From assembly GCA_905480125.1 (NCBI GenBank), contig CAJQPE010000050.1, forward strand, positions 1 to 39,503: a stretch of 39,503 nt of DNA. The letters run 5' to 3'. The position numbers and the translations under genes were made by a program. Under the pieces are notes generated by a model. It made no database searches, was not told the DNA's origin, and was given only the letters and a program-made list of their open reading frames with translations. Below, piece by piece: positions 1 through 39,503 of the stretch (position 1 is its first letter; every line of letters starts with the position of its first letter). This stretch comes from an uncultured Flavobacteriales bacterium (GTDB lineage Bacteria > Bacteroidota > Bacteroidia > Flavobacteriales_G > NORP312).

Positions 1-2665
1 CTGACGCTCCCGCGCTAGGGTTTGTGCCATTAAACCCTCCAGGACCAGACCAGGTGTATTGATATGTCCCACCACCACCTGCACCTGTCGCAACTATTTC
101 ACCATCAGCAGCACCAACACAAGTAAGGTTAGTAGGTGCTAGATTTATTGTGGGGGCTGTATAGACTTCAATATCTATTGTAGTCGCATTCGTGCAGGTT
201 CCATCTGTAACAGTTAAACCAACAGTATAATTTCCAGCCGCTGGATAAGAGTATGTAGGAGTAGCACCTGACCCAAGTGGACTTGAGTTGCCGTAATCCC
301 AGGTGTAGCCAGTTATGCCTCCAGAACTAGCACTAGAACCAGTCCCATCAAAAGTAAAGCTATTACCAAGTAGACATTGATTAAATACTGGCGCTATGAC
401 CGCCGTAAGTTCAACAACAGTTACTGTTACAGTTGCTGTTTCGGCTCCACATATAGTTCCTGCAACGCTATAGGTAAATTGGTAGGTTCCACCAGCCACG
501 CCAGCAGGATTAAAATTGCTGCCAGTTAACCCACCTGCTCCATTATCGTCAGTAAAAGTACCACCTGCGTCTTCACCGGTTAATAAGGTTTCAAGGTTAA
601 GAACAGATGCGCTCTGGCAAATAGCAGCTGCACTTGGTGTACCCGGATTTGGCAAAGGTTCAACGTTAACAATCATTTGGTCTGTAGCACTGCAGCTAGC
701 ACCATCATCTACAGTAACAGTGTATGTAGTAGTAACTGCTGGAGTTACATTAGTTTGACCGTTATCTTGCATTCCTCCTGTTAAATCTATAATTCCGTTT
801 GCACCCGAACTCCAGGTGTAATTGTTGCCTTCTATGGAGTTAACTGGGTTAGCACCAATAATGGTGTTACCTCCTTCACAAATTGTAACATCTGGACCAG
901 CATCAGCAGGGCAAGGAGTAACAATATTACAATCGGTTTCTCCAGCTCCACCAGTTTGAGAAAAAGTGTATTCACCCTGTTGGTTGGAAAAATTTGTAAT
1001 AAGCAGCATGTACCATTCACCAGGCTGAGCACCAAATATCTCAGCGGTTTCCGTAGCGGTAGCGGAATAACTACAATCAGTAATGTTTATATTCCAGTTA
1101 GCAGTGATTTGAGTGCAAGCATCTCCTTGACTAGTAAATGGCCCCCACAAAATAAAATCCACATCAATAAGATTTCCAGCATCACTTACTTGCTCAATTT
1201 CTAGGGTTACATCTCCAGGAGCACTAATATTCATATAAAAGAAACCAGGATTTGGGGCCGATCCAAGACAACCAGGCGCCCCAATTGATCCTGTACCAAT
1301 GTTGTTACAATAGGTAAGCACATCACCAGTACAAAATGGTTCGGCTGCACCGCATATGGCATTGTTTCCGGCTGCACTCAGACAAGGTTCATCAACAGTT
1401 ACACATGCATCAAAGCTATTAGCAAATACTCCTGTTCCGAATGTCCATACAGATACATAATAGGTGTCGCCAATTGTTAGACCTTGCATACTAATAGCAT
1501 TTGCACTACTGCAAAATTGGCTTACTGGGGTTCCGCATGTTCCGTTAAAAACTTCGATTTCCATATCCGTACTACCAACGATATTAGAAATTTCAAAATT
1601 ATGAGCTGTAGAAGTGGCAACAAATGAAAACCATACATCGTCATCTGGATTACCAAATCCACAGGTAGATAAACCTGAATTAGTTGCGCTAGATGTATAA
1701 GCGGAGGTTACTGCAACACAGTTTTCGTTGGGATTAACAGTCATTGCAATTGCACCACAAGGGTCATCGTTGGGTGGTGGTGGAGGGCAAACTGTTATAT
1801 CAATATCGAACGGAGTACATTGAGGTGCAGCAAATGTTGAAACTGTTAAATAGTATGTCGTACCGGCTGTTACATTAAAATTGTTGAAAGATGGATTCCC
1901 ACCCGTAGCTGTGGCGCCCCCTAAACAGTTTGTTGCAGGATCATCAGGACAGCCATCTGTAATAAAAAATCCAGTCCATGCAAGTGTGTTTGAGAGAGCA
2001 ATATTTACACATTCTGTAGTTGTGGGAGTCCATTCTATAACAATATCGTCACCATTTAAATAATTTGAGACACAGGCAGTTGATGTAGAGGTAAAGTCAT
2101 CACCAAAACCACAAGTAGTTAGGCTTGCTGAATATGCAGTGCTGTTGACAGCAACATCAAAAGCACATAAAGGAGGTTCACTCGCGCAAATTTCAAATGT
2201 TCCTGGAAATTCATTGTAGTCCCAAAAGCGGACCCAAAGTGTTGCTCCAGGAGTTTGACCAGTTAACGAAATTTCAGGCATGGTGGTAAGGCCGCTGGGA
2301 GCATCATCATTGCAATCTATTAGAGTTAGACCAGTACATGGTCCGGAGTATATCGACATAACACCATCATCAATGTCACCTGCACCTGTTGTTACAATTA
2401 CCGACCCTGAAGGCGGAACAATAACTGTGAACCAAGCATCTGCTGAAAAATTTGCAAAACCTGATCCACATCCAGGATCTGCTAACCCTGATGCCGTCAT
2501 TGCGTTGCCATCCATAGATGTGTAGCTGCAAGCTGCGTTAACTGGCAGATTTTGAGCTCCACAAGGAAAATCAGATGTAAGTACACCCATTCCATTTGAA
2601 TAGCTAGCACAGGATAGAACAACTAAGAAAACGAATATTCTTTGCAGTAAATTTTTACATTTCAT
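1..2665 (-). CDS. Giant secreted multidomain adhesin-like protein, C-terminus beyond the window
   Basis: An open frame of at least 888 codons starts at the ATG at 2665 and runs off the left edge without a stop. The N-terminus (MKCKNLLQRIFVFLVVLSCA) is an export signal; a lipobox-like V-L-S-C could make it a lipoprotein. About three related beta-sandwich modules follow (residues ~30-150, ~155-290, ~295-420), two of them with a T-C-G-F-G motif, and the third resembling PPC/T9SS-associated modules (DDDVWFSFVATS). Next come a cysteine-rich module (~425-580), an Ig-like region (~583-670), a PKD domain (~755-835, with GYTWDYGNSSPLGSG) and the start of an SprB-like repeat (~840 on, YQYTWSGPGG). It lies 21 bases downstream of a small secreted protein gene and is probably co-transcribed with it. 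A surface or extracellular T9SS cargo is likely, but the expected C-terminal sorting domain is outside the window, so the export route is inferred. Confidence 0.85.
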   Translation of the reverse strand, partial: MKCKNLLQRIFVFLVVLSCASYSNGMGVLTSDFPCGAQNLPVNAACSYTSMDGNAMTASGLADPGCGSGFANFSADAWFTVIVPPSGSVIVTTGAGDIDDGVMSIYSGPCTGLTLIDCNDDAPSGLTTMPEISLTGQTPGATLWVRFWDYNEFPGTFEICASEPPLCAFDVAVNSTAYSASLTTCGFGDDFTSTSTACVSNYLNGDDIVIEWTPTTTECVNIALSNTLAWTGFFITDGCPDDPATNCLGGATATGGNPSFNNFNVTAGTTYYLTVSTFAAPQCTPFDIDITVCPPPPPNDDPCGAIAMTVNPNENCVAVTSAYTSSATNSGLSTCGFGNPDDDVWFSFVATSTAHNFEISNIVGSTDMEIEVFNGTCGTPVSQFCSSANAISMQGLTIGDTYYVSVWTFGTGVFANSFDACVTVDEPCLSAAGNNAICGAAEPFCTGDVLTYCNNIGTGSIGAPGCLGSAPNPGFFYMNISAPGDVTLEIEQVSDAGNLIDVDFILWGPFTSQGDACTQITANWNINITDCSYSATATETAEIFGAQPGEWYMLLITNFSNQQGEYTFSQTGGAGETDCNIVTPCPADAGPDVTICEGGNTIIGANPVNSIEGNNYTWSSGANGIIDLTGGMQDNGQTNVTPAVTTTYTVTVDDGASCSATDQMIVNVEPLPNPGTPSAAAICQSASVLNLETLLTGEDAGGTFTDDNGAGGLTGSNFNPAGVAGGTYQFTYSVAGTICGAETATVTVTVVELTAVIAPVFNQCLLGNSFTFDGTGSSASSGGITGYTWDYGNSSPLGSGATPTYSYPAAGNYTVGLTVTDGTCTNATTIDIEVYTAPTINLAPTNLTCVGAADGEIVATGAGGGGTYQYTWSGPGGFNGTNPSAGAS

Positions 2666-2686
2666 GAGTACCAGGATGAGCTTTAA

Positions 2687-3112
2687 TTAGTTGATTTGAA
2701 TGGCGTATTTTGTTTCATGATGATGCACCACCATTCCAAGATCCCAAATTACTGATTTGACTTCATCAAAACTTACGTTCCCTTGTGTAGTGAGTATTAC
2801 TTTCGTATTCGCAGCATCTACTTGTGCCGCTTCAATAAACGGATGCTTAGCCATTATTTTTTGTATTTCGATAATCTTTTCATTTGGAAAAGCATCGGGC
2901 GTTACTTCGCTTAAATAAGCATGATATCTTTTATATAGCTCAGGGTAATCAGCGGTGCTTCCTGTGGCCTTTAATTCAGTCTTTTTTTCAAGGAGTTCTG
3001 TTGAATTTAATTCAATATATTGTCCATAACATTTACTCCCCAAAAAGAGAAGAAATAAACACGATATTCTGGCAATAATAACTCTAATTGATGCTGCTCT
3101 GATTGTTTTCAT
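2687..3112 (-). CDS. Small secreted protein of unknown function
   Basis: A 141-residue protein. Residues 1-31 are a signal peptide: basic start (MKTIRAASIRVIIAR), hydrophobic core (CLFLLFLG) and likely cleavage after Y-G-Q. The mature part is charged and mostly helical to about residue 85. It ends in a segment (~90-135, VDAANTKVILTTQGNVSFDE) whose beta-alpha pattern loosely resembles a heavy-metal-associated (HMA-like) fold, but there is no C-x-x-C motif. A histidine cluster (V-V-H-H-H-E) lies near the C-terminus. The family is not recognised. The gene sits directly upstream of the giant adhesin-like gene, which suggests a shared transcript. A promoter-like pair lies about 90 bases upstream. 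That it is exported seems sound; its role is unknown. Confidence 0.75.
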   Translation of the reverse strand: MKTIRAASIRVIIARISCLFLLFLGSKCYGQYIELNSTELLEKKTELKATGSTADYPELYKRYHAYLSEVTPDAFPNEKIIEIQKIMAKHPFIEAAQVDAANTKVILTTQGNVSFDEVKSVIWDLGMVVHHHETKYAIQIN

Positions 3113-3502
3113 TTAAAGTATCTAGAGATGTAAAATCAAGTTTTTAATGTTATAATGTTCATCTTCAATAGCTTTACTTGTTTTTCAGCAAAACATCGTC
3201 AAAACTATATAAATAATCGATGTAAACCAACTTTTGATAGACGAATTATCATAACTAATTAAATTTAATTCTTACATATAATACATTGTTTTTCAGGGAT
3301 TTATAGCATTGATTTCAATAAGGGTTTAATCCTAGCACTAATTTTTTCTAGTGAGACTAAATTATTTGAATCTAATTGCATCTTTTCTTATCTTTTTCCT
3401 ATAAAAAGTAATAATCAAATGGCATAGAAAATAACTGTTTTAATGACTTCAGAAAGAGATAAATAATAGACGAAATATTATTCGAATTTTATTAAAAACA
3501 AA
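3113..3502. other. Gene-free AT-rich intergenic stretch
   Basis: This 390-base gap lies between the stop of the anti-sigma-like gene (3503) and the start of the small secreted protein gene (3112). No RNA gene, long repeat or convincing terminator hairpin was seen. The only signal noted is a Bacteroidota-type promoter pair on the minus strand at 3200-3230. Confidence 0.6.
3200..3230 (-). promoter_or_regulatory. Candidate promoter for the small secreted protein / giant adhesin pair
   Basis: Read on the minus strand, TTG (3230-3228) is followed after 20 bases by TAGTTTTG (3207-3200), which matches the Bacteroidota -7 consensus TAnnTTTG. The predicted start is near 3194, giving a leader of about 80 bases before the ATG at 3112. 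Confidence 0.4.
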
Positions 3503-4780
3503 TTATCTGCTAGGTAACGTAATTGCACCTTTAGCAATTCGATTTTCCCCGTTATTGTCAACATAAGTGGCAGTCCATGCATAAGTTCCTCCTTTGTTGG
3601 CGAATTCAGAAGAGCCCATAATAGACCCGTCCCACTTCTTATCAGTTGATGTGGTTTGAAAGACTACTGTTCCGTTAATGTCAGCAATAATCAGAGAGAA
3701 TTCACCATTCAAGCAATTTAGATGCTGTGGTAACCAGAAATCATTGATACCATCTCCGTTTGGTGAAAATGTTTTTAATGCAGCTAAATTATATTCACGA
3801 TCGATAGAGATTTCTTCAGTGTGGGTGCCGCTGCAGCCATAAATATTTTCTGTGACGAGAGTTATTTCGCTGTGTCCTTTGTTAAGAAACGCAAATGAAA
3901 GGGTAGCAGTTTCTGAGTGTTGAACCCCATTGATAAACCATTTCTGTTTATGAGACCCAATGCTAGAGGAAACGAATTCATGGTTTGTTTCACATTGACT
4001 CCAGTTTGGCTCAGTATAATCGAAACCAGCAATGGGGTTATCAGAAATTTTCACATCTGCTCGATAAGCGAAATGACTTTTTCTGGTAGATTTAGATGTA
4101 ATCGTTACAGCAACTTTATATGTGCCCTCGTCTTCATAAACATGACTTGGCATTTTGTCGAAGCCCATAGTTCCGTCACCAAAATCCCATTTATAGCTAC
4201 AATTACAACGGTCGTTCGTAGAGAACTGAACTTCTTCATTAATACAAGATACTTGTTTGGAAATAATTACCTCTGTAGGTTGCTGTAAAACGAAGGTCGG
4301 CAAATTCCCTTTTTCTTCCTTAATCTCCTTTTTTAAATTAGCAGAGGGTGAGTCATCATCAGCATCTATTAACATTAATCTTGCTGAAGGATTTTTAAGG
4401 ACTCCTATTTTTTCATTTCCATCGACATTTAATTCAATTTCGGTTTGTTTATCAGTTACTTCAGTAGAAATATTTTGTTTCTTTTGATGTTGAATTTGTC
4501 CAGAATCATTAAAAGAATTTTTCTCCTTAGCAATAGCTACCGAATTTGATTCTTTGGGTACATTAATATTTGTTACTAAAGTAGTATTTTGACTATCCGT
4601 ATTGTATACAAATGCTAATCCAGCTAACAACCCTATAAGAGCAGCAGCAATAAAACCAGCACCACTTTTTTTCTTTTTCGAAGCATCGAGCTTTTTCTCG
4701 AAAACATCCCAATCTGGAATAGCACCAGGAACTTGATAATTCTCTAATGCATCCTTTATTTTATGCTCTAAATTGGTCAT
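3503..4780 (-). CDS. Single-pass membrane protein with PKD and T9SS type B-like C-terminal domains; putative anti-sigma factor
   Basis: A 425-residue protein. Residues 1-40 are a charged, probably cytoplasmic segment (MTNLEHKIKDALENYQVPGA, then a K-K-K-K-S run). One transmembrane helix spans ~41-60 (GFIAAALIGLLAGLAFVY). A low-complexity linker follows to ~165, then a PKD domain (~170-245, YKWDFGDGTMGF), a second Ig/PKD-like module (~250-330), and a C-terminal domain typical of gliding-motility/CHU_C sorting domains (~333-425: FSPNGDGINDFW, a W-D-G motif, final G-A-I-T-L-P-S-R). It begins 3 bases after the stop of the ECF sigma gene. The order sigma then membrane protein, with a short cytoplasmic head, fits an anti-sigma factor. 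No standard zinc-binding anti-sigma motif is visible, so that role is inferred from position and topology. Alternatively it is an inner-membrane-anchored structural protein. Confidence 0.8.
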   Translation of the reverse strand: MTNLEHKIKDALENYQVPGAIPDWDVFEKKLDASKKKKSGAGFIAAALIGLLAGLAFVYNTDSQNTTLVTNINVPKESNSVAIAKEKNSFNDSGQIQHQKKQNISTEVTDKQTEIELNVDGNEKIGVLKNPSARLMLIDADDDSPSANLKKEIKEEKGNLPTFVLQQPTEVIISKQVSCINEEVQFSTNDRCNCSYKWDFGDGTMGFDKMPSHVYEDEGTYKVAVTITSKSTRKSHFAYRADVKISDNPIAGFDYTEPNWSQCETNHEFVSSSIGSHKQKWFINGVQHSETATLSFAFLNKGHSEITLVTENIYGCSGTHTEEISIDREYNLAALKTFSPNGDGINDFWLPQHLNCLNGEFSLIIADINGTVVFQTTSTDKKWDGSIMGSSEFANKGGTYAWTATYVDNNGENRIAKGAITLPSR

Positions 4781-4783
4781 AAA

Positions 4784-5356
4784 TTAAGAGTTAACTTTTG
4801 CTATTAAATTTGTTAGACGCTCTTTTAATCTTGCTTTTGCTTTAGATAAGTTAGACTTTGACGCACCGATGCTAATCTTAAGGTAATCGGCAATTTCTTG
4901 ATGAGAATATCCTTCGATCACATACATATTAAATACAGTTCTATAACCAGGGGAAAGATTTTCAATTTCATGCTGAATTCTGTCAGGGCTAACATTGTTC
5001 TCATCGAACCAGTTAAATTCTTCGTCTACTTCAAAATTTCGAGAATCTATTAGCTCTGAGTCAGTTTTAACTTTAGATTTATTCGACTTTCGAATTTCAT
5101 CAATCGCAACGTTCGAAACTATTCTTCGAACCCAGCCTACAAATGAACCCTCGTCACTATATTTATCAATATTGGTGAATACTTTTATGAAGCCTTCATG
5201 CAAAATATCTTTTGCATCTTCCATATTGCCCATATATCTTAAACTAACACCTAACATTTGAGTATAAAGTTGTTCATAAACCTTGCGCTGTGCGAGTCTG
5301 TCACCTTTTTTGCAGTCATTAACGAGCGCTTGTAAGTCGAGAGAGTCTGAACCCAT
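4784..5356 (-). CDS. ECF-type RNA polymerase sigma factor
   Basis: A 190-residue sigma-70 family protein with only regions 2 and 4, the size usual for ECF factors. Region 2 (~25-95) contains NMEDAKDILHEGFIKVF and the -10 recognition segment F-V-G-W-V-R-R-I-V-S-N. Region 4 (~130-182) contains LSPGYRTVFNMYVIEGYSHQ followed by the helix-turn-helix EIADYLKISIGASKSNLSKA. A 40-residue acidic linker separates them. It should direct RNA polymerase to a dedicated promoter set when released by its regulator. The likely regulator is the membrane protein encoded 3 bases downstream. The upstream neighbour, a T9SS type B cargo gene, ends 66 bases before it, so all may be one operon. No TAnnTTTG box was found in that gap. 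Confidence 0.92.
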   Translation of the reverse strand: MGSDSLDLQALVNDCKKGDRLAQRKVYEQLYTQMLGVSLRYMGNMEDAKDILHEGFIKVFTNIDKYSDEGSFVGWVRRIVSNVAIDEIRKSNKSKVKTDSELIDSRNFEVDEEFNWFDENNVSPDRIQHEIENLSPGYRTVFNMYVIEGYSHQEIADYLKISIGASKSNLSKAKARLKERLTNLIAKVNS

Positions 5357-5422
5357 GGTTTACTTTATATATTAGTAAGACGTTTAAAAATGAAATGGTT
5401 GCTTCGAAAGTCGAAAAAAAAA

Positions 5423-8400
5423 TTATCTAATCAAAGTTAACGACCCTTTAACGTGACTTTGTTCAAAGTCTCCAAAGCGGAGATAATCAATTTTGAATAC
5501 ATATCCACCTGTTTCTGAAAAGGCTCCATTACTCAATTTACCATCCCAACCTTCAGAAATATCCGCAGAGCTAAAGATTACGTTTCCCCAACGATTGTAT
5601 ATTGTAAGTACATAGTGGTCTGGGTTTATGCCCTCTCCCTTTGGTAAGAAAATATCATTAAGTCCGTCGGCATTTGGCGAAAACGAATTGGGAGTGTATA
5701 TTACCGTTTCATAGTCAATATGAATAGTAATATCGGATGTATCTTTGCAACCATTAGCCGTTTCTACAGCTAAAGTAATTGTATAGTAACCGGTATCTTT
5801 ATAAGTATGTTGTATGTTTTGTTCATTTGAGTTTTCTCCATCGCCAAAATCCCATTGCCAAAATTCTGGAATGTAAGATTGGTCAACCATTGTTGTTGTA
5901 GAAGTAATATTATCTAAGTTATAATCTGTAAGTACAAAGTTTGAAATAGGGTTTGGATAAACGTCTACGGCGCAGTAGATTATCGTGTCTCTTGTACAGC
6001 CAAGATTTGTAGTAACGCTTAATGATAAATCATAGCAGCCTGGATCAGGATAAAAATGCCCTACTGGCTTAGAGTTGAGTATAAATTCTCCAGAGGCATC
6101 ACCAAAATCCCAAATATAGTTTCGAGCATTTTTTATAGAGTCAACATAAAATTCCACATTAAGCGGAGCGCAACCTTTGCTAATACTCGGAGGAAATAAA
6201 ACAAAAATTGGGTATTGACCAGTTATTATATCAGTCCGAACAATAACTGCTGGTGTTTCGCAGCCATCTGTAAGAGTTAAAAAATATATAGCATCATCGA
6301 TAGGAGCAGCGCCTAATATCTCGCTAGAGCTTAAGCCGTTAGTCCATTGGTAAAAGTAATTTCCATCTCCTCCGGCTGTTAAGGCTTCGATGTAAACAGA
6401 GTCGCCATTACAAATGGTGTCTTTTTCAGCCATCAGAGCCGATAGAAAATCTCTCACATAAACTGTGTCAGAAATTGATTCCACACATCCTAACCCATCT
6501 GTAACAACAAGTGTATATTTTGTTTCGGTCGATGGAGAAAAGTAGATGGTATCGTTTGTTGATCCCGTGCTCCACAAATAAGTATATCCACCACTTCCCC
6601 CAATCGGATGAACTGTTAAGTGCCCAATTTCAGTTTGGCAAATAGTATCATTACCAGTTAGACTAACAGTAATAGCAGGGGGTTCGGAAATAGTCACAAC
6701 AAGATAATTTGTACAGGCATTAGCATCTGTTACCGTAACAGTATTTGTCCCAACGCAAAGACCAGTGCTTGACGTTGATGTTGAGTAATCTGGCCATAAA
6801 TAAGTGTATGGAGTTATCCCGCCAAAGTTATCAACTTCAGCAAATCCAGTACATTGACCAGCGCAGAAAACATCGGCATTACCAATCATAAATGTGTTAA
6901 TCGGCTCAGGTTGAGTGAGGTCAACTTGAATATTGATAGGGGCTGGAATACAATTATTAGCGTCTTCAATTTGTACAAAATAAGTTCCAGCTGGCATGTT
7001 ATAAAGTGTGTCAATACTATCGGTAACATTGGTCACGATGTTATTTAATGTGATATCCATCCACGTTATTGTATATGGAGCTGGACTAGCATCAAGAGAG
7101 TCATTTGCTATAATTACTAAGGATCCTGTACTATCTCCGCTACATAAATTTGAAACGGCATAGACCTCTGGTGGAAAGCAAATTCTACAGCTAGGGTCTG
7201 ATGAAGGCCTCACGTAAAAAGTGATAGCAGTGTCGTAGGAACAGCCAAAGTCATCTGTTAAGGTATAAGTATATGAAACGTCTCCACCATTGGTTGATGG
7301 TGAAACAAGAATTGAATCTCCAAAGTCAGTTAAAACATCTCCATCTGTAATCCAATTAGACGATGTTACACCTGGGTCGAAACCCCATAATTGATTTGGA
7401 AATATTGCCGGATTAAAGTCTACGTACCATGAGAATATAGCCCCATTATCGACACCGAGATTGTCCGTAATATTGATTGACCAATTACCATTTAATTCAC
7501 ATCCCAATAAAGCAGTTAATGGATTCTGCGAAGCATAAGATCCTGATGGCAGATAGGCTTGATTTACAACAGCTACTCCTGCATTATCTGTATAGCTATA
7601 AGTGTAATTAGCAGGAAATACGCTGGCTTCTGCATCCATTGTTCCATAAGTTGGGGCAGAGCTAAAACAGTAATCATAACCCAAACCTTGAATGTAAGGT
7701 CCGTTCGGTGGCGCTTGAAAAGCATCATTATCTACTGGTTCTCCTAGAAATGTGCCATTTCCGCCATTCGGATATTCTAGTAATATAACCGATTGACCAG
7801 TAGGGCAAGTTATTTCGATTTGTAAATCACCCATATAAGAATGCTCTAAATTGAGGCAAATTTCGGTGAGATCATTAATGTTAGTTAATGTTTGTCCAGG
7901 ACTAAAGTTCGATAAAGATACGGTGCTGCTATATGCTTGCCCCGCCCCATCCGGTAATTCAACAGTATCAGCCACTGCATTTCCATAGGGCTCGAACCAA
8001 GGATTGGAAACAGCAGAATCAATACTAATCGTATTTGTTTCTAAAAAACAAATTGTATCATCGAAGGATAAACCGTAAAAACTTGGGTCTGTAGATACCA
8101 TAACTCGCAAGTCTAAAAAGTTCTGACTAACGCAGTTGTTGGTATCGGTAATAATCAAATTGATACGATAGCCTTGTTGCTCAGGTAATACAGTATCAAT
8201 ATTTAGGCCTGTAATATCAATTAGACCGTCATCATCTATGTCCCACTCAAATGTATTTATAATATCACTTTGTGTATAATTGGTATTATTATCGGGATAA
8301 ATACCCGAACCTAATAAATGTAGCGAGTCACCTTGGCATAAATGAATTTCATTGCCCGGATTGATGATTGCAGGACTAGCTAGACCAATTACAGAAATTA

Positions 8401-8845
8401 TATCCTGACAAGGAACAAAGCATTGAATTAACGCTTCCCATCCTGTGCCACCGTTCGTTCCATCTGAAATGAACTCAAAAGTTAGACAGTCATTATTTCC
8501 TTGGATGGTTTGAACAGTTGCACCATTATCATATGCCCCAATCAATGTTGACGCAGTGCTGGGTCCGTCATATACATTTAATACATCACTTGTGTGGATA
8601 TCGAAAAGAGCCAAATTAAAGGTGATCATGGGAGATGCTCCTGCATTTGACGAGCAAATGGTTACTGTCGAAGTTTGATTAGCAGCATAATTTGAAGTTG
8701 AACCACCATCATCCATTAACAAACCTTCGCAGCTCGTAATTGTAACCGAAGCGTTTGGAGTCATAGGATATAGCGTCTGTCCAAAACTACTACAAACATT
8801 AAGCAGAATAGACAGAACAGCTGGTATGCAAAGAATTCTATTCAC
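5423..8845 (-). CDS. Large CUB / P-domain / SprB / PKD protein with T9SS type B sorting domain
   Basis: A complete 1140-residue secreted protein. Domains in order: signal peptide (1-23, ending C-S-S-F-G-Q); CUB-like domain (~30-140, with DVLNVYDGPSTASTLIGAYD); P-domain as in proprotein convertases (~310-480: TEICLNLEHSYMGDLQIEIT, then GNWSINITDNLGVDNGAIF); SprB-type repeats (~565-790, with repeated PYTYLW/GYTYLW cores); PKD domain (~882-955, YIWDFGD); second PKD (~995-1035, WQWDFGDGENS); and a type B gliding-motility C-terminal domain (~1046-1140: TPNSFSPNADGLNDIFLP, YNRWGNVIFSS, final K-G-S-L-T-L-I-R). Established T9SS biology implies outer-membrane translocation and cell-surface or extracellular placement. 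The start overlaps the preceding small secreted gene by 8 bases, so the two are probably translationally coupled. The binding target is unknown. Confidence 0.92.
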   Translation of the reverse strand: MNRILCIPAVLSILLNVCSSFGQTLYPMTPNASVTITSCEGLLMDDGGSTSNYAANQTSTVTICSSNAGASPMITFNLALFDIHTSDVLNVYDGPSTASTLIGAYDNGATVQTIQGNNDCLTFEFISDGTNGGTGWEALIQCFVPCQDIISVIGLASPAIINPGNEIHLCQGDSLHLLGSGIYPDNNTNYTQSDIINTFEWDIDDDGLIDITGLNIDTVLPEQQGYRINLIITDTNNCVSQNFLDLRVMVSTDPSFYGLSFDDTICFLETNTISIDSAVSNPWFEPYGNAVADTVELPDGAGQAYSSTVSLSNFSPGQTLTNINDLTEICLNLEHSYMGDLQIEITCPTGQSVILLEYPNGGNGTFLGEPVDNDAFQAPPNGPYIQGLGYDYCFSSAPTYGTMDAEASVFPANYTYSYTDNAGVAVVNQAYLPSGSYASQNPLTALLGCELNGNWSINITDNLGVDNGAIFSWYVDFNPAIFPNQLWGFDPGVTSSNWITDGDVLTDFGDSILVSPSTNGGDVSYTYTLTDDFGCSYDTAITFYVRPSSDPSCRICFPPEVYAVSNLCSGDSTGSLVIIANDSLDASPAPYTITWMDITLNNIVTNVTDSIDTLYNMPAGTYFVQIEDANNCIPAPINIQVDLTQPEPINTFMIGNADVFCAGQCTGFAEVDNFGGITPYTYLWPDYSTSTSSTGLCVGTNTVTVTDANACTNYLVVTISEPPAITVSLTGNDTICQTEIGHLTVHPIGGSGGYTYLWSTGSTNDTIYFSPSTETKYTLVVTDGLGCVESISDTVYVRDFLSALMAEKDTICNGDSVYIEALTAGGDGNYFYQWTNGLSSSEILGAAPIDDAIYFLTLTDGCETPAVIVRTDIITGQYPIFVLFPPSISKGCAPLNVEFYVDSIKNARNYIWDFGDASGEFILNSKPVGHFYPDPGCYDLSLSVTTNLGCTRDTIIYCAVDVYPNPISNFVLTDYNLDNITSTTTMVDQSYIPEFWQWDFGDGENSNEQNIQHTYKDTGYYTITLAVETANGCKDTSDITIHIDYETVIYTPNSFSPNADGLNDIFLPKGEGINPDHYVLTIYNRWGNVIFSSADISEGWDGKLSNGAFSETGGYVFKIDYLRFGDFEQSHVKGSLTLIR

Positions 8846-9287
8846 TTAAAAATTCGTTATAGTTTTTTAAAAACTCATCTTGAGAATAAAAAACAATCAT
8901 TTTTCCCGTATTACCAATTTTGTAAAACGTTCTTGTTTTTTGCTCTCTCGTAAAATTGTAATTCAGCACATTAAAATTGCTAAGCTGGTTGGTGTCAATT
9001 ATTAGATTGCCAACTACTCCATTTTTGTCTGGTACCGTGTTAATATCTTCATAAGGTTTTCCTTTTGGGTAGTCCATAATAAAATAGGAGTGCTCAAGAA
9101 AATAGGTTAAGTACGTAAGTCTATTCGGAGATTCTAGCTCCATTCGAGTAACATAATCGACACCATATGTCTCTATTATACGAATATCTATATTTGAAGG
9201 AGTCGCATTTTGGCCATAAACATTTACCCTTGCGATTAGTGTAATCAATAATAATAAGTAAATGAATTTTTTTTCAATCAAAGCCAT
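8838..9287 (-). CDS. Small secreted protein of unknown function, coupled to the giant T9SS cargo gene
   Basis: The frame is open from 9329, but the ATG at 9287 is preferred. It gives 149 residues beginning MALIEKKFIYLLLLITLIAR, a proper signal peptide cleaved near V-Y-G-Q, and it sits behind an A-rich leader. The mature protein has no motif I recognise. It is rich in tyrosine and asparagine, and part of it (NVLNYNFTREQKTRTFYKIG) reads as beta strands. Its 3' end overlaps the start of the 1140-residue cargo gene by 8 bases, so co-expression is very likely. It could be a periplasmic accessory to export or anchoring of that protein, but this is position-based inference. Confidence 0.75.
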   Translation of the reverse strand: MALIEKKFIYLLLLITLIARVNVYGQNATPSNIDIRIIETYGVDYVTRMELESPNRLTYLTYFLEHSYFIMDYPKGKPYEDINTVPDKNGVVGNLIIDTNQLSNFNVLNYNFTREQKTRTFYKIGNTGKMIVFYSQDEFLKNYNEFLSE

Positions 9288-9430
9288 CTTATTTTTCGCG
9301 AAGTTACTACATGATCGATTAGAAGTCAAACAGATTCTTCACAATCACAATTTTAAGTTGTTTAATATTGGATTTTTAATTCGGTGCTTCTATAACGATA
9401 TAATCGAGCAATGGTTGCTTTATTACTAGG

Positions 9431-9464
9431 TTGTTTTAATTCTTATCCGAAATGTATACTTTCG
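9431..9464 (+). promoter_or_regulatory. Candidate promoter of mdh
   Basis: TTG at 9431-9433 and TACTTTCG at 9457-9464 (one mismatch to TAnnTTTG) are separated by 23 bases, slightly long. The leader to the ATG at 9507 would be about 37 bases. The region 9288-9506 lies between divergent genes; no convincing minus-strand partner promoter was found there. Confidence 0.3.
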
Positions 9465-9506
9465 CCTGCTATTAAATAATAAAATATTTCATCAAAAAAT
9501 AGTATA

Positions 9507-10433
9507 ATGAAACTAACAGTAGTAGGCGCAGGAGCAGTAGGCGCAAGTTGTGCAGAATACATTGCAATCAAAGATTTTGCAGCAGAAGTTGTAATTCTAG
9601 ACATTAAAGAAGGTTTTGCAGAAGGAAAGGCAATGGATTTAATGCAAACGGCATCGTTAAATGGTTTTGACACCAAGATTGTTGGAAGCACAAACGATTA
9701 CTCAAAAACAGCAGGAAGTGATGTGGCTATAATTACTAGTGGTATTCCTCGTAAGCCTGGCATGACTCGTGAAGAGCTTATTGGAATTAATGCAGGTATC
9801 GTGAAATCGGTAACCGAAAATTTAGTGAAGCACTCTCCAGATGTAATAATTATAGTTGTTAGTAATCCAATGGATACGATGACCTATTTAGCTCATAAGA
9901 CCTCTGGACTGCCGAAAAATAGAATTATAGGAATGGGTGGAGCTCTTGATAGTGCTCGTTTCAAATACAGAATAGCAGAAGCTCTCGATTGCCCTTCTTC
10001 AGATGTTGACGGAATGGTAATTGGCGGACATAGTGATGTTGGCATGGTTCCGTTAATCGATAAAGCAGTTCGGAATAGTGTTGCAGTATCGGAATTTTTA
10101 TCGGAAGACAGAATGAAGCAAATTGTTGAAGACACGAAAGTAGGAGGAGCTACTTTAACAGGTTTATTGGGAACATCTGCCTGGTATGCGCCAGGTGCAG
10201 CTGTATCAGAATTAGTTAAAGCTATTGGCTTAGACTCTAAAAAAATGTTTCCATGTTCAGCGATGTTAGATGGAGAGTATGGCTTAAATGATATTTGCAT
10301 TGGTGTTCCTTGTGTTTTAGGAGCAAATGGTATTGAAAAAATTGTTGAAATAGATTTGTCTGATGCTGAAAAAGCGAAGATGATTGAAAGTGCTGCGGGA
10401 GTTTCTAAAACAAACGGATTATTGCACTTATAG
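9507..10433 (+). CDS. mdh: NAD-dependent malate dehydrogenase
   Basis: 308 residues, the normal length for the LDH-like malate dehydrogenase group. It interconverts malate and oxaloacetate with NAD in the cytoplasm (TCA cycle). Visible features: Rossmann motif G7-A-G-A-V-G12; D32 at the end of strand 2, favouring NAD over NADP; substrate-binding loop IPRKPGMTREEL with R82 and R88, the malate-specific pattern; D148 and R151 in GALDSARF; catalytic H175 in IGGHSDVGMVPL. The ATG at 9507 leaves only three residues before the first strand, so the start is firm. A strong terminator follows the stop and faces the convergent DCC-family gene. Confidence 0.97.
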   Translation: MKLTVVGAGAVGASCAEYIAIKDFAAEVVILDIKEGFAEGKAMDLMQTASLNGFDTKIVGSTNDYSKTAGSDVAIITSGIPRKPGMTREELIGINAGIVKSVTENLVKHSPDVIIIVVSNPMDTMTYLAHKTSGLPKNRIIGMGGALDSARFKYRIAEALDCPSSDVDGMVIGGHSDVGMVPLIDKAVRNSVAVSEFLSEDRMKQIVEDTKVGGATLTGLLGTSAWYAPGAAVSELVKAIGLDSKKMFPCSAMLDGEYGLNDICIGVPCVLGANGIEKIVEIDLSDAEKAKMIESAAGVSKTNGLLHL

Positions 10434-10464
10434 CCAGAACATCAGCCATTTTTAATTTAGAAGA

Positions 10465-10496
10465 AAGAGGTTTTCGTTTACGGAAGCCTCTTTTTT
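10465..10496 (+). terminator. Intrinsic terminator after mdh
   Basis: A 12-base-pair stem (10465-10476 with 10481-10492, two G-T pairs) with loop TTTA is followed by a T run to 10496. The T run overlaps the stop codon of the convergent gene, which ends at 10495. Confidence 0.85.
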
Positions 10497-10899
10497 ATAG
10501 AAACTTTTTTCTGTCAGCTTTTGTTGGTAATCGGCAATTGTCTCGCTTGCCAAACCAATTATATCTGTTTTTCGCTATCATCCGGTAAGCCCAGTCTCTA
10601 AAGAATCCTGGAACTATCCATAAAATGATTGTTAGCGAGAACGGAAAGCCAAGCTCAAGTAATATGAGTAAAGCGGCACTCGATCTAGTATAGAAAATAC
10701 CTTGGCTATATAGGACGACCGTATCTAACTTTTTTGGGTCAATTTGGGTTTCTTTTAACAGAATAATTGAATTCGGTGATTGCAGCGAATCGAATTTGAA
10801 TTTATCACGTTTATCATATCGGATAATGAAGTCAACAAAGCTGTTGCATAAATTACATTCACCGTCAAATAATATAATATTAGTAAAACTATTTTTCAT
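10495..10899 (-). CDS. DCC family (DUF393) thiol-disulfide oxidoreductase-like protein
   Basis: 134 residues matching the DUF393/DCC family, named for its D-x-x-C-x-x-C motif: here FDGECNLCN with D12, C15 and C18 near the N-terminus. A second family feature is R-S-S-A-A-L around residues 73-78. A hydrophobic stretch follows (~80-100), then a W-F-G-K-R segment near the C-terminus. The two cysteines suggest a redox role, but the substrates of this family are not well defined. It is a single gene, convergent to mdh. The start codon lies 8 bases inside a predicted transcription start near 10907, giving a very short leader, and an inverted repeat covers the -7 box. Confidence 0.88.
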   Translation of the reverse strand: MKNSFTNIILFDGECNLCNSFVDFIIRYDKRDKFKFDSLQSPNSIILLKETQIDPKKLDTVVLYSQGIFYTRSSAALLILLELGFPFSLTIILWIVPGFFRDWAYRMIAKNRYNWFGKRDNCRLPTKADRKKFL

Positions 10900-10907
10900 T
10901 TCGGATC

Positions 10908-10927
10908 TTGGCCAAAAATAAGGCCAA
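10908..10927 (-). promoter_or_regulatory. -7 box of the DCC gene inside an inverted repeat
   Basis: TATTTTTG on the minus strand (10920-10913) matches TAnnTTTG. It is covered by a 6-base perfect inverted repeat, TTGGCC (10908-10913) and GGCCAA (10922-10927), 8 bases apart. No good -33 TTG lies at the right distance, which could fit an activator- or repressor-controlled promoter. Confidence 0.4.
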
Positions 10928-10994
10928 TTTACTTAGATTTAGTTAATACTTAATGCAAGGAAATTTAGCTTTAATGTGCTGTCTTTTTTTACGG

Positions 10995-11024
10995 TTGCAA
11001 GCGTGGTTATTTATACTATATTTG
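10995..11024 (+). promoter_or_regulatory. Promoter of secDF
   Basis: TTG at 10995-10997, a 19-base spacer, then TATATTTG at 11017-11024 form a full match to the Bacteroidota promoter consensus. Transcription should start near 11030, about 37 bases before the ATG at 11067. Confidence 0.75.
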
Positions 11025-11066
11025 CAGCCTTATTTTTGAGAGTAAAAAGTAAAATTTTAGAAGATT

Positions 11067-14000
11067 ATGCAAAATAAAAGTGCAATTTGGGTATTTACAA
11101 TCTTATTAGCGTTGGCTTGCCTTTATTCAATATCGTTTACGTTTGTAGCCCGTGGGGTGGAGGCTGATGCCCAAGATTTCGGTAAGAAAAAAGCTGACTC
11201 TGTTAAGCTAGCGGATGGAGGAATAAGCGCTGTAGATTTGTCAATATTGGCAGACACATACAGCGATGAATACCTCATCAGCATGGGAGATAAAGAAGTT
11301 TATCCTTTATTAGGGTTTACATACAATTTCGTTAAAAAAACCCAAATTAATTTGGGTCTTGACCTCCAAGGAGGGATGAGTGTTACTCTAGAGGTTTCTG
11401 TTGAAGAAGTGCTAAAATCTTTAGCGAAGGATAATACTGATGAAAACTTTAAAAAAGCTATTGCTAGAGCTAAAGAAATGCAAAGAGACGCCCAAGAGGA
11501 GTTTGTGCCGTTATTTAGTAAAGCATGGAATGAGGTAAATCCAGATGTTGAAATGTGGATGGCATTTCATTCTCGTGAAAACAAAGAAAAGTTTCCAAGA
11601 AACATGTCGCAAGCTGATTTAATTACTCTTTTAGACCAAGAAGCAGAAGCAGCTATTTCTCAAACCGAGCAAGTTATTAGAAAACGTATTGATAACTTGG
11701 GTGTTGTTCAACCAAAAGTGCAACGTTTAGAAGGTACGGGTAGAATAATTGTAGAGTTACCTGGTGTAAAGGATAAAAAGAGAGTTCGTGAATTGTTGGT
11801 AATGTCGGCAAAACTTGAGTTCTGGGAAGCAAATAAAAACAATGGAATATATAATACTTTTATTGAGGCCAACGATATTATTGCTGCAACGCAAACTAAA
11901 AAAAATCAACCTATCGAAGAAAATCAATTAGAATCAGATTCTGTGCTGGTCAGTATAAGCGATTCTTCTGCTACAGTTGTTGACTCTAATTCTAAAGATA
12001 CTACGGAATTAAGTATATTAGAACAATTAAAAGCTGATGGAGATGCCGAAGGTACCGACTCTACTGCAGCGGCTGCAGCCGATGAACAACTAACTGATGC
12101 CGAAAGAAAAGCTAAATTTCCTCTAACTTCTATTTTGTTCGCTAATTTAACTAGTGATAATTCGCAATTTGCGGAAGGACCATTTATTGGGTTTGCAAGA
12201 GTTCGAGACACTTCACAAATTAATACTTATCTTAAACTGAAAAAGGTTAAGATGCTGTTTCCAAAAACGAAATTCTTCTGGGAAGCAAAAGCCTTTCCTT
12301 TAAATGATGGTTCGCAGGCAGCTCGATTAATTTCGGTTAAAGTTATGAAAAGAGATGGTACTGCTCCACTCGGCGGTGAAGCGATAGATAATGCTACGTC
12401 TCAAGCTGATGCAATGGGGCGCTCTGAAGTTTCTATGACCATGAACGCTGACGGTGCTACTGGTTGGAAAAACATGACTGCAGAAGCTGCTAAAAACAAC
12501 CCTGGTTATATAGCTATTATTCTAGATGGCAAAGTATATTCAGCTCCAAGTGTAAGAGAGGAAATTGCCGGAGGTCGTTCCTCCATAAGTGGGAACTTTA
12601 CTGTTCAAGAAACTAAAGATTTAGCTAATGTTTTAAAATCTGGAAAACTAGATGCGAGAGCAAACATTATTGAAGAAGCAATTGTTGGTCCTTCATTGGG
12701 TCAAAAATCTGTAAATAATGGCTTAATGTCTTTCTTAATTGCATTAGCGGTAATCTTAGTATATATGATATTTTATTATGCGAAAGCGGGTTTTGCTGCT
12801 GATGTCGCATTGATAGCTAATATCTTTTTTGTTGTTGGTGTGTTAGCATCTATTGGTGCAACACTTACTTTGCCAGGTATTGCAGGTATTGTTCTAACAA
12901 TTGGTATGTCGGTTGATGCAAACGTTCTTATTTATGAGCGAATTCGTGAGGAAATTGCGCAAGGCAAAGGACAAAACTTGGCAATAGTCGATGGATATAA
13001 TAATGCGTATAGCTCAATTATAGATGCTAATATTACAACCTTTTTAACAGGGGTTATTCTTTGGGTATTTGGTTCAGGTCCGATTCAAGGTTTTGCTACT
13101 ACATTAATGATTGGAATTGGAACATCATTATTCTCAGCAATCTTTATTACGAGATTGATTTTCGAATATATGTTAGATAAAAAAGGAGAAATTTCTTTCT
13201 CTACATCCATTACAGAAGGTGCTTTCAAAAACGTGAATTTTACTTTTGTAACCAAAAGAAAAATCTTTTATGCAATATCATCATTAGTTGTAATAGGTGG
13301 TATAGCTTCTTTAGCTACAAGGGGGTTTGATTTAGGAGTTGATTTTACTGGTGGTAGAACATACTTAGTTGAGTTTGAACAGGATGTTGACAACGCTGAA
13401 ATTAAGAAAAACCTAGGGGCAGAGTTTGGCACAAAACCTGAAGTAAAAACTTTTGGCAGCAATCAACAAGTTAAGATAACAACTAAGTACTTGATTGATG
13501 AAGAGGGAGAGGGTATTGAAGACAAAGTCGAATCTGCATTAAAGTCGGGTTTAGATAAATATAGTAAAGATTATACAATTCAAAGTTCACAAAAAGTTGG
13601 ACCTACAATTGCTGATGATTTATTTGTTTCTGCAATGTGGTCTGTCTTGTTTTCTCTTCTAGTTATTTTCTTATATATCGTGCTACGTTTTAGAAAGGCT
13701 AGTTATGGTTTTGGAGCTCTTGTCGCAATGGCGCATGATGTATTAATAGTATTATCAATATTCTCAATTTTCTATGGTGTATTGCCATTCTCACTAGAGA
13801 TTGATCAGGCATTTATTGCAGCTTTACTTACGGTTGTCGGTTATTCCATTAACGATACGGTTGTTGTGTTTGATAGAATTCGTGAGCATATTGGTTTATA
13901 TAAACGTAAGCCACTAGGAGAATTGGTTAATGGTGCATTGAATAGTACATTAAGTAGAACTTTTAATACTTCATTAAGTACATTTTTTGTTTTATTAATG

Positions 14001-14141
14001 ATATTTATTTTTGGCGGTGAGGTAATTAGAGGTTTTGTGTTTGCATTAATGGTAGGTGTTGTTGTTGGAACATATTCATCTTTATGTGTTGCTTCGCCGA
14101 TAGTTGTTGATTTTACAAAAGAGGAAGAAAATAAAAAGTAA
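11067..14141 (+). CDS. secDF: Protein translocase subunit SecDF (fused)
   Basis: A 1024-residue fusion of SecD and SecF, the usual Bacteroidota arrangement. It uses the proton-motive force to assist SecYEG-driven export across the inner membrane. The SecD part has TM1 (~8-27), the periplasmic P1 region starting at NLGLDLQGGMSVTLEV, and TM segments from ~555 (LIALAVILVYMIFYY) through GIAGIVLTIGMSVDANVLIY and beyond. The SecF part begins near 720 and has DLGVDFTGG plus the helix containing VVGYSINDTVVVFDRIRE. Residues ~278-348 are an acidic, Ser/Thr/Ala-rich insertion in P1, unlike the rest and probably disordered. The gene is monocistronic between its own promoter and terminator. It feeds the Sec-dependent secreted proteins seen elsewhere in the window. 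Confidence 0.96.
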   Translation: MQNKSAIWVFTILLALACLYSISFTFVARGVEADAQDFGKKKADSVKLADGGISAVDLSILADTYSDEYLISMGDKEVYPLLGFTYNFVKKTQINLGLDLQGGMSVTLEVSVEEVLKSLAKDNTDENFKKAIARAKEMQRDAQEEFVPLFSKAWNEVNPDVEMWMAFHSRENKEKFPRNMSQADLITLLDQEAEAAISQTEQVIRKRIDNLGVVQPKVQRLEGTGRIIVELPGVKDKKRVRELLVMSAKLEFWEANKNNGIYNTFIEANDIIAATQTKKNQPIEENQLESDSVLVSISDSSATVVDSNSKDTTELSILEQLKADGDAEGTDSTAAAAADEQLTDAERKAKFPLTSILFANLTSDNSQFAEGPFIGFARVRDTSQINTYLKLKKVKMLFPKTKFFWEAKAFPLNDGSQAARLISVKVMKRDGTAPLGGEAIDNATSQADAMGRSEVSMTMNADGATGWKNMTAEAAKNNPGYIAIILDGKVYSAPSVREEIAGGRSSISGNFTVQETKDLANVLKSGKLDARANIIEEAIVGPSLGQKSVNNGLMSFLIALAVILVYMIFYYAKAGFAADVALIANIFFVVGVLASIGATLTLPGIAGIVLTIGMSVDANVLIYERIREEIAQGKGQNLAIVDGYNNAYSSIIDANITTFLTGVILWVFGSGPIQGFATTLMIGIGTSLFSAIFITRLIFEYMLDKKGEISFSTSITEGAFKNVNFTFVTKRKIFYAISSLVVIGGIASLATRGFDLGVDFTGGRTYLVEFEQDVDNAEIKKNLGAEFGTKPEVKTFGSNQQVKITTKYLIDEEGEGIEDKVESALKSGLDKYSKDYTIQSSQKVGPTIADDLFVSAMWSVLFSLLVIFLYIVLRFRKASYGFGALVAMAHDVLIVLSIFSIFYGVLPFSLEIDQAFIAALLTVVGYSINDTVVVFDRIREHIGLYKRKPLGELVNGALNSTLSRTFNTSLSTFFVLLMIFIFGGEVIRGFVFALMVGVVVGTYSSLCVASPIVVDFTKEEENKK

Positions 14142-14160
14142 GTCATCTTAATTAATATTG

Positions 14161-14193
14161 AAAGCCCTTTGAGACCCTCAGAGGGCTTTTTTA
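14161..14193 (+). terminator. Intrinsic terminator after secDF
   Basis: AAAGCCCT (14161-14168) pairs with AGGGCTTT (14182-14189), and the stem continues inward through T-G and TGAG/CTCA pairs to a 3-base loop. The 3' arm runs into a T tract. Confidence 0.9.
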
Positions 14194-14249
14194 TTATATT
14201 ATAAGTCAATTTGCCTGGCTTCATATTGTTAAGAAAGATTGGTTAATTA

Positions 14250-14279
14250 TTAAAAAGCGTTTGGGTTTAGGTATATTTG
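14250..14279 (+). promoter_or_regulatory. Candidate promoter of tatA and the antiporter gene
   Basis: TATATTTG at 14272-14279 is a perfect -7 box. The -33 element is weak (TTA at 14250-14252, 19-base spacer). The leader to the ATG at 14304 would be about 20 bases. Confidence 0.45.
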
Positions 14280-14303
14280 AATCTTAAATGAATTAATAAT
14301 TTG

Positions 14304-14549
14304 ATGATATTAACTGTTTTATTATTTGGACCAGGGGGTGGAGAAATTATGGTAGTACTATTATTAGTATTACTGCTCTTTGGTTCAAAAAAGATACCCG
14401 AGTTTGCGAAAGGATTAGGCAAGGGGCTTCGCCAATTTAAGGACGCCACTAATGGAATCCAAAAGGACATACAAAGTAACGTAAATGACATAAAGCAGGA
14501 TCTAGATGTGAAAAAGCGGACAGATGGTGTTGGTTCATCAAAAGACTAA
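14304..14549 (+). CDS. tatA: Twin-arginine translocase subunit TatA/E
   Basis: 81 residues from the ATG at 14304; an upstream TTG at 14301 adds one residue and is unlikely. The N-terminal transmembrane helix (~14-27, [13 protein letters not shown]) ends in the F-G hinge, followed by an amphipathic helix ([20 protein letters not shown]) and a charged tail, the classic TatA layout. TatA oligomers form the pathway by which folded proteins cross the inner membrane with TatC, which is not in this window. The stop codon overlaps the next gene's start as TAATG, so translation of the antiporter is probably coupled. Confidence 0.92.
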
Positions 14550-15481
14550 TGGAATATTTATTTCTCATTCTTGGTTTAGTAGTTCTTGTTTTGGGGGGAG
14601 AATTTCTTGTTAGAGGAGCTGTTGCTATTGCGTACCGCTATAAATTGAGTCCATTGGTTGTTGGAATGACAATTGTTTCTTTTGGAACATCTGCTCCAGA
14701 GTTATTGGTCAGTTTACAAGCTGCTTTAATCGGTTCTCCAGATATTGCCATTGGTAATATTATTGGGTCAAATATTTCCAATTTAGCTTTAGTACTCGCA
14801 ATAACTGCGATGATTTTCCCGATGCCAGTTAAAGATGATACAATCCGAATAGATTGGCCAATGATGATGGGAGCGACTGTGTTGTTTTATCTAGCAATTG
14901 TCTTTGATAATAAATTGAATTGGTATGATGGTTTAGCTTTTGTTGTGATTCTGCTCACATTTATTGTTTGGCTGATAAGAAAATCGAGGATAGAAAATAA
15001 GGAGGAAAAAAAATTAATGCAGAAAGAAAAAGCTACTAGTATACTATATTCGATTCTTTTAGTAATAGTAGGATGTATAGGTTTGGGTTTTGGAGCTAAT
15101 TGGTTAGTGGATGGTGCTAGAAAAGTTGCAGTTAATATTGGGATAAGTGACCATGTTATTGGTGTAACTATTATTGCATTTGGAACTAGTGTACCCGAAT
15201 TAACAACTTCTTGCATAGCCGCTTTTAGGAAGCAAACGGATATATCTCTGGGTAACCTTATTGGTTCAAATCTCTTTAATATATTAGCTATACTTGGAAT
15301 AACAGGAATGGTAAAAGAGATCAAAATAAGTGTTGAAGTTTTTAATTACGATATCTTTTGGCTTTTAGGTCTTTCTTTATTTATTCTTCCTCTCGTTGTG
15401 CTGGAAAAAAGAATATCTAGGATTGGTGGTATTATGTTGTTTATTATATACATATCTTATCTGTATTTTCTGAAAAAATAG
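14549..15481 (+). CDS. Calcium/sodium antiporter, CaCA family (YrbG-like)
   Basis: 310 residues with about ten membrane helices in two inverted halves. The alpha-1 repeat (~44-80) has SFGTSAPELLVSLQAAL and GNIIGSNISNLALV; the alpha-2 repeat (~210-245) has AFGTSVPELTTSCIAAF and GNLIGSNLFNILAI. The acidic residue of each G-T-S-x-P-E motif is the family's cation-binding glutamate. The halves are joined by a short charged cytoplasmic loop (~145-165). It should exchange Na+ (or H+) for Ca2+ across the inner membrane. The link to tatA is positional; I know of no functional reason for it. An in-frame ATG with an SD-like sequence lies in the central loop (see findings). Confidence 0.93.
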   Translation: MEYLFLILGLVVLVLGGEFLVRGAVAIAYRYKLSPLVVGMTIVSFGTSAPELLVSLQAALIGSPDIAIGNIIGSNISNLALVLAITAMIFPMPVKDDTIRIDWPMMMGATVLFYLAIVFDNKLNWYDGLAFVVILLTFIVWLIRKSRIENKEEKKLMQKEKATSILYSILLVIVGCIGLGFGANWLVDGARKVAVNIGISDHVIGVTIIAFGTSVPELTTSCIAAFRKQTDISLGNLIGSNLFNILAILGITGMVKEIKISVEVFNYDIFWLLGLSLFILPLVVLEKRISRIGGIMLFIIYISYLYFLKK

Positions 15482-15509
15482 AGTATTTGTAGTTTTCAAC
15501 AAAAAAATA

Positions 15510-15554
15510 GGGGGGTGTTCGTAAAATAAAACCTTTTTTTGTGTAGACACCCCC
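15510..15554. repeat. Long-arm inverted repeat upstream of the glutamine synthetase gene
   Basis: GGGGGTGT (15511-15518) and ACACCCCC (15547-15554) are perfect inverted arms separated by 28 bases. In this AT-rich background the G/C runs stand out. The repeat starts 29 bases after the antiporter stop and overlaps the predicted -33 element of glnN. It could be an operator or a terminator for the upstream gene. Confidence 0.6.
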
Positions 15555-15571
15555 ATCATTTTCTATTTTTG
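15539..15571 (+). promoter_or_regulatory. Candidate promoter of glnN
   Basis: TTG at 15539-15541 and TATTTTTG at 15564-15571 (perfect TAnnTTTG) are 22 bases apart. Predicted transcription starts near 15577, about 23 bases before the ATG. Confidence 0.5.
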
Positions 15572-15599
15572 CCATATGTTTTTAAAAAAATAGATAAAA

Positions 15600-17786
15600 A
15601 TGGCAAGTTTTAGATTCAAAGCATTAGAAGAAGTACTAGATAGACGCCCTGTAGATTCAACTCCTCCATCAAATATAGTTTCAGACTATTATGGTGCGAA
15701 TGTATTTAACAAAGATGCGATGCGAGAGCATTTATCCAAAGAAGCCTATAAGCAAGTAAAAGAAGCTAGTAATAAAGGAACTAGAATAGATCGTAAATAT
15801 GCTAATGAAGTTGCTATGGCTATGAAAGCATGGGCAATTGGAAAAGGAGCGACACATTATACACATTGGTTTCAGCCTTTAACAGGAAGTACTGCGGAAA
15901 AACACGACGCCTTTTTTGATCCTATAGAAGGTGGTCGTTCTATGGAGAAATTTGCTGGTGAGCAATTAGTGCAGCAGGAACCCGATGCTTCTAGTTTTCC
16001 AAATGGTGGCATTAGAGATACTTTTGAGGCGAGAGGTTACACAGCATGGGACCCAACATCTCCTGCTTTTGTTATGGGAAATGCACTTTGTATTCCTACA
16101 ATATTTGTTGCATATACTGGCGAAGCACTAGATTATAAAACACCATTATTAAAAGCTTTACATGCGGTTGATCTAGCAGCAACTCCTATTTGCAAGTATT
16201 TCGATAAAGATGTAAATAAGGTTACAGCAACTTTAGGTTGGGAACAAGAATATTTTTTGGTGGATACAGCACTATATAATGCTCGTCCTGATTTAGTCCT
16301 CACAGGAAGAACTTTGTTCGGGCATTCATCTTCTAAAGGACAGCAATTAGACGATCACTATTTCGGGTCAATTCCGGACAGAGTTTCTGCATATATCAAA
16401 GAGTTTGAAACAGAAGCATGGCAACTAGGAATTCCTGTTAAAACAAGACATAATGAGGTTGCACCTAATCAATATGAGTGTGCGCCTGTGTTCGAAGAAG
16501 CTAATCTTGCTGTTGATCACAATCAACTTTTAATGGATGTAATGGAGAAAGTTGCAAGAAAGCATCACTTCAGAGTTTTATTGCATGAAAAACCATTCGC
16601 AGGAATGAATGGCTCAGGTAAGCATAATAACTGGTCATTGAGCACAAATACTGGTATTAATTTGCTTAGTCCGGGTCTCAATCCGAAAACAAATCTTCAA
16701 TTTTTAACTTTCTTAGTAAATACTATAAAAGCATTACACGATAATGCGGATATTGTTAGGGCAGCAATTGCATCAGCAGGTAATGATCATAGATTGGGGG
16801 CAAACGAAGCTCCTCCAGCAATTATCTCCTGTTTTATTGGCTCTCAGTTAACGCAAATGTTAAATGATATCGAGAAGAATGTAAAAGATGGTCACATGAC
16901 ACCTGATGAAAAAACTGCTTTAAAATTAGGTATTGGAAAAATTCCAGACATTTTACTGGATAATACTGATAGAAATAGAACATCGCCATTTGCATTTACG
17001 GGTAATAAATTTGAGTTAAGAGCAACGGGCTCTTCAGCAAATTGCTCCGCAACGATGATAGTATTAAATACAATTATTGCAAGTCAGCTACTTAAATTTC
17101 GAAAAGATGTTGATGCAATAATTAAGAAGGGTGTTAAGAAAGACATTGCAATTCTTCAAGTGCTAAGAAAGACCATTGTAGCTTCAAAAAATATCCGGTT
17201 TGAAGGAAATGGCTATGGTGCTGAGTGGGTTAAAGAGGCTGAAAAAAGAGGGTTGTCGAATATCAAAACAACGCCACAATCTTTAGCTGCTTTCGAAACC
17301 AAAAAAGTAACCAAGCTATATGAAGATATGGAAGTAATGACTAAAATTGAGTTAGATGCACGTACCGAAATTGCCTATGAAAACTACAAGTTGAAGATTC
17401 AGATTGAATCTAGAATGATGGAAGACCTTTCTTTAAATACGATAATTCCAACTGCAATCAAATATCAAAATATGTTATTAGAAAATGCAAAGGGGCTAAA
17501 GGAGATATTGGGTAGTGAGTTTAAAAAATCGGCTAAACCGCAGATTAAGATGATTGAAGAAATTTCAGATAGGATTTCAATTATAAGTGATAATGTTCGT
17601 AAAATGGTTGCGGAAAGAAAACAAGCAAATTCAATGCATAATGCAAAAAAAGAGGCAATTGCTTATTGTGATAAAGTTGTTCCTTTCTTTGATGTCATTA
17701 GGTATAACGTTGATAAATTAGAGCTAATTATCGATGATGAAATGTGGCCATTACCAAAATATAGAGAAATGTTGTTCACTCAATAA
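15600..17786 (+). CDS. glnN: Type III glutamine synthetase
   Basis: 728 residues, the length typical of GSIII, against about 450 for GSI. It makes glutamine from glutamate, ammonia and ATP. Visible family features: an N-terminal GSIII-specific region (WAIGKGATHYTHWFQPLTGS); metal-binding W-E-Q-E-Y-F (~214); the nucleotide/metal region KTRHNEVAPNQYE; GMNGSGKHNNWS; and ENRxSP-equivalent NRTSPFAFTGNKFELRATGS. The C-terminal ~200 residues are helical and charged, as usual in the class. The A-rich sequence before the ATG at 15600 fits SD-less initiation. It is monocistronic, between a G/C-armed inverted repeat and a clear terminator. Nitrogen-responsive control is plausible but not shown. Confidence 0.96.
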   Translation: MASFRFKALEEVLDRRPVDSTPPSNIVSDYYGANVFNKDAMREHLSKEAYKQVKEASNKGTRIDRKYANEVAMAMKAWAIGKGATHYTHWFQPLTGSTAEKHDAFFDPIEGGRSMEKFAGEQLVQQEPDASSFPNGGIRDTFEARGYTAWDPTSPAFVMGNALCIPTIFVAYTGEALDYKTPLLKALHAVDLAATPICKYFDKDVNKVTATLGWEQEYFLVDTALYNARPDLVLTGRTLFGHSSSKGQQLDDHYFGSIPDRVSAYIKEFETEAWQLGIPVKTRHNEVAPNQYECAPVFEEANLAVDHNQLLMDVMEKVARKHHFRVLLHEKPFAGMNGSGKHNNWSLSTNTGINLLSPGLNPKTNLQFLTFLVNTIKALHDNADIVRAAIASAGNDHRLGANEAPPAIISCFIGSQLTQMLNDIEKNVKDGHMTPDEKTALKLGIGKIPDILLDNTDRNRTSPFAFTGNKFELRATGSSANCSATMIVLNTIIASQLLKFRKDVDAIIKKGVKKDIAILQVLRKTIVASKNIRFEGNGYGAEWVKEAEKRGLSNIKTTPQSLAAFETKKVTKLYEDMEVMTKIELDARTEIAYENYKLKIQIESRMMEDLSLNTIIPTAIKYQNMLLENAKGLKEILGSEFKKSAKPQIKMIEEISDRISIISDNVRKMVAERKQANSMHNAKKEAIAYCDKVVPFFDVIRYNVDKLELIIDDEMWPLPKYREMLFTQ

Positions 17787-17810
17787 TTTAATAGTTTAGG
17801 AATATTAGAT

Positions 17811-17848
17811 AAAAAAGCCTTGTAGATATTATTCAATGAGGCTTTTTT
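17811..17848 (+). terminator. Intrinsic terminator after glnN
   Basis: AAAAAAGCCT (17811-17820) pairs perfectly with AGGCTTTTTT (17839-17848) across an 18-base loop. The 3' arm itself supplies the T tract. Confidence 0.8.
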
Positions 17849-17863
17849 GTTTTCATAACATCT

Positions 17864-17893
17864 TTGAAAAGAACAAATTATTTAGTTAATTTG
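17864..17893 (+). promoter_or_regulatory. Candidate promoter of the PorE-like gene
   Basis: TTG at 17864-17866, a 19-base spacer and TTAATTTG at 17886-17893 (one mismatch to TAnnTTTG). The leader to the ATG at 17926 would be about 27 bases. Confidence 0.5.
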
Positions 17894-17925
17894 CCACCAT
17901 TAAAAATTAGAGGAAAAAAGAGTTT

Positions 17926-19959
17926 ATGAAAATAGTTAAGATAGTTCCAATAATACTAGCACTTCTTGTTTCAAGTGTTGCATTTGCTCAGAAGAACTTT
18001 ACCGAAATTGCCGATGCATCTTTTGAGCACCATAAGTACCACGGTGCCATTGAGGAATATAAAAAAGCGTATAGTAAAGAAAAAAAGGACTCAGAGAAAG
18101 CAAGAATTCTTTTCCAGATTGGCGAGTGTTATCATAAGTTTATGGATGAAAAACAAGCGGAGGTTTGGTATAAGAAAGCTGTAAAAGCTGGTTATGCAAA
18201 CATAGAGCCTATTGTATGGCATCAGCTTGGTGTCGTTTTAAAACTTCAAGAAAAATATGAAAAAGCTGAGGTAGAATTTGAAAACTACCTTAAAGTAGTG
18301 CCAGGTGATGCGAAAGCTAAAGCCGGATTAGAATCCTGTAAATTAGCAGAACAATGGAAAGCTAAGCCGACAAAACACGATATTCACAACGAGGTAATGT
18401 TGAACTCTAAATTCTATGATTATTCACCAACTTTTGCAGATAAAAAGAATCAATCGTTAATATTTGTTTCTAGTCGTCCAGATGGAATGGGCGATGGCCT
18501 AGATCCTAATAGTGGTGAACATTATCCAGATTTATTTTACACAAAAAAAGACAGAAAAGGAAAGTGGAGTACACCTGTTCCCTTGAATGAAACAGTAAAT
18601 ACTTCGCATAGTGAGGGCTCTGCTGCACTAGACAGAAAGAAAAGTATGATGTATTTCATGAGGTGTGAATCTGATAAAAAAGGCAAGAAAGATTTGCATT
18701 GCCATATATACAAAGCTCAAAAAATGGGTAATAATTTCGGTGAGGCTACTTTATTTGATTTATGGGATGATACTGCAGCTTATCGTTACAATTTTGGTTA
18801 CCCTAGTATGTCAAGCAATGACGAGTATATGTACTTTTCATCTAATATACCTGGAGGAAAAGGACATAATGATATTTGGTTCATAAAGTATGATAAAAAA
18901 GCGAAAACATGGACTCAACCTATAAATGCTGAAGGAATCAATACCCCAGAGGATGACGTTTTTCCTTTTATTGCTGAGAATGGCAAACTTTATTTTGCTT
19001 CAGAAGGGCACTTAGGAATGGGTGGTATGGACATGTTTGTTGCAACTTCACAAGGCGAAGATCAATGGGGCGATGTTCAAAACTTGAAGTTCCCATTAAA
19101 TTCATCTGCGGATGATTTCGGAATCATTTTCGAAGGGAAGCAAGAAAAAGGTTATTTTACTTCTAATAGAAGAAATGGCAGAGGTGGAGATGATATCTAC
19201 AGTTTTTACACAGCTCCTATTATTTACAAGATTAGTGGTACTGTATACGAAATTGGTTCTTTAGAGCCAGTGCAGGGAGCTGTTGTGAAACTTACAGATA
19301 ACCAAGGTGTGTCGGTTGAGTTAATTACTGATGAAGCAGGAAAATATTCTTTTAATGTAAAAGAGGGTACAAAGGATAGGTATATTCAACCTGAAACTTC
19401 TTATACTATGGATGTAACCAAAAAGGATTACTTAAGCGCGAAAACAGAAGAAAGCACTGTTGGTGTGGAAGAATCAACAGAGTTTATTCATGATTTTAAT
19501 ATTCAGCCAACAATCGTCGATGGTCAGAAAATTGAAATTAAATTTCCTGAAGTATTATACGATTTAGCTAAATATTCTTTAAGACCAGAATCGAAAGATT
19601 CATTAAATTTCTTGTATCAAACATTAATAGATAATCCAACAATTGTAATTGAATTATCTGCTCACACAGATTCTAGAGGTAGTGATAATTCAAATCAAAC
19701 CTTATCTGAAAATAGAGCTAAATCATGTGTAGACTATTTAATTGAAAAAGGTATTGCAGCAGATAGAATGGTAGCTGTAGGTTATGGAGAAAATAAATTG
19801 ATTTTCTCTGATGCGGACATCGCAAAGTTCAAAACAAAAGAAGAGCAAGAAGCTGCTCATCAAAAGAACCGAAGAACAGTATTTAGTGTTTTAAGGGACG
19901 ATTATGTGCCTCAAAGCTCAGGGGCAACTGAAGATAAAGTGCCAGGGGAAGAGCAGTAG
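17926..19959 (+). CDS. PorE-like T9SS component: TPR, PD40 propeller, CRD-like and OmpA domains
   Basis: 677 residues. The signal peptide is MKIVKIVPIILALLVSSVAF with cleavage near F-A-Q. TPR helices span ~25-150 (EIADASFEHHKYHGAIEEYK; AEVWYKKAVKAGY). A PD40/WD40-type propeller spans ~160-430, with repeated blades such as SLIFVSSRPDGMGDG, EYMYFSSNIPGGKGHNDIW and KGYFTSNRRNGRGGDDIY. A carboxypeptidase-regulatory-like domain spans ~433-525 (ISGTVYEIGSLEPVQGAVV). An OmpA peptidoglycan-binding domain spans ~535-655 (IELSAHTDSRGSDNSN; SENRAKSCVDYL). This four-domain order is that described for PorE (PG1058) of Porphyromonas gingivalis, a T9SS component tied to peptidoglycan. Unlike that lipoprotein, this one shows an ordinary signal peptide. 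Other OmpA-family proteins of Bacteroidota share the layout, so strict orthology needs a tree. Confidence 0.85.
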   Translation: MKIVKIVPIILALLVSSVAFAQKNFTEIADASFEHHKYHGAIEEYKKAYSKEKKDSEKARILFQIGECYHKFMDEKQAEVWYKKAVKAGYANIEPIVWHQLGVVLKLQEKYEKAEVEFENYLKVVPGDAKAKAGLESCKLAEQWKAKPTKHDIHNEVMLNSKFYDYSPTFADKKNQSLIFVSSRPDGMGDGLDPNSGEHYPDLFYTKKDRKGKWSTPVPLNETVNTSHSEGSAALDRKKSMMYFMRCESDKKGKKDLHCHIYKAQKMGNNFGEATLFDLWDDTAAYRYNFGYPSMSSNDEYMYFSSNIPGGKGHNDIWFIKYDKKAKTWTQPINAEGINTPEDDVFPFIAENGKLYFASEGHLGMGGMDMFVATSQGEDQWGDVQNLKFPLNSSADDFGIIFEGKQEKGYFTSNRRNGRGGDDIYSFYTAPIIYKISGTVYEIGSLEPVQGAVVKLTDNQGVSVELITDEAGKYSFNVKEGTKDRYIQPETSYTMDVTKKDYLSAKTEESTVGVEESTEFIHDFNIQPTIVDGQKIEIKFPEVLYDLAKYSLRPESKDSLNFLYQTLIDNPTIVIELSAHTDSRGSDNSNQTLSENRAKSCVDYLIEKGIAADRMVAVGYGENKLIFSDADIAKFKTKEEQEAAHQKNRRTVFSVLRDDYVPQSSGATEDKVPGEEQ

Positions 19960-19977
19960 CTAAATAGATATAATTTG

Positions 19978-20009
19978 AAAAGCATTCCGATTAATCGGGA
20001 TGCTTTTTT
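19978..20009 (+). terminator. Intrinsic terminator after the PorE-like gene
   Basis: AAAAGCAT (19978-19985), a T-G pair and CCGAT form a 14-pair stem with ATCGG and ATGCTTTT (through 20007), ending in six Ts. Confidence 0.88.
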
Positions 20010-20044
20010 GTTTGTAACAATAAATTAATGTCATAACATTGAGA

Positions 20045-21217
20045 ATGACTTCGACAGATTCAAGATACGATTTAAGAGGGGTATCAGCTGATAAAACTGA
20101 TGTACATAATGCTATTAAAAATGTAGATAAGGGTCTTTTTCCGCAAGCCTTTTGCAAGATAGTGCCCGATTATTTAGGTAATGACGACGAATATTGTGTT
20201 ATCATGCATGCTGATGGTGCAGGAACTAAGTCTTCTTTGGCCTACATGTATTGGAAGGAAACTGGTGACATTTCTGTTTGGAAAGGAATAGCTCAAGATG
20301 CGCTAATAATGAATACAGACGATTTACTCTGTGTTGGTGCTACTGATAATATTTTGTTGTCATCAACTATCGGAAGAAACAAAAACTTGATTCCAGGGGA
20401 AGTAATTTCTACAATCATTAATGGAACAGAAGAGCTACTGGCCGAAATGAGAAAAATGGGAGTAACAATTCATTCAACAGGAGGAGAAACTGCTGATGTT
20501 GGCGATATCGTAAGAACGATTATTGTTGACTCTACTGTGGTGTGCCGAATGAAGCGTACCAATGTCATAGATAACAGTAATATCCAAGCAGGAGATCTAA
20601 TAGTCGGGCTATCTTCTTCAGGTCAGGCGAGTTACGAGGCAGAATACAATGGTGGCATGGGTAGTAATGGGTTAACCTCTGCACGCCATGATGTTTTTAG
20701 CAATTTGTTGGCATCGAAATATCCAGAAAGTTATGATTCATCCGTTCCTTCTGATTTGGTTTATTCAGGAACAAAGAAATTGACTGATAAAATACAAAAT
20801 TCTCCAATTAATGCAGGTAAATTGGTGCTGTCTCCAACTAGAACCTATGCACCAATAATAAAAGAAATTTTAGATAATTATCGCTCAGAGATTCATGGAA
20901 TGGTCCATTGCAGCGGAGGTGCTCAAACTAAAGTACTTCACTTTGTTGAGAATGTTCATATAATAAAGGACAAGCTTTTCGATTTGCCACCATTATTTAA
21001 ACTGATTCATGAAGAATCGGGTACCGATTGGAAGGAAATGTACAAGGTATTTAATATGGGTCATAGAATGGAATTATATGTTGCCAAGGAACTAACTCAA
21101 AAGGTTATTGATATTTCAAAAAAATATAACGTAGAAGCGCAAATCATTGGCAGAGTAGAGTCGAGTGATTCCAAGAAGTTGACAATAAAAAGTGAATTCG
21201 GTGAATTTAATTACTAA
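20045..21217 (+). CDS. purM: Phosphoribosylformylglycinamidine cyclo-ligase-like (AIR synthase family)
   Basis: 390 residues from the ATG at 20045; an in-frame TTG two codons upstream is less likely. The AIR synthase-related fold is shown by DGAGTKS (family DGVGTK), MNTDDLLCVGA (family C-V-N-D), GGETADVGDI (family GGETAEM), SSSG followed by the Gly/Asn-rich loop MGSNGLTSAR, LSPTRTYAPII and MVHCSGGAQTK. PurM closes the imidazole ring in purine synthesis using ATP. The sequence is divergent from enterobacterial PurM (~345 residues) but resembles the longer Bacteroidota form. It is followed after 3 bases by prfA and then pyrF, so it probably belongs to a nucleotide/translation operon. A PurM-like paralogue with another substrate is the main alternative. 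Confidence 0.8.
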   Translation: MTSTDSRYDLRGVSADKTDVHNAIKNVDKGLFPQAFCKIVPDYLGNDDEYCVIMHADGAGTKSSLAYMYWKETGDISVWKGIAQDALIMNTDDLLCVGATDNILLSSTIGRNKNLIPGEVISTIINGTEELLAEMRKMGVTIHSTGGETADVGDIVRTIIVDSTVVCRMKRTNVIDNSNIQAGDLIVGLSSSGQASYEAEYNGGMGSNGLTSARHDVFSNLLASKYPESYDSSVPSDLVYSGTKKLTDKIQNSPINAGKLVLSPTRTYAPIIKEILDNYRSEIHGMVHCSGGAQTKVLHFVENVHIIKDKLFDLPPLFKLIHEESGTDWKEMYKVFNMGHRMELYVAKELTQKVIDISKKYNVEAQIIGRVESSDSKKLTIKSEFGEFNY

Positions 21218-21220
21218 GAA

Positions 21221-22300
21221 ATGGATTTATTATATAAACTAGAAGGAGTTAAAGAACATTTCATAGAAGTGGGTAAACTTATAGTTGATCCAGATATTAT
21301 TTCTGACATGAAACGATATGTGAAATTAACGAAAGAATATAAAGACCTTGAGGTAATCGTTCAAACATATGATGAATATAAGAATACGATTGAAAACATT
21401 ACATCTTCGAAGGATTTGCTGGCCAATGAAACGGATGCTGAGTTCAAGGAAATGGCCAAAATGGAAATTGACGAATTATTAAAGAAGCAAGAGGAGTTAG
21501 AAGAAAAGATTAAGGTTCTTCTTATTCCAAAAGACGAGGAGGATGCTAAAAATGCAGTCATGGAAATTAGAGCAGGTACTGGTGGTGATGAGGCTAGTAT
21601 ATTTGTTGGAGATCTTTTTAGAATGTATTCAAAATATTGTGATAAGAAGGGTTGGAAAATTGAGATAGTTGACACAAGCCATGGTACTTCTGGTGGATAC
21701 AAAGAAATTGTGTTCAATATTAGTGGTGCAGATGTTTATGGAATATTAAAGTATGAATCTGGTGTACATCGTGTTCAGCGTGTTCCGCAAACAGAGACTC
21801 AAGGACGTGTTCATACATCTGCAGTTGCAATTATTGTGCTTCCTGAAGCTGAAGAATTTGATATTGAAGTCAAAGACTCTGACCTTAAAGTAGATTCGTT
21901 TTGTTCATCTGGTCCAGGAGGTCAGTCAGTCAATACAACCTATTCCGCAATTAGAATCACCCATCTTCCAACAGGCGTAGTTGCACAATGTCAAGACCAG
22001 AAATCTAAATTGAAGAATTACGACAAGGCGCTCTCTGTTTTGCGGTCAAGAATTTATGAAATTGAGCTTCAAAAGAAGCTTGAAGCTGATGCTGAACAAC
22101 GCAAAAACTTGGTTTCATCGAGCGACCGATCAGCAAAAATTAGAACCTACAATTATTCTCAAGGTAGAGTAACAGATCATAGAATCAACTTAACGTTGTA
22201 CAACCTGTCAGGAATTATTGATGGCGATGTTGATGAGGTTATTCAGCCACTCCGAGCACACGATAATGCTGAGAAATTAAAATTTAGTGAAGCGGTATAA
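21221..22300 (+). CDS. prfA: Peptide chain release factor 1
   Basis: 359 residues, normal for RF1, which reads UAA and UAG and triggers peptide release. The catalytic GGQ is at residues 233-235 ([18 protein letters not shown]). The stop-codon recognition region has the P-x-T tripeptide as P-Q-T in [18 protein letters not shown], which marks RF1 rather than RF2 (SPF). An N-terminal coiled helical domain covers ~1-110. The gene starts 3 bases after purM and is followed 3 bases later by pyrF, a tight operon. Confidence 0.97.
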
Positions 22301-22303
22301 GCG

Positions 22304-23128
22304 ATGAATCGACAAGAATTAATTCAACAGATTAAAAGTAAAAAATCATTTTTGTGCGTAGGCTTAGATTCCGATATAACTAAGATTCCGAAACATCTAC
22401 TTGAATTAGATGATCCTATTTTTGAGTTTAATAAGGCGATTATCGATGCCACTAAGGATGTCGCAGTTGCCTATAAGCCGAACTTAGCATTTTATGAAAG
22501 TTTAGGGTCTGAAGGTTTGAAAAGTCTCGAGAAGACAATGGAATACATTCCATCCGAAATTTTCACTATTGCTGACGCCAAACGCGGTGATATAGGAAAT
22601 ACGTCTAAATTGTACGCGAGGGCATTTTTTGATAATATGAATTTCGATTCTGTTACTGTGGCACCCTATATGGGCCATGATTCGGTAAGTCCATTCTTCG
22701 AATTCGATAACAAGTGGGTAATTCTTTTAGCATTAACCTCTAATGAGGGTGCATTAGATTTTCAATTCCTTCAATTAGATGTAGATAAAAACAAATTGCA
22801 TGAAAAAGTATTGCAGAAATCTCAGGAGTGGGGTACAACTGAAAATATGATGTATGTGGTTGGCGCAACCCGCGGTGAATCTATAGGAGAGGTTCGCAAG
22901 TTAATTCCAGACCACTTTCTCCTGGTTCCTGGCGTTGGGTCTCAAGGAGGAAGTCTTCAGGATACAGCCAAGTATGGATTAAATAAAGATTGTGGCCTTT
23001 TGGTAAATTCTTCCCGAGGAATCATTTATGCTAGTGATGGATTAGATTTTGCCGATAAGGCCAGAGAATGCGCAATTCAATTACAGAAGCAAATGGCTCA
23101 TATTCTGTCGAAGGCAAATATCCTTTAG
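22304..23128 (+). CDS. pyrF: Orotidine 5'-phosphate decarboxylase
   Basis: 274 residues, the longer subfamily 2 form. It converts OMP to UMP, the last step of de novo pyrimidine synthesis. The catalytic signature DAKRGD is at residues 91-96 with lysine 93. The N-terminal F-L-C-V-G-L-D-S-D strand holds the substrate-binding aspartate, and the C-terminal [14 protein letters not shown] and [12 protein letters not shown] form the phosphate-binding end of the barrel. The gene starts 3 bases after prfA. The following gene begins about 65 bases further on. Confidence 0.96.
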
Positions 23129-23192
23129 TCTTTCTCCGCTTCGTGCAATCGACAATAATAGAGTCTACCATATTTCTTTTCTTTGTAGAATA

Positions 23193-24464
23193 ATGAAAGA
23201 AGAGCTTTTACATTATATCTGGAAGTTTCAACTGTTAAATTCTCTAGAGTTAACAACAAGTGCTGGAGATGTTATACAGGTCATAAAAACAGGAGAAAAG
23301 AACACTAATGCAGGTCCAGATTTCTTTAGTGGACAAATAAAGATAGGAAGAACTATTTGGGCAGGAAATATAGAGATTCATATAAATTCTTCTGATTGGA
23401 ATAAGCACAAACACCATAACGACCCGGCCTATGATAATGTGATTTTGCACGTTGTATATAATCACGACACGGAGGTGTTCACCTCGAAAAATCGGCAAAT
23501 ACAAGTATTAGAATTGGCAAATTTAGTTGACAAAACCGTTTTCGAAAAGTATCAAGCATTAATCAGTAAACAAAGACAAATTCCTTGTCAACAGTTTTTG
23601 CCATCAATTGATGATTTTACACTGAAGAATTGGCAAGGTCGATTAGTTGTTGAACGATTAGAGAGCAAAACAAATGAAATTCTCAACTCTCTCCAAGAAA
23701 CTGGTAATGATTGGGAAGAAACATTTTTTCGTTTGTTGGCTAAGAATTTTGGGTTCAAAGTAAATGCCTTGCCATTCGAGCAGGTTGCGAAAGCACTTCC
23801 GTATAAATATTTAAAGAAACATAACGACAATCTTTTCCAATTGGAGGCTTTGTTGTTAGGGCAGGCTGGATATCTAGAGGCGAATTTAGTTGACGATTAT
23901 GCAATGAGTCTGCAAACGGAATATTGTTTTTTAAAGACAAAATTTAACTTGAAACCTATTGAGAATCATTTATGGAAAATGTTTAGGCTTCGGCCATCTA
24001 ATTTTCCAACTATTCGGTTGGTCCAATTTGCAAAATTAATTCATGGTTCATCATATTTATTTTCGAATTGTGTTGAATCAAGTTCATTAAGAGAAGTCCG
24101 AAAATTATTAGATGTTCATCTTTCCGGTTATTGGGAAAATCATTTTCAGCTTGACAAGCCATCAGTAACTAGTTCTAAAACATTGGGTGAATCATCAGTT
24201 AATATATTGATAATAAATACGATAGTTCCTTTAATGTTTCAGTTTGGCAAAAGAAAGAACAAACCAGAAAGAATGGAAAAAGCACTGGAATTTCTTCACG
24301 AAATTAAGGCAGAAAAGAACTCAATTATATCAAATTGGGAAAGCAATGGAATTAAGGTGGAATCGTCCTTTGTTTCTCAAGCAATGATACATTTAAAAAA
24401 TGAGTATTGCGACAAAGTAAGGTGTCTCGATTGTGTATTAGGAAATAAAATCCTAAAAGATTGA
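23193..24464 (+). CDS. DUF2851 family protein
   Basis: The frame is open back into pyrF (23049), but the ATG at 23193 gives the usual family start, MKEELLHYIWKFQLLNSLEL, and 423 residues. The conserved N-terminal half contains NTNAGPDFFSG, WAGNIEIHINSSDWNKHKHH and YDNVILHVVYNHDTEV, features of DUF2851, found mainly in Bacteroidota. The pattern of G-P-D, E-I-H-I-N-S-S-D-W and an H-V-V-Y strand looks nuclease-like, but that is only my reading. The C-terminal half is helical and ends in a conserved cysteine pair (CDKVRCLDC). The function is unknown. It follows pyrF after a 64-base gap with no clear promoter. Confidence 0.88.
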   Translation: MKEELLHYIWKFQLLNSLELTTSAGDVIQVIKTGEKNTNAGPDFFSGQIKIGRTIWAGNIEIHINSSDWNKHKHHNDPAYDNVILHVVYNHDTEVFTSKNRQIQVLELANLVDKTVFEKYQALISKQRQIPCQQFLPSIDDFTLKNWQGRLVVERLESKTNEILNSLQETGNDWEETFFRLLAKNFGFKVNALPFEQVAKALPYKYLKKHNDNLFQLEALLLGQAGYLEANLVDDYAMSLQTEYCFLKTKFNLKPIENHLWKMFRLRPSNFPTIRLVQFAKLIHGSSYLFSNCVESSSLREVRKLLDVHLSGYWENHFQLDKPSVTSSKTLGESSVNILIINTIVPLMFQFGKRKNKPERMEKALEFLHEIKAEKNSIISNWESNGIKVESSFVSQAMIHLKNEYCDKVRCLDCVLGNKILKD

Positions 24465-24465
24465 T

Positions 24466-24496
24466 TTAGAAGTAGTCAATTCAAATCCTATATTTG
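24466..24496 (+). promoter_or_regulatory. Candidate promoter of the K+ channel gene, very short leader
   Basis: TATATTTG at 24489-24496 matches the -7 consensus fully; the -33 is weak (TTA at 24466-24468, 20-base spacer). Predicted transcription starts only about 5 bases before the ATG at 24507. Confidence 0.5.
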
Positions 24497-24506
24497 CTAG
24501 CCAACG

Positions 24507-25526
24507 ATGCTATTTAATTTTCAATATTTTAAAGAAGTTTACATTGCCTTTTTCATTCTGCTACTAATAATAGTGTTTGGCACAATGGGCTTTATGTTTG
24601 TCGAAGATTATACCTTCTCTGAAGCCTTTTACATGACCATCATTACGGTTTCAACCGTTGGGTTTTCTGAAGTAAGGGAATTATCTTCTTCAGGTAGATT
24701 GTTTACTTCACTGTTAATTATTACAAGTTTTGGTACATTTGCTTTTGCAGTAACCTCAATTACCAAATATTTGGCCAGTGGAGATTATAAAACGTATTTT
24801 AGAGACTATAAGGTGAATCAACAAGTAAACAAAATATCTAAGCACGTAATTATATGTGGTTATGGTCGAAATGGTAAACAGGCCGTAAAAACATTGATTG
24901 CGCATAAAACGCCATATATCATTGTCGAGAGTAACGGATCATTAATTGCTCAACTTCAATCTGAAGGTAAGCTTTACATTGAGGGAGATGCAACTGAAGA
25001 AGAGAATTTACTTAAGGCTGGGCTAGGTAAAGCAAAGGCATTAATTACAACCCTACCGAAAGATTCAGATAATCTTTTTGTAGTATTAACAGCTCGAGAA
25101 CTTAATGCTAAACTGACAATTATTAGTCGCGCATCGGCAGATAATTCAGGACGAAAATTAAGAATAGCAGGTGCGGACAATTTTATAATGCCAGACAAGA
25201 TTGGTGGCCAGCATATGGCAACATTAGTTGTTACGCCTGATGTTGTAGAGTTTTTAGACCATATATCGTTGCAAGGAAAGGCAGATGTAAATTTGGAAGA
25301 AATTACGTTTGACAATATTCCAGATGATTTTAAAGGCAGGACTATTAAGGAACTAAACTCCCGATATACCACAGGTTGCTCCATTATTGGTTTCAAATCG
25401 CTTGATGGTGATTATATAATTAATCCAAGTCCAGATTTACAATTAATAGAAGGGATTAAACTATTCGTATTAGGTAGTCCCGATCAAATTAAGGCTTTAA
25501 ATAAGATCTTTAACGTATCGGTTTAG
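24507..25526 (+). CDS. Two-TM potassium channel with RCK (TrkA-N/TrkA-C) domains
   Basis: 339 residues. TM1 is ~12-31 (IAFFILLLIIVFGTMGFMF). The pore helix and filter are ~38-56 (FYMTIITVSTVGFSEV), and TM2 is ~64-86. A soluble RCK domain follows with Rossmann motif CGYGRNGKQAV (~116-126) and an acidic partner (IIVESNG), then a TrkA-C domain (~255-335, DDFKGRTIKELNSRY). The layout is that of MthK-type ligand-gated K+ channels in the inner membrane. The filter reads T50-V-G-F-S54 rather than the standard T-V-G-Y-G, so conductance or selectivity may differ. It is followed after one base by the RmlD-like gene, probably on one transcript. Confidence 0.92.
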   Translation: MLFNFQYFKEVYIAFFILLLIIVFGTMGFMFVEDYTFSEAFYMTIITVSTVGFSEVRELSSSGRLFTSLLIITSFGTFAFAVTSITKYLASGDYKTYFRDYKVNQQVNKISKHVIICGYGRNGKQAVKTLIAHKTPYIIVESNGSLIAQLQSEGKLYIEGDATEEENLLKAGLGKAKALITTLPKDSDNLFVVLTARELNAKLTIISRASADNSGRKLRIAGADNFIMPDKIGGQHMATLVVTPDVVEFLDHISLQGKADVNLEEITFDNIPDDFKGRTIKELNSRYTTGCSIIGFKSLDGDYIINPSPDLQLIEGIKLFVLGSPDQIKALNKIFNVSV

Positions 25527-25527
25527 G

Positions 25528-26445
25528 ATGAAGAAAATTCTTATTACTGGTTCAAATGGTCTTTTAGGCCAGAAAATAGTTTACAATTTACTAGAGAGAG
25601 AAAATTATAAAATTAAAATTATTGCTTCTGCGAGAGGGGAAAATCGGCTCAAAGAAAAAAATGGCTATGAGTTTGTTTCGCTTGATATAACTGATAAAGA
25701 ATCTGTTAATCGTGTTTTTGATGTATACAAACCAAATGTTGTAGTTAATACAGCAGCTATGACTAATGTTGACCAGTGCGAAAGCGAGCGAGAAGCTTGT
25801 TGGGAGCTCAACGTTAATGCTGTTAAATATTTAGCAAAAGCATCTGAAACAATTGGAGCACATCTCATTCAGCTCTCGACCGATTTTGTTTTTGACGGTG
25901 AAAATGGACCTTATTCAGAAGGGGATGAACCAAATCCGTTGCATTATTATGCAGAGTCGAAGTTGGCATCGGAAAGAGTGTTGCAAGAATATGATATACA
26001 ATGGTCAATTGCTCGTACAATTATTATCTATGGAATTGTAGATGATATGAGTAGGTCAAATTTGGTTCTTTGGGCTAAGAGTTCAATTGAAAATAAGCAA
26101 ACGATTAACGTGGTAAACGATCAATATCGTTCACCAACGTTAGCTGAAGATCTTGCGGAAGGATGTATAATGATTGCAGAAAAAGAAGCTCAAGGTATAT
26201 TTCATCTGTCTGGACCAGAAACTCATTGTATATTAGATTTAGTATATATGGTTGCGGATCACTACAATTTAGATAAAACGTTTATCAAGCCAATTACTTC
26301 TGCTAGTTTAAATCAAGCTGCTAAGCGTCCGCCTAAAACTGGTTTTGTAATCGATAAGGCAAAGTCAATTCTAGGATTTAACCCGGTAGGTTTCAGAGAA
26401 GGGATTAAGATACTTGAACAACAAATCAACGATAAGGCCAAATAA
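25528..26445 (+). CDS. RmlD-like NAD(P)-dependent sugar-nucleotide reductase (extended SDR)
   Basis: 305 residues. The Rossmann motif is G8-S-N-G-L-L-G14. The SDR catalytic pair is Y141 and K145 in HYYAESK, with the upstream serine in LSTDFVFDG. This D-F-V-F-D-G with later RTIIIYG and [15 protein letters not shown] is typical of the dTDP-4-dehydrorhamnose reductase family. No other rml genes are nearby, so it may act on another NDP-sugar or be a general SDR of this family. It starts one base after the K+ channel stop and ends 34 bases before the symporter start. Confidence 0.88.
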
Positions 26446-26448
26446 TTT

Positions 26449-26456
26449 TATTTTTG
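26449..26456 (+). promoter_or_regulatory. Possible -7 box before the AGCS symporter gene
   Basis: TATTTTTG matches TAnnTTTG and lies 4 bases after the rmlD-like stop, 24 bases before the ATG at 26480. No -33 element at usable distance was found, so this is weak. Confidence 0.25.
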
Positions 26457-26479
26457 AAATAATTAGAAATCAACAAGAT

Positions 26480-28003
26480 ATGGTAAGAAAAATATCATCA
26501 TTAATTATTATGGCATTATTGCCTGTTATCACTTTTTCGCAGGAAGTTGCTGAAAAGTCTTGGGATGAAAAAATTAATGATGGGTTTGCTCCAATTGTAG
26601 CTTGGATGGCTGATAATATCTTTTTCGTTAAACCATTTTCTGTAATTGGGTTTGATGTACCGTTGGTTGTTTTATGGTTGGTAATAGGAGCATGTTTTTT
26701 TACTGTCTACATGGGTTTTATTAATATTAAGGGTTTTGTTCACGCTATTGGTTTGGTTAAAGGGGATTATGATGATCCAAATGACAAAGGTGAAGTATCA
26801 CATTTTCAAGCCTTGGTAACGGCATTATCTGGTACGGTTGGGTTAGGAAATATAGCTGGTGTTGCAGTTGCTGTAACAACTGGTGGCGCAGGCGCAACAT
26901 TTTGGATGATTCTTGCTGGGTTATTGGGGATGTCAACAAAATTTGTTGAATGTACACTTGGTGTAAAGTATAGACAGATAGACGAAAATGGTGCAGTTTC
27001 GGGAGGGCCGATGTATTATTTATCCGAAGGATTGAAGAAAAAGAATCTTGCGGGACTAGGTAAATTGCTGGCAGTCATGTTTGCAGTTCTATGCGTTGGA
27101 GGATCGTTTGGTGGTGGTAATATGTTTCAAGCCAATCAGGCTTTTGCTCAATTCTCTAGCATTGAAGCTTTTTCATTTTTTCAAGGTAATGGTTTTTGGT
27201 TTGGGGTAATTATCGCCATTTTAGTAGGGGTTGTTATTATAGGAGGTATTAAGAGTATTGCAAGTGTTACAGATAAAATAGTGCCTGTTATGGTAGGAGT
27301 TTACGTATTCAGTGCCTTGTTAATAATCGGTCTGAATATTGGAAATATAGGCGAAGCTTTTGGTCAAATTATTGGTGGAGCGTTCAATTTCGAAGCTGGT
27401 CTTGGCGGATTCTTAGGGATTCTTGTAGTAGGGTTTCAACGAGCAGCCTTTTCGAACGAGGCTGGTGTTGGGTCGGCTTCAATTGCTCATGCTGCAGCTA
27501 AAACAGATGAGCCGGTAAGCGAAGGGATTGTTGCTTTATTAGAACCATTTATTGATACCGTTGTAGTCTGTACAATGACAGCATTAGTTCTGATTTTTAC
27601 AGGATATGGTTCCGACAATCAAGGGTTAGAAGGAGCTGCACTTACTTCTGCAGCTTTTGAAACTGGGCTCGGAAGCTGGGCTAAATATGTATTAGCCTTC
27701 GCAGCCGTTCTATTTGCTTTTTCAACTATGATATCTTGGTCGTATTATGGACTGAAGGCATGGACATATCTCCTTGGAGATTCTAAAGTAGCGGATTATT
27801 CTTACAAATTTCTATTCATGGTATTTATCGTGATTGGATCTTCTGTTTCGCTTGGTGCTGTAATGGACTTTTCTGATATGATGATACTTGGTATGGCATT
27901 TCCAAATATCTTCGGGTTATATTTTCTGGCTTCTGAAGTTAAAGAGGATCTGCACGACTATTTCTCAAGAATTAAATCTGGAGCGATAAAAAAGTTTAAG
28001 TAA
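26480..28003 (+). CDS. Alanine/glycine:cation symporter (AGCS family)
   Basis: 507 residues from the ATG at 26480; an upstream in-frame ATG at 26414 lies inside the previous gene and gives a non-membrane extension, so it was not chosen. A hydrophobic N-terminus ([17 protein letters not shown]) is followed by 11-12 helices. AGCS signatures: [57 protein letters not shown] and [14 protein letters not shown]. Family members import alanine or glycine with Na+ across the inner membrane. It is followed by the HhH membrane protein gene after 22 bases. Confidence 0.94.
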
Positions 28004-28025
28004 TCTTACGGAATTTCTAGAGTGG

Positions 28026-29369
28026 ATGTCTGCTTGGAAAGATTATTTCTCATTTGATAAACGACAAAGAAACGGAGTAATTGTTCTGTTATTCCTTATA
28101 GTGTTAGCTGTCGCTGTTAGACTGGCTTTGCCTTTTTTGCAGAAGAATGAGATTGGGCCTCTTTCAGATTTTGAGAAACGAGTTCAAGATTTTGAGAATT
28201 CTAAGATTGATAATGATGACCCAATAGCTTCAGATCAGAGTCATGTTTTATTTGATTTTAATCCTAATCATTTGCCAAAAGAAAAATGGTTATTGCTCGG
28301 GTTAAAAGAATGGCAAGTTAAAGTGATATGCAATTACGAAGCAAAAGGTGGTTCCTTCCGAACAAAAGCGGACGTTAAAAAGATTTATGGAATAAAGGAG
28401 GAGTTGTATCAAAAACTTGAACCGTTTATTAAGATTCCAGAATCAGAGGACAAAACATCTAAAGCTAATTCAAAAAGTGAATTTGCACTTTTTCAATTCA
28501 ATCCTAATCATTTACCTGAAGCTAAGTGGAAAATACTCGGTTTAAAAGACTGGCAGATTAGAATCATTTACAATTTTGAATCAAAAGGAGGCGAGTTTAG
28601 AGCGAAAGAAGATGTCGGTAAAATATATGGGATAAAACCAGAGCTTTACGAGAAGTGGAAACCTTACATAGTAATACCGGGTGACGAAATGGTAGTTAAA
28701 GTACAGTTAACGAGCTCATCTAAACTAATCGATTTGAAGTCATCGAACTTCAAAGGGTTAAAAGATGTCTCTTATTATCAAGAACATAATTATTATAAGT
28801 ATACTATTGGCGAGGCACATGATCAAGAAGATGCTAAGCTAATATTGGCGAAAGCGAAAAGTGCTGGGTTCGATTCTGCATTTTTAGTTGCATTTAAAAA
28901 TGGTCGGAAGGTTCCAATTAAAAAAGCATTTAATAATTCGAAGAAAACAGCTTACAGGAAGAATTTAAAAGAAGCGGTAGAATTAAATTCAGCAGATTCT
29001 TCCTTATTGATAACTATTTATGGAATTGGTCCAACTTTTGCGCAAAGAATCCTTAAACTACGATATAGATTTGGAGGTTTTTTAGAAATGGTTCAGCTAA
29101 AAGATGTTTATGGAATAACAGATGAAAATTATTCTAAGATTTCAGAACAACTTACTTTAGATACGTCTAAAATGATTAAGATTAATATTAATGAATGCGG
29201 TTGGGGGAGGTTGGTTGGCCATCCTTATATCAGTAAAAATGCGGCTAATGGGATAATCAATTATAGGAAGCAGCATGGCCATTATAGTAAGATAGATGAT
29301 ATTAAGGGTTCCGATTTGGTCAACGAGGAACTATTCCTTAAAATTGCACCCTATCTAAAAACAGAGTAA
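28026..29369 (+). CDS. Membrane-anchored helix-hairpin-helix repeat protein (ComEA-like modules)
   Basis: 447 residues. A short basic head is followed by one TM helix (~16-38, NGVIVLLFLIVLAVAVRLAL). Two nearly identical ~62-residue modules follow (~75-137 and ~155-217), each opening with F-N-P-N-H-L-P, passing K-x-Y-G-I-K and ending in a P-x-I-x-I-P segment. After a spacer (~220-310) come two more HhH units: ELNSADSSLLITIYGIGPTF with FGGFLEMVQLKDVYGI (~318-375), and ININECGWGRLVGHPYIS with the final K-I-A-P-Y-L-K (~385-445). G-I-G-P is the classic DNA-binding HhH hairpin. DNA binding outside the inner membrane, as in DNA uptake, is possible but not proven. Paralogous repeats suggest internal duplication. 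It ends 2 bases before the acyl-CoA dehydrogenase start. Confidence 0.88.
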   Translation: MSAWKDYFSFDKRQRNGVIVLLFLIVLAVAVRLALPFLQKNEIGPLSDFEKRVQDFENSKIDNDDPIASDQSHVLFDFNPNHLPKEKWLLLGLKEWQVKVICNYEAKGGSFRTKADVKKIYGIKEELYQKLEPFIKIPESEDKTSKANSKSEFALFQFNPNHLPEAKWKILGLKDWQIRIIYNFESKGGEFRAKEDVGKIYGIKPELYEKWKPYIVIPGDEMVVKVQLTSSSKLIDLKSSNFKGLKDVSYYQEHNYYKYTIGEAHDQEDAKLILAKAKSAGFDSAFLVAFKNGRKVPIKKAFNNSKKTAYRKNLKEAVELNSADSSLLITIYGIGPTFAQRILKLRYRFGGFLEMVQLKDVYGITDENYSKISEQLTLDTSKMIKININECGWGRLVGHPYISKNAANGIINYRKQHGHYSKIDDIKGSDLVNEELFLKIAPYLKTE

Positions 29370-29371
29370 AT

Positions 29372-30514
29372 ATGGATTTTTCGCTTACAGAGAACCAAAC
29401 AATGATTCAGCAAATGGTAAGAGATTTTGCTGAAAAGGAAATTCGTCCAAATATGATGAAATGGGATGAATCTCAGGAATTTCCTATTGAAGTATTTAAA
29501 AAATTGGGTGATTTAGGTTTAATGGGCGTTCTGGTTCCTGAAGAATATGGTGGTTCAGCAATGAGCTACGATGAATACATAGTTGTCGTGTCTGAGATAG
29601 CAAGAGTTTGTGGTTCCATTGGTTTATCTGTTGCTGCTCATAATTCATTGTGTACTGGTCACATTATGTACTTTGGTAATGATGAGCAAAAGAAAAAATG
29701 GTTACCGAAATTAGCTACAGCTGAGCATATTGGGGCTTGGGGTTTGACAGAAACTGGTACAGGTTCCGATGCTGGAGGAATGGCAACTGTTGCAGTTGAA
29801 GATGGCGATGATTACATAATAAATGGATCAAAAAACTTCATCACTCATGCCATTTCAGGTGATATTGCTGTTGTTATTGTGCGCACAGGAAAGAAAGGTG
29901 ATTCTCATGGAATGACGGCTTTTGTAATTGAAAAAGGAACACCTGGTTTCTCAGGTGGGAAGAAAGAAGATAAATTAGGAATGCGTGCGTCTGAAACAGC
30001 TTGTCTGTTTTTTGATGATTGTAGAGTGCCAAAGGCCAATATTTTGGGTAAAGTCGGGGATGGTTTTATTCAAGCAATGAAAATACTTGATGGCGGCCGT
30101 ATTTCAATTGGCGCACTCGGATTAGGAATAGCTAAAGGTGCCTTAGATTGTTCAATTAAATATTCAAAAGAAAGAGAGCAATTTGGAAAACCTATTTCTC
30201 AGCACCAAGCAATTGGGTTTAAGTTAGCTGATATGGCTACAGAAGTAGAAGCTGCTGAATTAATATTATATCAGGCTGCTTATTTAAAAAATAATAATTT
30301 ACCGGTAGTTAAAGTTTCTGCGATGGCGAAATACTTAACTTCAGAAGTAGCAGTAAGAAATTCTAATGAAGCAGTTCAAATTCATGGCGGTTACGGATAT
30401 ACAAAGGAGTATCCTGCAGAAAAGTTTTATAGAGATTCGAAATTATGTACTATAGGTGAAGGAACTTCAGAAATTCAGAAGTTGGTTATTTCTAGAGAAT
30501 TATTGAGAGAATAG
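29372..30514 (+). CDS. Acyl-CoA dehydrogenase
   Basis: 380 residues, the standard length of short/medium-chain acyl-CoA dehydrogenases, which oxidise acyl-CoA to 2-enoyl-CoA with FAD and pass electrons to ETF. Visible: helical N-domain; FAD/substrate loop AWGLTETGTGSDAGGM; beta domain FITHAISGD and CRVPKANILG; C-terminal helical domain YSKEREQFGKPISQHQAI; IHGGYGYTKEYPAEKFYRD; and TIGEGTSEIQ with the likely catalytic base E363 at the SCAD/MCAD position. Substrate chain length cannot be read. It starts 2 bases after the HhH gene, probably by chance of operon building. Confidence 0.95.
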   Translation: MDFSLTENQTMIQQMVRDFAEKEIRPNMMKWDESQEFPIEVFKKLGDLGLMGVLVPEEYGGSAMSYDEYIVVVSEIARVCGSIGLSVAAHNSLCTGHIMYFGNDEQKKKWLPKLATAEHIGAWGLTETGTGSDAGGMATVAVEDGDDYIINGSKNFITHAISGDIAVVIVRTGKKGDSHGMTAFVIEKGTPGFSGGKKEDKLGMRASETACLFFDDCRVPKANILGKVGDGFIQAMKILDGGRISIGALGLGIAKGALDCSIKYSKEREQFGKPISQHQAIGFKLADMATEVEAAELILYQAAYLKNNNLPVVKVSAMAKYLTSEVAVRNSNEAVQIHGGYGYTKEYPAEKFYRDSKLCTIGEGTSEIQKLVISRELLRE

Positions 30515-30536
30515 TTTTTCATAGAGAAGAAAATTA

Positions 30537-30544
30537 TATATTTG
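30537..30544 (+). promoter_or_regulatory. -7 box of rpsU
   Basis: TATATTTG matches TAnnTTTG and is followed by CAGCCC; the predicted start is near 30550, about 15 bases before the ATG. The -33 region has only a T run (30515-30519), no TTG at standard distance. Confidence 0.55.
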
Positions 30545-30565
30545 CAGCCCAATAAACTTGAAAAC

Positions 30566-30757
30566 ATGTTAATAGTACCAGTAAAAGAAGGAGAAAACAT
30601 CGAAAGAGCGCTTAAAAAGTACAAGAAGAAATTTGATCGTACAGGTGTGATTAAGCAACTACGAGCGCGTAAGCAGTTCGATAAGCCTTCTGTTGTTATG
30701 CGTAAGCAAAAATTGAAAGCAATTTATGTAAATAAAGTTCATGGAGATTTGGCTTAA
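30566..30757 (+). CDS. rpsU: 30S ribosomal protein bS21
   Basis: 63 residues starting MLIVPVKEGENIERALKKYK, the canonical bS21 start; an in-frame TTG at 30542 falls inside the -7 box and cannot be the start. The basic C-terminal half (KQLRARKQFDKPSVVMRKQK) binds 16S rRNA. In Bacteroidota, bS21 with bS18 and bS6 hides the anti-SD tail of 16S rRNA, and rpsU itself is known there for an unusually strong SD used in autoregulation. No such SD is visible here: the bases from the -7 box to the ATG contain no GGAGG. The gene ends at a strong terminator that abuts the recombinase start. Confidence 0.95.
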   Translation: MLIVPVKEGENIERALKKYKKKFDRTGVIKQLRARKQFDKPSVVMRKQKLKAIYVNKVHGDLA

Positions 30758-30786
30758 TTAACGAAACAAATTTTAAAATACATCGT

Positions 30787-30815
30787 AAAAAAGGAAGCCA
30801 TGGTTTCCTTTTTTT
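30787..30815 (+). terminator. Intrinsic terminator after rpsU, touching the xerC start codon
   Basis: The A-rich arm AAAAAAGGAAG (30787-30797) pairs with its U-rich complement (30804-30814) around CCATGG. The T tract ends at 30815 and the next gene's ATG is 30816-30818. Confidence 0.8.
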
Positions 30816-31694
30816 ATGCCTAAATTTAAGTTCTACAAGTATTTAGAGTTTGAGAAACGATTTTCGAAACATACCCTTGTATCTTACAAAATAGATTTAG
30901 AACAATTTCATACTTTCATAGAAAAGGAATTCGAATTAACAGATTTACTTAAAGTTAAGCACCAATTTGTCCGAACATGGATTGTGAGTGTAATGAATCA
31001 GGGACTTTCGGCCAAATCGGTTAATCGAAAGATTTCTTCGCTTCGCTCGTTCTACAAGTTTTTGAAGCGTCAAGGTTTGATTAGTGAAACACCAATGACT
31101 AAAATAACCCCTCCTAAACAATCGAAACGATTACCTGTTTTTGTTGAGAAATCAAGTATGCTTGAACTCTTAGATTCAAACGAATTTGGAGAAGGATTTG
31201 TGGCAGAAAGAGATAGATTGATATTAGAGTTGCTTTATTCTCTTGGAATCCGGTTGTCAGAGTTAATAAACATTAAAGAGACTGACATCAATTATCAAAA
31301 TAACACCATCAAGGTTTTAGGAAAAAGAAATAAAGAGCGAATTATACCTTTTACAAAAGAGCTAAATAAATCGTTGATAAAGTATAGAGAAATTAAAATC
31401 AAACATAATTTAAATAAAGAATTTTTGTTGTGCACAGAAAATAACAAAAAACTATACGAAAAACTTGTCTATCGTGTAGTGAATCATTACCTTAGTTCTG
31501 TGTCAACTTTATCAAAGAAGAGTCCACATATATTGAGACATACTTTTGCAACACATATGCTCAATAATGGTGCAGATTTAAATTCTATTAAAGAGCTATT
31601 AGGTCACGCGAATTTATCAGCAACTGAGGTTTATACGCATAATACATTTGACAAACTAAAATCGATTTACAAACAAGCTCATCCAAGAGCATAA
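30816..31694 (+). CDS. xerC: XerC/XerD-type tyrosine recombinase
   Basis: 292 residues, the usual XerC/D size. The N-terminal SAM-like domain is ~1-85 (FEKRFSKHTLVSYKIDLEQF). The catalytic domain has all active-site residues: R146 (LGIRLSELI), a lysine near 170 (VLGKRNKER), H238 and R241 (PHILRHTFATHML), H264 (LLGHANLSATE) and nucleophile Y273 (E-V-Y-T-H). It should resolve chromosome dimers at dif; no dif site was identified here. No integrase-type context or mobile element surrounds it, so a housekeeping role is favoured. Its start codon directly follows the rpsU terminator, so its expression may depend on read-through. XerC rather than XerD is a guess. Confidence 0.88.
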   Translation: MPKFKFYKYLEFEKRFSKHTLVSYKIDLEQFHTFIEKEFELTDLLKVKHQFVRTWIVSVMNQGLSAKSVNRKISSLRSFYKFLKRQGLISETPMTKITPPKQSKRLPVFVEKSSMLELLDSNEFGEGFVAERDRLILELLYSLGIRLSELINIKETDINYQNNTIKVLGKRNKERIIPFTKELNKSLIKYREIKIKHNLNKEFLLCTENNKKLYEKLVYRVVNHYLSSVSTLSKKSPHILRHTFATHMLNNGADLNSIKELLGHANLSATEVYTHNTFDKLKSIYKQAHPRA

Positions 31695-31706
31695 ATTATA
31701 TTATAT

Positions 31707-32012
31707 ATGAAAGTTACAGTTCACGCCATTCATTTCGATGCAGATAAAGAGTTAGTTAATTTTATTAATGAAAAAGTAAATAAGTTAGAACATTTTTACG
31801 ATGGATTAATGGGTGGAGAAGTGTTTTTACGAGTAGAAAAAGCTGATGACAATCAAAACAAAGTAGCGGAGATTAAATTACAATCACCAGGGAAAGAGTT
31901 GTTTGCAAAACGACAATGTAAGTCTTTCGAAGAAGCAGTGGACACAGCTTTGGAGGCAGTTAAGAGTCAGTTGAAAAAGCATAAAGAAAAGCAACGTTCA
32001 GTTTTAACATAG
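31707..32012 (+). CDS. hpf: Ribosome hibernation-promoting factor / RaiA family, short form
   Basis: 101 residues: the sigma-54 modulation/S30EA fold with no C-terminal dimerisation domain, so a short-form HPF or RaiA. Visible: MKVTVHAIHFDADKELVNFI (strand 1 and helix 1), LRVEKADDNQNKVAEIKLQS, and a helix EEAVDTALEAVKSQLKKHKE rich in lysine, as the family needs to bind 16S rRNA between A and P sites. It starts 12 bases after xerC and likely shares its transcript. The terminator/promoter overlap before the tRNA cluster follows. Confidence 0.9.
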   Translation: MKVTVHAIHFDADKELVNFINEKVNKLEHFYDGLMGGEVFLRVEKADDNQNKVAEIKLQSPGKELFAKRQCKSFEEAVDTALEAVKSQLKKHKEKQRSVLT

Positions 32013-32051
32013 ACAGAATACAAAAACAGAAGAAACCCATAGCGTTTTCCT

Positions 32052-32082
32052 TTGTTTTATCAAGATTAGTTTTTTACATTTG
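32052..32082 (+). promoter_or_regulatory. Promoter of the tRNA-tuf cluster
   Basis: TTG (32052-32054, part of TTTG), a 20-base spacer and TACATTTG (32075-32082) give a full Bacteroidota promoter match. Predicted start near 32088, about 53 bases before the first tRNA. Confidence 0.7.
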
Positions 32083-32084
32083 CA

Positions 32085-32115
32085 GACCCTTAAAAATAGG
32101 GTCTGTTTTTTTTTG
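32085..32115 (+). terminator. Intrinsic terminator overlapping the tRNA promoter start site
   Basis: GACCCT (32085-32090) pairs with AGGGTC (32098-32103) around TAAAAAT, followed by TG and a run of ten Ts. It would end transcripts from hpf, while the predicted start of the tRNA transcript lies inside its 5' arm. Confidence 0.75.
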
Positions 32116-32140
32116 CCTCAAAACTTAAATTAACAGCAAT

Positions 32141-32214
32141 GCCGATGTAGCTCAGTTGGCCAGAGCAGCTCACTTGTAATGAGCATGTCGGGGGTTCGAA
32201 TCCCTCCATCGGCT
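32141..32214 (+). tRNA. tRNA-Thr(TGT)
   Basis: Acceptor GCCGATG pairs with CATCGGC; D-arm GCTCAGTTGG...GAGC; anticodon loop CTTGTAA with anticodon TGT at 32175-32177; T-loop TTCGAAT. CCA is not encoded. First of four tandem tRNAs. Confidence 0.97.
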
Positions 32215-32257
32215 CAGTTTTACGAAAGTAAAATCGTTCTTTAAAAAATTAAAAGCT

Positions 32258-32339
32258 GGGGAAATACTCAAGCGGTCAACGAGGACAGACTGTAAATCTG
32301 TTGGCTTCGCCTTCGTAGGTTCGAATCCTGCTTTCCCCA
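32258..32339 (+). tRNA. tRNA-Tyr(GTA)
   Basis: Acceptor GGGGAAA pairs with TTTCCCC; anticodon loop CTGTAAA with anticodon GTA at 32292-32294; a long class II variable arm (TGGCTTCGCC region); T-loop TTCGAAT. CCA is not encoded. Confidence 0.97.
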
Positions 32340-32356
32340 CTCAAAAAATATTAAAA

Positions 32357-32429
32357 GCGGAAGTAGCTCAGTTGGTAGAGCATCAGCCTTCCAAGCTGAG
32401 GGTCGCGAGTTCGAATCTCGTCTTCCGCT
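32357..32429 (+). tRNA. tRNA-Gly(TCC)
   Basis: Acceptor GCGGAAG pairs with CTTCCGC; anticodon loop CTTCCAA reads TCC; T-arm GCGAG/CTCGT around TTCGAAT. CCA is not encoded. Confidence 0.97.
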
Positions 32430-32483
32430 CTTAATTGATACTTGAGAGGTCGGCTAACGTTGACGTTAAGTCGTTAGTTTTAA

Positions 32484-32555
32484 GCCGATGTAGCTCAGGG
32501 GTAGAGCGTTTCCTTGGTAAGGAAGAGGTCAGGGGTTCAATTCCCCTCATTGGCT
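32484..32555 (+). tRNA. tRNA-Thr(GGT)
   Basis: Acceptor GCCGATG pairs with CATTGGC (one G-T pair); anticodon loop TTGGTAA reads GGT; T-loop TTCAATT. It shares its first 15 bases with the tRNA-Thr(TGT) at the head of the cluster. Confidence 0.96.
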
Positions 32556-32614
32556 CTTGGTAATGTACATTAGTAATATATAAAATAAATAGTTCAATTA
32601 AATAATAATTAGTC

Positions 32615-33802
32615 ATGGCAAAAGAAAATTTTGATCGTTCAAAACCACACTTAAATATTGGTACCATCGGTCACGTTGATCACGGGAAAACTACTTTAAC
32701 TGCAGCAATTACAACAGTTTTAGCATCTAAAGGGTTTTGCGAAGTAAAAGATTTCGCTGCAATCGATAACGCACCAGAAGAAAAAGAAAGAGGTATTACT
32801 ATCAATACTTCTCATGTAGAATATGCAACTGCGAATAGACATTATGCTCATGTTGATTGTCCAGGTCACGCAGATTATGTAAAAAACATGGTTACTGGTG
32901 CTGCTCAAATGGATGGCGCTATTCTTGTTTGTGCTGCTACTGATGGTCCAATGCCCCAAACTAGAGAACATATCTTACTAGCTCGTCAGGTAGGAGTTCC
33001 TGCTTTAGTCGTTTTCATGAATAAAGTGGATATGGTTGATGATGAAGAGTTATTAGAATTAGTTGAGATGGAAATTAGAGAATTACTTTCTTTCTATGAC
33101 TATGATGGGGACAATGCTCCTATAATTGCAGGTTCTGCCCTTGGTGGATTAAATGGAGATGCTAAATGGGTTGACTCTATTATGGAATTAATGGATGCTG
33201 TTGATGCACATATTCCACTTCCTCCAAGAGATGTTGATAAAGATTTCTTAATGCCAATTGAAGATGTATTCTCAATCACTGGACGTGGAACAGTTGCCAC
33301 CGGTAGAATTGAGGCAGGTGTTGCAAATACTGGTGATAACGTTGATATTATTGGAATGGGTGATGAAAAGTTGTCTTCAACTGTTACTGGAGTTGAAATG
33401 TTTAGAAAAATTCTTGACAGAGGAGAGGCAGGAGATAATGTAGGTATCTTATTAAGAGGTATAGAGAAGACTGACATTAGAAGAGGAATGGTAATCTGCA
33501 AACCAGGTTCTGTTCAACCGCATACTGAATTTACGGCTGAAGTTTATATCTTGAAAAAAGAAGAGGGTGGACGCCACACTCCGTTTCATAACAAATACAG
33601 ACCACAGTTTTATCTAAGAACGACGGATGTTACGGGTGAGATATTCTTAGAAGAAGGAAGAGAAATGGTGATGCCAGGTGATAACCTTACAATTACTGTT
33701 AAGCTAATCAACCCAGTAGCGATGGATGCTGGATTGAAATTCGCGATACGTGAAGGTGGCAGAACAGTAGGTGCTGGTCAGGTTACGAAGATTATTAAGT
33801 AA
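32615..33802 (+). CDS. tuf: Elongation factor Tu
   Basis: 395 residues, full length. It carries aminoacyl-tRNA to the ribosome as a GTPase. Visible G motifs: GHVDHGKTT (P-loop, ~18-26), [12 protein letters not shown] (switch I), D-C-P-G-H-A (switch II), NKVDMVD (base recognition) and G-S-A-L. Domains 2 and 3 follow from ~205 ([25 protein letters not shown]). It sits 59 bases after tRNA-Thr(GGT) and is probably co-transcribed with the tRNAs, as in tufB of E. coli. There is no SD; the ATG follows an A/T-rich leader. Confidence 0.99.
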
Positions 33803-33826
33803 TAGTAACTGAATAATTAAGGAGAC

Positions 33827-33850
33827 GGCAGGAGTCTCTAGACTCCTGCC
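33827..33850 (+). other. Perfect GC-rich hairpin between tuf and tRNA-Trp
   Basis: GGCAGGAGTC (33827-33836) and GACTCCTGCC (33841-33850) form a 10-pair perfect stem with loop TCTA. No T tract follows, so it is more likely an RNA processing or stability element than a terminator. It starts 25 bases after the tuf stop and ends 14 bases before the tRNA. Confidence 0.7.
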
Positions 33851-33864
33851 AAATCTGCTTAACT

Positions 33865-33937
33865 ACGGGTGTAGCTCAGTTGGTAGAGCAGTGGTCTCCA
33901 AAACCGAAGGTCGTGAGTTCGAATCTTACCACCCGTG
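33865..33937 (+). tRNA. tRNA-Trp(CCA)
   Basis: Acceptor ACGGGTG pairs with CACCCGT, discriminator G; anticodon loop CTCCAAA reads CCA; T-loop TTCGAAT. The outermost anticodon-stem pair (27-43) is G-A, a mismatch. Trailing CCA is not encoded. Confidence 0.96.
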
Positions 33938-33956
33938 CAATTAAATAAAAATAAAA

Positions 33957-34154
33957 ATGGCAGGTTTAGTTAGATATGTTGAAGAAGTAGTAGACGAATT
34001 GAAAAACAAAACGTCTTGGCCAACATGGGCGGAATTACAAAGTAGTTCTATTATTGTTTTGGTAGCTACCTTTATTACTGCAGCAATTATTTTTGGTATG
34101 GATTCAGGATTCAAAATCTTGATTTCTGACGGTGTATATTCTTTGTTTAAATAG
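33957..34154 (+). CDS. secE: Preprotein translocase subunit SecE
   Basis: 65 residues, the single-TM form of SecE. The amphipathic N-terminal helix (RYVEEVVDELKNKTSWPTWA) contains the family's K-x-x-W-P motif, and the TM helix covers ~30-52 (IIVLVATFITAAIIFGM). SecE clamps SecY in the inner-membrane channel. It lies between tRNA-Trp and nusG, its conserved place, with nusG 8 bases downstream. Confidence 0.95.
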   Translation: MAGLVRYVEEVVDELKNKTSWPTWAELQSSSIIVLVATFITAAIIFGMDSGFKILISDGVYSLFK

Positions 34155-34162
34155 TATTGAGA

Positions 34163-34723
34163 ATGGCTGAAACAGCAAACGATATAACAAAAAAATGGTA
34201 CGTAATAAGGTCTATTAGTGGAAAAGAAAGAAAAACTAAAGATTTTATTGAGTTAGAGATTAACAGGAATAAGCTCTCAGCTTATGTTGATCAGATACTT
34301 ATTCCTACAGAAAAAGTTTATCAAATACGTAATGGCAAAAAGATTAGTAAAGAAAAGAATTTCTTTCCCGGTTATATTTTGATTGAAGCAGCGCTTGTTG
34401 GAGAAGTTCCCCACGTAATAAGAAACGTAACTAATGTTATCGGTTTCTTAGGAGCTGAAAAGAGAGGAGAGCCAATGCCACTTCGTCAATCTGAAGTAAA
34501 TAGAATTTTAGGTAAAGTTGATGAACTAGCTGATAGTGAAGAAGAGGTTAACATACCGTATATTGTTGGTGAAACCGTTAAAGTAATTAACGGGCCATTC
34601 AACAGCTTCTCTGGAACAATAGAAGAGATTAACAAAGAGAAAAAGAAATTAAAAGTTAGCGTAAAGATATTTGGGCGTAAGACTCCTGTTGAATTAGGCT
34701 ATATGGAAGTAGAAAAAGAATAA
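34163..34723 (+). CDS. nusG: Transcription termination/antitermination factor NusG
   Basis: 186 residues from the ATG at 34163; an in-frame TTG two codons earlier is less likely. The NGN domain (~8-120) begins KKWYVIRSISGKERKTKDFI and includes FFPGYILIEA. The C-terminal KOW domain (~130-186) has GETVKVINGPFNSFSGTIEE. It binds RNA polymerase and links it to Rho or the ribosome. Gene order secE-nusG-rplK is the conserved one. Confidence 0.97.
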   Translation: MAETANDITKKWYVIRSISGKERKTKDFIELEINRNKLSAYVDQILIPTEKVYQIRNGKKISKEKNFFPGYILIEAALVGEVPHVIRNVTNVIGFLGAEKRGEPMPLRQSEVNRILGKVDELADSEEEVNIPYIVGETVKVINGPFNSFSGTIEEINKEKKKLKVSVKIFGRKTPVELGYMEVEKE

Positions 34724-34736
34724 TTAATAATTAGGA

Positions 34737-34757
34737 GTTACGATAGATATACGTAAC
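34737..34757 (+). other. Small hairpin in the rplK leader
   Basis: GTTACG (34737-34742) and CGTAAC (34752-34757) form a 6-pair stem with a 9-base loop in the 55-base nusG-rplK gap. In E. coli, L1 represses the L11-L1 transcript at its leader; this hairpin is a candidate site only by position. Confidence 0.3.
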
Positions 34758-34778
34758 GTACGAACTAAAATTTTTATA

Positions 34779-35219
34779 ATGGCGAAAGAAATTTCAGGAC
34801 TAATCAAGTTACAGATTAGAGGTGGTGCAGCAAATCCATCTCCCCCAGTAGGTCCTGCACTTGGTGCAAAAGGGGTAAATATTATGGAATTCTGCAAGCA
34901 GTTTAACGGAAGGACTCAAGATAAACCAGGAAAAGTATTACCTGTAGTAATTACTGTTTTTACAGATAAGTCTTTTGAGTTTGTTATCAAAACCCCACCA
35001 GCAGCTGTCCAAATTAAGGAGGCTCTAAAATTGAAATCGGGTTCTGCGGAATCGAATCGTATTAAAGTTGGAAATATTACTTGGGATCAAGTAAAGGTTA
35101 TCGCTGAAGATAAGATGCAAGATTTAAATGCTTTTACTATCGATTCAGCAATGGAAATGGTAGCTGGTACTGCAAGAAGTATGGGTGTTAATGTAAAGGG
35201 CAAGAAGCCTGTAAGCTAA
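34779..35219 (+). CDS. rplK: 50S ribosomal protein uL11
   Basis: 146 residues. The N-terminal domain carries the family's [20 protein letters not shown] motif (proline-rich, GTPase-centre side), and the C-terminal domain binds the 23S rRNA GTPase-associated region ([15 protein letters not shown]-like end, here [19 protein letters not shown]). The start follows an A/T-rich leader with no SD. It pairs with rplA 16 bases downstream. Confidence 0.98.
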
Positions 35220-35222
35220 ATC

Positions 35223-35227
35223 GGAGG
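35223..35227 (+). promoter_or_regulatory. SD-like sequence before rplA
   Basis: GGAGG, 8 bases before the ATG at 35236, is the only canonical SD I found at an annotated start in the window. Most starts here are preceded by A/T-rich sequence, as expected for Bacteroidota. Confidence 0.6.
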
Positions 35228-35235
35228 ACTTAATT

Positions 35236-35928
35236 ATGGGAATTTCAAAAGCAAGAAAATCAGTATTGGCTAAATACGATTCAGAAAAATTACATACTGT
35301 GGCTGAAGCGACACAAGTAATCAAAGATATTACAACAACTAAATTTGATGCTACTGTAGATGTTGCGATTAAATTAGGGGTTGATCCAAGAAAAGCGAAT
35401 CAAATGGTTCGTGGAATCTGTACTCTTCCTCACGGAACGGGTAAAAATGTGAAAGTATTAGTATTATGTACTCCGGATAAAGAAGCTGAAGCTAAAGAAG
35501 CAGGGGCTGATTATGTTGGATTAGACGAATACATCGAAAAAATTAAAGGTGGATGGACCGATGTCGATGTTATTATTACCATGCCTTCTGCAATGGGTAA
35601 AGTTGGAGCTCTAGGTCGCGTTTTGGGACCAAGAGGATTGATGCCTAACCCAAAAACTGGAACAGTAACTATGGAAGTAGGAAAAGCTGTGAAGGATGTA
35701 AAAGGCGGAAAAATTGACTTTAAAGTTGATAAATTTGGTATCATCCACTCAGTAATTGGAAAAGCATCTTTCGATGCTCAAAAGCTGACTGAAAACGCAA
35801 GTGAACTGTTACAAACCATAATTAAATTAAAACCGTCATCGGCTAAAGGTACATATGTGAGAAGTGTGTCTTTTTCAAGTACGATGAGTCCTAGTGTGAA
35901 AGTTGAACCTAAGTCTATTGAAGCTTAA
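35236..35928 (+). CDS. rplA: 50S ribosomal protein uL1
   Basis: 230 residues. Two-domain L1 with [20 protein letters not shown] (~47-66) and the conserved [15 protein letters not shown] (~131-145). It forms the mobile L1 stalk that handles the E-site tRNA and in many bacteria represses its own operon. Unusually for this window, the start has a clear SD-like GGAGG (35223-35227) with 8 bases before the ATG. Confidence 0.98.
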
Positions 35929-35957
35929 TCAGCCGAGGCATTATAAATTTTATAATT

Positions 35958-36476
35958 ATGAATAAATTAGAAAAAAACGAATTCATCGATAGTTTAGCTG
36001 CAAAGCTAACTGATGCAAAAACGTTCTATTTAACTGATATTGCAACTCTTGATGCGGAAGCTTCATCCAAATTGAGAAGACTTTGTTTTAATAAACAAGT
36101 TAGCATGCAAGTTGTTAAAAATACATTGCTTAAAAAGGCAATGGAGCGCGTTGAAGGTAAAAATTATGAAGAATTGTTCGGCACTTTGAAGGGCAATACA
36201 TCTATAATGTTTACCGATGTAGCAAATGCACCAGCAAAACTTATCAAAGAGTTCAGAAAGAAAAATGATAAACCATTGTTAAAAGGAGCCTTCGTTGAAG
36301 AATCTATTTACATTGGTGAAGATAACTTAGACACGTTGGCTAGCTTGAAATCTAAAGAAGAGTTAATTGGCGACATCATTATGTTACTTCAATCACCAGC
36401 TAAAAATGTAATTTCTGGTTTACAATCAGGAGGAAATACATTGTCTGGCTTGGTGAAAACCTTATCAGAAAGATAA
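35958..36476 (+). CDS. rplJ: 50S ribosomal protein uL10
   Basis: 172 residues. Base of the L7/L12 stalk: N-terminal rRNA-binding domain (FYLTDIATLDAEASSKLRRL; VVKNTLLKKAM) and C-terminal helix that binds L7/L12 dimers (~145-172). The ATG follows an AT-rich palindromic stretch without an SD. Starts 29 bases after rplA and 41 bases before rplL. Confidence 0.97.
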   Translation: MNKLEKNEFIDSLAAKLTDAKTFYLTDIATLDAEASSKLRRLCFNKQVSMQVVKNTLLKKAMERVEGKNYEELFGTLKGNTSIMFTDVANAPAKLIKEFRKKNDKPLLKGAFVEESIYIGEDNLDTLASLKSKEELIGDIIMLLQSPAKNVISGLQSGGNTLSGLVKTLSER

Positions 36477-36517
36477 ATTAATTTTAATAGTAAAAACACA
36501 ATTTAATACTTATAAAA

Positions 36518-36895
36518 ATGGCAGATTTAAAAAAGTTCGCTGAAGATTTAGTTAACCTTACAGTAAAAGAAGTTAACGAGTTAGCTGAAATATTAAAAGA
36601 TGAGCATGGTATAGAGCCAGCTGCGGCAGCTGTTGCAGTAGCTGCTCCAGGTGCAGGTGGTGACGCTGGTGCAGAAGAAGACAAGTCAGAGTTTGATGTA
36701 ATACTTACAGCGGCTGGTGGTTCTAAACTAGCGGTAGTTAAATTAGTAAAGGAGCTTACGGGTCTTGGACTTAAAGAAGCAAAGGGATTAGTTGACGGAG
36801 CTCCTAGCGCTGTAAAAGAAGGTATAGCCAAAGACGAAGCAGAAGCTTTGAAAAAGCAACTTGAAGAAGCAGGAGCTGAAGTTGAGCTTAAATAA
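36518..36895 (+). CDS. rplL: 50S ribosomal protein bL12 (L7/L12)
   Basis: 125 residues. N-terminal dimerisation helices (~1-35, [20 protein letters not shown]), a flexible Ala/Gly-rich hinge (~37-55), and the globular C-terminal domain (~57-125: [35 protein letters not shown]) that recruits translational GTPases. The last gene before the rplL-rpoB hairpin. Confidence 0.98.
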
Positions 36896-36921
36896 GCCCT
36901 CTTTAATGCATTTATAGAAAT

Positions 36922-36953
36922 GGTTTAGACCCTATTGGGTCTAAACCCTTTTT
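36922..36953 (+). terminator. Terminator/attenuator between rplL and rpoB
   Basis: GGTTTAGACCC (36922-36932) and GGGTCTAAACC (36937-36947) form a perfect 11-pair stem with loop TATT, followed by C and five Ts. It lies 26 bases after the rplL stop and 42 bases before rpoB, at the place of the partial terminator known in E. coli. Confidence 0.85.
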
Positions 36954-36995
36954 AGTTTAGTAATAATTTTAATTTTCAACTTAATCTTCCAATAA

Positions 36996-39503
36996 ATGGA
37001 TACTAGCGTTAAATCAGAAAGAATAAGTTTCACTTCAGTTAAAAACCCACTTGATTTTCCAGATTTCTTGGATATCCAAGTAAAGTCTTTTCAGGATTTC
37101 TTCCAATTGGAAACAACTCCTGAAAATAGAGAAGACGAAGGGCTTTTTAAGGTATTTAGTGAGAATTTCCCAATTACCGATTCCAGAAACAACTTCGTAT
37201 TAGAATTTCTTGATTATTTCGTAGATCCACCGAGATACGGGATGGCAGAATGTATCGAGCGTGGTTTAACATACAGCGTTCCATTAAAGGCTAAATTGAA
37301 ACTATATTGTACAGATCCCGAGCATGAGGATTTCGAAACAATTGTACAGGATGTCTATTTAGGGACTATCCCTTACATGACTCCAAAGGGTTCGTTTATT
37401 GTGAATGGAGCAGAGCGTGTTGTTGTATCGCAACTACACCGTTCTCCTGGAGTATTTTTCGGACAAAGCTTCCATGCCAATGGAACTAAGCTTTATTCTG
37501 CGAGAGTGATTCCTTTTAAAGGCTCTTGGATTGAATTTGCTACCGATATTAATGGTGTGATGTTCGCATACATCGACCGTAAAAAGAAACTACCTGTAAC
37601 TGCACTGCTAAGAGCAATTGGTTACGAAAGTGATAAAGATATCCTTGAGATATTTGGTCTTGCTGATGAAATTAAGGTATCTAAAGCTGGCATTAAAAAA
37701 GTAGTAGGAAGAACGCTTGCAGCAAGAGTTCTAAAATCATGGTTCGAAGATTTCGTAGATGAAGATACTGGAGAAGTGGTATCAATCGAAAGAAACGAAG
37801 TTATCGTAGATCGTGAGACCGTTATTGAAAAAGAACACGTTGATTTAATTGCTGATTCCGGTTCTAAAACAATCCTTCTTCATAAAGAAGATGTTAACAC
37901 TGGAGATTACTCAATTATTTACAATACACTTCAAAAAGATCCTTCGAATTCCGAGATAGAAGCCGTAGAGCATATCTATAGGGTTCTTCGTAACGCTGAG
38001 CCACCAGACATTGAAACAGCACGTGGTATTATCGATAAATTATTTTTCTCTGATAAGAGATATGATTTGGGAGAAGTTGGTCGTTTTAGAATCAACAAGA
38101 AATTAAAATTAGATATTGATATCGAAATTAGAATTCTTACAAAAGAAGATATCATTTGTATTATCAAGTATCTTATCGAGTTAGTAAACTCCAAGACAGA
38201 TGTTGATGATATTGATCACTTAAGTAATAGACGTGTTAGAACCGTTGGTGAGCAATTATATAATCAGTTTGGTGTAGGTCTTTCAAGAATGGCGAGAACT
38301 ATTCGAGAGAGGATGAACGTTAGAGATAACGAGGTGTTTACACCAATCGATTTAATTAATGCTAAAACTTTATCTGCGGTAATTAATTCTTTCTTCGGAA
38401 CAAATCAATTATCACAGTTTATGGACCAAACAAATCCACTTTCTGAGGTAACTCACAAACGTAGATTGTCAGCTCTAGGGCCTGGCGGTTTATCAAGAGA
38501 AAGAGCTGGTTTCGAGGTACGTGATGTGCACTATACTCATTACGGTCGCCTATGCACCATTGAAACACCTGAAGGTCCAAATATTGGATTGATTTCTTCA
38601 CTTTGTGTTTTCGCAAAAGTGAATAAATTAGGCTTTATTGAAACCCCTTATCGTACGGTAAGTGGTGGTAAGGTAAACTTAAAGAATAATGATATAATTT
38701 ACCTAAGTGCAGAAGAAGAAAATGAGCAAACGATTGCTCAGGCTAATGCGCCGATAAGTGATTCAGGAGATTTTGCAAAAGAAAAGATTAAAGCTAGATT
38801 CGAAGGTGACTTTCCTATTACTGGTCCGGAGGATGTTACTTTGATGGATGTTGCACCTAATCAAATTGCTTCAATAGCAGCTTCTTTGATACCTTTTCTT
38901 GAGCATGATGATGCAAATAGGGCTCTTATGGGATCAAATATGCAGCGTCAAGCAACACCATTAATGAGAGCAGAATCTCCAGTTGTTGGAACAGGTCTTG
39001 AAGGCCCAGTTGCAAGAGATTCTCGAGTATTAATTAATGCTGAAGGCACAGGAGTTATTCATTATGTTGATGCTGACGAAATTATTGTTAAGTATAACAG
39101 AAGTGAAGATGATAAATTAGTTAGCTTCGGTGATGATTTTATATCTTATCCATTAACTAAATTCTCAAAAACTAATCAGAATACCTGCATAAACTTGCGT
39201 CCGATTGTTAAAAAAGGCGAGAAAGTTACAAATGGCCAAGTATTAAGTGAAGGCTATGCTACGCAAGGCGGAGAATTAGCTTTAGGTAGAAATCTGAAAG
39301 TTGCATTTATGCCTTGGAACGGTTACAATTTTGAGGATGCAATTGTAATTTCTGAAGATGTTGTAAGAAATGATATTTTCACTTCTCTTCATATTACAGA
39401 ACATACTCTTGAGGTTAGAGATACTAAACGCGGAACAGAAGAGTTAACAGCAGATATTCCAAACGTAAGTGAAGAGGCAACAAAAAACCTTGATGAAAAC
39501 GGG
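36996..39503 (+). CDS. rpoB: DNA-directed RNA polymerase subunit beta (C-terminus beyond the window)
   Basis: The frame opens at the ATG at 36996 ([20 protein letters not shown]) and stays open for 836 codons to the right edge; full-length Bacteroidota RpoB is about 1270 residues. It forms the beta side of the RNA polymerase active cleft. The rifampicin-binding cluster is intact (~470-520: [20 protein letters not shown] then [20 protein letters not shown]), with the D516-, H526-, R529- and S531-equivalent residues of E. coli all present, so a rifampicin-sensitive enzyme is expected. One difference from E. coli in that cluster is T in place of N518. Downstream motifs include [14 protein letters not shown] and [16 protein letters not shown], the conserved beta region near the catalytic centre. 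Confidence 0.97.

Follow-up and report, generated by a model that had tools for sequence, protein, structure and literature searches.

The question raised by this locus is why a domain resembling the sorting tail of type B T9SS cargo should be found on a protein that is predicted to be tethered in the inner membrane and is encoded directly behind an ECF sigma factor gene. We know of no answer to how cargo synthesis is matched to secretion capacity outside the PorXY-SigP pathway of Porphyromonas gingivalis. The reading favoured here, to which a probability of roughly 0.55 is assigned, is that the two proteins form an anti-sigma/sigma pair setting T9SS cargo expression, with the tail-like domain serving as a mimic by which the state of secretion would be sensed. 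It is supported computationally by the conservation of the pair, the predicted folding of the head with the sigma factor, a shared predicted promoter, and a predicted regulon rich in cargo. The window, that is, the whole stretch of 39,503 nucleotides that was analyzed, contains the pair with the following features.

4784..5356 (-): ECF sigma factor gene, 190 aa, regions 2 and 4 (Pfam Sigma70_r2 and Sigma70_r4_2; TIGR02937)
3503..4780 (-): candidate anti-sigma factor gene, 425 aa, head-TM-linker-PKD-Ig-CHU_C (domain matches, model, conserved pair)
4661..4780 (-): predicted cytoplasmic head, residues 1-40, two helices, invariant W24 (homologue alignments; models)
4601..4654 (-): predicted transmembrane (TM) helix, about residues 43-60 (hydropathy in homologues; helix in the model)
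4283..4600 (-): predicted periplasmic linker of low confidence, residues 61-166 (pLDDT <50 for residues 60-155; median length in homologues)
4088..4282 (-): PKD module 1, residues 167-231 (PKD_4, E=1.7e-14)
3800..4045 (-): PKD/Ig module 2, about residues 246-327 (PKD structures matched by the family profile; modelled as a beta fold)
3515..3775 (-): CHU_C / T9SS type B tail-like domain, residues 336-422, without RWG (CHU_C; TIGR04131)

Both genes and their anatomy, which the earlier note had described as a sigma gene followed after 3 bases by a head-TM-linker-PKD-PKD-tail protein, are confirmed by open reading frames, Pfam, NCBIfam, and the structure model. The sigma factor matches Sigma70_r2 (E=2.5e-14) and Sigma70_r4_2 (E=1.3e-14) of Pfam and exceeds the cut-off of TIGR02937 of NCBIfam. 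The ATG of its partner is at 4780, leaving a gap of 3 nt after the sigma stop codon, and the partner's own stop is at 3503. The head (residues 1-40) is charged and is predicted to form two short helices; a KKKK stretch is located on the N-side of the TM helix, and the three beta modules are confidently predicted in the structure model. For module 2 of the window protein no Pfam match is obtained; the family profile at this position matches PKD-domain structures (4l9d, E=1.7e-9; 6aem, E=5.6e-9), and the module is modelled mostly at pLDDT >90. The C-terminal domain matches CHU_C with E=2.9e-10 and 40.6 bits (cut-off 27) and TIGR04131 with 36.2 bits, which is just over the cut-off of 35.

Orthologous sigma/anti-sigma pairs are present in all three genomes examined of the source's family, and with the first 80 residues of the candidate anti-sigma factor as query, matches are obtained in 12 of 42 genomes of the order. 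Among nine matched loci inspected outside the family, eight encode a sigma factor followed by a head-TM-linker-PKD/Ig-CHU_C protein and one a sigma factor followed by head-TM with a beta-barrel domain. A profile of head and TM helix, built from 12 rows, matches 296 of 395 genomes of the class, and an ECF sigma ORF lies immediately 5' on the same strand in 59/59 sampled head loci from many families. As an independent test, GTDB genomes were searched with an alignment of the sigma factor only; the best 80 loci all have an adjoining downstream ORF, and the head scored in 75 of them. The arrangement of the pair is not a matter of chance, and the switch is widespread in Flavobacteriales-type bacteria. 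Its tail class includes a culturable organism, Cryomorpha ignava (locus L178). Recurrence of the architecture in Bacteroidota had been anticipated in the earlier note, as had the lack of a functional description; in the literature searched, with subscription papers and preprints outside its scope, no description of a PKD/CHU_C or head-barrel anti-sigma factor was found.

The sensor end differs between members. About half of the head-bearing proteins have a CHU_C-like tail and the rest outer-membrane barrels or short ends; at the 80 sigma-picked loci, the tail is clear in 38, or in 39 with a looser cut. CHU_C is matched by 30 and PKD_4 by 28 of the 31 tail-type proteins scanned. Among 22 long non-tail proteins, an outer-membrane barrel model is matched by 12, and there is a single PorP/SprF-like, a single SusC/RagA-like, and a single vWA-like member. 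Since other members of the head family bear barrels or short ends, the sensor module appears to be swappable. In a quick tree of the sigma factors, 5 changes suffice to account for the tail label, compared with 27 in shuffles, and the tail class may have a single origin on that tree. No class I anti-sigma domain (RseA/zinc type) is recognized by Pfam, either in the window protein or among the 31 tail-class members, and the NCBIfam model NF052375 ("anti-sigma factor") weakly matches one tail-class and three long-class members. The presence of a T9SS was rejected as a discriminator of the tail class, SprA being found in 59/59 sampled genomes, with or without this class.

In loci of the long class, L100:1807-3411 and L038:334-1728 among them, head and TM helix are joined to an outer-membrane barrel instead of PKD-CHU_C, which would put a barrel on an inner-membrane-anchored protein. 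The barrel end of L100 is PorP/SprF-like, a family binding type B tails. Judged by eye, the head is seemingly duplicated in tandem before the TM helix in L171, L207, L089, and L100, where two W-containing repeats are seen.

Upstream of the tail-class sigma genes, a motif is found that is composed of GGCAACC, a spacer of 14-16 nt (mostly 15), and CGTCT or CGTTT; its usual distance from the ATG is 5-25 nt. When these regions are scanned for dyads, 16 of 40 are obtained, compared with at most 8 in shuffles, and the full promoter pattern occurs at 34/39 tail-class loci versus 5/41 others. The tail-class sigma group is predicted to share a promoter of its own, with an AAC-type -35 and a CGT-type -10 element. 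Such sites, and the genes next to the pair, are located in the window as follows.

5378..5403 (-): predicted sigma-specific promoter in front of the sigma/anti-sigma genes; AGCAACC-N14-CGTCT, with 21 nt to the ATG (motif scan)
5423..8845 (-): T9SS type B cargo, 1140 aa, intact NRWG tail (CHU_C, E=2.7e-14; TIGR04131, 44.7 bits)
8838..9287 (-): ORF149, start codon at 9287; encodes a small secreted protein and is the gene next downstream of the second promoter (ORF list)
9393..9419 (-): second predicted promoter, a variant with CGTTA located 105 nt ahead of ORF149 (motif scan; kept in G002)

The window-type site also precedes the sigma gene in genomes G001 and G002. Read from the second site, the gene order is ORF149, running into the type B cargo gene, then sigma and anti-sigma. 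ORF149 has no Pfam or NCBIfam match, and the CGTTA-variant site is kept upstream of the same gene in the sister genome G002. The adjacent cargo gene, which had been named in the earlier note as a natural target, is in fact a plausible one, as a predicted promoter of the same type, kept in the sister species, lies upstream of the ORF149-cargo unit. G000 and G002 have further sites in common; the genes behind them encode a CHU_C cargo of 1983 aa, one more large secreted protein, and two small ones. A CHU_C cargo gene is found near 11/39 tail-class pairs versus 2/41 others (p=0.006; closely related loci included). In a single comparison, ORF149 weakly resembles (E=1e-4) a secreted protein of 142 aa from G001, whose gene follows a motif site (L305).

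Over 28 tail-class genomes, the exact pattern GGCAACC-N15-CGTCT gives about 75 matches versus 30 for the reversed pattern; in G000-G002 the exact-motif totals are not above the reversed control, and the signal there lies in position only, the sites being extragenic and ahead of genes of secreted proteins. For the site statistics, non-sigma matches and controls were treated under one rule, one site inside an anti-sigma gene was left out, and genome G092 was excluded, which has 15 matches, many of them inside ORFs, and whose matched sequences look GC-rich. On this basis, 44/48 motif sites but only 2/28 control sites lie outside ORFs (p=6e-14), and an ORF start follows within 130 nt at 29 motif sites versus 0 control sites. 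A signal-peptide-like start is seen in 22 of the 29 downstream proteins; TIGR04131 is matched by 7 of the 29 and TIGR04183 by 9. When C-termini are inspected by eye, about 14 of 24 judgeable target proteins end in a T9SS sorting domain; against an estimated background of 5-10%, this corresponds to p<1e-8, the numerator being a judgement. A T9SS machinery gene was not recognized among the 29 exact-motif targets. That the predicted regulon comprises mostly secreted proteins, about half of them with T9SS sorting domains, is well supported at the sequence level. The non-tail classes yield only weak dyads just above shuffles (GCAG-N18-CGTT in 7/22 long-class and AACC-N19-CTTA in 7/19 short-class loci); the short and long classes mostly lack the tail-class motif, and each sensor class may have its own promoter.

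The tail-like domain itself was aligned with true type B tails (30 sigma-paired and 32 cargo tails). The W of the RWG motif is present in 29/32 cargo tails versus 0/30 sigma-paired tails, and with the motif absent from 38 further sigma-paired tails as well, the overall count is 0/68, which refers to rows and not to independent lineages, the sets of sigma-paired tails partly overlapping (L075, for example, is identical with locus L180), and a p-value computed from these rows overstates the contrast. Some of the cargo tails were picked by the TIGR04131 model, which favours the RWG motif; the cargo tails picked by similarity to the anti-sigma factor itself all carry WG. Common to sigma-paired and cargo tails, at the very C-terminus, are FSPNGDGxND, WDG, and a closing G, and TIGR04131 is still matched by 27/31 tail-class proteins. 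The tail had earlier been taken as type B-like, which holds with regard to CHU_C and TIGR04131 and fails with regard to the RWG motif of most true tails. In Flavobacterium johnsoniae, each of five conserved type B motifs is required for secretion of an SprB-CTD reporter (PMC12618676), and RWG would fall within one of these. The loss of RWG argues for a tail-like domain as opposed to an ordinary sorting tail, and the domain is probably export-incompetent and probably no export signal. Type B cargo of the T9SS (PMC12618676) likewise has a C-terminal CHU_C domain behind PKD modules, but there it is combined with a signal peptide and RWG, whereas the candidate anti-sigma factor has a predicted N-terminal anchor and is missing RWG.

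With RWG absent, there may be no contact at all between the tail and the T9SS. The pair could be an ordinary anti-sigma/sigma pair, with PKD-PKD-CHU_C being an Ig-fold sensor drawn from the adhesin domain pool that senses glycan, envelope stress, or, through two conserved Cys residues, redox state; the cargo regulon would reflect surface remodelling and not T9SS status. This explanation, considered less likely than the favoured one, draws not only on the loss of RWG in all sigma-paired tails, but also on the fold neighbours of the ectodomain, which are generic adhesin and Ig proteins, for example GhpA, on the exchange of the sensor end in relatives, and on C179 and C316, which are invariant across 36 homologues. 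It is at odds with the retention of FSPNGDGxND, WDG, and the closing G at the C-terminus, with the TIGR04131 matches of the tail class, and with the richness of the predicted targets in T9SS cargo.

As proposed in the earlier note, the head was modelled on the sigma factor. As input for the structure job, natural in-frame sigma/anti-sigma neighbours were joined through the stop codon, and the alignment consisted of in-frame fusions and sigma-only rows; the homologous pair L180 was placed first because of its 25-residue in-frame gap. In the L180 model, the sigma domains and both head helices reach a pLDDT of about 93-97 (the head 94-97) and the linker is near 50-67, compared with 50-76 for the head of the window anti-sigma factor modelled alone, where protein and alignment differ, so that like regions are compared and not one molecule. 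In these models, the head folds confidently only with sigma present, and a sigma-head interface would be predicted. The nearest structures found by Foldseek are the sigma chains of AlgU-MucA, SigW-RsiW, sigmaE-RseA, and CnrH-CnrY. The model reaches TM-scores of 0.53-0.63 against SigW-RsiW and CnrH-CnrY (0.62-0.63 for the SigW chains in complex with RsiW), and lower ones of 0.32-0.41 against mycobacterial sigma H or L bound to RNA polymerase. The view that the membrane protein is a sensor-type anti-sigma factor is in line with this prediction and with the conserved pair. It is improbable that the membrane protein is, conversely, a positive co-factor needed by the sigma factor. Gene order and topology do not separate an inhibitor from an activator, and some Bacteroidota and FecR-type regulators act positively; yet the nearest structures are sigma chains of inhibited complexes, which the model resembles more closely than RNA polymerase-bound sigma.

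The hydrophobic helix of the tail class, the single one in each protein, begins at residue 35-61; according to hydropathy and homologues, it is not in the position of a signal peptide and sits behind the conserved head. A helix at 35-61 together with a conserved sigma-associated head argues for an N-in anchor and against a signal peptide, so that a topology with an N-in inner-membrane anchor, and with it the tether assumed at the outset, would be plausible. Between TM helix and conserved Cys, the linker has a median length of 111 residues (36 homologues) and, fully stretched, could span a periplasm. Alternatively, the 425-aa protein could be ordinary T9SS cargo whose signal peptide is unusually long and whose place behind the sigma gene is coincidental or merely operonic. 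This would agree with its cargo-like PKD and CHU_C modules and with the cargo genes that do adjoin such pairs, but is very improbable in view of the conservation of the head beside sigma (59/59 and 75/80 loci), its occurrence on proteins with other ends, its folding with sigma in the model, and the absence of RWG.

According to the preferred reading, namely, that the pair couples cargo expression to secretion, the anti-sigma factor would reside in the inner membrane, where its 40-residue two-helix head would hold the ECF sigma factor on the cytoplasmic side, while the two PKD/Ig modules and the type B tail-like domain would extend into the periplasm on a flexible linker of about 110 residues. 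Freed sigma factor would transcribe its own operon and genes of secreted proteins, including much T9SS cargo, at promoters of the GGCAACC-N15-CGTCT type, with the neighbouring cargo operon of the window as one predicted target. The tail-like domain would be an export-incompetent cargo mimic engaging a cargo-recognizing component of the T9SS (e.g., a PorP/SprF-like or PorV shuttle, or SprA), and occupancy of the machine or a backlog of cargo would decide whether sigma is free. We infer in this scheme that the head inhibits sigma, how the protein is oriented in the membrane, what is bound by the tail, in which direction the signal runs, and how sigma is released, be it by proteolysis or by a conformational change. 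The original interpretation is supported in part, namely, with regard to the anti-sigma factor, tether, pair, and plausible cargo target, and what the tail senses keeps its conditional form.

The output of sigma28 follows flagellar export through FlgM. The present pair would be alike if the tail reports export capacity, the transcription of substrates being tied to the state of the exporter in either case; FlgM, however, is soluble and itself exported, whereas the candidate anti-sigma factor is predicted to be membrane-anchored.

In terms of layout, but not of any demonstrated sequence similarity, the pair is like CnrH-CnrY of Cupriavidus metallidurans (class II anti-sigma factor, PMC7406223), where a two-helix cytoplasmic segment likewise precedes a single TM helix and the ECF sigma factor is encoded in the same unit; the PKD-CHU_C periplasmic part is particular to the candidate anti-sigma factor, and the binding topology of its head is taken from the model. 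The short two-helix domain of class II contacts regions 2 and 4 of the sigma factor, and the two helices of the candidate, confident only with sigma present, may or may not do so. In P. gingivalis, PorA, a CTD protein, acts upstream of PorXY-SigP (PMC7712824), which likewise places a T9SS-CTD protein upstream of a T9SS-linked ECF sigma factor (PMC7712824, PMC4800418). PorA, however, is a signal-peptide surface protein feeding a two-component system, while here the tail sits on the anti-sigma factor itself, and SigP drives T9SS machinery genes, while the predicted targets of the window-type sigma factor are cargo. The SM6 promoters of F. psychrophilum are of ECF type with a CGT -10 box and drive T9SS machinery genes and one sigma/anti-sigma pair (PMC9723704). 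They are similar in the -10 box, in having T9SS-related targets, and in including a pair (THC0290_1774/1773) among them; the T9SS targets listed for SM6 are machinery genes (GldN, PorU, and a PorM/PorN partner), unlike the cargo targets here.

A class I anti-sigma gene is found nearby for only 6% of Bacteroidetes ECFs versus 32% on average (PMC7406223). With the head beside 75/80 sampled sigma factors and in 296/395 genomes of the class, the head family could be the missing anti-sigma class. In a wider form, to which slightly less than an even chance is given, Flavobacteriales and their neighbours would use an export-incompetent T9SS tail mimic on anti-sigma factors for sensing cargo flow and tuning cargo transcription, and the head family would be the missing main anti-sigma class for Bacteroidota ECF sigma factors, its sensor ends looking like clients that are secreted or sit in the outer membrane (CHU_C tails; beta-barrels, PorP-like or other). 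New are the tail, barrel, and short end classes, the tail without RWG, and the tail-class promoter with its cargo-rich sites. Together, the sigma factor, the candidate anti-sigma factor and its tail-like sensor, the promoter motif, and the list of predicted targets make up a testable circuit.

Some further genes in the window and behind motif sites may be mentioned. At 17926-19959 (+) of the window, a putative TPR/PD40/OmpA-like protein is recognized by eye that would resemble the PorE group. Small membrane proteins are encoded directly behind exact motif sites in three genomes (L292:5467-5910, L295:181-603, and L341), and DUF5684 is matched by two members of the predicted target set. In G231, two more ECF sigma genes (L329:189-800 and L330:204-749) are preceded by exact motif sites, which hints at a cascade of sigma factors in this genome.
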